Under the pieces are notes generated by a model. The model was not told the DNA's origin. It made no database searches and worked only from the letters and a program-made list of their open reading frames with translations. Source: Bacteroidales bacterium (GTDB taxonomy: Bacteria > Bacteroidota > Bacteroidia > Bacteroidales > UBA7960). From it: a stretch of DNA of 64,000 nucleotides. Position 1 is the first letter of the stretch; each line of letters opens with the position of its first letter. The position numbers and the translations under genes are program-made. Below are positions 1 through 64,000 of the stretch, in pieces. The stretch spans positions 22,781-86,780 of the forward strand of contig SKRM01000009.1 in the NCBI GenBank assembly GCA_007118495.1, read 5' to 3'.

Positions 1-2670
1 CATTCACAGCGATATATCACCAGCCTCAGAGAGCACAAAATTGCTGACAGCCGCAAAGTACTTGAACGTGTTACTGCTGCCTACCTTGATGAGTTGCGTG
101 CATTGATCAATGTCATGCCCGAACACATCAGAATCAGACTGAATAAGAAAGACTTTACCATTAACAAGCATGACAAACCAGGTACCAGAGCATATAAACT
201 TTTAAAAATGACCCAGTCGGTATTAATCCGGCGACCAGTTACCCATAAGGTTAAAGTAACACCGGCTGCCAGGTTTTTCCTCTACCACAAAAGGTTGGAA
301 GGCCTCCGTGAAATCATGGCTGATCTCAGCCTGCATGCATTCAGAGAAACTGCAGAGATCAGGAAAATACTTATGGGCTTGCATGAGCTTATTGAAAAAG
401 CCAGGCTTGGACGTGAATCTGTTCAGAAAACCCGTGAGCGCATAAAGCTGGAGAGAAATCGATTGGTGGCCAAAATCAGGGTGCTTGAAAATGAAAGCCA
501 GAATTTCTATTACCAGACCGGTACAAGTCTGTATGAAAATCTGCTCAATGACCTGCAGCAATACAGCCATTACCTCGAAAGTACCGGCGCAAACATCAGG
601 AGCAAAAGTTTTGCAACCCATGCCAAAAAAGACCTGGCCACAGTTGAGGAAATCGGGGGGTTTGCTGCTGTTTGGGAAAAAAATCTGGGTGTTTTTGTTA
701 ACAAAGTAGCTCTCGACTTTTATATCCTTTCAGTGAAGAGCAGGATACACGCCAAAGCCATGAAATACCATGTCGAGTTGTCAAATGCTTTGGAATCAGG
801 ACTCATCAGACAACTGGATGCCTATATATCATTTGCCTCAAAGCTTGAAAGCGGGGGGATAAAAGAATGCAGAAACATAGGTAAACTTGACCACTCAGGT
901 CTTGGATCACTGGCCCTGACGGAGCTGTACCAGCGGTTTTATATAGAAATTGGTGGTTTGCTGAATGAACTTCCTGACAAATTGGAAACAAGCGGAGAGC
1001 AGCTAGGTGAAAAGATCAGGGATATAGCATTCAGCGAAGCTGAAACAATTCAGGTGAGTTTCAGAAAAACCCTGGAGTTTCTCATCAGCACAGAATTTAT
1101 CGACTACACCATAAAGGAAACACTTCATGCAGAATCAATGCTGCAGAGGCAGGTAGCTGAAATTAAAGATATGGTAAGGCTGGTAAACTTCAGCCTGGAT
1201 ACTGAGAGCAAGGATGATGCAACTTTTGAAGACAAAGAGAGGTATGAACAAGCGATGACAGTAGTCAGAAGGTTTGCTGACATGGTCAGTTTCGAAAAAA
1301 AGAAACTGATGGAGCTGCCTGCAGGCCAGGCCCGGATCTTTGAAGAAGGGCTCAAGCGTTGTTTTGAACCCATTTCATCAGCAACCATTGGCAAATTCAG
1401 TGCTGTTTCGAAAAAGAAAAACAAATCTGCTGAACACTTTCCGCTGATTGGCCGGCTTAATAAACATTTGGTAAAAACCAGGGAGGTTTCCAGAAATTGG
1501 TTTGTTGATCTTTTGTATGGAAAAAGTGAAGGCCAGCTGTGGTTTAGCAGTGTTGAGAAGGAAACCGGAAAACCCGGTCGGTCGAACAAGCAGATCTTGT
1601 CTTTTGCAGAGGCCATGACGCCTGACGCGAATGTGCTCAGAGACCTGCCCTTTTATTATGCGTCTTTGTTTTCAGGACATTCGGGCACAAATGATGATTT
1701 TTGGGTTGGAATGGGCAGTGAGGTCAATGCCTGCAAGCAGGCCGTCGGCAGATTTAAGGCAGGCATGCCGGGGGCTTTGTTGATTACAGGAGCAAGGAGC
1801 TCCGGGAAGTCAAGCTTGTCGAAAAAAATAGCTGAACAATTTTTTAACCGCGAAAACATACATGTCTTGCGGGCCCCACAGGGATGTCATGCTGATGCAC
1901 AATTGTTTGCCAGAAAGTTGACAGAAGCGCTGGGTGCGCAAAACCGAAAGCTAGAGGATGTGTTCAGGGCGCTTCCCCGGGGAAAAGCAGTTGTTATTCA
2001 GGATCTGGGCCTGTGGTGGGAACGCAGACCAGGTGGCAATGCCGTCATATTGCTGTTACGTGATCTCATTGACCGATTTGGCCACAAATGCCTGTTTATT
2101 GTCAATGTGAACTCCCATGCACTAAAACTCATTGACCAGCAAAATGACCTGAAGAGTTATGCCCTGGATGTGGTCGAATGTGAACCTTTTGATGCAAGAG
2201 AGCTCAAAGACATGATCATGCTCAGACACCATGCCGGGGGCATGAAGTTTATTTTCAACAAAAAGGGAGAGGCTGACATGAGCGCATGGGATATTGCCAG
2301 GATGTTCAGTTCGCTTTTTGACCTCTCTTATGGAAACCCCGGAACAGCTACCATATTGTGGATGTCTTCAATCAAAAAGGTCAGTGGGAAAAATTTGGTA
2401 ATGGATCCATTCAGACTGCCTTCATTAAGTGTTTTTGACCAGCTTTCAACGGATCAATGGTTTTATTTGCAACAGTTTATTGTTAACCGGCGTTTTTCAG
2501 TTGAAAAACTGGCCCTGATTCTTGGGAGACCTCATGCCACCGTAATGACTGATATACGTAATCTTGTCCGCGCTGGTCTGTTGGTTGAAAAATTTGAGGG
2601 GATATATGCCATCAGACCGGGTATGGATTTGTATTTGGCCGATCAACTCAAACACAAGAAAAGATTATGA
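1..2670 (+). CDS. Coiled-coil P-loop (AAA/STAND-like) ATPase with C-terminal winged-helix-like region; 5' end truncated by window edge
   Basis: Frame is open from base 1 (HSQRYITSLREHKIADSRKVLERVTAAYLDELRALINVMPE...); Walker A GARSSGKSS, Walker B-like AVVIQDL, C-terminal HTH-like LALILGRPHATVMTDIRNLVRAGLL. Track start at 94 is an internal TTG. Confidence 0.7.
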   Translation, partial: HSQRYITSLREHKIADSRKVLERVTAAYLDELRALINVMPEHIRIRLNKKDFTINKHDKPGTRAYKLLKMTQSVLIRRPVTHKVKVTPAARFFLYHKRLEGLREIMADLSLHAFRETAEIRKILMGLHELIEKARLGRESVQKTRERIKLERNRLVAKIRVLENESQNFYYQTGTSLYENLLNDLQQYSHYLESTGANIRSKSFATHAKKDLATVEEIGGFAAVWEKNLGVFVNKVALDFYILSVKSRIHAKAMKYHVELSNALESGLIRQLDAYISFASKLESGGIKECRNIGKLDHSGLGSLALTELYQRFYIEIGGLLNELPDKLETSGEQLGEKIRDIAFSEAETIQVSFRKTLEFLISTEFIDYTIKETLHAESMLQRQVAEIKDMVRLVNFSLDTESKDDATFEDKERYEQAMTVVRRFADMVSFEKKKLMELPAGQARIFEEGLKRCFEPISSATIGKFSAVSKKKNKSAEHFPLIGRLNKHLVKTREVSRNWFVDLLYGKSEGQLWFSSVEKETGKPGRSNKQILSFAEAMTPDANVLRDLPFYYASLFSGHSGTNDDFWVGMGSEVNACKQAVGRFKAGMPGALLITGARSSGKSSLSKKIAEQFFNRENIHVLRAPQGCHADAQLFARKLTEALGAQNRKLEDVFRALPRGKAVVIQDLGLWWERRPGGNAVILLLRDLIDRFGHKCLFIVNVNSHALKLIDQQNDLKSYALDVVECEPFDARELKDMIMLRHHAGGMKFIFNKKGEADMSAWDIARMFSSLFDLSYGNPGTATILWMSSIKKVSGKNLVMDPFRLPSLSVFDQLSTDQWFYLQQFIVNRRFSVEKLALILGRPHATVMTDIRNLVRAGLLVEKFEGIYAIRPGMDLYLADQLKHKKRL

Positions 2671-3380
2671 GTTTAATTGTATTTATCGTAACGGGCGTTT
2701 TGCTGTATCTGGTATTCCGTGTTTTTAGCAGGATAAGTATCGGGGTAATCTCACAGCCAAGAGTCAGAAAGCTGCTCCAGACCGTCATCCCCATTATAGA
2801 GCTGATTGTTTGGATTGCCTTTGCATTTTGGGGGGCCTACTTGCTTTTTGGTAATTTCATGTATTACCACATGATTGTTGGTGTTATGGCCGTTCTGCTC
2901 ATTTTCGGACTCAGTTGGTTTTTATTCAGGGATTTTCTGGCAGGGGTGCTTCTGAAGTCAGAAAAATCACTCATGCCCGGACAATACATTAAAACACTGG
3001 CAGTTCAGGGCAGCATACAAAAGCTTGGTTCGCGGTCGATGGAAGTAATCAATGATTCGGGCGAAATGATCAGGATACCTTACTCGCTTTTAAGCAACGA
3101 ATTGATCACCTTACCCCCTGAAGATGAAGACAACCTCCCTCATCACATGGAGCTGGAGTTTGAAACCGATGAGTCTCCTGATCAGTTGAGGGCGTTTATA
3201 CTGGATCAACTGGTAGCTATGCCCTGGATTGTATGGCCTGCACCGGCGGTTGAAATGCATCCCAAAGATCAGAACCGTGTATCAATGAAAGTGACTTTCT
3301 ACACCCATGAAAGAAGCCAGGCTGTATTGGTCGAAGATCGCTTAAAAAAGGTATTGGCGAAAACTACTGATCGCGGTTAA
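2667..3380 (+). CDS. MscS-family (mechanosensitive channel-like) membrane protein
   Basis: Three hydrophobic helices then an MscS beta-domain-like segment (GSIQKLGSRSMEVINDSGEMIRIPYSLLSNELI); ATGA overlap with the upstream ATPase. Confidence 0.7.
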   Translation: MSLIVFIVTGVLLYLVFRVFSRISIGVISQPRVRKLLQTVIPIIELIVWIAFAFWGAYLLFGNFMYYHMIVGVMAVLLIFGLSWFLFRDFLAGVLLKSEKSLMPGQYIKTLAVQGSIQKLGSRSMEVINDSGEMIRIPYSLLSNELITLPPEDEDNLPHHMELEFETDESPDQLRAFILDQLVAMPWIVWPAPAVEMHPKDQNRVSMKVTFYTHERSQAVLVEDRLKKVLAKTTDRG

Positions 3381-4335
3381 CTGAAAACTCTATAAGTTGG
3401 CGCAATGATTGCCTTGCGGGGAGGTCTGGCATTGCACTCAGCATGTTAATGGCCTTGTTGCAGTAGGTTTCCATATGTTTGGTGGCATAGGCGATACCGC
3501 CTTTTTCATGTACCATTTGAATTAGTTCAGCCACTTTTTGCTCATCCCGATTATAATTCTTGACGGTGTTTATAATTTTTCGCCTTTCGCTGTATGACGA
3601 ATTGTTGATCAGATAAATGAGCGGGAGGGTCATTTTTTGTTCCTTGATATCCACACCTGAGGGTTTCCCTTTTGAGGCGCCCAGGTCAAAATCAAGAATA
3701 TCATCCTTTATCTGGAAAGCAATGCCTGCTGTTTCTCCAATAGAGGCCATGTTTTTGATCTCTTCTGCTGAGGCCCCTGATGATGCAGCACCACAGGCCA
3801 TACATGAAGCAATAAGGGAGGCCGTTTTTTTTCTGATGATTTCAAAATAAATATCTTCTTCTATGTCCAGACTGCGGGCTTTTTCTATCTGCATTAGTTC
3901 ACCTTCACTCATTTCTTTTACAGATTGGGTAACAATGCGAAGCAGATCAAAGTCGTCGTTGTCAAGTGAAAGCAGCAATCCCCTTGAAAGGAGATAGTCG
4001 CCAACCAGTACCGAAATTTTGTTTTTCCAAAGGGCATTCAGTGAAAAAAATCCCCGACGTTCATTGGAGTCGTCGACCACATCATCATGTATCAGTGTTG
4101 CGGTATGCAGCAGTTCGATCAATGAAGCTGCCCGGTAAGTGCGTTCGGATATGTCTCCAAATAAACCGGCCGAGAAAAAGACAAACAGCGGGCGGATCTG
4201 CTTACCCTTGCGCTTGACAATATACCCTGTGATTTTGTCAAGAAGCGGAACACTGCTTTGCATGGATTTCCTGAACCTGTTTTCGAAGGTTTTCAGGTGG
4301 GCATCGATGGGTGCCTTGATCTCGTTTAGTGTCAT
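3364..4335 (-). CDS. Polyprenyl synthetase (long-chain isoprenyl diphosphate synthase)
   Basis: Asp-rich motifs HDDVVDDSNERRG and IKDDILDF. Confidence 0.9.
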   Translation of the reverse strand: MTLNEIKAPIDAHLKTFENRFRKSMQSSVPLLDKITGYIVKRKGKQIRPLFVFFSAGLFGDISERTYRAASLIELLHTATLIHDDVVDDSNERRGFFSLNALWKNKISVLVGDYLLSRGLLLSLDNDDFDLLRIVTQSVKEMSEGELMQIEKARSLDIEEDIYFEIIRKKTASLIASCMACGAASSGASAEEIKNMASIGETAGIAFQIKDDILDFDLGASKGKPSGVDIKEQKMTLPLIYLINNSSYSERRKIINTVKNYNRDEQKVAELIQMVHEKGGIAYATKHMETYCNKAINMLSAMPDLPARQSLRQLIEFSVNRDQ

Positions 4336-4349
4336 GATCTTTGTTATGA

Positions 4350-5879
4350 TTAAGCTGGTCTGATATCAATGCGGCTCGAAACAACACTTGATATTTTATC
4401 AACAGGAATGCGCTCTTGCTGCATGCTATCCCTTTCACGAATCGTAACTGTGTTGTCTTGTAACGTTTGATGATCAATGGTAATGCAATATGGAGTGCCT
4501 ATGGCATCTTGTCTGCGGTATCTGCGTCCGATGGCGTCTTTGTCTTCATATTGGCAAAGGAAATCATATTTGAGTGCGTCAAAAATTTCCCTGCCTTTTT
4601 CAGGCAGTCCGTCTTTCTTCATCAGGGGCAATACGGCTACCTTGACGGGAGCCAGGGCAGGTGGTATGTTCATGACAACCCTTTCTGAACCATCTTCAAG
4701 TTTCTCTTCTCTGTATGCGTTGCTGACAATGGCCAGAAACATACGGTCAAGACCGATAGAGGTTTCAACCACATAGGGAATATAGCTCTCATTGGTTTCA
4801 GGATCAAAATACTGTAACTTCTTGCCCGAAAACTTCTGGTGTGCGGCCAGGTCAAAGTCTGTCCTTGAATGCACACCCTCCAGTTCTCTGAATCCGAAGG
4901 GGAATTCAAACTCTATGTCAATGGCTGCATTGGCATAGTGGGCAAGTTTTTCGTGTTCGTGGATACGGAACATTTCTGCCGGCATGCCCAGGGCAAGATG
5001 CCAGCGCATACGCTCTTGCTTCCAGTACTCAAACCACTCCTTTTCCTGTCCGGGTTGAACAAAAAACTGCATTTCCATCTGCTCAAATTCACGCATCCTG
5101 AAAATAAATTGTCTGGCTACGATTTCATTTCTGAAAGCCTTGCCAATCTGGGCGATTCCGAATGGCAATTTCTTGCGGCCAGTTTTTTGCACATTCAGGT
5201 AATTCACAAAAATTCCCTGGGCCGTTTCTGGTCTGAGGTATACTTCTGTGGCACCGTCACTGGCCGATCCCATACGTGTACTGAACATCAGGTTAAATTG
5301 CCTTACATCTGTCCAGTTTTTTGAACCGGAAACAGGGCAGGCAATCTCAAGTTCTTCAATCAGTGCCCTGATGTCATCAAGTTGTTCGGCTTCAAGTGAA
5401 GCTACGAATCGTTTGTTGATGACCTCAATCTTTTCGCGGTTGGCAATGACCCTCGGGTTGGTCTTTTTGAACATTTCTTCATCAAAGGTCTCACCGAAGC
5501 GTTTGGCTGCCTTGGCAACTTCTTTATTGATCTTTTCTTCTATCCTGGCAACGTGGTCTTCAATGAGCACATCTGCCCTGTATCTTTTTTTTGAATCTTT
5601 GTTGTCAATCAGTGGATCATTGAATGCGTCCACATGGCCGGATGCTTTCCAAACTGTGGGGTGCATGAAGATAGCCGTATCAAGCCCCAGTATGTTTTCA
5701 TGGTATTGAACCATCGATTTCCACCAGTATTCCTTGATGTTATTCTTGAGTTCGGTTCCGTTCTGACCGTAATCGTATACAGCACTCAACCCGTCATAGA
5801 TTTCACTCGACGGAAAAATAAAACCATATTCCTTGCAGTGTGCAATGATCTTTTTAAAAGTGTCGTCTCCCTTGTTCAT
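4350..5879 (-). CDS. glyS: Glycyl-tRNA synthetase (dimeric type)
   Basis: Class II aaRS motifs: YLRPETAQGIFVNY, GKAFRNEI, FRMREFEQMEMQFF, VVETSIGLDR. Confidence 0.93.
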   Translation of the reverse strand: MNKGDDTFKKIIAHCKEYGFIFPSSEIYDGLSAVYDYGQNGTELKNNIKEYWWKSMVQYHENILGLDTAIFMHPTVWKASGHVDAFNDPLIDNKDSKKRYRADVLIEDHVARIEEKINKEVAKAAKRFGETFDEEMFKKTNPRVIANREKIEVINKRFVASLEAEQLDDIRALIEELEIACPVSGSKNWTDVRQFNLMFSTRMGSASDGATEVYLRPETAQGIFVNYLNVQKTGRKKLPFGIAQIGKAFRNEIVARQFIFRMREFEQMEMQFFVQPGQEKEWFEYWKQERMRWHLALGMPAEMFRIHEHEKLAHYANAAIDIEFEFPFGFRELEGVHSRTDFDLAAHQKFSGKKLQYFDPETNESYIPYVVETSIGLDRMFLAIVSNAYREEKLEDGSERVVMNIPPALAPVKVAVLPLMKKDGLPEKGREIFDALKYDFLCQYEDKDAIGRRYRRQDAIGTPYCITIDHQTLQDNTVTIRERDSMQQERIPVDKISSVVSSRIDIRPA

Positions 5880-5937
5880 CTTTAGTGTATTTATACCACC
5901 CGGCCGTTAACACGCTTTTTTGGTGGTGTCTCCAATT

Positions 5938-6858
5938 CTAATTTATTATAACCCTGACACTCCTCGGAATAATGTTAAGCTCGAAAGGGGAATGTCCCAG
6001 CGATTCGCCGTCTGCTTCCAATAGAACCGGGCACGCTGATTCAATACGTACCGATTTCCCCACCAGGGTTTCCACCTTTTTGTATTTTTTTATGGTGCCA
6101 TCATACAGTCTTCTTACATTGGCAATGACAGACCATTTTGACATGTCTTTGATAAGGGTAAGGTCAAACAGGCCATCATCGGTGAGTGCATCCGGGGCTT
6201 GTCGCATGCCTCCTCCGTTATATTGACCAATGCCGATTCCAACTGAAAATATCTTTTCCTGTATGGTCTTGCCATCAACAATGATGCTGGTTTGGCACGA
6301 TTTATAGGTAAATAGCGAGCCTAATAGATGCTTCAAATACAAAAACGGGTTGCCTTTACCCCTCATTTTGTCAGCATTGGTTTTTTGTGCCACCAATCCA
6401 TCAAAGCCAAGCCCTGCCATGTTGATGAAATACCGCATTTTTTTGGTTTCACTGTTATAAAAACTCACAGTGCCGGCATCCTGTAACAGGGTGTTGCCCC
6501 GAAGCAAAACCTGAATGGCTTTTTCGTAGTCCATGGGTATCTGATAGGTGCGTACCCAGTCGTTACCTGTACCAACAGAGATCATCCCAACGGTGAGGTC
6601 GGTGGTGGGTATTTGTTTTTGGCCAAATATTCCATTGACAACCTCGTTCATGGTTCCATCACCCCCAACGGCCACAATTTTCCGGTAGCCAATGCCAACA
6701 TGCTCTATGACAAGCTCAGTTGCATGTGAAGGCCCGGTTGTAAATACAGGATGATAGTCAAGGCCGTAATCATCCAGCAATTTTGAAATCTTTCCCCAGT
6801 CTTTGTGGACTTTGCCAATGCCGGCATTTGGATTGATAACCACCAGCCACTCTTTCAT
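5938..6858 (-). CDS. Diacylglycerol/lipid kinase family protein (YegS/DagK-like)
   Basis: VAVGGDGTMNEVVNGI, SVGTGNDW motifs. Confidence 0.88.
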   Translation of the reverse strand: MKEWLVVINPNAGIGKVHKDWGKISKLLDDYGLDYHPVFTTGPSHATELVIEHVGIGYRKIVAVGGDGTMNEVVNGIFGQKQIPTTDLTVGMISVGTGNDWVRTYQIPMDYEKAIQVLLRGNTLLQDAGTVSFYNSETKKMRYFINMAGLGFDGLVAQKTNADKMRGKGNPFLYLKHLLGSLFTYKSCQTSIIVDGKTIQEKIFSVGIGIGQYNGGGMRQAPDALTDDGLFDLTLIKDMSKWSVIANVRRLYDGTIKKYKKVETLVGKSVRIESACPVLLEADGESLGHSPFELNIIPRSVRVIIN

Positions 6859-6970
6859 GATCTTGTTTTTGATTTAACAGGGCTCTGCTGCATTAACCCG
6901 AATATGCAGGTTTTGGTTTAAGGCAGGATGCAAAAATAAGAAAAATCGATCAACATCAGTTGATTATGTG

Positions 6971-7966
6971 CTATGCCTTCACAAACCCCTTGTCAAGCAA
7001 TACCCTGGCAATCTGCACTGCGTTGGTTGCTGCGCCTTTGCGCAGGTTATCAGCCACAACCCAGAGATCAAGGCCAAAGGGAACGCTTTCATCGCGCCTG
7101 ATCCTGCCAACGAACACCTCATCCTTTCCCTCGGCAAAGCCGGGCATGGGGTATAGGTTTTCAGATGGGTCATCTTGTATGATGATACCTGGTGTCTGAG
7201 CAAGCAAACTGTAAATCTGGTCAAGGTCAAAATCATTTTCCAATTCCAGGTTGATGGCTTCGGAGTGGCCCCCAATTACAGGAATCCTGACAACTGTTGC
7301 AGTGATTTTCAGATTTGCATTGCCCAGGATTTTTCTGGTTTCGTTCACAAGCTTTATTTCTTCAGTGGTATAGCCATTGGGTGTAAAGTCTCCTCCATGA
7401 GGAAAGCAGTTCAGGTCGATGTTATGGGGGTAGGCTTTGGGGCCATCTTTTCCTTCACGCTCATTAAATAGCTGTTCCACAGCTTTTACGCCCGTTCCGG
7501 TTACCGATTGGTAGGTGGAGATCACAATGCGTTTGATGCCATATTGCAGATGAATGGGTGCAATGGCCAGCACCATCTGTATGGTGCTACAGTTTGGGTT
7601 GGCAATTATTCTGGTAGAGGTGTTGATTGTACCGGAATTCACTTCAGGAACCACCAGGGGTACCGAATCATCATTGCGCCATGCCGATGAATTGTCAATG
7701 ACAAATGTTCCTTTGGCTGCAAATGCTTCGGCATACTTTAAAGATGTGGCGCCTCCTGCTGAAAAAATGGCTACCTGGGGTTTCTCTTCAAGGGCATCCT
7801 CTACGCTGACCACCCTATGGGGCTGTCCCCTGAATGTAACTTCTTTGCCCACCGATCTTGCTGAGGCGCAAGGGATGAATTTACTGCAGGGAATCTGCTG
7901 CTCTTCAAGAACCTTGATCATAACCTGTCCCACCAGGCCTGTGGCTCCAACCAATGCAATAACCAT
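6971..7966 (-). CDS. asd: Aspartate-semialdehyde dehydrogenase
   Basis: VALVGATGLVGQ, IANPNCSTIQM active-site Cys motif, GGHSEAIN. Confidence 0.95.
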   Translation of the reverse strand: MVIALVGATGLVGQVMIKVLEEQQIPCSKFIPCASARSVGKEVTFRGQPHRVVSVEDALEEKPQVAIFSAGGATSLKYAEAFAAKGTFVIDNSSAWRNDDSVPLVVPEVNSGTINTSTRIIANPNCSTIQMVLAIAPIHLQYGIKRIVISTYQSVTGTGVKAVEQLFNEREGKDGPKAYPHNIDLNCFPHGGDFTPNGYTTEEIKLVNETRKILGNANLKITATVVRIPVIGGHSEAINLELENDFDLDQIYSLLAQTPGIIIQDDPSENLYPMPGFAEGKDEVFVGRIRRDESVPFGLDLWVVADNLRKGAATNAVQIARVLLDKGFVKA

Positions 7967-8061
7967 ATAAATATGTTTTTTTACCGTTAGGTGATTTGAC
8001 TGTGGGGGATCAACCGGTACCCTTTACAAAAATACTACATTTAAAAACGTCAGCATAACCC

Positions 8062-10671
8062 ATGAGATATATAACTATATCATTCTGCTTTATGATTATG
8101 TCCCATGTTTTACCGGGACAGCTAAACACTGATTTCAGCAGTGGCACACTCACGGAGAATCCTGCCTGGACAGGTGACCTTGAAAGGTTTGTAATTGATA
8201 ACCAAATGTTACGGCTTGCAGATGATCAGGCTGGTCAGGCCTGGTTGTCGACCCCCAGCTTTATGATTGACGATACCCAATGGGATTTTTGGATCAGGCT
8301 GTCTTTTGTTCCCTCATCCAACAACCATCCCCGGATATATCTTGTAAGCGACCAACCCGACTTGACAGAAAGTCTCCATGGTTATTTTATTCAGGCCGGG
8401 CAAACCGGAAGTGATAATAAAAGGCTTTACCTGTACCGTCAGGATGGAGAAGAAATTGTAAGCATCCTCGAAGGAAGAGACAACATCCTGACCCAATCAA
8501 ATAACAGGGTGAGGGTTAGGGTGATAAGAGACAAGGAAGGGCTGTGGCAGCTTTTTGCTGATGCAGGGGGAGACCATGCTTTTCTTCCCCAGGGAGAAGT
8601 TGTGGATAATACCCACCAACACACCAGTTGGTTTGGACTATATTGCAGATATACGGCCAGCAACAGCAGAGGTTTTTATTTTACTGACCTGTGTGTAGGT
8701 GTTATCATTCCTGAGCCTCCGCCCCAGGTTACCAGGGTAAGGGTACACTCACAGGCATCGGTTGATGTGTATTTTAACCGTGTTGTTACGCAGGCTTCAG
8801 CTTCAAATATCAAGGCATATTTTGTGGATGACGGGATAGGCCATCCGCTGCTGGCGGTCCGTGATCCGGAAAACCCGCTCATGGTCAGGCTTTTGTTTCA
8901 GGAGCACCTGCGCGAAAACCAGTTGTACACTTTGTCTGTTGAAGGGGTTATGGGTATAGGAAATGAACTCATGATACCTTACACAGCCACATTGGTATAT
9001 TATGTGTCCAGGAGATTTGATTTGGTGTTCAATGAATTAATGGTGAACAGCCGCCCTCCTGTTGGCCTGCCTCCACATGACTGGCTTGAACTTTATAATA
9101 CCACAGATCTTCCCATAAATATTGACAAATGGCAGTTGGCGTATGGTGCTAATGTTCGTCAGCTTCCTGATGCAGATATACCACCCGGGGGATACCTGGT
9201 ACTGACTACTGAAAATGCACTACCCGAATTTGGAGATCTGCCACATTTTGCTGCTGTTATGGGTTTGTCAGAAAATGCCCTGACCATAGGTGGCAGCCAG
9301 CTTGTCTTGTATGATCCCCAAGGTAAGGTCATCTCATATGTTGCATACGATGACAGTTGGTATGGTGATCAGTCCAGATCGTCCGGGGGGTGGTCGCTTG
9401 AAAAAATTGATCCGTATAATTTTTGTCAGGGTCGGGAAAACTGGCGCGCTTCAACACATCCACTGGGAGGAACTCCCGGAACCGTCAATTCAGTTATGGG
9501 GGCCAATCCCGACAAGACAACCCCCTGGCCCAAACGTGTTTCGCTGAAAGACAACCAGACCCTGTTGCTTCATTTTTCAGGCCCCATGGATGATAAATTG
9601 CTTAGAGACCCGGGTCGCTTCACCCTTGATGGGGGTTTGGGTCATCCGGTCCGGGCCATACCTCAGCAGCCATGTTTCTCGACTGTGCAGCTTGATCTTG
9701 GCCAGCCCCTCGAAATGGGTGTCATATATACACTGCAAGTTTGTGAAACCCTGGTCTCTTGTGCAGGAATCCAGCTTGAATCGCGCCCTGTCAGGGCAGG
9801 CTTGCCTGAATCTCCTGAGCGAAATGACCTGATCATTAATGAGATTTTGTTTAATCCACCACCCTATGGAGCAAGGTATGTTGAGCTGTATAACAGGTCT
9901 GACAGGATACTGGATGTGACTGATGTCATACTGGCATCGGCAGATACCCTTTCGGGAATGCTTGAAACCCTGAGGGAGATTGAATATGACAGTTTTTTGC
10001 TTTTCCCGGATGATTTTCTGGTGCTTTCCGCTGATCCGGATGCAGTAATGCGCACATTTACCAGTCCGGGGCCTGGATCTTTTGCCCGTGTGCCTGCCAT
10101 GCCAAGGATGACCAATGCCGGTGGGAGCCTGGTATTGGCCACCAGAGGATTTAAAGTGTTGGATTCACTGACATTTTCTGAAAACATGCATCTCCCCATG
10201 CTTTCGCATACCCGGGGGGTTGCACTGGAGCGCGTGAACCCCGGGTGGCCTTCAACTGACTTTGCTAACTGGCATTCTGCTGCCTCTAACCGGGGCTTTG
10301 GCACACCAGGGATGCGTAACTCCCAGTATCTGGCTTTTTCACCGGGATCATCCGGCGTTTTTGAAGTAAATCCTGAGATATTTGTGCCTGACGGCAGCGG
10401 ACATGATGACCTGCTTGTTATTTCATACCATATGGATGAACCCGGATTTATAGCCAATGTAAGGGTGTTTGACTTAAATGGTCAGGAGGTTCGGACCCTT
10501 TCAAGGGGCATTTCATTGGGCACTTCGGGAGTCATTACCTGGGATGGGGCAACCAATAATGGATTGAAGGCATCGGTGGGGATTTATGTGATCCATATAG
10601 ATGTTTTCAATGAAAAGGGCAGCATGTTCAGCAGAAAGCTGACAGCGGTACTTGGAGCGAGGTTGCAATAA
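8062..10671 (+). CDS. Secreted protein with two lamin-tail-like (LTD) domains and FlgD/T9SS-like C-terminal domain
   Basis: Signal peptide; FNELMVNSRPP...DWLELYNTTD and INEILFNPPPYGARYVELYNRSD; C-terminal VRVFDLNGQEVRTLSRG...ITWDGATNNGLKASVGIYVIHI. Confidence 0.75.
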   Translation: MRYITISFCFMIMSHVLPGQLNTDFSSGTLTENPAWTGDLERFVIDNQMLRLADDQAGQAWLSTPSFMIDDTQWDFWIRLSFVPSSNNHPRIYLVSDQPDLTESLHGYFIQAGQTGSDNKRLYLYRQDGEEIVSILEGRDNILTQSNNRVRVRVIRDKEGLWQLFADAGGDHAFLPQGEVVDNTHQHTSWFGLYCRYTASNSRGFYFTDLCVGVIIPEPPPQVTRVRVHSQASVDVYFNRVVTQASASNIKAYFVDDGIGHPLLAVRDPENPLMVRLLFQEHLRENQLYTLSVEGVMGIGNELMIPYTATLVYYVSRRFDLVFNELMVNSRPPVGLPPHDWLELYNTTDLPINIDKWQLAYGANVRQLPDADIPPGGYLVLTTENALPEFGDLPHFAAVMGLSENALTIGGSQLVLYDPQGKVISYVAYDDSWYGDQSRSSGGWSLEKIDPYNFCQGRENWRASTHPLGGTPGTVNSVMGANPDKTTPWPKRVSLKDNQTLLLHFSGPMDDKLLRDPGRFTLDGGLGHPVRAIPQQPCFSTVQLDLGQPLEMGVIYTLQVCETLVSCAGIQLESRPVRAGLPESPERNDLIINEILFNPPPYGARYVELYNRSDRILDVTDVILASADTLSGMLETLREIEYDSFLLFPDDFLVLSADPDAVMRTFTSPGPGSFARVPAMPRMTNAGGSLVLATRGFKVLDSLTFSENMHLPMLSHTRGVALERVNPGWPSTDFANWHSAASNRGFGTPGMRNSQYLAFSPGSSGVFEVNPEIFVPDGSGHDDLLVISYHMDEPGFIANVRVFDLNGQEVRTLSRGISLGTSGVITWDGATNNGLKASVGIYVIHIDVFNEKGSMFSRKLTAVLGARLQ

Positions 10672-10685
10672 CAGGCATGGGTCTG

Positions 10686-11390
10686 TCAGGCTGTAATGGC
10701 CAGGGTGGCTATCCATATTCTGGCACCCTTCACTGATAATAGTTCCTGTGCACACGCTTCAAGTGTGGCACCGGTGGTAATCACGTCATCAACCAGAAGT
10801 ATCTGTGCATGACTTACCTGTTCAGGCTTGTTGATTTTGAATGACGAATAAACATTTTCCCACCTGTCAATTCTTGATCTTTTTGTTTGTGTGGGGTTGT
10901 CAATAATGCGTACAAGCCAGTCAGTGTAACAGGGTATGGACAATGTTGCAGATAGGCCCCTGGCAAAAACCTCACTTTGATTAAACCCCCTTTTTTTTTC
11001 TTTGTCAGGATGAAGGGGTACCGGAATGATAGCTGTGATATCTCCATAGTATGGAGAACGTTTAATGTCGCGCCCAAGAAGCATGCCCAGGTGCTCGCCG
11101 AGCCTGGTGTTTCCCTGGTATTTAAAGGCATGCACCAACCGCTGCACCCCTCCTTTTTTATGAAAGTGATACAGCGCAGTACCTGTTTGTATTTGAACCC
11201 TTCCCCAGAATATCCTGGTCAGCGCATTGTCGCTGTGCTGATGAAACCTTGTTCTGGGTAGTGATGTCTGGCAATAGGAACACAAAAAGACTTCCTGACC
11301 TGCCAAAAGCCCCCTGCATACATGGCATGTGTCGGGAAAAAAGAGATTAACAAAGTGTTTTAAAAAACCTGGCAATCTTACGTTAGACAT
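10686..11390 (-). CDS. ComF family protein (phosphoribosyltransferase)
   Basis: Cys pairs CHVCRG/CSYC, RGFNQSE, PRTase motif ILLVDDVITTGAT. Confidence 0.87.
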   Translation of the reverse strand: MSNVRLPGFLKHFVNLFFPDTCHVCRGLLAGQEVFLCSYCQTSLPRTRFHQHSDNALTRIFWGRVQIQTGTALYHFHKKGGVQRLVHAFKYQGNTRLGEHLGMLLGRDIKRSPYYGDITAIIPVPLHPDKEKKRGFNQSEVFARGLSATLSIPCYTDWLVRIIDNPTQTKRSRIDRWENVYSSFKINKPEQVSHAQILLVDDVITTGATLEACAQELLSVKGARIWIATLAITA

Positions 11391-11635
11391 ATGTGTCGGG
11401 ATGCGAATTGAAGAAAACTTACCATGGCATTGTATGTGTTTATTTTATTCACGTGAGTGTAGTATTGAATAAAAAAATCATGTACATTTGCAGTGCTTTG
11501 AGCTTATGCATCATGCAGACAGTCAATGCGAAACGTTTTTGCAAATACTGTAAAACTACCATATTTTTCGACCAGCAAAACACCAGGGGTTGTTAAATAA
11601 GTCAAAAGGTGGTTTTTGTGTTTTCAAAGGTTCTT

Positions 11636-11665
11636 ATGGTCAAGTTAAAAAGGCAGCTTGACCAT
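11636..11665. repeat. 9-bp perfect inverted repeat ATGGTCAAG-N12-CTTGACCAT in the 5' region of the 11715 gene
   Basis: Direct reading; arms 11636-11644 and 11657-11665. Confidence 0.7.
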
Positions 11666-11714
11666 GGCAGTGGAAAGAAAAAAACCAGTATAAATATATT
11701 GAAACAACAAAAAA

Positions 11715-12632
11715 ATGGAAACTCAAGAAACCAATCAATCAAATGTCAACTCCAACAATGAAAAAATCTACCGTATTACCATTGTTGTGCTTGGTGTATT
11801 GGTCTTATTGCTGGCAATTTTATGGGTAACCAGCAGGCAAAGCCTGAAAGAGGTCACAATTGAAAGAGAGATTGCAAGTGAGTTAAATGAAGAACTTCAA
11901 AACGAGCTCGATTCAGTGCTCAATGAGTATTATTTGGTAAGGCTTGAATATGACAGTGTTTTGGCTGACAAGGATAGCATCATTGAGGCAAATGCCCAGG
12001 AAATTCAGGGTCTGATTGCCCGTCAGGCCGATTATTACCGCATCAGAAGGCAACTTAACCTTTTACAGGAAATTACCCAGAACTATGTGAGGGAAATCGA
12101 CAGCCTGTATACTGAAAATCGTGTATTGAAGGCAGAAAATGTTCAGATGCGTGAAGAGATACAGGTTGTTACACGCCGATCAACCCAACTTGCACAGGAG
12201 AGACAGGTGCTGGAGTCGAAAGTTGAGGAGGCAGCCACCCTGCGCGCTTACCAGATTGAAGCCACTTCATTCAGAGTCAGGGGGCGTGATCGTGAAGATG
12301 AGACCGACCGGGCATCAAGGGTTGAGCAGATCCGTGTATGTTTTCTTATCGGAGAAAACCCCATAACCCCTCCCGGCGATTACAATGTCTATATGCGTAT
12401 TGCTGATCCTGCCGGAAATATTATCAGGATAAGTGATGATGATGCCTACGCATTTATGCATCAAGGTGACACACTGCAGTTTTCAGTGAAGGGTGTGTTT
12501 AACTATCAAAACAGGGAGTTGAATAAATGCCTCACATGGCAGCGGATAGCCGAATTCGAACCAGGTATTTATTCGATTTCCATCTACACCGACGAATTCC
12601 GCCTTGGTGAAACTGCCTTACAACTCAGATAG
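11715..12632 (+). CDS. Membrane-anchored coiled-coil protein with C-terminal globular domain (paralogue A)
   Basis: N-terminal TM helix, long coiled coil, C-terminal domain resembling that of the 12900-13817 ORF. Confidence 0.75.
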   Translation: METQETNQSNVNSNNEKIYRITIVVLGVLVLLLAILWVTSRQSLKEVTIEREIASELNEELQNELDSVLNEYYLVRLEYDSVLADKDSIIEANAQEIQGLIARQADYYRIRRQLNLLQEITQNYVREIDSLYTENRVLKAENVQMREEIQVVTRRSTQLAQERQVLESKVEEAATLRAYQIEATSFRVRGRDREDETDRASRVEQIRVCFLIGENPITPPGDYNVYMRIADPAGNIIRISDDDAYAFMHQGDTLQFSVKGVFNYQNRELNKCLTWQRIAEFEPGIYSISIYTDEFRLGETALQLR

Positions 12633-12815
12633 GGCAGGGATGAAACTTATGAACATTTCTTGTTTTTAGCTTGTTGCTTTATTAGGAACAACACCATACA
12701 GGCCATAAAGAATAAGGATTTTGGTCTGCTTGGTGTTATTTGTCAGCAGGTAATCGGATGTTGAAAAGTTGTTCCAGAGACTGTTGTATGTAGCCTGTGA
12801 ATCGCCTAATTTTAT

Positions 12816-12832
12816 ATTCCACAATGTGGAAT
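12816..12832. repeat. 17-bp perfect palindrome ATTCCACAaTGTGGAAT
   Basis: Direct reading; arms 12816-12823 and 12825-12832; intergenic upstream of paralogue B. Confidence 0.7.
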
Positions 12833-12899
12833 GTAGCTACTTGTTTAATGGCAAAAATCAGTCATTGTGGATAAAACGAAACGAAATTCTCTTCATACT

Positions 12900-13817
12900 A
12901 TGGGCAATCGCCCGAACTCTTCCGTATGGAGCCGGCAGATGCTGGCCCCTTTTATCTTTTTATCTGTTTTGAGTATATTGCTGGCTGTTGTGGCTGGCCT
13001 GGCGCTGAGGTCGGCGCTGTCTGAGTCAAAACAGACAGAACAGGCGCTGCTTGAAAAAGACTGGTATGCGTCAGAATACGAGAAGTTGACTATTCAATTG
13101 AACGAGCTTGACAATGCGTATGAATTATTAAGTTATGAATACGGCATACTAGACAATCAGTTTCAGGAACAGCGCCAGGAAATTTCGCGGTTAAGACAGC
13201 AGATTCAGCGGGGGCTTACATCTCAGCAAATCGCTCATTACAATGACCGTATCCGTGAACTGGAATCGCTGCTAAGGCAGTATCAGACAGACATGTCAAT
13301 GATCGTGGCTGACAATGAAGTCTTGATCATGGAGAATCAGCAAATGGCCAGTACCCTGAACCAGGTGGCAGATCGAAACCAATTACTTGAAAGCGAAAAT
13401 CGCATATTGGGTGAAAAAGTAGAAGTGGCCAGCAGGTTGCAGTTGTCGGCCATCACCATCTCTGCATTAAGAAATGTCGATCGTATGAGGGTTACAGACC
13501 GGGCCAGACGTGTTTCGGCCATTGGGGTGTGTTTTGATGTCAGACACAACTTTTTGGCGGGCGAGGGTGAACGTATGATCTATTTTCAGGTAACCGGTCC
13601 GGAAAACAGGGTGCTGACCAATGGAGAGAACTCCACTTTCCAGTGGCAGGGCCAGAACCAGCGATATTCTTTTTCAGAACGATTTGAATGGTCGGGCGGT
13701 GATGTAAACATCTGCAGTAACTGGATCGTAACGCGTGATCTTTTGCCCGGTTTCTATCAGTTGGTTATTTTCTTTGAGGGGCATCAGTATGAACCCGTGT
13801 TTTTTGAATTAAAATAA
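12900..13817 (+). CDS. Membrane-anchored coiled-coil protein with C-terminal globular domain (paralogue B)
   Basis: Same architecture as 11715-12632 (RASRVEQIRVCFLIGEN vs RARRVSAIGVCFDVRHN). Track start 12867 is GTG; ATG at 12900 is the likelier start. Confidence 0.72.
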   Translation: MGNRPNSSVWSRQMLAPFIFLSVLSILLAVVAGLALRSALSESKQTEQALLEKDWYASEYEKLTIQLNELDNAYELLSYEYGILDNQFQEQRQEISRLRQQIQRGLTSQQIAHYNDRIRELESLLRQYQTDMSMIVADNEVLIMENQQMASTLNQVADRNQLLESENRILGEKVEVASRLQLSAITISALRNVDRMRVTDRARRVSAIGVCFDVRHNFLAGEGERMIYFQVTGPENRVLTNGENSTFQWQGQNQRYSFSERFEWSGGDVNICSNWIVTRDLLPGFYQLVIFFEGHQYEPVFFELK

Positions 13818-13842
13818 ATTGTCTTTAGGCTAAGGATGATCA

Positions 13843-13867
13843 AGTGCCGGCAATGCCGGCACTTTTT
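13843..13867 (+). terminator. Intrinsic terminator
   Basis: AGTGCCGGC-AAT-GCCGGCACT followed by a T-rich tract. Confidence 0.85.
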
Positions 13868-13915
13868 GTATTTTTGCAAATCAAAACTATCAGAACCAGT
13901 AAAAAATAATGGCAG

Positions 13916-16375
13916 ATGCAGATTTCATATCATTGGCTGAAACAATATCTTGCAGTTGAGACTGATCCGGATCAACTGGCGGCACTTCTTACTGATTGCG
14001 GCCTTGAAGTCGAGAGCGTGGATAAATATCAGGCCATCAAAGGCGGGTTAGAAGGTGTGGTTACCGGACATGTTCTGACAAGTGAAAAACATCCTGATGC
14101 CGACAAACTCACACTTAACAGCGTGGATGTTGGCCAGGAAGAACCTTTGTCTATTGTTTGCGGGGCGCCCAATGTTGCAGCGGGTCAAAAGGTGCTGGTT
14201 GCCTTGGTGGGTGCCACCCTTTACCTGCCCGGCGGAGAATTACAGATCAAAAAAGCCAAAATACGTGGACAACTTTCTGAAGGAATGATCTGTGCCGAAG
14301 ACGAGTTGGGTCTGGGTGATTCACATGAAGGTATCATGGTTCTGCCCGACGATGTTGAACCGGGGATGCCGGCTGCTGAATATTTCAATCTGATCACTGA
14401 TTATGTGTTTGAGATCGGGTTGACACCAAACCGAATTGATGCCGCTTCGCATATCGGCGTTGCCAGAGACGTACTGGCTGTATTGAATCACCATACCAGA
14501 ACGCGTGATTACAGCCTTGTATGGCCAGATATCAGCAAATTTGCAATTGACAGCAGAGAACTGGTTATTCCGGTAAGCATTGAAGATCCCGAAGCATGTC
14601 TCAGATACAGCAGCTTAACCATCAGTGGCGTTAAAGTTGAAGAATCTCCTGATTGGCTTAAGCATCGACTGTTGGCTGTTGGACAGAAACCCATTAACAA
14701 TGTGGTTGATGTGACAAATTATGTGCTTCAGGAAATGGGACAACCCCTGCATGCATTTGATGCTGGGGCTATCAAAGGCAAAAAGGTTGTTGTCAGAAAG
14801 CCCGGTCAGGGTACTGTTTTTGAGACTCTCGACATGGAAAAACTGGAACTTACCGGTGATGACCTGATGATTTGTGATGAAAGCGAGCCCATGTGTATGG
14901 GTGGGATTCTGGGAGGAACAGGTTCAGGAGTTACCCATAAGACCAACGATGTGTTTTTGGAAAGTGCCTGTTTTGATCCGGTTTCTATCAGAAAATCTTC
15001 AAGGATACATGGACTTAAAACCGAAGCATCTTTCAGGTTTGAGAGAGGTTCTGATCCCCACATTACCGTTAAAGCCTTAAAAAGGGCGGCACTTCTCATA
15101 AAGGAACTGGCCGGAGGAAAGATCTCATCTGATATATCAGACCTTTTTCCTGGCAAGAAAAATGAAGTCATGATTCAATTGAATTATGACCATGTTGACG
15201 GCCTGATAGGTAAGCACATACCACCCGAGACAATCCGGTCTGTTTTGGAAGATCTTGACTTTAAGGTGATGGAAAAAACCGACCAGGGACTATTGCTGGT
15301 TGTTCCGGCTTACAGGGTTGATGTTACAAGGCCTGCTGACGTAATTGAAGAAATTTTACGCATCTATGGCTACAATCAGGTAGAGGTGCCGTCAAAAATG
15401 CATGCTTCAATTGTGATTTCTCCCAAGCCTGACAAAGAAAAACTTCAGAATGTTATTTCTGATATGCTCTCTGCCAGAGGGTTTCAAGAAATAATGAACA
15501 ACTCCCTGACCAAAGCATCATATTATCATTTTCAGGGTTTTGACCAAGGCCAGCTGGTATCTATAGTAAATCCGCTCAGCCAGGATCTGAATGTGATGCG
15601 ACACTCTCTGCTATTTGGTGGTTTGGAAACCATTGCGTTTAACCAAAACAGGAAATTGCCCGACCTGAAACTCTTTGAGTTTGGTAATATCTATGCAAGG
15701 GATGCTGTCAAAGATGGAGAAGGCCCCCTAACCAAATACAACGAACGGATGGTGCTCGGTTTATTCCTGACTGGCATGCGCCAGCCTGAGTCGTGGTCTG
15801 AAAAACCATCAGAGATTGGCTTTTTCGACCTAAAAAAAGCTGCCATGGTGGTGCTTGAAAGGCTTGGCATGCGTGAAAGACAGATCACCCTTAAACCAGT
15901 TGCTGAAGATCCCTTATTTACCTTTGGCAGTGATGTGTTGTTTGGCAAAAAACATATGGGGCGCATTGGTATGCTAACAGATGGAGTGATGCGGAGGTTT
16001 GATATCCGTAAACCTGTGTTCTATGGTTACATTGAGTGGGATATGCTCATGAAGTATGCCGGTGAACACCACATCCTTTATCAGGAGGTTCCGCGATTCC
16101 CTGAAGTCAGGAGAGATCTCGCCCTGTTGCTTGATGCCGGTATCGGATTTGCTGAGATTGAAAGAATTGCCCATGAAACAGAGCGAAAAATCCTTTGCGA
16201 AGTGAATTTGTTTGATGTCTATCAGGATGACAGACTGGGCAAGGATAAGAAATCATATGCAGTGAGCTATGTGTTCAGAGATGATCAGAAAACGCTGCGA
16301 GATAAAGATGTTGACAAGATCATGGAAAAAATGCAAAAGGCTTATCAGGATAAGCTGGGTGCTTCTATAAGGTAG
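13916..16375 (+). CDS. pheT: Phenylalanyl-tRNA synthetase beta subunit
   Basis: Full-length PheT: N-terminal tRNA-binding domain, B3/B4, B5 and C-terminal anticodon-binding (FDX-ACB) regions. Confidence 0.95.
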   Translation: MQISYHWLKQYLAVETDPDQLAALLTDCGLEVESVDKYQAIKGGLEGVVTGHVLTSEKHPDADKLTLNSVDVGQEEPLSIVCGAPNVAAGQKVLVALVGATLYLPGGELQIKKAKIRGQLSEGMICAEDELGLGDSHEGIMVLPDDVEPGMPAAEYFNLITDYVFEIGLTPNRIDAASHIGVARDVLAVLNHHTRTRDYSLVWPDISKFAIDSRELVIPVSIEDPEACLRYSSLTISGVKVEESPDWLKHRLLAVGQKPINNVVDVTNYVLQEMGQPLHAFDAGAIKGKKVVVRKPGQGTVFETLDMEKLELTGDDLMICDESEPMCMGGILGGTGSGVTHKTNDVFLESACFDPVSIRKSSRIHGLKTEASFRFERGSDPHITVKALKRAALLIKELAGGKISSDISDLFPGKKNEVMIQLNYDHVDGLIGKHIPPETIRSVLEDLDFKVMEKTDQGLLLVVPAYRVDVTRPADVIEEILRIYGYNQVEVPSKMHASIVISPKPDKEKLQNVISDMLSARGFQEIMNNSLTKASYYHFQGFDQGQLVSIVNPLSQDLNVMRHSLLFGGLETIAFNQNRKLPDLKLFEFGNIYARDAVKDGEGPLTKYNERMVLGLFLTGMRQPESWSEKPSEIGFFDLKKAAMVVLERLGMRERQITLKPVAEDPLFTFGSDVLFGKKHMGRIGMLTDGVMRRFDIRKPVFYGYIEWDMLMKYAGEHHILYQEVPRFPEVRRDLALLLDAGIGFAEIERIAHETERKILCEVNLFDVYQDDRLGKDKKSYAVSYVFRDDQKTLRDKDVDKIMEKMQKAYQDKLGASIR

Positions 16376-16390
16376 ATTTCTGGTTTCTTA

Positions 16391-17617
16391 TTAAACCGGT
16401 GGCTTATCACCGGCCTTCCAAAGATTTTGCAGAGGGATGAGTGCTGCAACCAATCCGATACAAAATACAGTGGCTGCCACGAGAAGTAGATCAGGCAGCT
16501 GCAGGTAAACAGGGTAGGCGTCAGTGATGAACACCCCCTCTGCCTGAAGCTGGATTATTCCGTAACGCATTTGAAGCCATGAAATAAGGCCTCCCAGCAT
16601 GATTCCCCCCAGCGCTCCGGCCAGGCTTATCATGACCCCTTCAACCAGGAAAATACGATGAATGAGCTTCTTGGATGCACCCATTGAGCGTAACACTGAA
16701 ATATCCCTTCGCTTCTCGATAACCAGCATGGTGAGCGACCCTATGATGTTGAAAGCAGCTATGGCAAGGATGAATGACAGGATGAAAAAGATTGCCCATT
16801 TCTCAGACCGCATGACCCTGTAAAGAAAATCTTGTTGCTGTACACGGTTTCGAACCTGAAACTGGTCTCCCAGAATCTCCTGCAATTGACGTTGTACCCG
16901 GCTGTGGCTATACCCGGGGTCAAGTTTAAGCATGACTGAGGTCACTTCATTTTCGTAGTCAAGCAAGCTGCGCATGAGACGGACGGGAAGCAGAACATAT
17001 TCCATGTCGAATTCAGGCTGAACGGCAAATACACCACTGGCATAATTTGACGAAGATCTGAAGGCCTGTGCAGGCAAAAGACCTGTTGCCCTTCCCCTTC
17101 GCGGAACGTAAAGGTTCAGGGGGTGGAGAAAATCATGGATGCTGGCGTTCAGCGTGAAAAAGACACCCTGTCCGGGAATGATGTAATCTCTGTCTGATTC
17201 TTCAAGCATATATTCACCCTGTACAAGCAGAGTATCTATGCCTGTTACATGCTGATAGTTCTGGTCAACCCCACGCAGGGTGACCAGATGCTGTTGCTCG
17301 CGGTATGTGATAAGACCTGATTCTTCCAGAACCTGACTGTATTCAATTACGCCCGGAGTTTGCCTGACCTGCTCCAGCGGGAAATGATCCATGGTAAAAG
17401 TTTTTCCTTCGACCAGGCTTATTTCAATATCGGGGTGAAAGGCATTGAAGAGCGACATGATCAACCTTTCAAAACCATTGAATACCGATAATACCACCAC
17501 CAGGGCCATGGCCCCAACTGCCACTCCCATCACCGATACCAGGGTAATGATATTGATGGCGTTATGGGTTTTTTTGGCGAAAAGGTATCGCCATGCTATG
17601 TATAATGGAAGCCGCAA
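16391..17617 (-). CDS. FtsX-like ABC transporter permease (LolC/LolE-like)
   Basis: N-terminal IAWRYLFAKKTHNAINIITLVSVMGVAVGAMALVVVLSVFNGFE and C-terminal FtsX TM bundle. Confidence 0.87.
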   Translation of the reverse strand: MRLPLYIAWRYLFAKKTHNAINIITLVSVMGVAVGAMALVVVLSVFNGFERLIMSLFNAFHPDIEISLVEGKTFTMDHFPLEQVRQTPGVIEYSQVLEESGLITYREQQHLVTLRGVDQNYQHVTGIDTLLVQGEYMLEESDRDYIIPGQGVFFTLNASIHDFLHPLNLYVPRRGRATGLLPAQAFRSSSNYASGVFAVQPEFDMEYVLLPVRLMRSLLDYENEVTSVMLKLDPGYSHSRVQRQLQEILGDQFQVRNRVQQQDFLYRVMRSEKWAIFFILSFILAIAAFNIIGSLTMLVIEKRRDISVLRSMGASKKLIHRIFLVEGVMISLAGALGGIMLGGLISWLQMRYGIIQLQAEGVFITDAYPVYLQLPDLLLVAATVFCIGLVAALIPLQNLWKAGDKPPV

Positions 17618-17620
17618 AGC

Positions 17621-18451
17621 CTATGGTGTTTTGTGGTTTGCTTTCCATGCCTTGACCATCAATCCTGTACCTGAAACATGGGTTTGTTTCAGGTCGAGCA
17701 TATTGAGGATAAGCACAAAAGGCATAACCAGTAAATAATAAAGTGGTAAGATGATAAACCATATCCTGGAGTATCCCAACAGGGTGATGGGGTATTTCAT
17801 GGATAAAAGCCATGAAATATGACCTGGTTTCCCATATGTATAGCGGATATCCGTACGAGAAAAACCGGCATCAAGCAATTTGTCCCTGATGTCGTCAACA
17901 CTATACCCATCTCTTACATGCTCTTCAATAAATGAGGTATCACCTTGCTTCTCAACCCCACTGCCACCCTGATCTGAAGGTGTGCTGATCAGCAGCATTC
18001 CTCCGGCTTTGAGCGACTGGTAAAGGTTGGAGAATACCTGTCGGTCTGACTCAATATGTTCCATGACATCAACCGAAAGAATCAGGTCATAGAAATCTGG
18101 CTGAACAAAGCTGGTAAGGTCGGCGGTGGCAAATCTGAGGTTTTTTCGGGCCGTTTTTCTGGTGAATGCCTGGCAGGCTGCCACTTCATCTTCTTTGATG
18201 TCAATTCCACTTACCTCCCAATCAGAGAATTTCCTCGCCACATAATAGGCGTACTGACCAAACCCACTACCTGCATCCAATACATGTGTATTTTTGCTGT
18301 CTGACCTGTCCTTTGCAAATTGCCTTATGGCTCGGTGAATGTGCCAGGTGCGCAGCAAAAGGATGTCGAGCAGTCTGTAAAAAAAACTGCGCATCCACGT
18401 ACGCCTGTTGAATAAGCTGCCTAAACTGCGCTTAATTGGGTCATAGTGCAT
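17621..18451 (-). CDS. Class I SAM-dependent methyltransferase
   Basis: VLDAGSGFGQYAYYVARKF, DLILSVDVMEHIESD. Confidence 0.87.
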   Translation of the reverse strand: MHYDPIKRSLGSLFNRRTWMRSFFYRLLDILLLRTWHIHRAIRQFAKDRSDSKNTHVLDAGSGFGQYAYYVARKFSDWEVSGIDIKEDEVAACQAFTRKTARKNLRFATADLTSFVQPDFYDLILSVDVMEHIESDRQVFSNLYQSLKAGGMLLISTPSDQGGSGVEKQGDTSFIEEHVRDGYSVDDIRDKLLDAGFSRTDIRYTYGKPGHISWLLSMKYPITLLGYSRIWFIILPLYYLLVMPFVLILNMLDLKQTHVSGTGLMVKAWKANHKTP

Positions 18452-18462
18452 GGCTGAATGAT

Positions 18463-18807
18463 CTATTGTTTGAGCAGGTTTTCAATATTGTCAATATAGT
18501 CAAGGCTGTCATCAATAAAAAAGCGAAGCTCCGGCACATGACGAAGTTGGTTTCTGACTCGCTGCCCCAATTGCTTTCTTATTTCACTGCCTTTCGCCTC
18601 AACCTGACCAATAACTTCATTGGCATCTTTACCAAAAATACTCAGGTAGGTTTTGGCAATGGACAAGTCGGCGGTAACATAAACCTTGGTCACGGTGATC
18701 ATCACTCCGGGGAACCAGTCGCGCCCCGATACCTGTAATATCTCACCCAGGTCTTTTTGTAAAAGCCTGGCAATGCGTTGTTGTCTGTTCGTTTCCATAT
18801 CAGACAA
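18463..18807 (-). CDS. rbfA: Ribosome-binding factor A
   Basis: RbfA fold signature: VTKVYVTADLSIAKTYLSIFG, LRHVPELRFFIDDSLDY. Confidence 0.9.
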   Translation of the reverse strand: MSDMETNRQQRIARLLQKDLGEILQVSGRDWFPGVMITVTKVYVTADLSIAKTYLSIFGKDANEVIGQVEAKGSEIRKQLGQRVRNQLRHVPELRFFIDDSLDYIDNIENLLKQ

Positions 18808-18992
18808 AAATACTTGATTTTTTTATCATAGTAATCATCTGGAAGCATCAGTCGGGATCAAAGTTTCAGAAAACCGTCATCCCGGGGTTTTGAACTGCGC
18901 GAATGCCTTATGCTGAGGGGTAAAACATACTCCTGAAGCTTTGAGTCTTAAACCAGTCGGGATATTTTGCAACTTAATCTAAATATTGTATT

Positions 18993-19136
18993 TTAGCTCG
19001 TTAGCTCGGTGCAGAACGCCTCGCTGTTAGCACGTCGCTTGGCTCCGTGCGGCTGGCTTGGCCTTTCAGGCCTGAGCCAAGCCCTCAAACCCGTAACCCC
19101 ATTAACTCACAAACCCATAAACCCACAAACCCCATT
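18993..19136. repeat. Structured/low-complexity intergenic element: TTAGCTCG direct repeat, GGCTTGGC/GCCAAGCC hairpin, then an ACCC/AAACCC-rich run
   Basis: TTAGCTCG x2 at 18993-19008; hairpin arms 19055-19062 and 19076-19083; repeat-like aacccgtaaccccattaactcacaaacccataaacccacaaacccc directly before the fumarase ATG. Confidence 0.5.
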
Positions 19137-20756
19137 ATGAAAACACCCGAATTTATTTACCAGGAACCGTTCCCACTCGGGAAAGACGACACGGAGTATT
19201 ATTTGCTCACTTCAAAGTATGTAAGCATGGCGAGTCTGGAGGGAAAGCCTGTGTTGAAAGTGGCGCCTGAGGGATTATCTGAACTGGCTTTTGCTGCCCT
19301 TAGAGATACCTCTTTCATGCTGCGTAAAGACCATATCATGCAGTTGGCAGAAATCTTAAATGACCCTGAAGCCAGTGAAAATGATAAATATGTGGCCCTG
19401 ACTATGCTGCGCAATGCTGAAATTTCTGCTAAAGGCCTGCTGCCTTATTGCCAGGATACCGGTACCGCCACCATTGTTGCAAAGAAAGGACAACAGGTAT
19501 GGACAGGAGGGGGAGACGCTGAAGCTCTGTCAAGGGGTGTTTACAAAGTGTATACTGAAGAAAACCTCAGATATTCGCAGACCATTCCCCTGGATATGTA
19601 CAAAGAAAAAAATTCAGGCACAAATTTGCCGGCTCAAATTGATATTGCCGCCACAGATGGAGGTGAATATCAGTTTTTATTTGTTGCCAAAGGCGGAGGA
19701 TCTTCAAATAAGACGGCCTTGTTTCAAGAAACCAAGGCTCTGCTGAACCCTGAAAAGCTTGAAAAATATTTGGTTGACAAATTAAAATCACTGGGAACAG
19801 CAGCCTGTCCACCCTATCATGTGGCTTTTGTTATAGGTGGAACCTCAGCTGAGGCTACCCTGAAGACAGTGAAGCTTGCTTCGGCCAAATACCTTGATAA
19901 CTTGCCAGAAGAGGGCAATGAAGGCGGACAAGCTTTCAGAGACAGAGATATGGAAGAAAAAGTGTTGCAGGCTGCCTACAAGCTTGGAATTGGAGCGCAG
20001 TTTGGCGGAAAGTATTTTGCACTTGATATCAGGGTGATCAGATTGCCGCGCCATGGCGCTTCATGTCCGGTGGCCATGGGTGTTTCATGTGCAGCTGACC
20101 GTAACATCAAAGCCAAAATCAACAATGAAGGGATTTGGATTGAAAAGCTTGAAGACAATCCCGGACGCTTTATTCCTGAAGATTACAGACTCAAGGATGA
20201 CAAAGCAGGAGCCGTAAACATTGACCTTGACCAGCCCATGGCTGAAATTCTTACTGAATTGAGTAAGCACAAGGTTGGCACCCGCCTATCGCTTAATGGC
20301 ACCATTGTCGTAGCCAGGGATATTGCCCATGCCAGGCTTAAGGACAGGCTGGATGCAGGCGAAGGTTTACCCCAGTATATCAAAGATCATCCGGTGTATT
20401 ATGCCGGACCTGCCAAAACCCCGAAAGGCTTGCCTTCCGGGTCATTTGGTCCCACTACAGCTGGTCGTATGGACTCTTATGTTGACCTGTTTCAGCAGCA
20501 TGGAGGCAGTATGATTATGATCGCCAAGGGTAACCGGAGTCAGGCAGTTACAGATGCCTGTGCCAATTATGGCGGTTTTTACCTGGGCAGTATTGGCGGT
20601 CCGGCCGCTATCCTGGCCCAGGAGAACATTCTGGAGGTCGAATTGCTCGAATACCCTGAACTTGGAATGGAGGCCGTATATCGCATCAAGGTCAAAGATT
20701 TCCCGGCATTTATCCTGGTTGATGATAAGGGCAATGACTTTTATCGCATGGATTGA
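19137..20756 (+). CDS. Fumarate hydratase, class I (Fe-S)
   Basis: [32 protein letters not shown] at 19137 ([12 protein letters not shown]) preferred over track start 19047. Confidence 0.9.
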
Positions 20757-20817
20757 TAACAGAGATTTTCTGAACATGTAGGCATAGTTGGTTGTTCATT
20801 TTGAAAAACATATACCT

Positions 20818-22200
20818 ATGTTGTTTAGAACAGAGCATGATACCCTCGGACCGGTGCAGGTGCCGGCAGAAAAGTACTGGGGCGCCCAAACTCAGCGAAG
20901 CATTGAAAATTTTCCCATTGGCGACGAAAAAATGCCACGGGAGATTATTATGGCCTTTGCCATTCTCAAGAAGGCTTCGGCTATTGTAAACAGTAAGCGG
21001 GGGTTGCTCCCGGATGAACTGGTTGATCCCTTACTACAGGCTTGTGACGAAATTGTCAATGGCAGGTTTGATGATCAGTTTCCATTGGTGGTATGGCAGA
21101 CGGGTAGCGGTACACAAACCAATATGAATCTCAATGAGGTGATCGCCAACCGTGCTCATGAGATTATGGGTGGGCGTCTTGATGATAGGGTGAAAAAGGT
21201 ACATCCCAATGACCATGTGAATAAATCGCAGTCATCAAATGATACCTTCCCTACGGCCATGCATATGGCTGCCTATACCTTTATTGCCGACAAGACCATT
21301 CCCGGATTAAAACTGTTGCGTGACGAACTGCAAAAAAAAGCAGTTGCATTTGCTGATGTTGTGAAGATTGGGCGTACCCATCTGATGGATGCCACTCCTT
21401 TGACACTTGGGCAGGAATTTTCAGGCTTTGTTTCACAGTTAGATCATGGAATAAGGGGCTTGGAAAAAACCCTCGACCATTTGAAAGAACTCGCTCTGGG
21501 CGGGACAGCAGTGGGCACGGGTATCAATGCGCCCAAAGGTTTTGATGTGGATGTGGCTGGAGAAATAGCCAGGCTTACCGGTAAACATTTTATCACCGCC
21601 CCAAACAAATTTGAAGCTTTGGCTGCCCATGATGGGGTAGTGCAAACAAGCGGAGCATTCAAGACCCTGGCGGTGAGTCTTATGAAAATTGCAAATGACA
21701 TAAGGATGCTGGCGTCAGGACCCCGCAGTGGTATTGGTGAATTGATGTTGCCTGCCAATGAACCGGGAAGCTCCATTATGCCTGGCAAAGTAAACCCTAC
21801 GCAGTCGGAGGCTCTGACTATGGTGGCTGCCCAGGTGGTGGGTAATGATGCTGCCATTACCATTGGAGGCATGAATGGGCATTTTCAGCTCAATGTCTTT
21901 AAGCCCATGATGATTTATAACCTGTTGCAATCTGCAAAGCTTTTGGCTGACGCTTGTGTGTCTTTTGCCGGGCGGTGTGTGAGCGGAATAGAGGCGAACC
22001 GGATGCAAATCAATACGCATCTTGAAAGATCGCTCATGCTTGTTACTGCGCTGAACCCCCATATCGGATACGATAAAGCTGCAAGTATTGCCAAATTGGC
22101 CCATCAGGAGAACCTGACACTCAAAGAGGCGGCAATCAAACTCGGGTTGGTTTCAGAAACTGATTTTGATCGCTGGGTTGACCCGGCTACAATGATCTAA
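20818..22200 (+). CDS. fumC: Fumarate hydratase, class II
   Basis: Signature [25 protein letters not shown]; start [11 protein letters not shown] at 20818. Confidence 0.95.
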
Positions 22201-22241
22201 AAAAAATGGCTGTCCTGTTATTCCGGGACAGCCATTTTTTT
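22201..22241. terminator. Bidirectional intrinsic terminator between convergent fumC and gldN
   Basis: AAAAAATGGCTGTCC...GGACAGCCATTTTTTTT. Confidence 0.9.
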
Positions 22242-22254
22242 TGTACTTGCCATA

Positions 22255-23097
22255 TCAGTAGTGCCAGAGATCCATTTCAAAGTTGCGGATCATTTCTCTG
22301 ATTCTTTGCCCTTCAAGCAAAGCGTCAATGGGGTCTTCAAAATATTCGCTGATCACCCTGTTGTCTGGTCTTTCTTCACGGTAAATCGTGGCGTTGAAAA
22401 AGCGGCGGACAAAAAAGTCGTCAAATGATATGCGCTGGGCGCTATTCATTCTGTTGTAAACCGGAGCATTGGCCAAAACCTGGCGGGTTTCAGGAAAATA
22501 GACCCAAAACAGGGGCTCAAATCCAAGAAATTCGCCGGTTTGGTCATCGGTCACCTCACGTGCAGGAGAAATACCAATGATGCGCACATCAAGCATCCCT
22601 CTGCGGCTGTCAATGAACCATTCTTCCTTGATCCTCCAGCGAATAACCTCACTTGGCTCAAAAGGGATGGTGACAGTGGTGGGTGTTGTTTCGCCATCTT
22701 GCATAAAACTCACTGTCCGGCTGAACCTGCGAAATAGTTCTCTCGGAGGTATGGGGTCATCCTGAAAGTTCTCATCATCAACCCCATAAGCCCTCACTTC
22801 GCCTGCCAAAATGGCTTCTTGCAATACCTGCATGAGGCTTTTGTATTGTCCGGTAGGCTCTTCGGGGAAATACAGGGGCTGGTTGATCTTTTCTCTGACG
22901 TCAATAACCTGCCAGATCCTTTTTGACCACAGGATATCAGCTTCTCTCACGTAAGGCAGCTCTACGGGGGTACGTTCTTCAACAGCCCTGCGCTCGTAAA
23001 AGCTGTCACGGGGCCTTTCCCTTTCTTCCTGCTGTGCACTTAGTGGCAGGCTGAATAAAAGACCGATGGCGGTTAAGCAGATGATGTATTTTGTCAT
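22255..23097 (-). CDS. gldN: Gliding motility / T9SS protein GldN (PorN)
   Basis: Signal peptide; IWQVIDVREKINQPLYFP, GVDDENF; last gene of gldKLMN order; ATG at 23097 has GGAGG upstream. Confidence 0.9.
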   Translation of the reverse strand: MTKYIICLTAIGLLFSLPLSAQQEERERPRDSFYERRAVEERTPVELPYVREADILWSKRIWQVIDVREKINQPLYFPEEPTGQYKSLMQVLQEAILAGEVRAYGVDDENFQDDPIPPRELFRRFSRTVSFMQDGETTPTTVTIPFEPSEVIRWRIKEEWFIDSRRGMLDVRIIGISPAREVTDDQTGEFLGFEPLFWVYFPETRQVLANAPVYNRMNSAQRISFDDFFVRRFFNATIYREERPDNRVISEYFEDPIDALLEGQRIREMIRNFEMDLWHY

Positions 23098-23125
23098 TGG
23101 TGTTCCTCCCATGGTTTAAGCTTCA

Positions 23126-24715
23126 TTAATTGATGGTGAAAGCGATGGCTCCAAGATTTCTTGTGGTACCATCTGCACCGGGTTGGGTTATAATATCCCT
23201 GAATGTGATTTCTTGCCCGCTGCGGGCATTGTTGATTACGCCGATCATTTCTTGTGTGAATGCGCCACTGTTTGATGCATATGACCTGAATTCACCTGCA
23301 ATGGTTGTGGTCATCCTGAAAGAGGCTATATTAAAGCTCATATCAAAGTCAAAGTTCTCCATACGTGGTACAATTCTGCCGGCAGCCACTAAAACTTGTC
23401 TGTCAATTCTTCCCTCACGTCGTCCGGCAATGTATGCTACAGGGTCAGGTACTATTCTGGCCCTGAACTGGCTGACGCCCATATTGCGGGTTTCATTCCC
23501 TACCAATGCGTTCACAGTGACCGTTACCTCAGTGGTGCCAGGTTGTACTTTTACTATATACCTTCCGTCAGCCTGACGGGAGAGTGTGGCTCCCGATGAG
23601 ATGGTTGGACGGAGGTTTTCTGTGGGTATACCGGGGGCAGAGAGTGACACGGGGTTATCGACCCCGATATAGAATACATTCATTCTGTCGGCTGACACTG
23701 TGGCTGTTGGTCTTTCGACTGTATATTGTGTTGAGAAACGGTGTTCTTCAACCACACCAGCTGGTGAGGTAACACGAATTACACCGCTGTGCTGCCTGCT
23801 GCCCGGGGTATTTGCCGGAACCCTGAGCCGGCCAACACCGCCCGATACAGGAATGCGCCCGATGCCATCCACCACAACCTCAGGGTTTTGGCGGGTATCG
23901 TAGGCTGCCACAAAGACTTCTGCTTCGTAATAATCGCCCACCATCACAATCTGGCTGCGGGGAACCACCCTGGCGGCAATTTCATCAAAACGGAAATCAC
24001 CGGCTGTGATAAGTTCGTAAAGCATACTGATGGCATCAAATTCTGCATTTTTGACTTCGGTAATCAGCCTGTTCAAATTGGTGGCTACTGCCACAGAAAT
24101 CACCCTGTCAAAGGTGAGTTGCTGCCAGGTCACTGACCTGCCCTGGAGATAGAATGGGCCTTCAACTTCGAGCCCAAGCTCAATGGATTGGTTGTGGCCC
24201 TTCATGATGCTGTCAACTTCACTTTTAAAGCTGTTAATCATATCTTTCAGTATGTATGCCCTTGTGCCGGGTCCTCCGGCCCGGTCGGCCGGATCAAGAC
24301 TGTTCTCCACCAGCCAGAAGCGCGAAGAAATACTGTAGTTGTCTTTCCGCTTTGAGTCCATGAGATCCAGTGTGTCGGCCTCTTCAAAGGGTATGTTGTT
24401 GACCCTGGCCAGCATTTCGGTTCTGTTGTCGAGGATGTAATTCACCAATGAATCAGCCAGATTTTTTACATAAAGGGCCTCACCGTGAAAAGGATAAACG
24501 TGTTGGTCCGAAAAAAGCAGTCGCTGCTCATTGAAGTCGTCATACACCATGTTCACCTTCATCTCAAAATTCCTGTTGGTTTGCTCAATGCTCTTGTTGA
24601 TCAATGGAAATGAATCAAGTACCTCCACCGATACGTTCAGGGCCATGAGAGCCAGGAAGATGATATACATCAAACCGATCAGCTTCTGCCTGGGGGTTTG
24701 TTTTCCACCTGCCAT
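23126..24715 (-). CDS. gldM: Gliding motility / T9SS protein GldM (PorM)
   Basis: MAGGKQTPRQKLIGLMYIIFLALMALNVSVEVLDSF. Confidence 0.93.
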   Translation of the reverse strand: MAGGKQTPRQKLIGLMYIIFLALMALNVSVEVLDSFPLINKSIEQTNRNFEMKVNMVYDDFNEQRLLFSDQHVYPFHGEALYVKNLADSLVNYILDNRTEMLARVNNIPFEEADTLDLMDSKRKDNYSISSRFWLVENSLDPADRAGGPGTRAYILKDMINSFKSEVDSIMKGHNQSIELGLEVEGPFYLQGRSVTWQQLTFDRVISVAVATNLNRLITEVKNAEFDAISMLYELITAGDFRFDEIAARVVPRSQIVMVGDYYEAEVFVAAYDTRQNPEVVVDGIGRIPVSGGVGRLRVPANTPGSRQHSGVIRVTSPAGVVEEHRFSTQYTVERPTATVSADRMNVFYIGVDNPVSLSAPGIPTENLRPTISSGATLSRQADGRYIVKVQPGTTEVTVTVNALVGNETRNMGVSQFRARIVPDPVAYIAGRREGRIDRQVLVAAGRIVPRMENFDFDMSFNIASFRMTTTIAGEFRSYASNSGAFTQEMIGVINNARSGQEITFRDIITQPGADGTTRNLGAIAFTIN

Positions 24716-24765
24716 AATATTCGGGTTCTATTTGGTTGTTTTGTTTGAAGTCAAACAAAAACGTA

Positions 24766-25650
24766 TTATCGGTTTACATTGAAATTCATTGCGGAAAGCA
24801 TGTTTCCGTAAACATTGTTGAGTGCCTTGATGTTACCGGTGAGCCTTTCCATCTCATCTTTGTATTGTTTGGCACTGTCAGCCGACGATCCCAGGCTGTC
24901 AACCACTGACTTGAGCGCATCACGGTATTCTTGTGAAGACTCTGCATTGGTAGTTGCAGCTTTCATTTGTAGTTCGTAAGCAGTATTCAGGGCCGACAGA
25001 TTACGGGTAAGGTTCTCGGTAGCATGCGCTCCTTCTTTCGCCTGGCTTGCAGATTGTCTGTAAGCGTCACTCATATCATTCAATGAGCTTACTGCATTTT
25101 TCAGGTTTGAATTGTACTCTTCAGACAAACTCAGATCGTGCTTCAGGTATTCGGCCTTGTTTTTATAAGACTGACTCAATTCCATTACAGATTTGGATGC
25201 GGTTTCCATATTCTGTATGTATTGGTTTGTCGCAATGGTGGCATTGGAAATATCGGCAAGTCTGGCAGCATTATCGCTGAGGTTGCGCAATCCACGCCCC
25301 AGGTTGTTGATAAGCTCTGGTCCGATGTCGGCCTCTTCCATCAACTTGTCAAGGTTGCTTGACAGTGTTATATGCTGTGATCCGCCAACCGCTCTTCTCT
25401 GGGTTGGAAAATCAGATTCAATTCCTGCCAGTTCGGGATAAACCAGACTCCAATCGGGTTCTTCGTGAATATCTTCAAATCCTGAAAAGAAAAACACCAC
25501 AACCTCTGTCAACATACCTATTGTAAGGGCAATATCGGCGAAGGGCCAGTGCATGATCTTGAACAATGCGCCAAGGATAACCAGAGAGGCACCCCATCCA
25601 TACAATCTGGACATGAAAATCTTCCATGTTTTATTCTTTGAAAACTTCAT
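24766..25650 (-). CDS. gldL: Gliding motility / T9SS protein GldL (PorL)
   Basis: Two TM helices (MSRLYGWGASLVILGALFKIMHWP...) and position between gldK and gldM. Confidence 0.92.
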   Translation of the reverse strand: MKFSKNKTWKIFMSRLYGWGASLVILGALFKIMHWPFADIALTIGMLTEVVVFFFSGFEDIHEEPDWSLVYPELAGIESDFPTQRRAVGGSQHITLSSNLDKLMEEADIGPELINNLGRGLRNLSDNAARLADISNATIATNQYIQNMETASKSVMELSQSYKNKAEYLKHDLSLSEEYNSNLKNAVSSLNDMSDAYRQSASQAKEGAHATENLTRNLSALNTAYELQMKAATTNAESSQEYRDALKSVVDSLGSSADSAKQYKDEMERLTGNIKALNNVYGNMLSAMNFNVNR

Positions 25651-25672
25651 CTGTCAATGGTTTTTGTTTTGA

Positions 25673-26977
25673 TTAATAAACGTTTGAAGCTCCGCGACGG
25701 CCATCATCCCTGTCACGTCCCGGATAGGTCTGCACACTGCGAAACCCAATGTATGATTTGGTTGAATCCTGGTATTCGTAGGCCCGGGTGCTAACCTGCA
25801 GGTAATACCCGATGTCTTTCCATGATCCGCCGCGAATTACCTTGCGCTTGAGTGAGGGGGGGTCGTCCTCCCTGGCTTCGTATTGGTAGTCGGGGCTTAG
25901 GTCATGGGCAAAAATGTAAAATGACTCATCATAGGCATTCCTTGTCCATTCAGACACGTTGCCAGCCATGTCATACAAACCGTAATCATTTGGGGGATAA
26001 TGCCCGACAATGACTGTGTATAATCCACCGTCATCGGCGTAGTTTCCGCGAAGGGGTTTGAAATTGGCCAGAAAACATCCCTCTGCGTTTCTTAAATAAG
26101 GTCCACCCCACGGATAGGGGCTGTGGGCAAGTCCGCCACGAGCCGCATATTCCCACTGGGCTTCTGACGGAAGTTCAAAGTCCATGGCGAATGGCATATC
26201 CTGGCTTACAAGGTATGAGTTAAGGTATTGGGTGCGCCATACATTGAAGGCAGTGGCCTGCACCCAGCTGACACCAACTACGGGGTAATGGTCGTAGGTA
26301 GGATGCCAGAAATACATTTTGGTCATGGGCTCGTTATAGGAGTAGGTAAAGTCTCTGATCCACGCCAGGGTGTCGGGATAGATGGCTGTTTCGTGCTCCC
26401 TTACCAGTTCACTGCGGGGAATATCCCTTTCTCTGGCTGCCCTCTGGATATCTACGGTATAGTAGCGGTAGATGAGGCGCCTGGTATCAATTTCTCTGCG
26501 GCGGAAAAATCTTTCCTGTTCAGGGAGATAAAGCTCTGACAATATGTCTCTTTCATCCTCGCCATCCCAGCGGATTCTTGGACGCCAGTTCAACACTGGT
26601 GGGTCAAGTGGCATGCCATAGTCGTCTTCAAAAAAGGCAAAGTCATCATTGAAGTCGGCAAGCAGACTTCTTGCCAGTGAGTCACGCACCCAATGTACAA
26701 ACTGCCTGTACTGGTTATTGGTGATTTCTGTTTCGTCCATATAGAATGCGGGCAGCGAAACTGTTCTGGATGTGGCATTTTGTCCGTAGGCAATATCCTG
26801 GTCGGATGGCCCCATGGTGAAACTGCCCATGGGGATGAAAACCATTCCTGGTGGGTCTGCGTAAAAGGCATCCGGTCTGTTTTGGACGCCAATCAGGTGA
26901 CCGCGGTCACCTCCGCCGATAAGCCCACAACCAGTAAACAGGAACGCTGCAAAAACAGCAAGAAAAAAGTTTTTCAT
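25673..26977 (-). CDS. gldK: Gliding motility / T9SS lipoprotein GldK (PorK)
   Basis: Lipobox FLFTGC; FGE-sulfatase-like domain (GGSWKDIGYYLQVSTR, NVSEWTRNAY); start MKNFFLAV at 26977. Confidence 0.92.
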   Translation of the reverse strand: MKNFFLAVFAAFLFTGCGLIGGGDRGHLIGVQNRPDAFYADPPGMVFIPMGSFTMGPSDQDIAYGQNATSRTVSLPAFYMDETEITNNQYRQFVHWVRDSLARSLLADFNDDFAFFEDDYGMPLDPPVLNWRPRIRWDGEDERDILSELYLPEQERFFRRREIDTRRLIYRYYTVDIQRAARERDIPRSELVREHETAIYPDTLAWIRDFTYSYNEPMTKMYFWHPTYDHYPVVGVSWVQATAFNVWRTQYLNSYLVSQDMPFAMDFELPSEAQWEYAARGGLAHSPYPWGGPYLRNAEGCFLANFKPLRGNYADDGGLYTVIVGHYPPNDYGLYDMAGNVSEWTRNAYDESFYIFAHDLSPDYQYEAREDDPPSLKRKVIRGGSWKDIGYYLQVSTRAYEYQDSTKSYIGFRSVQTYPGRDRDDGRRGASNVY

Positions 26978-27062
26978 GGTAGTTGAGGTTATGATGGCCA
27001 TTTTTTCATTTCAAAGTCAAAATTCCGGTCTGTCAGACCGTCTTGCATTTGGAAGTGCAAAA

Positions 27063-28013
27063 TTACAAAAATCTTATATTTCTCTGAATTTCTTGTATTT
27101 TATCAAAATCCAGGTCAAAACAATACTGCAGCATGACCTCATGACTGCCGTAACTTCTGCCCATTGAACCCAGAGGTGAAGTGGTCACGTCATAAGAGTA
27201 GCCTATGCTGATTTGGTCAAGACTGACTCCAAGCATGAAAACCACGGCATCCTGAGGTCTATAACTAACGCCGCCCCAAAAGCGGTTATTGTACGTAACC
27301 ATTGTATTAATATCCAATTGCATCGATGAAAGATCGGTTTTTACAAGTACCGACGGGCTGATCACATATGCTGGATTGGCTGGCCAGCTTATATGATATC
27401 CCCCTGTTGCGTAAATATGTCTTCTGAGGGCAAAACTGCTCTCACCCAGATTACCCCGTGCCTCTCTGAGTTGTGATATGGAGATGCCGGCCCATGCCTC
27501 ATCGTCAAGCAGGAAAAATCCGCCAATGGCAAAATCGGTAAAGATGTGGTTCTCTTCACCGCCAATGAGGGCAGGATCACCGGGATCAAGGGGATTTAAC
27601 GAGGCAAAATCAATGCGTTTGTCCATAAAGCCTGCCTGGGCGCCAATGCCCAGCCTGCCGGGCCCCAGGGGCATATGATAGGCATAGCTTAATTTAACAC
27701 CAACGGTGGTCTCAGGACCAATCTGATCCTGAAGCAGGCCCAATGCAAGTCCGCCCCTGAGCAGGGGTATGGGGGCGTCTACATTGAGGCTATATGTTTC
27801 GGGGCTAAGTTTGTTTCCCTGTTCATCGCGAAATCCGACCCATTGCTGACGGGCCAGGGCCGTAGCGCATATGGCGTTACGCAGTCCGGCCATACCAGGG
27901 TTTATCCCCATGTTGTTGAACATATTATGGCTGAACTGGACTTCCTGCTGTGCCTGCACATTGGCTGATAAAGCCAATAAAATGGTCAGGGCAATGAGGA
28001 TCCTGGTTTGCAT
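27063..28013 (-). CDS. PorP/SprF family T9SS membrane protein
   Basis: QEVQFSHNMFNNMGINPGMAGLRN N-terminus; adjacent to gldK. Confidence 0.9.
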   Translation of the reverse strand: MQTRILIALTILLALSANVQAQQEVQFSHNMFNNMGINPGMAGLRNAICATALARQQWVGFRDEQGNKLSPETYSLNVDAPIPLLRGGLALGLLQDQIGPETTVGVKLSYAYHMPLGPGRLGIGAQAGFMDKRIDFASLNPLDPGDPALIGGEENHIFTDFAIGGFFLLDDEAWAGISISQLREARGNLGESSFALRRHIYATGGYHISWPANPAYVISPSVLVKTDLSSMQLDINTMVTYNNRFWGGVSYRPQDAVVFMLGVSLDQISIGYSYDVTTSPLGSMGRSYGSHEVMLQYCFDLDFDKIQEIQRNIRFL

Positions 28014-28149
28014 TGAAAGCGGATTAAAAATGATTTTGTAATATTTTGAACGTAAAAATGTTCAGATTATTGACATACTGTTTATAAACGCCCAAAAGTA
28101 CATAAAATTCCATAGTTTATTGAGGGTGCCGGCAGGCGGATACCGCCGC

Positions 28150-29337
28150 CTAAACAAATTTTTGGTATACCTGCCACCATTTGTCGGGGATTTCGTTCTG
28201 GCATGCTTCCTGATAGTCGCTATATGAACAGGGAACCAGAAAGTGTCTTTCATATTTGCTGCGGAGCTTTGGGGGGCAGGGCACTTCCATCCACCAGCGG
28301 TCACTTTTTTTACTCTTGTAAAAATGTATCTTATTTTGGAACTCCCTGATTGACACGACATATTTTATATAATCTGCTGAGTCTTTCAAGTGCTTGTCAG
28401 GAAAATCATGCTTGCGATTGTAATAGCCGTCTATAAAATACCAGATCATTTGAGCAACCAGATGTGCGGTTTGTTCTCCGTTGTCAAAGGCAGGATTAAG
28501 TTCATAAAACCCAATGGAGCTCACCTTGTCGCTAAGCCCTGCATAACGAACAATCTGGCACGCTTCTTCGCCATAAAAACCATTGGGCGATGCCTGCATA
28601 TTGGCTGGTGCATCCGATTGCCTGATGCTTGAAACGTCAAAGCTTACCAGGTCAGCATTCCTTACAATGGGCTCTACTTGCTCCAATTGACCTCTCACCA
28701 TGCCCAGGCGATATACATCGAAATAGAGTTTTTCCATGAGTTCAATGGCATCCTGGTCAACAAAATAGGTCTGGTATCCGATATTGGTGTAATTAAAGAG
28801 ATAGTTGGGCTTTCTGGTGAGGATGGTGCTCAGGTAATTCTGGTGATTGATGGGTTCATCCTTTTGCATGCCTATGTCAAAACGTGAATCTATTGACACA
28901 ATGTTGATGATTTGTCCCAGAGATTCGTAAGCCTGGTAGTTTGCATAGGTAAGGTCTTGACCCCCTCCGATTATCACGGGTGTAATGTTTTTTTCAAGCA
29001 AATATGTGATTGCTGTTTTGAGGGCAAAATAGGTGTCAGAAACACTTTCTCCTGCCCTGATGTTTCCAAGGTCGGCTATGCGGGGGGTATGGGGTCCCCT
29101 GAACAGACGGTAAAGGTATTTCCTGACATATGCCGGAGCCAGTGCGCACCCTTCATTGCCAGGCGCATGACGGTCATCTTCTACACCTATGATGGCCAGA
29201 TCGGCTTCATCAAGATTGGGGAACCCATTTTCTATATCATTGATGGCAATGAACCTCCCCATGGCGAGGGGGTGTCTGATAGAGTCGGACAAGATTTCTT
29301 TCTTGTCAAGGGGTTGTAAAAAATCTGAAATATGCAT
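28150..29337 (-). CDS. Arginase/formimidoylglutamase-fold protein, probably catalytically degenerate
   Basis: Ureohydrolase-like GGGQDLTYANY, IDSRFD, SFDVSSIRQSDAP; several canonical metal-ligand positions substituted. Confidence 0.8.
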   Translation of the reverse strand: MHISDFLQPLDKKEILSDSIRHPLAMGRFIAINDIENGFPNLDEADLAIIGVEDDRHAPGNEGCALAPAYVRKYLYRLFRGPHTPRIADLGNIRAGESVSDTYFALKTAITYLLEKNITPVIIGGGQDLTYANYQAYESLGQIINIVSIDSRFDIGMQKDEPINHQNYLSTILTRKPNYLFNYTNIGYQTYFVDQDAIELMEKLYFDVYRLGMVRGQLEQVEPIVRNADLVSFDVSSIRQSDAPANMQASPNGFYGEEACQIVRYAGLSDKVSSIGFYELNPAFDNGEQTAHLVAQMIWYFIDGYYNRKHDFPDKHLKDSADYIKYVVSIREFQNKIHFYKSKKSDRWWMEVPCPPKLRSKYERHFLVPCSYSDYQEACQNEIPDKWWQVYQKFV

Positions 29338-29354
29338 AGGGCCCAAAAAACAGT

Positions 29355-31706
29355 TTATGCCCCTTTCTTCTTTTTAGAAGGGGACTTTGTCTTTTTGGTT
29401 GTACGGGATTTTTTCCCGGAGGTTCCGGCTTCAATGATTTTTTTTGCCTCTTCAAGGTTTATTTCACCAGGCTCGGTACCCCGCGGTATTTTATAGTTCT
29501 TCTTGCCAAAGGCAATATAAGGTCCGAAACGGCCTTTCAAAATGCGGATATCTGGTTCTTCATCAAAAACCCTGATCACATTATGTTTGTCTTTTTCCCT
29601 TTTCTCTTCAATAATTTGAATAGCACTTTCGGGAGAAATTGACAGGGGATCTTCATGTTCAGGAATAGAATAGAATTTCCCATCATGCCTGATATAGGGG
29701 CCGAACCGTCCGATTGCCGCAACCATTACCTTGTCTTCATATTCGCCCACTGTTCGCGGAAGCTTAAAGAGTTCGAGGGCTTCGTCCAGGCTTATACCTT
29801 CAAGGCTCTGTTCTTTACGGATACTTGCGAAAAGGGGTTTGTCTTCTTCATCCGGATCGCCGATCTGGATCATGCTGCCAAAACGACCAATTCTGGCGTA
29901 GACATTTCTTCCTGATTTCGGATCAGTCCCCAGCAGTCGCTGCCCACTGTGTTTTTCTGACTTTTCAAGGGTGTTCTCTACCTGTTTGTGGAAAGGCCAG
30001 TAAAACTCATCAATAACTGATGTCCAGTTTTTATGGCCTTCAGCTACTTCATCAAACTCTCTCTCAACCTTTGCTGTGAAATTATAATCCATGATTTCGG
30101 TAAAGTACTCCATCAGGAAGTTATTCACTACAATACCAATGTCGGTTGGAAACAGTTTGTTCTTTTCTGCTCCGGTAATCTCTTGTTTGATGCTGTGGCC
30201 AATTTTTCCACCCTTAAGCGTGAGGATATTGTATGGGCGTTTTTCACCTTCACGGCTCTCTTTTACCACATACGAACGTTTCTGGATGGTACTTATGGTG
30301 GGAGCATAGGTTGATGGTCTGCCAATACCAAGCTCTTCGAGTTTCTTAACCAGGCTGGCTTCAGTATAGCGGGGAGGGTGTTTTGAAAACCGTTCAACGG
30401 CCGTGATTGAAAGCAGGGGGAGTTCCTGGCTTACCTTAAGTGGTGGCAGGATTCCTGATGTCGCCTCTTCTTCTTCTTCGTCAGTTGACTCCATGTATAA
30501 TTTGAGGAATCCGTCAAACTTAATGACCTCGCCTGTGGCTACAAATTTTTCAGTGGTGGCAGATATGCCAATATCTATGGTGGTTTTTTCGAGTTTTGCA
30601 TCACTCATTTGCGAAGCAATGGTGCGTTTCCAAATAAGGTCGTAAAGCTTTTGTTCTCCTGTATCGCCACTAATGTGTGAGAGGTGAAGGTTTGTTGGCC
30701 TGATGGCCTCGTGGGCCTCCTGGGCTCCCTTGGTTTTGGTGGCGTACCTCCGCAACTTCACGTAGTCTTCACCGTAATTTTTTTCTATTTCATCTTTGGC
30801 CATGGCCATGGCTGTCCCTGAAAGGTTGACAGAGTCGGTACGCATATATGTGATCTTGCCCGATTCATAGAGTTTTTGGGCCACGATCATGGTTCTTGAT
30901 ACCGAGAAACCGAGCTTGCGACTGGCTTCTTGCTGTAGAGTCGAAGTGGTAAAGGGAGGTGCCGGAGATTTGCGTCCGGGTTTGGTTTCAATATTTTCAA
31001 TGGTAAAAATGGCCTCGCTGCATTTTTCAAGGAACTGCTGTGCTTCTTCCTGTTTTTTGAAGCGTTTTGGCAGTTCGGCCTTTAACTGAACATCTTGCCC
31101 ATTGTGTTTTGTGTCGAAAAGGGCTGTTACTTTAAAACTGCCCGTTGATTTGAAAACCTGAATTTCTTTTTCCCTTTCAACTATCAGTCTGACTGCAACA
31201 GACTGAACCCTCCCTGCTGATAAAGCGGGTTTTACCTTTTTCCAGAGCAGGGGAGAGAGTTCGAAGCCCACAAGGCGGTCAAGTACGCGTCTTGCCTGCT
31301 GTGCATCTACCAGGTTCTGGTCAATATCGCGGGGATTCTGAATGGCTTCAAGGATGGCATTTTTTGTGATTTCATGAAACACGATGCGTTTAAAATTGGC
31401 ATCTTTCAGTTTCAGACTTTCAGCAAGGTGCCATGAAATAGCCTCTCCCTCACGGTCTTCATCTGTGGCCAGCCAAATGGTTTCAGCCTTGGCTGCCAGT
31501 TTTTTCAAGTCACTGACTACTGCTTTCTTATCTTTTGGAATTTCATAGGCCGGGGAAAACTCTTTGTCAATTTCAATGCCGAGTTTGCTTGTAGGAAGAT
31601 CGCGGACATGCCCAAAGCTGGACTTAACGGTAAAGTCTTTGCCGAGGAATCCCTCGATGGTTTTGGCTTTGGCGGGTGACTCAACTATTACCAGATTTTT
31701 TGCCAT
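29355..31706 (-). CDS. topA: DNA topoisomerase I
   Basis: MAKNLVIVESPAKAKTIEGFLG, DEDREGEAISWHL, YMRTDSVNLS; Lys-rich C-terminus. Confidence 0.96.
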   Translation of the reverse strand: MAKNLVIVESPAKAKTIEGFLGKDFTVKSSFGHVRDLPTSKLGIEIDKEFSPAYEIPKDKKAVVSDLKKLAAKAETIWLATDEDREGEAISWHLAESLKLKDANFKRIVFHEITKNAILEAIQNPRDIDQNLVDAQQARRVLDRLVGFELSPLLWKKVKPALSAGRVQSVAVRLIVEREKEIQVFKSTGSFKVTALFDTKHNGQDVQLKAELPKRFKKQEEAQQFLEKCSEAIFTIENIETKPGRKSPAPPFTTSTLQQEASRKLGFSVSRTMIVAQKLYESGKITYMRTDSVNLSGTAMAMAKDEIEKNYGEDYVKLRRYATKTKGAQEAHEAIRPTNLHLSHISGDTGEQKLYDLIWKRTIASQMSDAKLEKTTIDIGISATTEKFVATGEVIKFDGFLKLYMESTDEEEEEATSGILPPLKVSQELPLLSITAVERFSKHPPRYTEASLVKKLEELGIGRPSTYAPTISTIQKRSYVVKESREGEKRPYNILTLKGGKIGHSIKQEITGAEKNKLFPTDIGIVVNNFLMEYFTEIMDYNFTAKVEREFDEVAEGHKNWTSVIDEFYWPFHKQVENTLEKSEKHSGQRLLGTDPKSGRNVYARIGRFGSMIQIGDPDEEDKPLFASIRKEQSLEGISLDEALELFKLPRTVGEYEDKVMVAAIGRFGPYIRHDGKFYSIPEHEDPLSISPESAIQIIEEKREKDKHNVIRVFDEEPDIRILKGRFGPYIAFGKKNYKIPRGTEPGEINLEEAKKIIEAGTSGKKSRTTKKTKSPSKKKKGA

Positions 31707-31853
31707 AAATTTTCAGTTTGGAGGCCAAAAGTAATAAAATAAAAATAAAGGGGTAATTGTTTAGGAGGCAGTGTAGATTTATGCCCCTGATTTTACTAAT
31801 TTTGTACTCCCTTTTTGGGCGAAACACGCCCTTATGTATTGAAAAATAGAATA

Positions 31854-33188
31854 GTGAGCAAGAAACTATATATAGAGACATTTGGATGTCAGATGAATTT
31901 TTCTGACAGCGAAATTGTGGCCTCAGTAATGACCACGCAAGAATATGAGGTTTCTCAAAAGGCAGAGCTGGCTGATGTAATTTTCCTTAATACATGCTCG
32001 ATACGTGACCATGCTGAGCAGAGAGTTCTGAACCGTTTAAGGGAACTTCAGCATTTGCGAAAAAAAAATCCGCGACTTGTTATTGGAGTGCTTGGATGTA
32101 TGGCAGAACGTTTGAAATCTACCTTGTTGGAAGACGACAAGCTTGGTATGCGTATCGATATGGTTGTCGGACCGGATGCATACAGGGAGTTGCCACAGTT
32201 ACTGCTTGATGTAGAAAGCGGGCAAAAGGCCATTAATGTGTTGCTATCGGCCGATGAGACTTATGCTGACATTGCTCCGGTGCGTTATACCGAAGGTGGT
32301 GTTTCTGCTTTTATTTCTATTATGAGGGGCTGTGAAAACTTCTGTGCCTATTGTGTGGTTCCATTTACCCGCGGAAAAGAAAGGAGCCGCGATCCTCGTA
32401 CCATTGTAAATGAAACCAGACAACTGCTTGAAGCAGGATACAGAGAAGTTACCCTGTTGGGTCAGAACGTAAACTCATATGCATGGCGTAACTCCCAATC
32501 AGAAACACATACAGGATTTTCCGCATTACTTGAAAAGGTGGCCCTCACTGACCCCGGGCTGCGTGTCAGGTTTGCAACCTCGCACCCCAAGGACATTTCG
32601 GATGAACTCATTGATGTTATGGCCCGGCATACCAATATTTGCCCCTCCATACACCTTCCGGTACAATCCGGAAGTAGCAGTGTGCTTGAGCGAATGAACC
32701 GTAAATATTCAAGAGAGGACTATCTTGAAAGGATTCGTGCCATCAGGCGTGCCATTCCTGATTGCGCCATTTCAACCGATATCATTGCTGGTTTTTGCGG
32801 AGAAACTGACGAAGAGCATCAGGAAACCCTTTCGCTGATGAATGAGGTGGGGTATGATTTTGCCTTTATGTTTAAGTACTCAGAACGCCCGGGCACCCTG
32901 GCTGCCAAAAAGTATGCTGATGATGTACCCGAAGATGTTAAAACACGTCGACTGGATGATATCATCAAGCTTCAGCAAGCGCTGTCATTGAAAAGCAACA
33001 GACGCGATGTGGGAAAATCATTTGAGGTTTTAGTAGAGGGCCCTTCAAAACGCTCCCCTGAGGTGGTCATGGGACGAACACCCCACAATAAGGTAGTGGT
33101 GTTTCCGGACAAGGGATACCAGGCTGGTGATTATGTAAATGTTCGCATCAACGACTGCAGCTCTGCCACCCTGAAGGGGGAGTCTTGA
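31854..33188 (+). CDS. miaB: tRNA-2-methylthio-N6-dimethylallyladenosine synthase
   Basis: YIETFGCQMNFSDSEIV, radical-SAM CENFCAYCVVPFTRG; probable GTG start at 31854. Confidence 0.93.
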   Translation: MSKKLYIETFGCQMNFSDSEIVASVMTTQEYEVSQKAELADVIFLNTCSIRDHAEQRVLNRLRELQHLRKKNPRLVIGVLGCMAERLKSTLLEDDKLGMRIDMVVGPDAYRELPQLLLDVESGQKAINVLLSADETYADIAPVRYTEGGVSAFISIMRGCENFCAYCVVPFTRGKERSRDPRTIVNETRQLLEAGYREVTLLGQNVNSYAWRNSQSETHTGFSALLEKVALTDPGLRVRFATSHPKDISDELIDVMARHTNICPSIHLPVQSGSSSVLERMNRKYSREDYLERIRAIRRAIPDCAISTDIIAGFCGETDEEHQETLSLMNEVGYDFAFMFKYSERPGTLAAKKYADDVPEDVKTRRLDDIIKLQQALSLKSNRRDVGKSFEVLVEGPSKRSPEVVMGRTPHNKVVVFPDKGYQAGDYVNVRINDCSSATLKGES

Positions 33189-33201
33189 ATGATTTGAAAT
33201 A

Positions 33202-33885
33202 TCAGGAAGCTGAGCCGGTCTGATTTTCAAGCAGGGCCTCAGCCACTCTGAGATCAAGGGGTGTGGTGATCTTAATATTTTCATGGTTGCCATCAACCAG
33301 GTAAAGTCTCTCTCCTTCTGACTCAACCACACTGGCATCGTCTGTATAATTAGTCCGGAAACTCTGGTTGTATGCCCGTTTGATGATTTCTGACCTGAAA
33401 CACTGGGGGGTTTGTACCAATTTAATTTTCTCACGCGGAAGAGCTGAACTGAGGGCGTGTTCGCTTATTCTCACCGATTGGTTTACACCAACTACAGGTA
33501 TGGCATTACCAAATTTTTCAGCGTAGTTGAAAACCCTTGATATGGTTTCTCTCGAAACCAATGGCCTTACCCCATCGTGGATGGCAAGCAATACATTGTC
33601 AGGGACAAGCTTCAGTCCGTTTTTTACCGAGTGAAACCTGGTGGGACCGCTATCCGCCAGCTTACATTGTGTATGAAAGCCAAAGGTCTCACATAGTTTA
33701 AACCAGTATGCATGAAAAGTTTCAGGCAGTACAAGGACAAAATATATATCAGGGGCATAGGCCAGAAATGCATCAAAGGTTCTCAGCAAAACCGGACGGC
33801 CAGACAAGTCAAGGAACTGTTTGGGTTTGTCTGACTGCATCCTGACGCCCTTGCCACCGGCGGTGATCAATACATATTTTTGCAT
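33202..33885 (-). CDS. ispD: 2-C-methyl-D-erythritol 4-phosphate cytidylyltransferase
   Basis: AGGKGVRMQSDKPKQFLDL, HDGVRPLVS, QTPQ.F, TDDASVVE. Confidence 0.92.
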   Translation of the reverse strand: MQKYVLITAGGKGVRMQSDKPKQFLDLSGRPVLLRTFDAFLAYAPDIYFVLVLPETFHAYWFKLCETFGFHTQCKLADSGPTRFHSVKNGLKLVPDNVLLAIHDGVRPLVSRETISRVFNYAEKFGNAIPVVGVNQSVRISEHALSSALPREKIKLVQTPQCFRSEIIKRAYNQSFRTNYTDDASVVESEGERLYLVDGNHENIKITTPLDLRVAEALLENQTGSAS

Positions 33886-33896
33886 GGCCCTGCTAC

Positions 33897-34949
33897 TTAG
33901 TCCAGAATTAGCATGGCATCACCATATGTGAAAAACCTGTATTTCTCCTTAATGGCAGTTTTATATGCTTTCATCAACAGGTCAAAACCTGCAAATCCAC
34001 TTACCATCATCATCAGCGTTGACTGTGGAAGGTGAAAGTTCGATACCATGCTGTTGGCCACGTTAAAATCGTATGGGGGATAAATGAATTTATTGGTCCA
34101 TCCTTCATAGGGTTTTAATTGTCCCGTTATGGAGACCGATGATTCCATGGCACGCATAACGGTAGTTCCTATGGCACATACCCTATTGCCCCTCTGTTTT
34201 ACTCTGTTGACAGCATCAGCGGTTTTCTCATCAATGATGAATTCTTCGCTATCCATTTTGTGCTTGCTCAGGTCTTCGACATCCACATTGCGGAAGTTGC
34301 CCAGACCTGCATGAAGGGTAATTTCGGCAAAATCTACTCCTTTTAGCTCAAGTCGTTTAACCAACTCCCGGCTAAAGTGCATGCCGGCCGTGGGTGCAGC
34401 TACAGCACCTTCGCGTTTGGCAAAAACAGTCTGGTACCTTTCTTTGTCTTCTCGCTCGACTGCCCGTTTGATTTGCTTGGGCAAGGGTGTCTCTCCAAGC
34501 GACTCTATGGTCTTTTTGAATTCATCATAGGTACCATCGAACAGAAACCTGAGTGTCCGGCCTCTGGATGTGGTGTTGTCAATGACTTCAGCCACAAGGT
34601 TGTCATCGTCACCGAAATACAATTTGTTGCCAATGCGAATTTTTCTGGCGGGGTCAACCAAAACATCCCAAAGACGGGCCTCACGGTTGAGTTCACGTAG
34701 CAAAAATACTTCGATTCTTGCTCCGGTTTTTTCTTTGGTGCCGTATAACCTGGCCGGAAACACCTTGGTGTTGTTTACCACCATGATGTCTCCATCATCA
34801 AAGTAGTGGAGAATATCCTTGAACAATTTGTGCTCAATTTCACCGGTTTTTTTATGAACAACCATCATGCGTGACTCGTCACGGTTGTGTGGCGGGCGTT
34901 CAGCAATTAAGTCAACAGGTAGGTTAAACTTAAAATGGGATAGTTTCAT
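33897..34949 (-). CDS. queA: S-adenosylmethionine:tRNA ribosyltransferase-isomerase
   Basis: [41 protein letters not shown]; start MKLSHF at 34949. Confidence 0.94.
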
Positions 34950-35035
34950 GTATAAAGTATTAGGAATAAGATGTACTATCTTAACAATTGGGTAAGCCGA
35001 AAGGTTTGCAAAGATAATACAAAGGGATGCCCTTG

Positions 35036-35749
35036 TCAATAGTTTGGGCTAAATAGTTCCTCAAACCCATGCATCTGTATGGCCTGACTTACTGAAAACT
35101 GCCCGATATCTGTCCGGCGAAGTGCACCAAGGTAAGCTCCGCTTTCCATCTTTTCGCCAAAATCTCTGGCAAGGCCCCTGATGTAGGTGCCTTTGCTGCA
35201 TGTGACCCTGAAGTCAACTTCAGGAAGCTCAATACGGGTTATGTCAAAGGCACTGATCGAAATTTCTTTTGGCTTGAGTTCGGCGTGTTTGCCTTTTCTT
35301 GCAAGGGTGTAGGCACGCTTGCCCTCTATTTTTTTTGCCGAATATATGGGGGGTAGTTGTAATTGTTTGCCAATGAAACTGTTTGCAGTTTTGTTGATCA
35401 GTTCGGCCGTAATATGGCTGGTGGGGTATTGGCCTTCAGGCAGCGTTTCAAGATCGTATGAAGGGGTGATCTGTCCGATAACAAAAGTGCCTGTATATGT
35501 TTTTGGGAGATCCTGGTAAAGTTCGATCTGCCGGGTAGCCTTACCTGTGCAGATAATCAGCAGTCCGCTGGCCAGCGGGTCAAGTGTGCCTGCGTGGCCA
35601 ATCTTGATTTTTTTGATTTCAAGACGGTGTCGCAAAATTGACTTGATCTTGTTCACCACGTCAAACGAGGTCCATTTAAGTGGTTTGTCAAAGAGAAAGA
35701 CGCGCCCTTCAATGAATGTTTCGCGGATCTGGTTGATATCTCCAGTCAT
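35036..35749 (-). CDS. truB: tRNA pseudouridine synthase B
   Basis: [43 protein letters not shown]. Confidence 0.94.
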
Positions 35750-35751
35750 AA

Positions 35752-36546
35752 TCAAAGGCTTCCGGCAATAATTGCCACCAGGCCAGCCAGTAAACAATAA
35801 ATTGAGAAGTATTCAATCTTTCCCCGCCTGACTATTTCAAGCATCCATCTGCATGCGATGATACCGGCAGTAAAGGCAGCTATTGCGCCTATGATCATGG
35901 GCCAAATATCCATCTGTGTGGCTGCAGCTTCGGCAGGCATCCTGATTATCTTTAAAAAATTGGCGCCGAATATGGGGATCAGTACCATGAGAAACGAAAA
36001 CCTGATGGCTTGTTTTCTGTCAATGCCGAAAAACAAGGCCGTACTAATGGTGGCTCCACTGCGGCTGATACCAGGCAGAATGGCCAGTGTTTGCGCCAAT
36101 CCGATTACCAGGGCACTTTTTAGGGTTACCTCGTTTTTTGTGCCGGGCGAATACCTCGTGAGGAATAACAATGTGGCGGTAATGAGCAACATGAAACCTA
36201 CAAATACCACCCTGCCTTCAAATATCTGTTCAATCTGTTCCTCAAACAGCAGCCCGACAATAGCAGTTGGAACGGCTGAGGCAAGGAGCAGTAGTGTAAA
36301 TTTCATCTCCTGATTCCATCTGAAGGCGAAAAAGTTCCGGATAAGTGACAGTATGTCTTTGAAAAACACCACCACGACGCTCATAAAAGTAGCTCCGTGA
36401 ACAATAATATTAAAGGTGAAAAAATGATGGGGATCTTGTAAGCCAAAGAGTGCTCCTCCCAGTTCAAGGTGGCCGCTACTGCTAACGGGTAAAAACTCAG
36501 TCAGGCCTTGCAGAAGGCCAAGTATCAGTGCTTCAATCCAGTTCAT
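35752..36546 (-). CDS. uppP: Undecaprenyl-diphosphatase
   Basis: GLLQGLTEFLPVSSSGHL, LPGISRSGATI. Confidence 0.94.
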   Translation of the reverse strand: MNWIEALILGLLQGLTEFLPVSSSGHLELGGALFGLQDPHHFFTFNIIVHGATFMSVVVVFFKDILSLIRNFFAFRWNQEMKFTLLLLASAVPTAIVGLLFEEQIEQIFEGRVVFVGFMLLITATLLFLTRYSPGTKNEVTLKSALVIGLAQTLAILPGISRSGATISTALFFGIDRKQAIRFSFLMVLIPIFGANFLKIIRMPAEAAATQMDIWPMIIGAIAAFTAGIIACRWMLEIVRRGKIEYFSIYCLLAGLVAIIAGSL

Positions 36547-36577
36547 GCCTTTTTAGGTTTTTTTATTTGGCAGATGG

Positions 36578-36823
36578 CTATTCAGGGCTGTTGGTTGATT
36601 TTTTCAGTATGGCATAGATTTGAATGCCATACCCAGCCAATACCAGGATGGGGGCCAGTGTCAATCGCCGGAAATTAAAAATAGCTTCACTGAACTCATT
36701 GGGGTCATCACTTCCGCCGCCAATCATTAGCAGAAAGCCCACGGCAGTGACAGCCAGGCCAATGATGAGCCAGGTGTATTTGTGTTTGTCAAATAACAGG
36801 ACGCTGCCTTGTTGTTTTTTCAT
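36578..36823 (-). CDS. DUF3098-like small membrane protein
   Basis: Two TM helices with GGGSDDPNEFSEAIFNFRRLTLAPILVLAGY; ftsX/uppP context. Confidence 0.75.
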   Translation of the reverse strand: MKKQQGSVLLFDKHKYTWLIIGLAVTAVGFLLMIGGGSDDPNEFSEAIFNFRRLTLAPILVLAGYGIQIYAILKKSTNSPE

Positions 36824-36844
36824 CCCCGTGTTTTTTGGAAGGTT

Positions 36845-37726
36845 TTAATAATAGTATAGGAAGTCGGTTTTGATATTCAGGTATTTTCTCACTGCAAAAT
36901 ATGTGGAGATCAAACTGATGATAATCCCCAGTAGGAGCACTAAACCAAAAAGTACCAACAACATGTTCATGTCATAGAACATGGCCATTTCAGGAATTTG
37001 CCTTTGGCCTGCATACAGCGTGGCGATCAGCAAAAAAATGGTTATCAGGGCACCGATGATCCCCTGGATCACTCCCTTGATAATGAAAGGTCTGCGTATA
37101 AAGGCCTGGGTGGCTCCTACAAGCTGCATGCTCTTAATGAGAAATCGTTTTGAAAATACGCTTAGCCTGATGGTATTGTTGATCAGGGCGAAAGCTATTG
37201 TCAGCAACAAAATGCTGAAGGCCAGCAGGCCGATACCTATACGTTTAACGTTCTCATTTACCAGGTGTACCAATGATTGCTGATAGTCAACTTCAGACAC
37301 AAGCTGGTGCCCGCTTAGTCTCTGCTTAAAAACCTGCATGCTGTCAGGATTGGCATAGTCGGCCTTTAAATTGACTACGATCGATGCGGTAAGGGGGTTA
37401 TATCCCAGAAAAGAAACAAAATCTTCACCTAATTCGCGCATGAGGTCTTCGGCCGCCTCTTCTCTGGATATAAATCGTGTTTCATTTACTGAAGGCAGGG
37501 CATCTATTGAAGCTTTAAGCCGCTGTATCTCGCTTTCGCCGGCATCCTCTTTAAGAAAAACAGATACTGCAATGCTTTCTCTCACATGATCAGACAGTTT
37601 CTGAGCATGGAGTATGACCAGACCCAGTAACCCCAACACAAAGAGCACCAGGGTGATGCTGACAATGGTAGAGATATATGAAGACTTCAGGCGCCTGCCC
37701 AGTATTTTGTCTTCTTGCCTGGCCAT
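36845..37726 (-). CDS. ftsX: Cell division protein FtsX
   Basis: FtsX topology: VSVFLKEDAGESEIQRLKASI, FISREEAAEDL, four TM helices. Confidence 0.88.
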   Translation of the reverse strand: MARQEDKILGRRLKSSYISTIVSITLVLFVLGLLGLVILHAQKLSDHVRESIAVSVFLKEDAGESEIQRLKASIDALPSVNETRFISREEAAEDLMRELGEDFVSFLGYNPLTASIVVNLKADYANPDSMQVFKQRLSGHQLVSEVDYQQSLVHLVNENVKRIGIGLLAFSILLLTIAFALINNTIRLSVFSKRFLIKSMQLVGATQAFIRRPFIIKGVIQGIIGALITIFLLIATLYAGQRQIPEMAMFYDMNMLLVLFGLVLLLGIIISLISTYFAVRKYLNIKTDFLYYY

Positions 37727-37788
37727 GTATCGTTTTTTTTATGTTCAGCGAAATTAATAAAAAAAAGAAGACAACAATGCATCCTGAA

Positions 37789-39609
37789 TCAACGTGCTCC
37801 GCCACCTCCCGAAGCCACGCCTCCGCCTCCGCCCATGGTTCCTCCTCCTCCTGCTCCTGCTGCAGAACTCATGGTGCTGCTGGTTGTGGTAATTACCTCA
37901 TTGATGGTTTTGCTGAAAGAGCTCATGCTGTTATTGTGAAGAATAATCCAGTAAATCCATGCTGTATGGCCACTGGTTTCAAGCCCTTCAGCAATGCGTT
38001 TAAAATATTTGGGTCCAAGCCCCAGGGCCATCCCATAAATGAGAAATTCGTTTACTGTCTCCTGGTTCAGGTTTTCAATTTCTGCACTGAAATCAATTTT
38101 TTTCAGATGCTTCTTAAGCGATTGCCACTGCTGGTATGCGATTTCACCAGATGCCGTTCGATGAAAAATAAAAAAGGCAGCTATGATCGACACAAAGGCC
38201 AATCCGGCAACTATGAGCATAAACGGACCCATATAAATTGCCAGTGCAATAAAGGCCAGCATGCTGCTAATCCCGATGGCGAGACCTATGTTTCTGCCGG
38301 TTTCGCTTTCTTTGTCAAACCATCCTTTTGTTTTGCCTTCTTTGCTGACCTTTTTTTTCCATGAAGTGAAGAACTTACGCATCATATTGGGCTTCTTTTT
38401 CATGTCTCTTAATGACAAACGACCTTCTTTACCGGCAATTTTTAGAAAAAGCTCGTCTATCATGAAATGCTCGTATGCAGGGAGCATATCTTTTTCTTTT
38501 TCCCAATGTGGCCTGTTCAGGACAAAAGCAATTTCTTTTTTTTTCTTTTTGCCCAACAAGGTAAGCCTGCTTGTTTCTTCTTCTCTGATTTCTAGAAATC
38601 GTCTGTAGGCCAGGTGAAACAAGGTGGCAATCATGGCATCACCGGTTACATGGCTTCCCTTTGTCAAATAATGGACAATTGCAGGTTTTTCTTTGTCAGG
38701 GAGCCGCGAAAAACCTTCGGTTTTTTTACTTGGTTTGACCCTTTTGCCATAGCGCCTGAACAAGCTGATCCATATCAACAGGTAAATCAGGCTGACAGGA
38801 ATTACCAACCTCCTGCCCACTGCTTCTCTGTCAGCTCTTTTCTGCTGCCTCTCAATGGCTAATTGCCTCATCCGGTTAGCTTCATCGGCAAGGGCTGCTG
38901 TTTCTTCCAATACCGCTTCTCTGATGGGGGTTTCTGTCATTTCCAATCCTGGAAAGGCGTCCCGGGGGTAAAGAGCCCTGATTTCAAGGTACCTGCCGGC
39001 TGGCAGGCGCTGATGCTCCAGGCTGATGACCCCGCCAGCTTCCCTTGTCGATATGGCATCGGGTGATCCGTGCACCCAGTGAAGCACCTCTTCATCTTTC
39101 ATTTCAATGGGGGGGGTGATAATGGCCGATATCTGGTGAATGGGTTTTGTCCATTCATCTGATATAATCTGGTAATACAGGAGTGAAGCGTCTTCATGCC
39201 TGTTAACGGCTCCATGCACCCTGAAACGAATGCCGAATACCCTGGTAGTATCTCTGGCATCAAAATTTACCTGAAGTTCAAGTTCGTTGGGTTTTTTAAC
39301 CAGCCTGAAACTGCCTGGTGCTTCTGAACCATCATCCCTGTAGTATGTATCACCCTCAAATACAGTGAAGTCGCTGAAAACAGCCCTGTCTTGCACAGGA
39401 AAAGTCCTGTAAATCTGTGAGTAGCGACCTTCAAAGGTAAAACTGCGGTGTTCGGTTACCCACATGCTTCCATCTTTAAGAAGCTCTATGTTGACATGGA
39501 GTTTACCCATGCTGTAGTCTCTTGACAAGGCAATTGTGGATATCAGTGATAAGAGGATGATTAAGGCAGGGCGCATCATGCCCGAAATACCTGAATGATA
39601 GATGTTCAT
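37789..39609 (-). CDS. DUF2207-like membrane protein with Gly-rich C-terminal tail
   Basis: Signal peptide, N-terminal extracellular domain, TM pair and C-terminal SSTMSSAAGAGGGGTMGGGGGVASGGGGAR. Confidence 0.78.
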   Translation of the reverse strand: MNIYHSGISGMMRPALIILLSLISTIALSRDYSMGKLHVNIELLKDGSMWVTEHRSFTFEGRYSQIYRTFPVQDRAVFSDFTVFEGDTYYRDDGSEAPGSFRLVKKPNELELQVNFDARDTTRVFGIRFRVHGAVNRHEDASLLYYQIISDEWTKPIHQISAIITPPIEMKDEEVLHWVHGSPDAISTREAGGVISLEHQRLPAGRYLEIRALYPRDAFPGLEMTETPIREAVLEETAALADEANRMRQLAIERQQKRADREAVGRRLVIPVSLIYLLIWISLFRRYGKRVKPSKKTEGFSRLPDKEKPAIVHYLTKGSHVTGDAMIATLFHLAYRRFLEIREEETSRLTLLGKKKKKEIAFVLNRPHWEKEKDMLPAYEHFMIDELFLKIAGKEGRLSLRDMKKKPNMMRKFFTSWKKKVSKEGKTKGWFDKESETGRNIGLAIGISSMLAFIALAIYMGPFMLIVAGLAFVSIIAAFFIFHRTASGEIAYQQWQSLKKHLKKIDFSAEIENLNQETVNEFLIYGMALGLGPKYFKRIAEGLETSGHTAWIYWIILHNNSMSSFSKTINEVITTTSSTMSSAAGAGGGGTMGGGGGVASGGGGAR

Positions 39610-39671
39610 CGGAGTATTGTTGGTGGTTATACACAAATGTACACGAAATATTAATTACCTGCCCGGCTTGG

Positions 39672-40778
39672 TTAGTTTGTGGCAAGCAACTGGTATCTTT
39701 TTCCCGGAAGTGTACGCACCACGCCTTTAAATTCAAGCTCGAGCAGTATTGAAGTACTTACCGGTAAGCTTAACCCTGTTCCCCTTACGATGTTATCAAT
39801 GGATGATTCGTTTCGTGTTTTTAAAAAATCTGCCACTTGTTTTTCCTGCTCTGTCAGGTCTATAAAAAGCATTTTTTGTTTACTGTTCGGGTTTTTCTCA
39901 AGGTTCCAGTTCATGATATAACTGATATCGGCTGCTGACTCCAGAAGGTGGGCCTTATTGATCCGGATCAGCTTGTTACAGCCCTGGCTGTATTTGTCTG
40001 TTGTCCGGCCCGGAAATGCAAACACATCACGGTTATAACCACTGCCCAGATTGGCTGTTATCAAGGCTCCTCCGGTGACGGCTGCTTCAATTACAATGAT
40101 GGCATCACACAGCCCTGCAATAATTCTGTTACGTCTTGGAAAATGGTCCTTACCCGCGATGCTTCCCGAAGGGAATTCACTAATCAGAAAGCCATTATCC
40201 AGGATCATTCGGGCCAGTTTGCGGTTGATGGCAGGATATATCCTGTCCAGACCATGACCCAGAACAGCAGCGGTTGGCAGTCCGTTTTCAAGGGCAGCCC
40301 TGTGCGCACATGCATCAACCCCATGTGCCAGTCCGCTGATGATCAGGGGGTGTAAATGACTCAGGTCAGCAATAATCTCGCGACATCGGTCTGCTCCATA
40401 GCTGGTCATTCGACGTGAGCCGACCACGGCGATAACCCTGGGATGTTCAGTCAAAAATTTACCTTTGGTATATAGCAAAATGGGCGCATCAGGGCAATGC
40501 CTCAGCCTTTCCGGATAAGTACCATCGGTGATGAACAGGCTCTTGATGCCCCATCTTTCCATGAATAACAATTCTTTTTCGGCCTGTTGAAAACCCCTGA
40601 AGTTTTTGATGGCCATCATGACTTTTTTGCCCGGATGGGGAACAGAAAGCCAATGGTCTGTCGTGGCGGTGAATATCCTGGTGGCCGAACCAAAATGCCT
40701 GATTAGTTGCCTGGCTGTTACAGGGCCAACTCCCGGAACCATTGAAAGTGATAGCTGGTAAATGATGTCTTCTTGCAT
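39672..40778 (-). CDS. dprA: DNA-processing protein DprA
   Basis: VVGSRRMTSYG, SGLAHGVDACAHRAAL, FPRRNRIIAGL, C-terminal winged helix. Confidence 0.92.
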   Translation of the reverse strand: MQEDIIYQLSLSMVPGVGPVTARQLIRHFGSATRIFTATTDHWLSVPHPGKKVMMAIKNFRGFQQAEKELLFMERWGIKSLFITDGTYPERLRHCPDAPILLYTKGKFLTEHPRVIAVVGSRRMTSYGADRCREIIADLSHLHPLIISGLAHGVDACAHRAALENGLPTAAVLGHGLDRIYPAINRKLARMILDNGFLISEFPSGSIAGKDHFPRRNRIIAGLCDAIIVIEAAVTGGALITANLGSGYNRDVFAFPGRTTDKYSQGCNKLIRINKAHLLESAADISYIMNWNLEKNPNSKQKMLFIDLTEQEKQVADFLKTRNESSIDNIVRGTGLSLPVSTSILLELEFKGVVRTLPGKRYQLLATN

Positions 40779-40810
40779 ACCCCTGGTCTGTCGGGGTAAA
40801 ACTAGTATTT

Positions 40811-40843
40811 AAAAAACCCGGAACCATGCAAGTTGATACCGGG
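40811..40843 (-). terminator. Candidate intrinsic terminator after the ChaN-like gene
   Basis: On minus strand CCCGG...CCGGG followed by TTTTTT. Confidence 0.6.
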
Positions 40844-40873
40844 CGATAATTATAATGGTCTGTGCGGTAAGTA

Positions 40874-41752
40874 TCAGTATGTTTTTGTCATGGATGAAGG
40901 AATCGCGAGTATGAAGTCTGCCAGCCTGTGGTGTTTCTCTTCAAGCTGATATACCGATTCCTGCTCAACCGTAGCAATGGTGAGGATGTTGAGGGGCGTG
41001 TTTGCATATTGTTGCAAATACCAGACAATGCCCTCATAATTATTGGAGTGGTAGGTGCCGTGAAAGTGTATAAATACACCTTCGTCAGGTAGGTTCTCTA
41101 TGATGAAATGAGCCATAGTTGCATCCTTAATGGCCTGGGCTTTGGGAAAATTCTCTGATCCGTGGGCAGGCATTCCCCCCATTTCAAGCATGGCTTTATA
41201 TCCGGGCAGTTCCGGATTATAGGGGACGGGCAGGGGGGCAATGTATGAAAGGGCCATGTCGCTTAACTCTTCAAGGCCGCTGAACCCCTCTCTGTGCACA
41301 ACTGCAGCGTACCTGCGTGGTATATTGGTGGCAATGAAAGGTAGTTCATTGTCTTTGGCCAATTCAACAAGGGGCCTGTAGTCTGTGTTATAATTATTCC
41401 AAAGCTTGGCTTCTGCCCTGAAATGTCGCTCAAGGATTATCTCTCCAAAGTATTCATCCAGTATAATCTGATTATCAGCTTCAAACATTTCGGCCCCCAT
41501 TACCAGCTTGTTTTCAAGTTTCAACAGCAGATCACTGCTTAACTCAAATTGCAGCCAGTGCGCTATGGGATTATTGTGCAACTCTCCAAAAAGAACTACC
41601 TCGCTGCCCGATGCCGAACCCAGCAGATCGCTGTAAGTAACTTTTTGCCCGTCTGTTGTAAATAACTGATAGGCTGGTTTTTCGCCGGCAATGAGTTGTT
41701 GGGGGGCAAGCAAGATAAAAAGCAGAATGAAGTAGCTGTAATGTTTGATCAT
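40874..41752 (-). CDS. ChaN-family iron-regulated lipoprotein-like protein
   Basis: VVLFGELHNNPIAHWLQFEL, GAEMFEADNQ. Confidence 0.8.
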   Translation of the reverse strand: MIKHYSYFILLFILLAPQQLIAGEKPAYQLFTTDGQKVTYSDLLGSASGSEVVLFGELHNNPIAHWLQFELSSDLLLKLENKLVMGAEMFEADNQIILDEYFGEIILERHFRAEAKLWNNYNTDYRPLVELAKDNELPFIATNIPRRYAAVVHREGFSGLEELSDMALSYIAPLPVPYNPELPGYKAMLEMGGMPAHGSENFPKAQAIKDATMAHFIIENLPDEGVFIHFHGTYHSNNYEGIVWYLQQYANTPLNILTIATVEQESVYQLEEKHHRLADFILAIPSSMTKTY

Positions 41753-41837
41753 ACCATGTACGTTTTGGTGATGTGTGATATAGTGGACATACGCATGAGA
41801 AGAACAGACCTGTAAATTGAAATGTTCATGCCATGGC

Positions 41838-42335
41838 TCAATTCTTGTCTTTTTTCAACTCATTCCCACTGAAAAATAAAGGTAGCAGGTCACTGATGCT
41901 TTCAAGGATGAGGATTTTGCCATCTTCTTTGCTGAGGATGATTTTCATTGGTTGTTTTTGGGTGGTTTCATATTCGAGCAAAACCTGGCGACAGGCTCCA
42001 CATGGCGTTACGGGCATAGGCATGGAAACTTTCAGAGACCTTGCACTGACGGCTATTTTGCGCATACCAACACCCGGATGGTGAGCTGAAGCGGCAAAGG
42101 CGGCAACCCTTTCTGCGCAAAGGCCGCTTGGATAGGCACCGTTTTCCTGGTTTGAGCCCCTGATGATCTCTCCATTGTCAAGGAGTATGGCTGCGCCAAC
42201 ATGAAAGGTAGAATAGGGAGCATATGACTGGTGGGTCATGTCGCGGGATATTCTAACCAGTTCTTGTTCATCTGCGGGCAGCAGACTTATATCTGCCAGC
42301 TCGCTGTATTTGAAAGAAAATTCTTTTTGTCCCAT
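41838..42335 (-). CDS. cdd: Cytidine deaminase
   Basis: NGAYPSGLCAERVAAFAA and PCGACRQVLLE zinc motifs. Confidence 0.92.
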   Translation of the reverse strand: MGQKEFSFKYSELADISLLPADEQELVRISRDMTHQSYAPYSTFHVGAAILLDNGEIIRGSNQENGAYPSGLCAERVAAFAASAHHPGVGMRKIAVSARSLKVSMPMPVTPCGACRQVLLEYETTQKQPMKIILSKEDGKILILESISDLLPLFFSGNELKKDKN

Positions 42336-42577
42336 ATGATACTTCTATTTTCCCGATTACTGCCACAATCTACGTGCCAGGGTAACCAAAGGTTGTATTT
42401 CTGCGTAAAAATAAGAAAGATATCGGGCAATGACTTTATGTGTATACGTAATATAATGTAAAATGTTGGCGAAGGCCCGGGAGACTTCCACCACCCGGCC
42501 TTGGTTTTTAGTGATTTTTTCACTATATTTGTTTAATAAGCACCTTAATCGATTGTTTAACTTAAAAAATATATAAT

Positions 42578-42832
42578 ATGAGCAGTTCAAGCGGAAAAGC
42601 TTTGATTGGATTTATTTTTGGCGCAGCCGTAGGGGTGGCCGCTGGTTTATTGTTTGCACCAACATCAGGTGACGAAACCCGTAAAAAGCTTAAAAAGAAG
42701 AGTAAGGAGTATTCAGAAGAACTGGCCAAGCAAGTCAATGCCAAAATTGATGAGTTAAAAGGCCAGGTCGGTGACATGGCCGAAGATGCCAAGAGCAGGG
42801 TGAAGAAGGCCGTTCCAAAAGACGACAAATAA
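42578..42832 (+). CDS. YtxH domain-containing protein
   Basis: GFIFGAAVGVAAGLLFAPTSGDETRKKL. Confidence 0.85.
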   Translation: MSSSSGKALIGFIFGAAVGVAAGLLFAPTSGDETRKKLKKKSKEYSEELAKQVNAKIDELKGQVGDMAEDAKSRVKKAVPKDDK

Positions 42833-42842
42833 CCTGGCTTGT

Positions 42843-43223
42843 ATGGATGGCAAAGAATTGCTGGAACATATTTCTGGCCTGAGGGATAACCTGCAGAAAT
42901 ATCTTGAAACCAAGATGTCATATTATGGCATGCTGGCTTTTGAGAGAGCTGTCAGGTTGCTAAGCTTGTTTATGGGCCAGGTTGTGGTTATGATGGCTGC
43001 CTTGCTGGGGTTGCTGTTTTTATCTGCCGCATTGTCCATATACCTCGGAGAGCTTCTGGGTTCTCATGTTTATGGCTTGCTCATAGTTGGCGGATTTTTC
43101 CTGGTTTTGGCTCTTGTATTTTTTTCTGCCAGACGAAAGGTTTTCAGTCGTTGGGCCATAAAAACCCTGCTGGGCGTTTTCTTTACCGATGATGATGCTG
43201 ACACGAAACATAAGGGAGGCTGA
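42843..43223 (+). CDS. Phage-holin-superfamily/DUF1469-like two-TM membrane protein
   Basis: Paired TM helices VVVMMAALLGLLFLSAALSIYLG / GLLIVGGFFLVLALVFF; follows the YtxH gene. Confidence 0.7.
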   Translation: MDGKELLEHISGLRDNLQKYLETKMSYYGMLAFERAVRLLSLFMGQVVVMMAALLGLLFLSAALSIYLGELLGSHVYGLLIVGGFFLVLALVFFSARRKVFSRWAIKTLLGVFFTDDDADTKHKGG

Positions 43224-43227
43224 CGCA

Positions 43228-43506
43228 ATGGATATGGAAAGCTTTAGAAGAATCAGGACACTTCATGATATAAAACTTGAGAAAGCCCGCTTGCGCTACG
43301 AGTCGTTGGTGGCTGAAAACGCCATGATGGATAGTATAAGGGCAATGGGTAATTTGTTCTCTCTGGTCAGATATATTCGCAAGGCATCTGCAGGGTTCGG
43401 AACAGCCTTTGCGGTTGCATCGCGCATCACCCGGTTTACATCTGGTATTTTCAGGAGATCAAAGCCTGAAACTGGCGATGATGGAGAAGAAACTGTCAGA
43501 TTCTGA
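43228..43506 (+). CDS. Small conserved-type protein of the YtxH/holin-like gene trio
   Basis: ATG at 43228 preceded by AAGGGAGG; MDMESFRRIRTLHDIKLEKARL. Confidence 0.65.
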   Translation: MDMESFRRIRTLHDIKLEKARLRYESLVAENAMMDSIRAMGNLFSLVRYIRKASAGFGTAFAVASRITRFTSGIFRRSKPETGDDGEETVRF

Positions 43507-43520
43507 CTCCGGTTCCGGTT

Positions 43521-44696
43521 TTACTGTTTGATTTCTTCGAATGAAAGGTTCAAAAGAACGATCTCAGGTCTGTTACCTACCCTGACAGGAGGACCCCATG
43601 TACCTACCCCATTGGAAACATAGGCGTGCATGCCATTGATCTTTCCGTAACCATAGCTGATGGTATACATGGCTCTTGTAATATAATTCAGGGGCCACAT
43701 CTGCCCGTGGTGGGTATGACCGCTAAGTTGAAGGTCTACGCCCAGCTCTGCAGCTTTTTCAAGGTAAAATGGCTGGTGATCCATTAAAATAAGGGGGTAG
43801 GAAGAATCTGCTCCCTGCAGGATTTTGGCGAGTGATTGTCTTGGGTGGCCGCTGAAACGTGCTTTGTCTCTGTCTTCACGTCCGGCCAGGTAAAATAAGT
43901 CTCCCACCTTGATGATGCTGTCGCGGATCATTTGTATGCCATGTTGCTCCAGATAGTTGAGGGCAGCTTCTGCACCGCCGATATGCTCGTGATTTCCCAT
44001 GATTCCGAATACACCCAGGGGTGCTGACAGTTGTTTGAGGATTTTGCCCGTATTTTGTCTGATTACCGGGGCAAGGTCTTCGTCAAGGATGTCTCCTGCA
44101 ATAAAAATCACTTCAGGTTCAAGTTTGTTGACTTTTTCGATGATGTGTCGCAGGTGACCGTTGGCAATGATGGTGCCCAGATGGATGTCTGACATGAGAA
44201 CAGCCCGCAGCTTTGCCGGACCCCCGGGTGGTTCTTTTTGAATGTGGATATCAACCTTTCTGACAACCGGATTTCTCGCATTAATGGCACCGGCAACCAG
44301 AGTAAGGGTGGTTGAGCCCACGATGAGTAAAAAAACCAGCCATCGGGTCTTTTCCATATTGGCAGTAATGAAAGAGGGAAAAAATGGAAAAAAGTGGTTG
44401 ATGAGTCTGATCAGGTCAATGAATACAACGACCAGGAAAAAGTACAGCATGGCTCCCAGCCAAAAAGAACCAGTCCAGACCAGAATATGGCTTAGGTGGC
44501 TTAACCAAATGTTTTCAAGTATCCTTCCTGCAACATAGGTAGAGGCAAGTATCCAGAAAGTCACAATATATATATGTTTGAACCCGCTGCCTGTTTGAAA
44601 GGCTTGCAGTCCACGGATAAAGATATAGTAGTTTGTGGCAGCATAAACCAATATTACCAGGGTGAAAAAAATCAAAAATGCCATTTTTTTGTCCAT
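43521..44696 (-). CDS. Calcineurin-like metallophosphoesterase, membrane-anchored
   Basis: MSDIHLGTII, AGDILDE, GIMGNHE, LSGHTHHGQ. Confidence 0.9.
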   Translation of the reverse strand: MDKKMAFLIFFTLVILVYAATNYYIFIRGLQAFQTGSGFKHIYIVTFWILASTYVAGRILENIWLSHLSHILVWTGSFWLGAMLYFFLVVVFIDLIRLINHFFPFFPSFITANMEKTRWLVFLLIVGSTTLTLVAGAINARNPVVRKVDIHIQKEPPGGPAKLRAVLMSDIHLGTIIANGHLRHIIEKVNKLEPEVIFIAGDILDEDLAPVIRQNTGKILKQLSAPLGVFGIMGNHEHIGGAEAALNYLEQHGIQMIRDSIIKVGDLFYLAGREDRDKARFSGHPRQSLAKILQGADSSYPLILMDHQPFYLEKAAELGVDLQLSGHTHHGQMWPLNYITRAMYTISYGYGKINGMHAYVSNGVGTWGPPVRVGNRPEIVLLNLSFEEIKQ

Positions 44697-44788
44697 TTAC
44701 AAAGGTGCGGAAGTATTTGAACGTATTAAACAATAAGGTGAGCGAAAATGTTCTCTATTGCGTAATCGAATAAAACTTAAGGAGGCGT

Positions 44789-45631
44789 ATGGATAATGGA
44801 CATAAAGTGGCAATTATAACTGGTGCCACTTCAGGTATTGGGAGGATAATGGCCCTGGCTCTTGCTGAACAAGGGATGAAGCTGGTTTTGCCGGTAAGGA
44901 ATATGGGAAAGGGCAAGGGGTTAAAAGAAGAGATCATGCAAAAAACAGCTTCGGCCAGGGTTGATCTGTTCGAATGCAGGCTCGATTCAATGGATTCAAT
45001 CAGGCAATTTGTCAGTGAATTCAAGAATAACCACAAAAAACTGCACCTGTTGTTGAATAATGCAGGGACATGGGAAAACGTCAGAAAGGAATCAGTTGAT
45101 GGCATTGAGTATAACTTTGCAGTAAATCACCTGGCCCCCTTTCTTATGACCAATTTACTGCTGGATGAACTCAGGGCGGCAGCCCCTGCACGGGTAGTTA
45201 CTGTTTCAAGTATGGCCCACAAGCAAACCCGGATGCGCTTTGATGACCTTGAAGGAAAAAAAAGCTGGGGCAGTATGCAATCATATGCCCAGAGTAAGCT
45301 GGCCAACATATTATTCACCAGGCGGCTTGCCCGTGAGCTTCAAGGCAGCGGGGTAACAGCCAATTGTCTGCACCCTGGTGTGGTGAGCACCAGCCTGTTT
45401 GATAAACTTCCGGCCTGGCTCAGAAAACCCCTTGAATTGATCATGATATCTTCTGAAAAGGGCGCGCAAACAGGCATCTACCTTTCAATTTCTGGTGAGG
45501 TTGCCCATATCACAGGCACCTATTTTGCCAAAAAAAAGCCTGCACGCATATCCAGGCAGGCCAGCGACAATGAAGCCGCTGACAGGCTATGGGACATCTC
45601 TTTAAAATATACCGGGCTTACTTCAGCCTGA
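44789..45631 (+). CDS. Short-chain dehydrogenase/reductase
   Basis: IITGATSGIGRIMALALA, LLNNAG, YAQSKLAN. Confidence 0.92.
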   Translation: MDNGHKVAIITGATSGIGRIMALALAEQGMKLVLPVRNMGKGKGLKEEIMQKTASARVDLFECRLDSMDSIRQFVSEFKNNHKKLHLLLNNAGTWENVRKESVDGIEYNFAVNHLAPFLMTNLLLDELRAAAPARVVTVSSMAHKQTRMRFDDLEGKKSWGSMQSYAQSKLANILFTRRLARELQGSGVTANCLHPGVVSTSLFDKLPAWLRKPLELIMISSEKGAQTGIYLSISGEVAHITGTYFAKKKPARISRQASDNEAADRLWDISLKYTGLTSA

Positions 45632-45662
45632 CACCATGCCTGAAGGCTTGAAAAGTTGAGTT

Positions 45663-47711
45663 ATGAAAAAGAAAAACCACCTTGACGGGCAAACAAGCCC
45701 TTACCTTCTGCAACACCTTTACAATCCAGTCGATTGGTATCCATGGGGAGAAGAAGCCCTGGCCAAAGCCAAAAATGAAAACAAGCCACTGCTTTTGAGT
45801 ATTGGCTATTCAGCTTGTCACTGGTGCCATGTTATGGAAAAGGAGAGCTTTGAGGACACTGAGGTGGCTTATGTCATGAACAGCCACTTTGTATGTGTGA
45901 AGGTTGACAGAGAAGAGCGTCCTGATTTAGATCACCTTTACATGAATGCAGTTCAACTGGTTTCAGGACAAGGGGGCTGGCCGCTGAATTGTTTTGCCCT
46001 GCCCGACGGGAGGCCTTTCTGGGGCGGGACATATTTCAGGAAAGATCAGTGGCTGTCAATATTGGAGAGAGTTGCAGCACTATATGCTGACAACCATGGT
46101 GATGTTATGAAGCAGGCAGAAAACCTGACCAGGGGCGTTGCTTCGGCCTCATTTGTGGGCGGATCAGGTGAAAAAAAATCCTTTAGCCGTAAGGATGCCC
46201 ATGTGGTTGCGGAAAATCTGTTGTCATATATGGACGAGGTGGATGGTGGCACCAAAGGTGCGCCGAAATTTCCCCTCCCCAACAACCTGGCTTTTTTACT
46301 GCACTACCATCACCTTACCGGTAATAAAGAAAGTTTTGAATTGGCCAGGCTCAGCCTTGAAAAAATGGCTATGGGAGGTATCTACGACCAGATTGGAGGT
46401 GGCTTTGCACGTTATGCAACAGATGCCAAATGGAAAATCCCGCATTTTGAGAAAATGTTGTATGACAATGCCCAGCTTATATCTGTATATACCCAGGCAT
46501 GGAAAACTACCAACGAACCCATGTTCAGGGATGTTGTTTATGAAACCATTGCCTTTGTTGAAAGAGAGCTTTTGTCGGCCGATGGTATGTTTTATGCTGC
46601 ACTTGATGCTGACAGTGAAGGTGAGGAGGGTCGTTATTATGTCTGGACGGACCAACAGCTAAGCGATGTGTTGGGCGATGACGCACCACTTGTGGGGGCT
46701 TTTTATCAACTTGGTGGTGAAGCTTACTGGGAGGATGGCCGCAACATACTGCTTCGCAAGGAAACTTCTGAAAGCTTTGCCAAAAAACAGGGTTTGGATG
46801 TGGCTGCATGGCAAAAGCTGCTCGATAGAGCCAGAAAGAAATTACTCAATGCAAGGTCAAAGAGAATCAAGCCCGGTTTGGATGATAAAATCATTGTGTC
46901 ATGGAATGCATTGATGATTCAGGCATTGGCCGATGCATGGTCTGCATTTAATGAAGAGCGGTTTTTAAAACTGGCAACCCGGGCGGCTGAACTGATTTTG
47001 AAACATGCCATAACCCACGAAGGGCGTGTTTTTCGCACCATAAGAAAGGGTAAGGTCAGAGTCTCCGGGTTTCTTGAAGATTATGCCTTTTTGTCGATGG
47101 CCCTCATCAGGTTGTACGAAGTAACTGCAAACCAAACCTATATAGTAACTGCAAAAAAACTCGCAGCATATGTCCTGACGCATTTTCAGCAACCGGGCAC
47201 AAATCTTTTTGCTTTTTCTTCAAAAGAAGATGAGCAGTTGGCTAGCCCTCATTTTGGGTTTTATGACAATGTGATGCCTTCATCGAACAGTGTGATGGCC
47301 AGGGTGCTTTTTTACCTGGCCAATTATTTTGAAGATCCTTTGTTTGGCAACAGGAGCTCATCCATGTTGGGTGATATGAAAGAGAGGCTGGATAAATATA
47401 GCAGCAGCTTCACCAACTGGGGTATTCTTTTACTGCATCACGTGTATCAATTTTATACAGTTGTTGCAACAGGAGGTGGTTCGGAGGAGCATTTAAAAGC
47501 GCTTAACAGACATTACCTGCCCCAGGCAATCATGGCCGCTTGCGAATCACCTGAAGCACCAGATGCAGATGCACCAGGTATATTGCCGGTTTTTAATAAT
47601 CGCTTTACCGGGAAAAGGGCATTGATTTACGTTTGTGCCCAGGGACATTGTAAGCTGCCGGTTGATTGTGTGGATGATGCCCTTTTCCAAATCAGAGATG
47701 AAGTCTGCTAA
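45663..47711 (+). CDS. Thioredoxin (DUF255)-domain protein, YyaL/SPATA20-like
   Basis: [40 protein letters not shown]. Confidence 0.92.
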
Positions 47712-48352
47712 GACTCGTGCCTGCGCTTTAGTTCACTGACTAAATCTTCCAGCCCCAAACCCCTTGATAGCAGTAAAACCTCGAGGTGATACAATAAATC
47801 TGCTGATTCTTCAATAAGCCTTGATGTTGAACCGTTTTCAGCTTCAAGCAATACCTCAGCAGCCTCCTCACCCACTTTTTTTGCTATGCGTTTGGGCCCT
47901 TCACTAAATAGGCGGGCTGTATAACTGCTGTCTGGATTTGACCCCCGCCTTTGTTTCAAAACCCCTTCCAATCTGGCAAGAAAACCCAGGTCAGTATATG
48001 AAGCATTGCCACTGACTATGGTTGTCTCTTCACCGACAAAACAGCTCCGACTCCCTGTGTGACAGGCCGGACCTTCAGGTATTACCCCGATGAGCAGTGC
48101 GTCGTGGTCACAATCTGTTGACAGGCTTTCAAGCCTGAGATAATTGCCTGAACTTTCACCCTTTGTCCATAAACGTTGTTTGCTGCGACTGAAAAAAGTG
48201 ACCAGTCTGGTATCGATGGATTTTTGCAATGCTTCATGATTCATCCATCCTTGCATAACTACCTCTTTGGTGTTAATATCCTGAACAATGGCCGGAACAA
48301 GTCCATTGTTTTTTGAGAAATCAATTTGTGTAAGACTAACTGTTGTGTTCAT
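47708..48352 (-). CDS. hisIE: Bifunctional phosphoribosyl-AMP cyclohydrolase / phosphoribosyl-ATP pyrophosphatase
   Basis: HisI motif [18 protein letters not shown]; HisE motif [14 protein letters not shown]. Confidence 0.94.
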
Positions 48353-48396
48353 AAGGTTACAATTTTTCAAAGTTTGTCGTGGAGTTTAATTTGTCT

Positions 48397-49149
48397 TTAT
48401 CTGACGGAGATGCCGTTTTTGGCCAGGTATGCTTTAACCCTGGCGATACTCACTACTCCGTAGTGGAATATGCCAGCAGCAAGCGCAGCATCGGCCTGGC
48501 CTTTTGTAAAAACATCCAGGAAATGCCCGGGTTTACCTGCTCCTCCCGAGGCGATTACCGGTATGTTGACAGAGCAGGAAACATCTTTTGTTATGTCAAG
48601 GGAAAAACCCTGCCTGCTTCCATCGGCCGTAAATGAGGTGAGCAATATCTCTCCGGCGCCACGATGGTAAACTTCTTTGGCCCACTGAATGGCTATTTTG
48701 CCTGTGCCTTTTGTTCCGGCATGGCTCATAACCTCCCATTTGCTACCTGTAAACCTGGCATCTATGGCCACTACAATGCATTGGTTGCCAAAAGCTGACG
48801 CCAGACGGTCGATCAGTGATGGATCAATGATAGCTGCTGTGTTTACCGACACTTTATCTGCTCCCCTCGACAATAGTAACTCGACCTGTCTTTCGGTTGA
48901 TATTCCACCGCCAACAGTAAATGGTATTGAAACAGCGGCAGCCACTTCTTCTACCACTTTCAGAAAAGTGCTTCGTCCTTCAAGTGTGGCCGTAATATCG
49001 AGCAGGGTTAACTCGTCGGCTCCGTTTTCTGAATACCTTGCTGCCAATTCTACCGGATCACCGGCATCCTGCAGGCTGGTAAAACTGACTCCTTTTACAG
49101 TGCGTCCGTGTTTAATATCCAGGCAGGGAATGATTCTTTTTGTCAACAT
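48397..49149 (-). CDS. hisF: Imidazole glycerol phosphate synthase subunit HisF
   Basis: MLTKRIIPCLDIKHGRTVKGV; start at 49149. Confidence 0.95.
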   Translation of the reverse strand: MLTKRIIPCLDIKHGRTVKGVSFTSLQDAGDPVELAARYSENGADELTLLDITATLEGRSTFLKVVEEVAAAVSIPFTVGGGISTERQVELLLSRGADKVSVNTAAIIDPSLIDRLASAFGNQCIVVAIDARFTGSKWEVMSHAGTKGTGKIAIQWAKEVYHRGAGEILLTSFTADGSRQGFSLDITKDVSCSVNIPVIASGGAGKPGHFLDVFTKGQADAALAAGIFHYGVVSIARVKAYLAKNGISVR

Positions 49150-49174
49150 GCTGCATCGTTTTAACGGGGTATGG

Positions 49175-49915
49175 TTATTGTCCCGGTTCATGTGTGTTTT
49201 TATTGAATTCGGATAAATCGTTCAGGCTGATATTGCCCTCAAGTACGGCTTTTCCTGTAACTGCTGCGTACAACCCCCACGATCTGAGCCTGTTGAGGTG
49301 GTCAATGGTTGCCACGCCACCTCCGCCGATGATCTTTGCCATAGGAAATGCTTTTATAATTGGCTTGTAGAAATCCGGATCCGGACCATCCATGGTTCCA
49401 TCACGGTCAATGTCGGTTACTGAAAAATAAATCCACCCCCTGGCAAGCAGATTGCCCAGGGCATCTGCAATGCTTATTCCTGTTTGCTCCTGCCATCCTT
49501 TTACGGCCACCTGGCCCTGGTAAATATCAACTGCGGCAATGAGTTTTTCAGGTCCAAAATTTTCAAGTGCCTCTTTGTCCACATCTTTTGTCTTAAACAG
49601 GAATGTCCCCAGGTTAACTTTATCTGCCCCCGATAACAATGCCTTATCAATGTCATGCATGTTTCGGATTCCCCCGCCAAAATCAACCTTCAGGCTAGTG
49701 GCACGGGTTATATCCTGCAATGTTTTCAGGTTAACGGGTGCACCTGTGCGCGCCCCGTCAAGATCAACCAGGTGCAGGTGACCTATACCTGCCTGTTCCA
49801 TTGATCTGGCCATATCAGCCGGATCGTTGCTGTATTTTGTCTGCTGGTCAAAGCGGCCTTTGAATAGTCTTACACAAGAGCCGTTCATTATATCAATGGC
49901 TGGAATGGCTATCAT
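49175..49915 (-). CDS. hisA: ProFAR isomerase
   Basis: MIAIPAIDIMNGSCVRLFKG, VDFGGGIR. Confidence 0.95.
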   Translation of the reverse strand: MIAIPAIDIMNGSCVRLFKGRFDQQTKYSNDPADMARSMEQAGIGHLHLVDLDGARTGAPVNLKTLQDITRATSLKVDFGGGIRNMHDIDKALLSGADKVNLGTFLFKTKDVDKEALENFGPEKLIAAVDIYQGQVAVKGWQEQTGISIADALGNLLARGWIYFSVTDIDRDGTMDGPDPDFYKPIIKAFPMAKIIGGGGVATIDHLNRLRSWGLYAAVTGKAVLEGNISLNDLSEFNKNTHEPGQ

Positions 49916-50499
49916 AATGCTAAAAAGTTTTTGAGGATAAGGGCACCGGTTGTTCCGCTTTTTTCAGGATGAAACTGTACTCCAAAAAAATTGTCTTTGG
50001 CTATAGAGGCCGTAAATCGTGTCGCATATTCACAGCTTGCAACGGCAAATTGACTCACGGGCAGGTAATAACTATGAACAAAGTATACATGGCTTCCCTC
50101 ATTTACACCTTTGAAAAGGGGGCTGCTCAGCTCATGAAGACTGTTCCATCCCATATGGGGCACCTTTACCTCATCACTGAAACGTTTGATGGATCCAGGA
50201 AAAATACCCAGCCCTTCCATGGGGCCTTCTTCAGAGGCTTCAGCCATGAGCTGCATGCCCAGACAGATGCCCAGAACAGGGTTTCTGTAATTTCTGATGG
50301 CTTCGTTCATGCCGGTTTGCCTGAGTACCTCCATGGCTGGTTTGGCGTGGCCCACACCCGGAAAGATAAGTTTGTCGGTTCCTTTGAGGTGATCAGGGCT
50401 GGTGGCAAGACCGGCTTGCACGCCAAGGCGGCTGAGCGCATGGGTAACAGAAGCGATGTTTCCCGCTTTATAATGTATGATTTTTATGCACTGACTCAT
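49912..50499 (-). CDS. hisH: Imidazole glycerol phosphate synthase subunit HisH
   Basis: GICLGMQLM, GVQFHPEKSG. Confidence 0.95.
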   Translation of the reverse strand: MSQCIKIIHYKAGNIASVTHALSRLGVQAGLATSPDHLKGTDKLIFPGVGHAKPAMEVLRQTGMNEAIRNYRNPVLGICLGMQLMAEASEEGPMEGLGIFPGSIKRFSDEVKVPHMGWNSLHELSSPLFKGVNEGSHVYFVHSYYLPVSQFAVASCEYATRFTASIAKDNFFGVQFHPEKSGTTGALILKNFLAL

Positions 50500-50523
50500 T
50501 ACTTGACAAGTTTTTTGTTTAAA

Positions 50524-52221
50524 TTAAAGTATTCCTTTACTGCTGGGGGTGGCACCGGAACTATTTCGGGCAACGGCCATAAGTAACGTTTTTGCAAAGG
50601 CCTTAAAGATGGCCTCTATCTTGTGGTGGTCATCTTCGCCTCTGGCACTGATATGGATATTACACCTGGCAGATTCAGCCAGAGAACGGAAAAAGTGGCT
50701 GAAAAGGGTTGTGGGTATGTCTCCAATATGCGGAGCATTGAATGATGCCTCCCATTTAACATAGTTTCTGCCGCCCATATCAAGAAGTACTGTGGCGTCG
50801 CTGTCATCCATGGGGAGGGAGAATCCATACCTTTCCATTCCTTTTTTATCTCCCATAGCCTCAAGCAGGGCCATTCCCAGACAAATGCCTGTATCTTCGA
50901 TGGTGTGGTGCGGGTCTGTCTCCAAATCGCCCTTGGCTATGATCTCCAGATCAACCATGCCGTGACGGGCAATTTGGTGAAGCATGTGGTCAAAAAAGCC
51001 CAATCCGGTGCTGATATTTGCATATCCGTTTCCATCGAGATTCAGCTGAAGTGTGATATCTGTTTCGGATGTTTTTCGCCTGATTGCAGATGTACGGTGA
51101 GGCTTTTGCTGTGTCCGGGTAACGGAGTCGTTTGCAGTCTGTGTCCCTGCTGTCTTTGAAAATGGGGTAAATGATTGCCATACGGTAATCAGTCGCTGAT
51201 TTTCTTCTGCTGTCCCCACGCTTATTCTCAGGCACCCGTCACAACCGGGTTCACTGGTTCGGTTTCTGACAATAATCCCATTATTAACCAAATACTTGAA
51301 AACAGCGGGGGCGTCACTGGTCTTGACTAAAAGAAAGTTTGCATCAGAAGGGTAAACCTTTTCAACCAGCGGCAGGCTTTTGATTGCCATAGCCAGTTCT
51401 TCGCGCAGATAAACAGTCTTTTTTAATTGCAGCAGATAGGAACCGTGGCTGTCCAGTGCTTTTTCAGCGAGTTCAATTGAGGGGGTCCCCAGGTTGTAGG
51501 GAAAGCGAACCTTGTTAAGAACAGCCTGTATGTCGGCTGATGCATACGAAACCCCCACCCTTGCACCAGCCAGCCCATAGGCCTTTGAAAATGTTTGCAT
51601 AACCACCAGGTTGGGATAGGTTTTCAGGTAGGGAAGCATGCTATTGTGTGGTGAGAAGTCAATGTAAGCTTCATCAACCACCACCAGGCCGCTAAATTGT
51701 TCAAGCAGTTTGATGATTTCACCGACGGGCTGTGTGTTTCCCGAAGGGTTGTTGGGATGGCAAATAAATAGGAGCCGGGTGTCGGGTCTTGTTTGCTTAA
51801 GGGTGGCAGAGGCATTAATCATAAAGTTGGTGTCAAGTGAGACGTTGATTACCTCAAGCTGGTTAACTGCAGCCCTGACGGCGTACATGCCAAATGTGGG
51901 CGGAAAGACCACAACCGAATGTTCACCGGCTGCCGTAAATGACCTCATTAACATATCAATAATCTCGTCTGAACCATTGCCCAGGAACACCTGCCCGGGT
52001 TCAAGTCTCTTTATTGCGGCTAATTTTTCTCTCAGTGAGAAGTTCTGGCTGCCCGGATAACGGTTGATATTTGCGGGCATATCCGGCAAGGCCCGGGGCT
52101 GTTCGTTGGCATCAAGAAAAACCAGATCATCACCGTTTTTTTTGTAGTCATCTCTTGCCGATGTATAGGGTCTGAGGGTTGCGATATGATCGGGAATGAT
52201 TGATCGAAGATTGAATTCCAT
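50524..52221 (-). CDS. Fused histidinol-phosphate aminotransferase (HisC) and imidazoleglycerol-phosphate dehydratase (HisB C-terminal type)
   Basis: HisC (ANEQPRALP, FLGNGSDEIIDML, TFSKAYGLAGARVG) from 52221 continuing in frame through a ~25-aa linker into complete IGPD (RTSAIRRKTSETDI..., GLGFFDHMLHQIARHG, DDHHKIEAIFKAF). Confidence 0.9.
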   Translation of the reverse strand: MEFNLRSIIPDHIATLRPYTSARDDYKKNGDDLVFLDANEQPRALPDMPANINRYPGSQNFSLREKLAAIKRLEPGQVFLGNGSDEIIDMLMRSFTAAGEHSVVVFPPTFGMYAVRAAVNQLEVINVSLDTNFMINASATLKQTRPDTRLLFICHPNNPSGNTQPVGEIIKLLEQFSGLVVVDEAYIDFSPHNSMLPYLKTYPNLVVMQTFSKAYGLAGARVGVSYASADIQAVLNKVRFPYNLGTPSIELAEKALDSHGSYLLQLKKTVYLREELAMAIKSLPLVEKVYPSDANFLLVKTSDAPAVFKYLVNNGIIVRNRTSEPGCDGCLRISVGTAEENQRLITVWQSFTPFSKTAGTQTANDSVTRTQQKPHRTSAIRRKTSETDITLQLNLDGNGYANISTGLGFFDHMLHQIARHGMVDLEIIAKGDLETDPHHTIEDTGICLGMALLEAMGDKKGMERYGFSLPMDDSDATVLLDMGGRNYVKWEASFNAPHIGDIPTTLFSHFFRSLAESARCNIHISARGEDDHHKIEAIFKAFAKTLLMAVARNSSGATPSSKGIL

Positions 52222-52244
52222 GGTAGTTCCCTTATTTTGTTTTA

Positions 52245-53525
52245 TTATGACAATGGTTGTTGAATTCTTTGCAGAACGGCATTGGCATGGGCCTCCAGCT
52301 GTTCTGCCCTGGCCATGTGAAGAACCGAAGGGGCCAGGAGCAACAAGCCGTCTCTGGTAATTTCCTGAAAGGTGATGCTTTTCATAAATGCAGATGTTGT
52401 TACTCCACTCCATGCCCTGGTAGCTCCCCCCGTTGGCAGGGTGTGATTTGTACCGCTGGCGTAGTCTCCTGCCGACTCCGGGCTGTAATTACCCAAAAAA
52501 ACCGACCCGGCATTTGTCACTTTTTCTGCAACAATGGCTGCATTATCTACCGAAAGAATGAGATGTTCGGGCCCGTAATAATTACTTATTTCCATGGCCT
52601 GATCCAGATTACCCACAAGGATGGCCAGCCCATGTTCAAGAGCTTTTCGTGCGGTTTCTTTTCTGGGCAGGTGTTCAAGCTGTGTCTCCAATTCGTCAAT
52701 GGTTTGTCTGATGAACGCCATGGAGTCTGAAAGGAGAATAACCTGACTGTCTGGCCCGTGCTCTGCCTGTGAAAGAAGATCAGCGGCCGCATAAGCAGGC
52801 TTTGCAGTGCTGTCAGCAATAACCATAACTTCAGATGGTCCGGCCGGCATATCAATGGCTACTCCGCGGGCTGCCATAAGCATCTTGGCAGTAGTTACCC
52901 ATTGGTTTCCTGGCCCGAAAACCTTGTCAACCCCTGGAATGCTCTCAGTACCAAGTGCCATGGCTGCAATGGCTTGTGCCCCTCCAACCGAAAAAACCCT
53001 TACCGGGAAAAGGCTAAGAGTGTAAAGGAGCTCCGGTGGTGCACCCGGAGGTGTACAGGCGATAATTTCACGGCAACCCGCCAGGATGGCAGGAATGGCG
53101 GTCATCAGAACTGTGGATAAAAGCGGGGCAGTACCGCCGGGTATGTACAAACCTACTTTTTCGATGGCCTTGTAACGGATACTGCATCGTACGCCTGGCA
53201 TTGTTTCAAGGCTTACCTGCCGGGGGATCTGGGCAGTATGAAACGATCTGATATTTTCAGCTGCAAGCCTGATGGCTGATTTGAGATGGTCGTCGACATC
53301 GGTGGCTGCCTGTTTTAATTCATCAATTGTCACCTCAAAGCGTTCAGGTACCTGTCCCTCAATTTCACGGCTAATGGCGCGAAGAGCCTTGTCTCCGCCT
53401 TCTTCTACCCTAAGGATTATATTCCTGACTATTTCTTCAATGTCGTTTTGTGGTGGGGCGGGTCGGCGAAGTACGACGGGGTAGTCATCCGGACCAATGT
53501 GTTCAATAAGCTTCATGATATGCAT
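52245..53525 (-). CDS. hisD: Histidinol dehydrogenase
   Basis: VGLYIPGGTAPLLSTVLM, MPAGPSEVMVIAD, SAGDYASGTNHTLPT. Confidence 0.95.
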   Translation of the reverse strand: MHIMKLIEHIGPDDYPVVLRRPAPPQNDIEEIVRNIILRVEEGGDKALRAISREIEGQVPERFEVTIDELKQAATDVDDHLKSAIRLAAENIRSFHTAQIPRQVSLETMPGVRCSIRYKAIEKVGLYIPGGTAPLLSTVLMTAIPAILAGCREIIACTPPGAPPELLYTLSLFPVRVFSVGGAQAIAAMALGTESIPGVDKVFGPGNQWVTTAKMLMAARGVAIDMPAGPSEVMVIADSTAKPAYAAADLLSQAEHGPDSQVILLSDSMAFIRQTIDELETQLEHLPRKETARKALEHGLAILVGNLDQAMEISNYYGPEHLILSVDNAAIVAEKVTNAGSVFLGNYSPESAGDYASGTNHTLPTGGATRAWSGVTTSAFMKSITFQEITRDGLLLLAPSVLHMARAEQLEAHANAVLQRIQQPLS

Positions 53526-53559
53526 GTTTTTAATGAATATGATCGTTGTGTTTCTGTAA

Positions 53560-54423
53560 TCAGGTTATCATCTTTTCAATGGGAACCACAAGGATACCCT
53601 CTGCACCCGCATCCTTTAAATTGTCTATAACTTCCCAAAAGTCATCTTCTTTTACAACCGAGTGGAGTGAAAACCACCCTTCAATGGCCAATGGCATGAT
53701 GGTAGGGCTTTTGACTCCGGGCAGCAGCCTGGTAATGGCATCAATTTTGTCGCCAGGTGCATTCAACAGGATGTATTTGTTGTTCTCAGCACGCTGTACT
53801 GAGGTAATCCTGAATAACAACTGGTCAAGCAGTTTTTTTTGTTGGGGCTCAAGGTCGGGTCTGGCAATAATCACGGCCTCACTTTCCATTACACGCTCCA
53901 CTTCTTTCAATCCATTACTTAACAATGTGCTGCCAGAGCTTACGATCTCGAAAATGGCATCTGCGAGACCCAGTCCGGGTGTGACCTCAACAGAGCCGCT
54001 GATTGAATGAATTTCGGCATCGATCTGGTTTTTGCGCAGAAACTCCTCCAGTAAAAACGGGTAGGAGGTGGCAATTCTCTTTCCGTTCAAGCTTTCTCTG
54101 CCCTGGTAGGATAATTTTTCGGCAATGGCAATAGATAGCCTGCACCGTGAAAATCCAAGCGGGCGAATAACCTCCACATTCTTATTCTTTTCAAGCACCT
54201 CATTTAGTCCCAGGATGCCCGCGGCCGCCACCCCGTCTTCAACATACTGGGGTATGTCATCATCACGCAGAAATATCAGCTCAAGTGGAAATCCCCTGGC
54301 TTTGGCTTTCAGGTGGTTGGTTCCGTTCTGGATTCGGATACCGCATTTTTTTAAAAGGCTCAGGGAGCCTTCGCTCAGACGACCACTTTTTTGAATGGCC
54401 AGTGTCAGTGTGTTTTCTTTCAT
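53560..54423 (-). CDS. hisG: ATP phosphoribosyltransferase (long form)
   Basis: LTLAIQKSGRLSEGSLSLLKKCGI; C-terminal regulatory domain present. Confidence 0.93.
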   Translation of the reverse strand: MKENTLTLAIQKSGRLSEGSLSLLKKCGIRIQNGTNHLKAKARGFPLELIFLRDDDIPQYVEDGVAAAGILGLNEVLEKNKNVEVIRPLGFSRCRLSIAIAEKLSYQGRESLNGKRIATSYPFLLEEFLRKNQIDAEIHSISGSVEVTPGLGLADAIFEIVSSGSTLLSNGLKEVERVMESEAVIIARPDLEPQQKKLLDQLLFRITSVQRAENNKYILLNAPGDKIDAITRLLPGVKSPTIMPLAIEGWFSLHSVVKEDDFWEVIDNLKDAGAEGILVVPIEKMIT

Positions 54424-54440
54424 TTTTTTAGGGTAGGTTT

Positions 54441-54474
54441 AAAAAAAAAGATCCGCCAATGGAGGCGGATCTTT
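54441..54474 (-). terminator. his attenuator terminator 2 (hisG-proximal)
   Basis: Minus strand AAAGATCCGCC-TCCATT-GGCGGATCTTT with a run of T's. Confidence 0.88.
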
Positions 54475-54501
54475 CTGCAATTGTATGGTTTGTGTTTCAT
54501 T

Positions 54502-54579
54502 TTAATCCATACCTGAGCTTGTCCGCCGCCTGGAGCGCAGATGATGTACATGCATGGTATGGTGGTTTAAGAAGGTCAT
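54502..54579 (-). promoter_or_regulatory. Putative second his leader peptide MTFLNHHTMHVHHLRSRRRTSSGMD*
   Basis: 26-codon ORF read on the minus strand; five His in residues 6-13; lies between two intrinsic terminators upstream of hisG. Confidence 0.7.
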
Positions 54580-54587
54580 GGTATGAT

Positions 54588-54620
54588 AAAAAAAAGCCCC
54601 GGGATAATTCACCGGGGCTT
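54588..54620 (-). terminator. his attenuator terminator 1
   Basis: Minus strand AAGCCCCGG-N9-CCGGGGCTTTTTTTTT. Confidence 0.88.
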
Positions 54621-54655
54621 ACTGGTTATGTTGCTATATGATCCATAACGACTAA

Positions 54656-54712
54656 TCAGCACCCGGTTGGGGGGTGTGTATGATGGTGGAAGTTATGGAT
54701 AGTGAAATTCAT
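54656..54712 (-). promoter_or_regulatory. Putative his leader peptide MNFTIHNFHHHTHPPTGC*
   Basis: 19-codon ORF, 5 His of 18 residues including HHHTH; followed by terminator 1; antiterminator ACCGGGUGCU can pair with AGCCCCGGU. Confidence 0.85.
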
Positions 54713-54731
54713 TTCTTGTTTTTTTCGGTTG

Positions 54732-54761
54732 TAAAAGTACATGTTTTTATTTAAAAACAAA
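54732..54761 (-). promoter_or_regulatory. Candidate Bacteroidetes-type promoter of the his operon
   Basis: Minus strand TTTG-N18-TACTTTTA, resembling TTTG/TAnnTTTG, ~20 nt upstream of the leader ATG. Confidence 0.45.
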
Positions 54762-54782
54762 AAATACTTCATTTTGTTTGCT

Positions 54783-55784
54783 CTAGCCTGTTTTTGTCGG
54801 AACATATCCCCGTGAAGCTGCAAGTAATTTGAAGTCGGCCAGGGCAATAGCCGTTATAGATTCAATGACAACTGGTACTCTCAGGGCAATACAGGCATCG
54901 TGACGGCCTTTTACCTCAAGGGTTTCGATGGTGTTTGATTTAAGGTTGATTGTCTTTTGGGCTTTCGATATACTCGAAGTTGGCTTTACGGCCACCTGGT
55001 ATAAGAGTTCGTTTCCGTTGGTTAGCCCCCCGGTTATTCCGCCGGCATGGTTAGAAGCTGTTGTCCCCTGGTTGTCAACGATGGCGTCGTTGTGCTCACT
55101 GCCTTTCATGGTGGCTGCCTTAAATCCTGAACCAAATGCAATGCCCTTGATTGCAGGTACGGCAAAAGCCAGGTGGGATATTGCAGATTCAACGGAGTCA
55201 AAAAAAGGCTCTCCCCAACCCATGGGGATGTTTTTTGCCCTGCATTCTACCAGCCCCCCAATACTGTCACCACTTGCAATTGCTTCATGAACAGCCGCAG
55301 CAATATCTTCTTTTCCCCCGGCCATAACCAGGCTGGCATTGATCTGAACGTCTGTCAGTATTTTTTTTGCAACCACACCAGCAGCAACCAATGCAAGGGT
55401 AAGCCGTCCAGAAAAATGTCCACCTCCCCGGGGGTCATTATACCCTCTGAATCTTCTTTTTGCCACCAAATCGGCATGTCCGGGACGGGGTGTGTCAGCC
55501 AGGTGGTTGTAGTCTTTTGACCTGATGTTGGTGTTGCTGAAATGAATGGTCAGGGGAGCTCCTGTGGTGTAACCCTCAAAGCAACCTGATATCAGCCGGG
55601 GTATATCATCTTCTTTTCTTGGTGTGGTTCCGGTTGCACCTGCTTTTCTTCGGTCAAGGTCGGCAAGAAAATCATCTTCTGAGAGGGGAACCCCGGGCGG
55701 GCACCCGTCTATGACTATACCCACCGACTGTCCGTGCGATTCACCAAATATATGTATTCTGAATAATCGGCCAAATGTGTTCAT
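54783..55784 (-). CDS. aroC: Chorismate synthase
   Basis: FGESHGQSVGIVIDGCPPG, RPGHADLVAKRRFRGYNDPRGGGHFSGRLT. Confidence 0.96.
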   Translation of the reverse strand: MNTFGRLFRIHIFGESHGQSVGIVIDGCPPGVPLSEDDFLADLDRRKAGATGTTPRKEDDIPRLISGCFEGYTTGAPLTIHFSNTNIRSKDYNHLADTPRPGHADLVAKRRFRGYNDPRGGGHFSGRLTLALVAAGVVAKKILTDVQINASLVMAGGKEDIAAAVHEAIASGDSIGGLVECRAKNIPMGWGEPFFDSVESAISHLAFAVPAIKGIAFGSGFKAATMKGSEHNDAIVDNQGTTASNHAGGITGGLTNGNELLYQVAVKPTSSISKAQKTINLKSNTIETLEVKGRHDACIALRVPVVIESITAIALADFKLLAASRGYVPTKTG

Positions 55785-57022
55785 GTTGTAGTAATGATTT
55801 GCAGGTGATCAAAGAAACCGGGATATGATTTATTAACGGCCTCTGCCCCGCTTATGTTCACGGGGCCATCGGCACAAAGCGCCGATATGGCCGCTGCCAT
55901 GGCAATCCGGTGGTCGTTGTGTGAATGAAGTTGCGCTGATCTGACCTCACCTCCTGTGATGATCATGTCATCGCCGTCTGTCTCTATTTGAATACCCATT
56001 TTATGGAAAATATCCATGAGGGTTGCTGAGCGGTCACTTTCTTTTGCCATGAGCCTTTTACGGCCACTGATCTTAGTTTTGCCCCTGCATTGAGATGCCA
56101 GGCAAACCAGGGGTGGAAACAGATCAGGGCAGTGTGTGGCATCAAATGAGAATGCCTGCAGGTCTTGCTTCCACGTCTCAATTTTTTCATCTCCTATGCG
56201 CACCCCGGCTCCTGCTTTGGCCAATGCTTCAATGATGGCTTTGTCAGCCTGCTTTGAGTCTGGCCTGAGTCCGAACATGGTGACTTGCCCTGCTATAGCG
56301 CCTGCCACCAGTATAAATGCAGCGCCACTCCAGTCGCCCTCTATTTTGTAGTTTGTGTTTTGATATGTCTGACCATGGGGAATATGGAATGTTTTATAAT
56401 TGTGGTTTGTCAGCCTGATCCCAAATGCCTCCATGATTTCAATGGTGAGGTCGATATAGGGTCTGCTCTTGAGGTTTTTGACCTCAAGAAAGGTATCTGA
56501 CATGGCCCCGGGTGAGCCCATCAAAATCCCGGTAAGTATCTGTGAGCTCAGTGATCCATCAAGGGTTGACCTGCCTCCGGGCATGGGCCCCCTAATATAA
56601 AGGGGTAGTTTGCCGTCGGTGGTATGGCAGGATACCCCCAGTGCCCTCAGAGATTCTCCGACGGGGTGCATGGGCCTGTGCGTCAGACTACCCTGACCAG
56701 TCAGTACTACTTGTCCTGCCAAAGAGGCCGCAATGCCTGCAAACATTCTTATCCCTAATCCTGATTCTCCACAATGCAATGTTTTACCTGGCAAACTAAT
56801 CCCCCCCCCGACGAACAGACGCTCACCGTCTTCAATGACCGTGGCTCCCAGATTCCGGCAAACTCCAATTGCGGCCAAAACATCATCACTATGCCCGGCT
56901 CCTGAAAGCTCAGACAAACCGGGAGCCATCGAAGCGGCAGCGATGGCTCGCTGGGCAGCGCTCTTTGAGGGAGGTGCCTGTATTGAACCTTTAACTGCCG
57001 AAGGCAAGATGTTTTTCTTCAT
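55781..57022 (-). CDS. aroA: 3-phosphoshikimate 1-carboxyvinyltransferase
   Basis: PPSKSAAQRAIAAA, CGESGLGIRMFA, KESDRSATL, HNDHRIAMA. Confidence 0.93.
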   Translation of the reverse strand: MKKNILPSAVKGSIQAPPSKSAAQRAIAAASMAPGLSELSGAGHSDDVLAAIGVCRNLGATVIEDGERLFVGGGISLPGKTLHCGESGLGIRMFAGIAASLAGQVVLTGQGSLTHRPMHPVGESLRALGVSCHTTDGKLPLYIRGPMPGGRSTLDGSLSSQILTGILMGSPGAMSDTFLEVKNLKSRPYIDLTIEIMEAFGIRLTNHNYKTFHIPHGQTYQNTNYKIEGDWSGAAFILVAGAIAGQVTMFGLRPDSKQADKAIIEALAKAGAGVRIGDEKIETWKQDLQAFSFDATHCPDLFPPLVCLASQCRGKTKISGRKRLMAKESDRSATLMDIFHKMGIQIETDGDDMIITGGEVRSAQLHSHNDHRIAMAAAISALCADGPVNISGAEAVNKSYPGFFDHLQIITTT

Positions 57023-57911
57023 TGATCAGGGCGTTGATGGTATCGTTTGTTAGTCCTGCAGCCGAAATGACCAGATCATGTGGTTTGCGGCTAAATTCAT
57101 TGATGTTTTTCGCTGTTAGTACAAAGATGTCGGGTTCTTTATTGTCAGGTTGTACATTCAGTTGTCTTGAAAGCACAGAAGCATCGGTTTTAACACCCAT
57201 GTAAAAAGCAGCTGCTTCAACGCCCTGATGAACAAGCCATCGCTCGCCCCGTATAATTTTTATTCCCTGTTGTTCGGTAAAGGCTGTAACTGCCGAGGGT
57301 TTGTATATTGCATCCAGTAGTAGCCCGTAATTTAGAGATTCCATAAATGGGGGGATGGCCTCAGGTAGCAGTGCAGAAACAATGGCATCATACCGGGGCA
57401 ACCTGCCGGGGTTTTCCCATGGAACAAAACTACCCCCAAAAGTATAGGCCAGTGATTGTGCCCTGGATGAGGTGCGGTTGCTGATGCTTACTTGTGCCCC
57501 GGCATTTACCAGACCGAAAACAGCTGCCCTGGCCGCCCCACCTGCACCCAAAACCAGAATGCGTGCCCCCCTGAGAGACAGTCCGGCTTCTTTAAGCGCT
57601 CCGGTAACACCCTGGTGGTCGGTATTGTGACCTTCTATCAGGCCATTATTGTTTCTTATACAGTTAATTGCTCCGATGGCCAGGGCATCCTGACTTACCT
57701 TGTCTACCATTGAAACAATGGATTCTTTAAACGGAGAGGTAACGCTGCCTCCTTTTATCTTCAAAGTTTTAACCAGCTGGATAAGGTCGCGGGCTGACCG
57801 GGGGCGGATCCTGGTGTATGTCACCGATAGATCATCCAGCAAGGGAGCAAATAGCTGGGGGCTTTTACTGTGCAATACCGGACTGCCGAATACTGTATAA
57901 AAAGTATACAT
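56991..57911 (-). CDS. aroE: Shikimate dehydrogenase
   Basis: FGSPVLHSKSPQLF, GAINCIRNNNGLIEGHNTDHQG, LGAGGAARA. Confidence 0.92.
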   Translation of the reverse strand: MYTFYTVFGSPVLHSKSPQLFAPLLDDLSVTYTRIRPRSARDLIQLVKTLKIKGGSVTSPFKESIVSMVDKVSQDALAIGAINCIRNNNGLIEGHNTDHQGVTGALKEAGLSLRGARILVLGAGGAARAAVFGLVNAGAQVSISNRTSSRAQSLAYTFGGSFVPWENPGRLPRYDAIVSALLPEAIPPFMESLNYGLLLDAIYKPSAVTAFTEQQGIKIIRGERWLVHQGVEAAAFYMGVKTDASVLSRQLNVQPDNKEPDIFVLTAKNINEFSRKPHDLVISAAGLTNDTINALINEEKHLAFGS

Positions 57912-57952
57912 TAATGTGTTTAAATTAAGTAGTATAATGTTAACCGTGAAGT

Positions 57953-58978
57953 TTACCTGCCCAAAGCAAATGTTTTAATTTCACTTAAAGGAATGGGTTC
58001 AACCCTCACCTTTCCAATTCCATCAATAAGCACAAAATGGATAAAATCGGCTTCTTTTTTCTTGTCTCTGGTAAGGGCGTCCATAATAAGGGCCGGATCG
58101 GTTGACGTGCTGACCGGAAGACCCAACATGACAAGCAGTTTTTCGATTTGTTCCTTTTCAGCCATGCTTAGCAAACCTTTCTGTTCTGATAATGCAGCTG
58201 CAAAGACCAGACCGATGCTGACAGCCTGACCATGGGGAACGCGGTCAATCTTTTCAACTGCATGCCCCCAGGTGTGCCCCAGATTCAGCTTTCGCCTCTC
58301 TCCCTGTTCTACCTCATCTTTACAGACGATATCTGCCTTAACCTTTATAGAGTGACTTACAAGTTTTTCAAGCAGGTTTTCGTTCAAATCAAGAATTGCC
58401 TCAGCTTTTTCAATAAGCTTAAAAAACATGCGTTTGTCGGCTATCAGTGTGTGTTTCACTGCCTCTGCCAGCCCGTTTCTGAGTTCGGTTTCGGGTAGGC
58501 TGGTGAGCATGGTCGTGTCGCAAAGTACGAATAGTGGCTGGTTAAAGGTACCAATGAGGTTTTTGTATCCATCAAGGTTGACACCCGTTTTGCCACCAAT
58601 GCTTGCATCTACCTGCGCCAGCAGAGAAGTGGCAACATAGGCAAAGGGTATGCCCCGCATATAAACCGAGGCAACAAATCCTGTCATATCACAAACCATT
58701 CCTCCCCCGATTCCCAGTAAAAATGCATCCCGTCCTGCTCCCTGTTCCATGAGCCATTGACAGATTGCCACTGCTGAATCAGTGGTTTTGCTTTGCTCAC
58801 CTGGATGCATCACATAAACCGGGTAATCCGGAAAATCTGCACTATATATACGGTGGACATTGGCATCGGTAATGATAAATACGTTGGCTTCTGGCAAATA
58901 TCCCGACAACTGGTTCAGGTGTTCGCCCACCAGGATGCGGCTGTTGCGAAAAAGGCCTTTAACAAATATGGTTTCCAT
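57953..58978 (-). CDS. aroB: 3-dehydroquinate synthase
   Basis: GIGGGMVCDMTGFVASVYMRGIPFAYVATSLLAQVDASIGGKTGVN, NLGHTWGHAVE; start METIFVKG at 58978. Confidence 0.95.
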   Translation of the reverse strand: METIFVKGLFRNSRILVGEHLNQLSGYLPEANVFIITDANVHRIYSADFPDYPVYVMHPGEQSKTTDSAVAICQWLMEQGAGRDAFLLGIGGGMVCDMTGFVASVYMRGIPFAYVATSLLAQVDASIGGKTGVNLDGYKNLIGTFNQPLFVLCDTTMLTSLPETELRNGLAEAVKHTLIADKRMFFKLIEKAEAILDLNENLLEKLVSHSIKVKADIVCKDEVEQGERRKLNLGHTWGHAVEKIDRVPHGQAVSIGLVFAAALSEQKGLLSMAEKEQIEKLLVMLGLPVSTSTDPALIMDALTRDKKKEADFIHFVLIDGIGKVRVEPIPLSEIKTFALGR

Positions 58979-58994
58979 GACAATGAAGGGTTTA

Positions 58995-60110
58995 CTACCC
59001 AAAGATAGAATGAATTCCTGACTTTTTTCGTTTGGGGACGCCGGGGGCTTGCTGCTGAGACAATGATTCATGATGAATATGATCAAATAACTGCTTGACG
59101 AATCCCGGTCGCAAACCAGCGTCGGTGGCTTTACTCAGCGCATTGGCCATAACTTGCTGCCAACGTCCGGGTTGTAGTATGGGCATTTTTTGTGATGACT
59201 TTACACCGGCAATTTCTCCTGCAAGCTTCATGCGGTTTGAAAGGGCCCAGATCAAAACCTGGTCAACGACATCCACTTCGGCCCTGAGTTCTTCAAGCAT
59301 GTTGTCATGGTGGCTGTCATTTTTTATCCGTTCACCCAATTGTTCCATCAGATTTGCAAATGCCGCGGGTGTCAATTGCTGGGCTGCGTCACTAAGGGCT
59401 TTGTCTGGTTCAGGATGTACTTCAATCATAAGCCCGTCTAAACCCAACTCTAAACCCCTTTGGGCCAATAGCGGAACCAACTTTCTGTCACCGGCAATAT
59501 GACTTGGGTCGCAGATAACCGGGACATCGGGCATCCTCTCTTTCAATCCGGTGGGGATATGCCACCATGGGTGGTTTCTGAACAAGGATTTTGTCCAGTA
59601 AAAAAAACCTCTGTGAATGGCACTTACCTGCCTGACTCCCGCATGGCGGAAGCGTTCGATACTGCCCGCCCACAAATCAAGATCGGGAGCCATGGGGTTT
59701 TTGACCATGACGCTGATATTTGTTCCTTTGAGTGTATCTGCAAGATCCTGAACCAGAAATGGATTACTCACTGTTCTTGCTCCAATCCAGATCATATCCA
59801 AATCATACAACAGGGCTTCTTCTACGTGCTTAACACTTCCGACTTCAGTACAGATGGCCAGTCCTGTGGTTTGTTTGACCTCTTTGAGCCAACCCAGGGC
59901 TTTTGACCCCATGCCTTCGAATGAACCTGGTGCGGTACGTGGTTTCCAGACCCCTGCCCTGAAATAATCCACCTTTCCTGTGGCAGCCAGGGCTGTTGCT
60001 GTTTCAAGCAGCTGCCTTGGCGACTCAGCACTGCAGGGGCCGGCAATTACAAGCGGCATCAAAGGCCTGGCCTTTGCCCCGGGGGGTGGTTTGTTTTGGA
60101 GCTTCTTCAT
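58995..60110 (-). CDS. Bifunctional DAHP synthase (N-terminal) / chorismate mutase (C-terminal)
   Basis: IAGPCSAES, CDPSHIAG, then AroQ-type mutase helix LRAEVDVVDQVLIWALSNRMKLAGEIAGVK. Confidence 0.92.
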   Translation of the reverse strand: MKKLQNKPPPGAKARPLMPLVIAGPCSAESPRQLLETATALAATGKVDYFRAGVWKPRTAPGSFEGMGSKALGWLKEVKQTTGLAICTEVGSVKHVEEALLYDLDMIWIGARTVSNPFLVQDLADTLKGTNISVMVKNPMAPDLDLWAGSIERFRHAGVRQVSAIHRGFFYWTKSLFRNHPWWHIPTGLKERMPDVPVICDPSHIAGDRKLVPLLAQRGLELGLDGLMIEVHPEPDKALSDAAQQLTPAAFANLMEQLGERIKNDSHHDNMLEELRAEVDVVDQVLIWALSNRMKLAGEIAGVKSSQKMPILQPGRWQQVMANALSKATDAGLRPGFVKQLFDHIHHESLSQQQAPGVPKRKKSGIHSIFG

Positions 60111-60127
60111 GATTAGCTGTCTTAAGG

Positions 60128-60976
60128 TTAATTAATGATTTTTTGCATATTGTTTGCCTGTTGTATTAATTGGCTTATTTTTTCCCTGTCATTCAGGGCT
60201 ATCTGGTTTCGGAATTGCTGCAAATAGCCCATAAATGCATCAAGGGCTTCAAGCACAGGGGGTGCGTTTTCAAGGAAAATAGGTGCCCAGGTTGAAGATG
60301 CACTGGCAGCCAGCCTGACAGTGCTGGCAAAGCCGCCACCCGCCAGGCTCATAATCCTTTTTTCATTTTGTTCTTTTTCTTGTACACAGAGTGAAAGGGC
60401 GAATGATACGATATGCGAAATGTGTGAAACATAGGCTGCGCTCACATCATGTTGTGAGGCCTCCATTCTGATAACCTGCATCCGGAGGACACGGTACATT
60501 TCTTCAACCATTGCCAATGCTTCAGGATTGCTGTCGCCTGCATTGCAAATAATGGCGCATTTTTGGTCGAACAACCCGCTGATGGCAGCGTCAGGGCCAG
60601 AGTACTCCGTACCCGCCATGGGGTGTCCTGCCACAAACCGGGGCCTGTTTGGGTGGTCTTTAATTGTATCAAGGATACAAGCCTTGGTTGATCCGGTATC
60701 AGTAACCACTGTCGGGTTTCCCAGCGTCAGATCTAATACAGCAGGGAGTATTTGCCTGATAACGTCAACCGGGGTGGCCAGGATAACAAGATCAGCTAAC
60801 CCGACTGCTGTTTCAAGGCTTGCGAACTCATCAACTAAACCACGCTTAAGGCATAGCCGCTGGTGTGCGCGATTTTCTTCAACACCAATGATATGTTTTG
60901 CAAATCCTCTTGTTCTCATGTCAAGGGCCATGGATCCTCCGATGAGCCCTGGTCCGGCAACTGCAACTGTTAACAT
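60128..60976 (-). CDS. tyrA: Prephenate dehydrogenase
   Basis: VAGPGLIGGSMALDMRTRGF, VTDTGSTKACI, GHPMAGTEYSG. Confidence 0.92.
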   Translation of the reverse strand: MLTVAVAGPGLIGGSMALDMRTRGFAKHIIGVEENRAHQRLCLKRGLVDEFASLETAVGLADLVILATPVDVIRQILPAVLDLTLGNPTVVTDTGSTKACILDTIKDHPNRPRFVAGHPMAGTEYSGPDAAISGLFDQKCAIICNAGDSNPEALAMVEEMYRVLRMQVIRMEASQHDVSAAYVSHISHIVSFALSLCVQEKEQNEKRIMSLAGGGFASTVRLAASASSTWAPIFLENAPPVLEALDAFMGYLQQFRNQIALNDREKISQLIQQANNMQKIIN

Positions 60977-61911
60977 ATGCTTTGTTCGTTAGTGGTTTGT
61001 AATTGATTGGTGAAACCAGGTGTTAATGTGTGCTTAAAATGTGGCTCTTTGGGTTGCTGGGCAGTGCCCAAACCTTCAGTGACAGGAAAAACACCCATAA
61101 GCCAGGTGCGGTCAAATTCGTCTGCAAGTGCTCCGATTGTGCTTTTTGCCATGGCTAGAGTCGGAAAAATCATATCAGCGTGAAAGATGTACTCCCAGCT
61201 TTGCCCCACAAGTGGTAAAGACTGTATCATACTCAGGTCGGCATTTTGTCGGGCCAGTGAACCCAGAACTGATGCCAGGCTGCCTGGTTTGTTCGGAATG
61301 GTAAATGCCAGGCAGGCTTTGACCTTTCCGGTTGATGTAAACCCGGTGGCTTGTTTTTCAAGCAAAAGAAAGCGGGTGTAATTTTCCTGGCTTGTTTCAA
61401 TGCTGTGGCACATTATGTTTAGCCCATATAGGTGTGCTGCAGATACCGCTCCTATAACAGCTGTTCCTTTTTGTTTGCTTGTGGCCAGTTCTTTGGCACT
61501 AAGGGCTGTGTCTGTAGTTTCAACCGGCCTGATATGTGGATGTTTTTCGAAAAATGCTTCACATTGGGCTATTGCCAGGGGATGAGAGTGCACCTCGTTG
61601 ATCTGCTGTATTGACTGATTGGGGAGTGCCATCAGATTTTGTGAAATGCGCATGTAAATCTCCCCACTGATGTTTAAACCTGATTCTCTAACCAGTGACA
61701 GATTGGGCAACATGCTGCCTGCCAATGAGTTCTCAACTGCCATGATCCCATGGCTTGCTTCACCCTTGCTTACAAGCTGGATGAGGTTTTTGAAGGATAA
61801 GCAGGTTTTTAATTCGGCTTCTGTGCCAAAATACATGATTGTGGCCTCATGGTGAAAAGAACCATGGATACCCTGGATGGCAACACGAACTGGCTGGTCT
61901 GAAGTGTTCAT
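60970..61911 (-). CDS. pheA: Prephenate dehydratase with C-terminal ACT domain
   Basis: IQGIHGSFHHEATIMYFG, TDTALSAKELA, ENYTRFLLLE, ACT motif NKPGSLASVLGSLARQNADLSMIQSLP. Confidence 0.93.
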   Translation of the reverse strand: MNTSDQPVRVAIQGIHGSFHHEATIMYFGTEAELKTCLSFKNLIQLVSKGEASHGIMAVENSLAGSMLPNLSLVRESGLNISGEIYMRISQNLMALPNQSIQQINEVHSHPLAIAQCEAFFEKHPHIRPVETTDTALSAKELATSKQKGTAVIGAVSAAHLYGLNIMCHSIETSQENYTRFLLLEKQATGFTSTGKVKACLAFTIPNKPGSLASVLGSLARQNADLSMIQSLPLVGQSWEYIFHADMIFPTLAMAKSTIGALADEFDRTWLMGVFPVTEGLGTAQQPKEPHFKHTLTPGFTNQLQTTNEQSIC

Positions 61912-61925
61912 ATCTTATATTCCAT

Positions 61926-61952
61926 AAAAAAAGGGCCCTTTTATGGGGCCCC
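61926..61952 (-). terminator. Second hairpin/terminator immediately before pheA
   Basis: Minus strand GGGGCCCCATAAAAGGGCCCTTTTTTTA. Confidence 0.75.
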
Positions 61953-61959
61953 AGTTAAT

Positions 61960-61981
61960 AAAAAACCCCGCTGTTGCGGGG
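61960..61981 (-). terminator. Phe/Tyr attenuator terminator
   Basis: Minus strand CCCCGC-AACA-GCGGGG followed by TTTTTT. Confidence 0.88.
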
Positions 61982-62019
61982 TCTGGTCTTTATAATTGCT
62001 TTCTGTTGCTATGCATAAA

Positions 62020-62088
62020 CTACCAAACCCCTTTGTTTCCAAAGTAGTAAAAGTAGAAAGCATATGCAGACAGATTCAACATGGTCAT
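62020..62088 (-). promoter_or_regulatory. Putative aromatic leader peptide MTMLNLSAYAFYFYYFGNKGVW*
   Basis: 23-codon ORF with FYFYYF codon run and terminal Trp; 10-bp antiterminator GGGGUUUGGU:ACCAGACCCC overlaps the 5' arm of the terminator. Confidence 0.88.
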
Positions 62089-62103
62089 GGTTTTATGCGA
62101 TTG

Positions 62104-62134
62104 CAATGTTAGTGTATTTATTTTATTTCGCAAA
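62104..62134 (-). promoter_or_regulatory. Candidate Bacteroidetes-type promoter of the pheA-aro operon
   Basis: Minus strand TTTG-N19-TAACATTG (one mismatch to TAnnTTTG), 15 nt upstream of the leader ATG. Confidence 0.55.
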
Positions 62135-62226
62135 AAAATGCCGGAAAAATATTTCATTTCTTTTATATTTACAGCATATCTTCCTAATAATCAATACTAA
62201 AAAACAAACTAAAATCATCCTTAACC

Positions 62227-64000
62227 ATGCAATCAACCCGACCAATGACTAAAAATCTTTTGTTAACTGGTTTTTTAATGTTGTTTGTGCTGACTCTTTC
62301 GGCACAACAGCGAAGAGCCATGACTCTGGATGATGTGATGGGTTTTCATCATATCAACACCCAGACAATCAATTTTGACGGAAATTGGGTGGCTTTTGCC
62401 GCCTCACCTGACCGCGGAGATGGTTACGGTGTAGTTGTTTCAGCAGATGGCCGTACAACACGCAGAATTGAAAGAGGGGAGCGACCCCAGTTTTCGCCCA
62501 GGGGCAGGTGGGTATTGTTTACAGAACGTCCTCCACTGGCAGAAACTGAGGGGAAAAGACCTGCTGACAGACCCAACAATGCTGCTGTTCTCCTTCACAT
62601 CCGTGACATGGCCGAGACCAGATTTGAAAATGTACGCCAGGCCCGGTTTAGTGAAAGCCAGGATTTTCTATTTGTTCACCACCAGGTGGTAGCCAATGAA
62701 GACCTGTCAAGAGAAATAAATGAAAAACTGCGCAGGGCTGGTTCGCCGCTGATGATTCGCAATCTGGCTACCGGGGCAGAAACCCTGCTTCCTTTTGTAG
62801 ATTCATGGACGGTTGACAGTCTGGCAACCACCATTGTTTTTACCCGCAAAGATACCCTGGAGTCGAATAATGGGCTTTATTATTTATCACTGAGAAACCT
62901 TGCAGGTGAGCCCAGTACGCTCGATACAAATGGGAAAGCCAACTTTGGCAGGTTTACCTGGTTTGAAAAGGAGTCTCGTCTTGCATACATGCGTGCCGAT
63001 GACCTGGATAAAGACACCATTGAAACAGCAGCTCTGTATGTGTGGCGTCCGGGTGATAATGCTCCTGAAATAGTCCTTGGACAGGCTGATGCGCCCTATG
63101 GTCTTTTTCTGCCTTTTGACAACAGACTTGTCTGGACACTTGATGGTCAGCGCTTGTTCGTAGGTTTCAGACCTGATCAGTTTGCTGCCAGTCCGGATGA
63201 AAAACCGGTGTACAGTTCAGTGCTCGATTCCATTAGGGCCGCAGCTGATATTGATATATGGCACGGTGAAGATCCTCTGATCAAAACCCATGAAAAAGCT
63301 ATGTGGAACCAGGTCAGACGTCAAAATCTGATGTCGGTATATCACCTGGCAGACCGCAGGATGGTGAAACTTGCAGATGAATATCTGCATGATGTACAAC
63401 CCGCCCGGGGTGGGGATTTTGTAATTGCATCAACCACTGTGCCCCATACCAGGCGTATCACATGGGAAGGCCGTTTCCGTGACGTATATGTCATGAATGT
63501 GCATACAGGCGAAAGACAACTGGTGCTTGAAGAGTCAGAAGACATGACTTTGCTTTCACCCAATGGCCGTTACCTGCTTTATTTCCATCAGGAAAACTGG
63601 CATGTATTTAATACCGCAACAGGTGAGCACATGAACCTGACTGCTGCAATGGATGTACCGTTTTACAGCGAAACCCATGACCGCCCCTCAGCACTTCCAA
63701 GCTATCGCATTGCCGGATGGATGGAAGATGGTCAGTCTGTACTGATATACGATCGCTATGATATATGGCATGCCAACCTGACCAACGGTGAGATGCGGAA
63801 TGTAACAGGTGGGCAGGGTCGTGAGACACAAACTGTCATGCGGATCCGCAGAATGGATGATGAACCACTGTTCGGTCGCAGAGATGAAGTGTTTATTGAA
63901 GGCTTCAATGAGCAGACCAAAGTCAGAGCTATTTATACCGCCAGGCTTGATCGCCAGGGGGTGAGTCTGGCAATGGATGTGGGACAGAATCTTCGGCTGA
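62227..64000 (+). CDS. S9 prolyl-oligopeptidase-like protein, N-terminal beta-propeller part; 3' end truncated by window edge
   Basis: Open frame to the window end: MQSTRPMTKNLLLTGFLMLFVLTLSAQQRRAMTLDDVMGFHHINTQTINFDGNWVAFAASPDRGDGYG...; signal peptide and TolB-like repeats; absent from the ORF track because no stop is reached. Confidence 0.7.
   Translation, partial: MQSTRPMTKNLLLTGFLMLFVLTLSAQQRRAMTLDDVMGFHHINTQTINFDGNWVAFAASPDRGDGYGVVVSADGRTTRRIERGERPQFSPRGRWVLFTERPPLAETEGKRPADRPNNAAVLLHIRDMAETRFENVRQARFSESQDFLFVHHQVVANEDLSREINEKLRRAGSPLMIRNLATGAETLLPFVDSWTVDSLATTIVFTRKDTLESNNGLYYLSLRNLAGEPSTLDTNGKANFGRFTWFEKESRLAYMRADDLDKDTIETAALYVWRPGDNAPEIVLGQADAPYGLFLPFDNRLVWTLDGQRLFVGFRPDQFAASPDEKPVYSSVLDSIRAAADIDIWHGEDPLIKTHEKAMWNQVRRQNLMSVYHLADRRMVKLADEYLHDVQPARGGDFVIASTTVPHTRRITWEGRFRDVYVMNVHTGERQLVLEESEDMTLLSPNGRYLLYFHQENWHVFNTATGEHMNLTAAMDVPFYSETHDRPSALPSYRIAGWMEDGQSVLIYDRYDIWHANLTNGEMRNVTGGQGRETQTVMRIRRMDDEPLFGRRDEVFIEGFNEQTKVRAIYTARLDRQGVSLAMDVGQNLRL

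Follow-up and report, generated by a model that had tools for sequence, protein, structure and literature searches.

The region upstream of hisG in the window (the whole 64 kb stretch of DNA that was analysed, from a genome assembly of 2.63 Mb in 78 contigs) carries two His-rich leader ORFs in series, each with its own intrinsic terminator. The order on the minus strand is promoter-like site, leader 1, terminator T1, leader 2, terminator T2 and hisG (Table 1). We propose that these elements form two autonomous ribosome-mediated attenuators served by one promoter and both sensing charged tRNA-His, a reading to which we assign a probability of roughly 0.8. Sequence comparison gives good support to the arrangement in series. 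We infer in addition that the two terminators respond to histidine and that their effects multiply to give a steeper or wider response.

Both units follow a common plan: segment A lies within the leader codons, segment C near or after the stop codon, and segment B between them. A can pair with C, and B can pair with the terminator. The predicted terminator hairpins (T1: -18.1 kcal/mol; T2: -20.3 kcal/mol) are both followed by U tracts. Only 8 nt separate the U tract of T1 from the start codon of leader 2, which lies 15 nt past the T1 hairpin. The original prediction had placed the second ORF and T2 on the sequence and had proposed the pairings CCATACC:GGTATGG and GGCGGA:TCCGCC; all of these coordinates and pairings were correct on re-reading, and the five His codons that it counted between residues 6 and 13 of leader 2 are present.

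Table 1. Features of the tandem leader region upstream of hisG (positions in the window)
Feature	Position	Strand	Details
Promoter-like site, Bacteroidetes-type	54731-54764	-	-33 region TTTTTTGTTTTTAAAT (54764-54749); TAnnTTTG-like -7 element TGTACTTTTAC (54741-54731)
Leader peptide 1	54656-54712	-	MNFTIHNFHHHTHPPTGC; five His codons
Segment A1	54692-54700	-	ATCCATAAC; partner C1
Segment B1	54662-54667	-	ACCGGG, immediately 5' of the stop codon; partner CCCGGT (T1 5' arm and loop start)
Segment C1	54641-54649	-	GTTATGGAT; partner A1
Terminator T1	54588-54619	-	Hairpin AGCCCCGG/CCGGGGCT and U8
Leader peptide 2	54502-54579	-	MTFLNHHTMHVHHLRSRRRTSSGMD; five His codons (residues 6, 7, 10, 12 and 13)
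Segment A2	54556-54562	-	CCATACC; partner C2, based on covariation
Segment B2	54522-54527	-	GGCGGA; antiterminator partner of TCCGCC (54469-54464)
Segment C2	54507-54513	-	GGTATGG, near the stop codon; partner A2; alternative partner CCATAC (54488-54483)
Terminator T2	54441-54474	-	AAAGATCCGCC/GGCGGATCTTT and U tract
hisG (ATP phosphoribosyltransferase)	53560-54423	-	First gene of the his operon; its protein was used to find relatives

We scanned the whole window with a detector for a short His-rich ORF followed by an intrinsic terminator. It returned units 1 and 2 and one further, weak match (a 9-aa ORF at 12453 with a hairpin of -8.6 kcal/mol). Dinucleotide-preserving shuffling of the leader did not yield even a single unit in 1,000 trials, which rules out a chance origin of the units.

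We searched for hisG in relatives at three levels: the family (47 genomes), the order (247) and the class (119). The second leader, for which a lack of conservation had been considered, is conserved: 15 genomes of the family have an alignable unit 2, and 12 have an alignable unit 1. The leaders of the relatives remain rich in His codons. In unit 2, 83.6% of the alignment cells of the A:C and B:D helices are paired, compared with 33-38% when the helices are slid along the alignment. Twelve of these cells are changed on both sides versus 4.8 in shuffles, a count that none of 500 shuffles reached. These are exactly the helices that the original prediction had named. The stem of T2 behaves similarly (87.3% of cells paired in 15 genomes; 17 changed on both sides versus 5.4 in shuffles), and the pairing of B2 with the terminator occurs across relatives as GGCGGA/TCCGCC, GGCAGA/TCTGCC, GGCGGA/TTCGCC and TTGCGG/CCGCAA.

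The helices of unit 1 are paired in 90.4% of cells, compared with 25-52% when slid. Their covariation is modest (three pairs changed on both sides; 11 of 500 shuffles as high), because many pairs of unit 1 hardly vary. All 12 genomes keep the His codons, the A:C helix, the terminator and the complementarity to its loop, and in each of them leader 1 is a short ORF, rich in His and with GC, RC or GS at its end. In relatives, the segment at the stop codon, GGGTGTTGA (GGGTGTT), pairs with AACACCC of the loop and 3' arm of T1. The antiterminator helix B:D uses segment D, which is also part of the terminator; this helix covaries in unit 2, and its complementarity is mostly invariant in unit 1. The predicted switch helices show compensatory changes that are clear in unit 2 and modest in unit 1 and that support a function of both.

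The ribosome stalling, termination, histidine response and multiplied output that we infer would proceed as follows. During histidine starvation, a ribosome would stall on the His codons and mask segment A. B (and C) would then be free to engage RNA further downstream, part of the terminator included. This would keep the terminator from forming, and RNA polymerase would continue. With ample histidine, or in an untranslated leader, A:C would lock B away and the terminator would form; in unit 1, a ribosome that reaches the stop codon when histidine suffices would additionally cover B. Since hisG would be reached only by polymerases that pass both terminators, the pair would work as an AND gate: termination would be multiplied, with a lower basal level and a steeper response as the outcome.

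We modelled the switch by constrained folding of the nascent RNA with the ribosome footprint masked. For unit 1 of the window, the fold without a ribosome was dominated by A:C (0.94; B:D: 0.02). A ribosome stalled at His codons 1 to 4 shifted B:D to 0.73-0.92, while no B:D formed with the ribosome at the fifth His codon, and its value was 0 with the ribosome at the stop codon. These predicted folds follow the classic logic of attenuation, with termination also expected when the leader is untranslated. For unit 2, B:D reached 0.99-1.0 with a stalled ribosome, was still favoured with the ribosome at the stop codon (0.87), and stood at 0.55 in the nascent state without a ribosome. As a ribosome at the stop codon of unit 2 leaves B free, termination would require ribosome release and re-formation of A:C. 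Whenever A was masked, C took a downstream partner that joined the antiterminator (in unit 1, the C1 region with 54632-54622). The model always formed the terminator once its 3' arm was complete, and the switch must therefore be kinetic. On a broader folding index, which expresses the predicted gain on stalling, the window's own units were not clearly above shuffled leaders (unit 1: +0.10, with 15% of 20 shuffled controls as high; unit 2: +0.22, with 10% as high). Across the family alignments the index averaged about +0.43 for unit 1 and about +0.19 for unit 2, with controls near 0. In these predictions the switch model holds less well for unit 2 than it does for unit 1.

The distribution of the units among close relatives is informative about how the pair arose. 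In the window's genus, eleven genomes are tandem, two carry unit 2 only (L013 and L023, inside the tandem clade) and one carries unit 1 only (L016). Behind unit 1 of L016 lies a short sequence similar to the beginning of leader 2 of L014. Unit 2 also stands alone in sister genera (L029, L030). A comparison of regions upstream of hisG in relatives had been proposed along with the tandem reading, and tandem, unit-1-only and unit-2-only loci all occur. The promoter motif could be aligned upstream of unit 1 across the genus, with one divergent copy (L025), and a TAnnTTTG-like motif is present directly upstream of the first unit in all five single-unit loci named above. Across the genus, the spacers that separate the units yielded no TAnnTTTG-like site. 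On this ground, and in view of the gap of only 8 nt in the window, we rejected a second promoter at this place. In the simplest scenario, unit 1 was inserted between the promoter and unit 2 in the genus, and single species later lost one unit or the other. L027 and L028, two further genomes placed in the genus, carry a more distant hisG (~60% identity) and one, different unit.

Among the 28 family loci, the detector found two units in 15 and one unit in 13; a second genus of the family (g5) is among the tandem cases. Two more loci are likely to be tandem: L041, judged by its upstream terminator, and L018, judged by its sequence. The detector missed T1 of L018, which has an interrupted U tract. 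Conservation, covariation, loss unit by unit and a single promoter motif all bear out the claim that two His leaders, with an antiterminator and a terminator apiece, are arranged in series. We conclude that the tandem arrangement of these predicted His attenuators is real and conserved.

We considered whether the two units, although they share a signal, act independently. The start codon of leader 2 lies so close behind the T1 hairpin in the window that folding of T1 would hide it; unit 1 would then control translation of leader 2, and the response would be cooperative. Leader 2 starts about 8-17 nt from the T1 hairpin in the window and several relatives, and directly after the U tract in L017. 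However, spacers of about 90-300 nt in L018, L019, L021, L022 and L024 indicate that tight coupling is not a general feature. We regard such coupling as doubtful; it would in any case be a refinement of tandem attenuation and not an alternative to it.

It is improbable that unit 2 is the single working attenuator, with unit 1 being a recent or decaying copy or serving mainly as a terminator for the aromatic operon upstream (pheA...aroC). Such a division would suit the position of unit 2 nearest hisG and its retention alone in the sister genera, as well as the absence of unit 1 from L013 and L023 and of any other visible terminator between the aroC stop codon and leader 1. Against it stand the elements of unit 1 kept in 12 genomes, the stronger predicted switch of unit 1 in folding, the retention of unit 1 alone in L016 and the existence of tandem loci that have no aroC in the 1.5 kb read (L022, L024 and genus g5). 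Two autonomous His attenuators in series remain the reading that we prefer.

The aromatic genes themselves (pheA...aroE-aroA-aroC, 61911-54783, minus strand) run straight into the his leader. We saw no terminator from the aroC stop codon (54783) to leader 1, so that transcripts reading through from the aromatic operon may also be gated by the his attenuators. We found no support for a link to this operon as the general cause of the tandem arrangement: some tandem loci lack aroC, and some single loci have it. Upstream of pheA (61911) lies a Phe/Tyr-rich leader ORF, MTMLNLSAYAFYFYYFGNKGVW (62088-61928, minus strand). Behind it, two intrinsic terminators stand back to back, about 10 nt from each other and without a further leader in the gap; the whole is likely an aromatic attenuator with a double terminator. 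No clear tandem leader was seen upstream of an aspartate kinase gene and two chorismate-binding enzyme genes. A 629-aa ORF at 52413-50524 (minus strand), read by eye, apparently joins HisC-like and HisB-like parts.

In the order as a whole, 75 of the 117 sampled loci have a His-rich leader and a terminator before hisG, 67 as a single unit and eight in tandem. Tandem loci occur in six families (f1, f37, f44, f60, f90 and f108), five of which are families of the order other than the window's own. Both leaders are His-rich in every tandem locus counted, and the idea that the two respond to different amino acids was discarded. A further 29 loci from other orders of the class, taken as the top matches to the window's HisG and not as a random draw, included no tandem; 16 had a single unit and the remainder none. 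With a leader of this kind before hisG so widespread, and with a helix A that overlaps the leader codons and covaries, it is very improbable that the His-rich ORFs are incidental and that the hairpins serve as constitutive terminators or as targets for an RNA-binding protein.

On the hisG tree, the tandem label requires at least 10 changes, with gains and losses pooled, L130 counted as tandem and deep branches weak; four of these changes are forced by well-supported branches. The tandem arrangement probably arose several times. A wider proposal can be put forward tentatively: serial same-signal His attenuators would be a recurrent design of the order with several evolutionary origins, and the units of the window's genus would also be mechanically coupled, through T1 acting on the start of leader 2, into a cooperative switch.

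Two other arrangements were observed in the sample. L078/L130 (G105) has two serial His-rich ORFs about 97-363 nt before hisG for which the scan detected no terminator; it is labelled tandem in the hisG tree and was left out of the survey's tandem count. Four Cytophagales-type loci (L003, L004, L006 and L012) have a His-rich ORF about 50-160 nt before an apparently GTG-started hisG with no terminator detected between the two, and control may act on translation there.

Attenuation of his operons is a textbook case with one leader, and Vitreschak et al. reportedly predicted some attenuators in Bacteroidetes/Chlorobi in 2004. A search of Rfam at gathering and relaxed thresholds gave no credible match for either unit; unit 1 scored 19.1 bits with RF00514 (His_leader) versus a cut-off of 49, and unit 2 was not listed. 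The Enterobacteriaceae his leader (RF00514) shares with our locus the His-rich leader, the competing terminator and antiterminator helices and the site before hisG. It differs in having one leader instead of two and in its set of helices, which here is A:C with B inside.

Tandem leader-peptide attenuators that share one signal did not turn up in the literature that we searched, which included few subscription papers. The earlier statement that the arrangement is undescribed in Bacteroidetes is consistent with this literature, in which a single structured 5' element of a Flavobacterium hisG is known. This element, in F. psychrophilum, also belongs to Bacteroidota and also has no Rfam match; the accessible part of that report suggests leader-peptide attenuation for amino acid operons and mentions no tandem arrangement (PMC9723704).

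The natural, conserved pair described here, together with relatives that have only the first or only the second unit, offers a ready comparison for the benefit of a second stage, which may be a lower leak, a steeper response or a wider range. The locus also documents gain and loss of such switches in a phylum in which leader-peptide control has been little studied.

Serial switches before one gene are known in other forms. Double T-boxes (PMC9413887) and tandem riboswitches such as that of metE (as cited in PMC3641672) resemble our locus in this respect, and sometimes serve one amino acid (PMC9413887). They bind tRNA or a ligand directly, whereas the sensor proposed here is the translating ribosome. 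The leader mRNA of mgtCBR in Salmonella has two short ORFs and two attenuators, which respond to two different signals (ATP and proline) and work without intrinsic terminators (PMC3641672); in contrast, both leaders of our locus are rich in His, and an intrinsic terminator follows each of them. Precedents exist for the single His attenuator and for tandem attenuators that read different signals, and a series of two that share the same signal is a variant of them.
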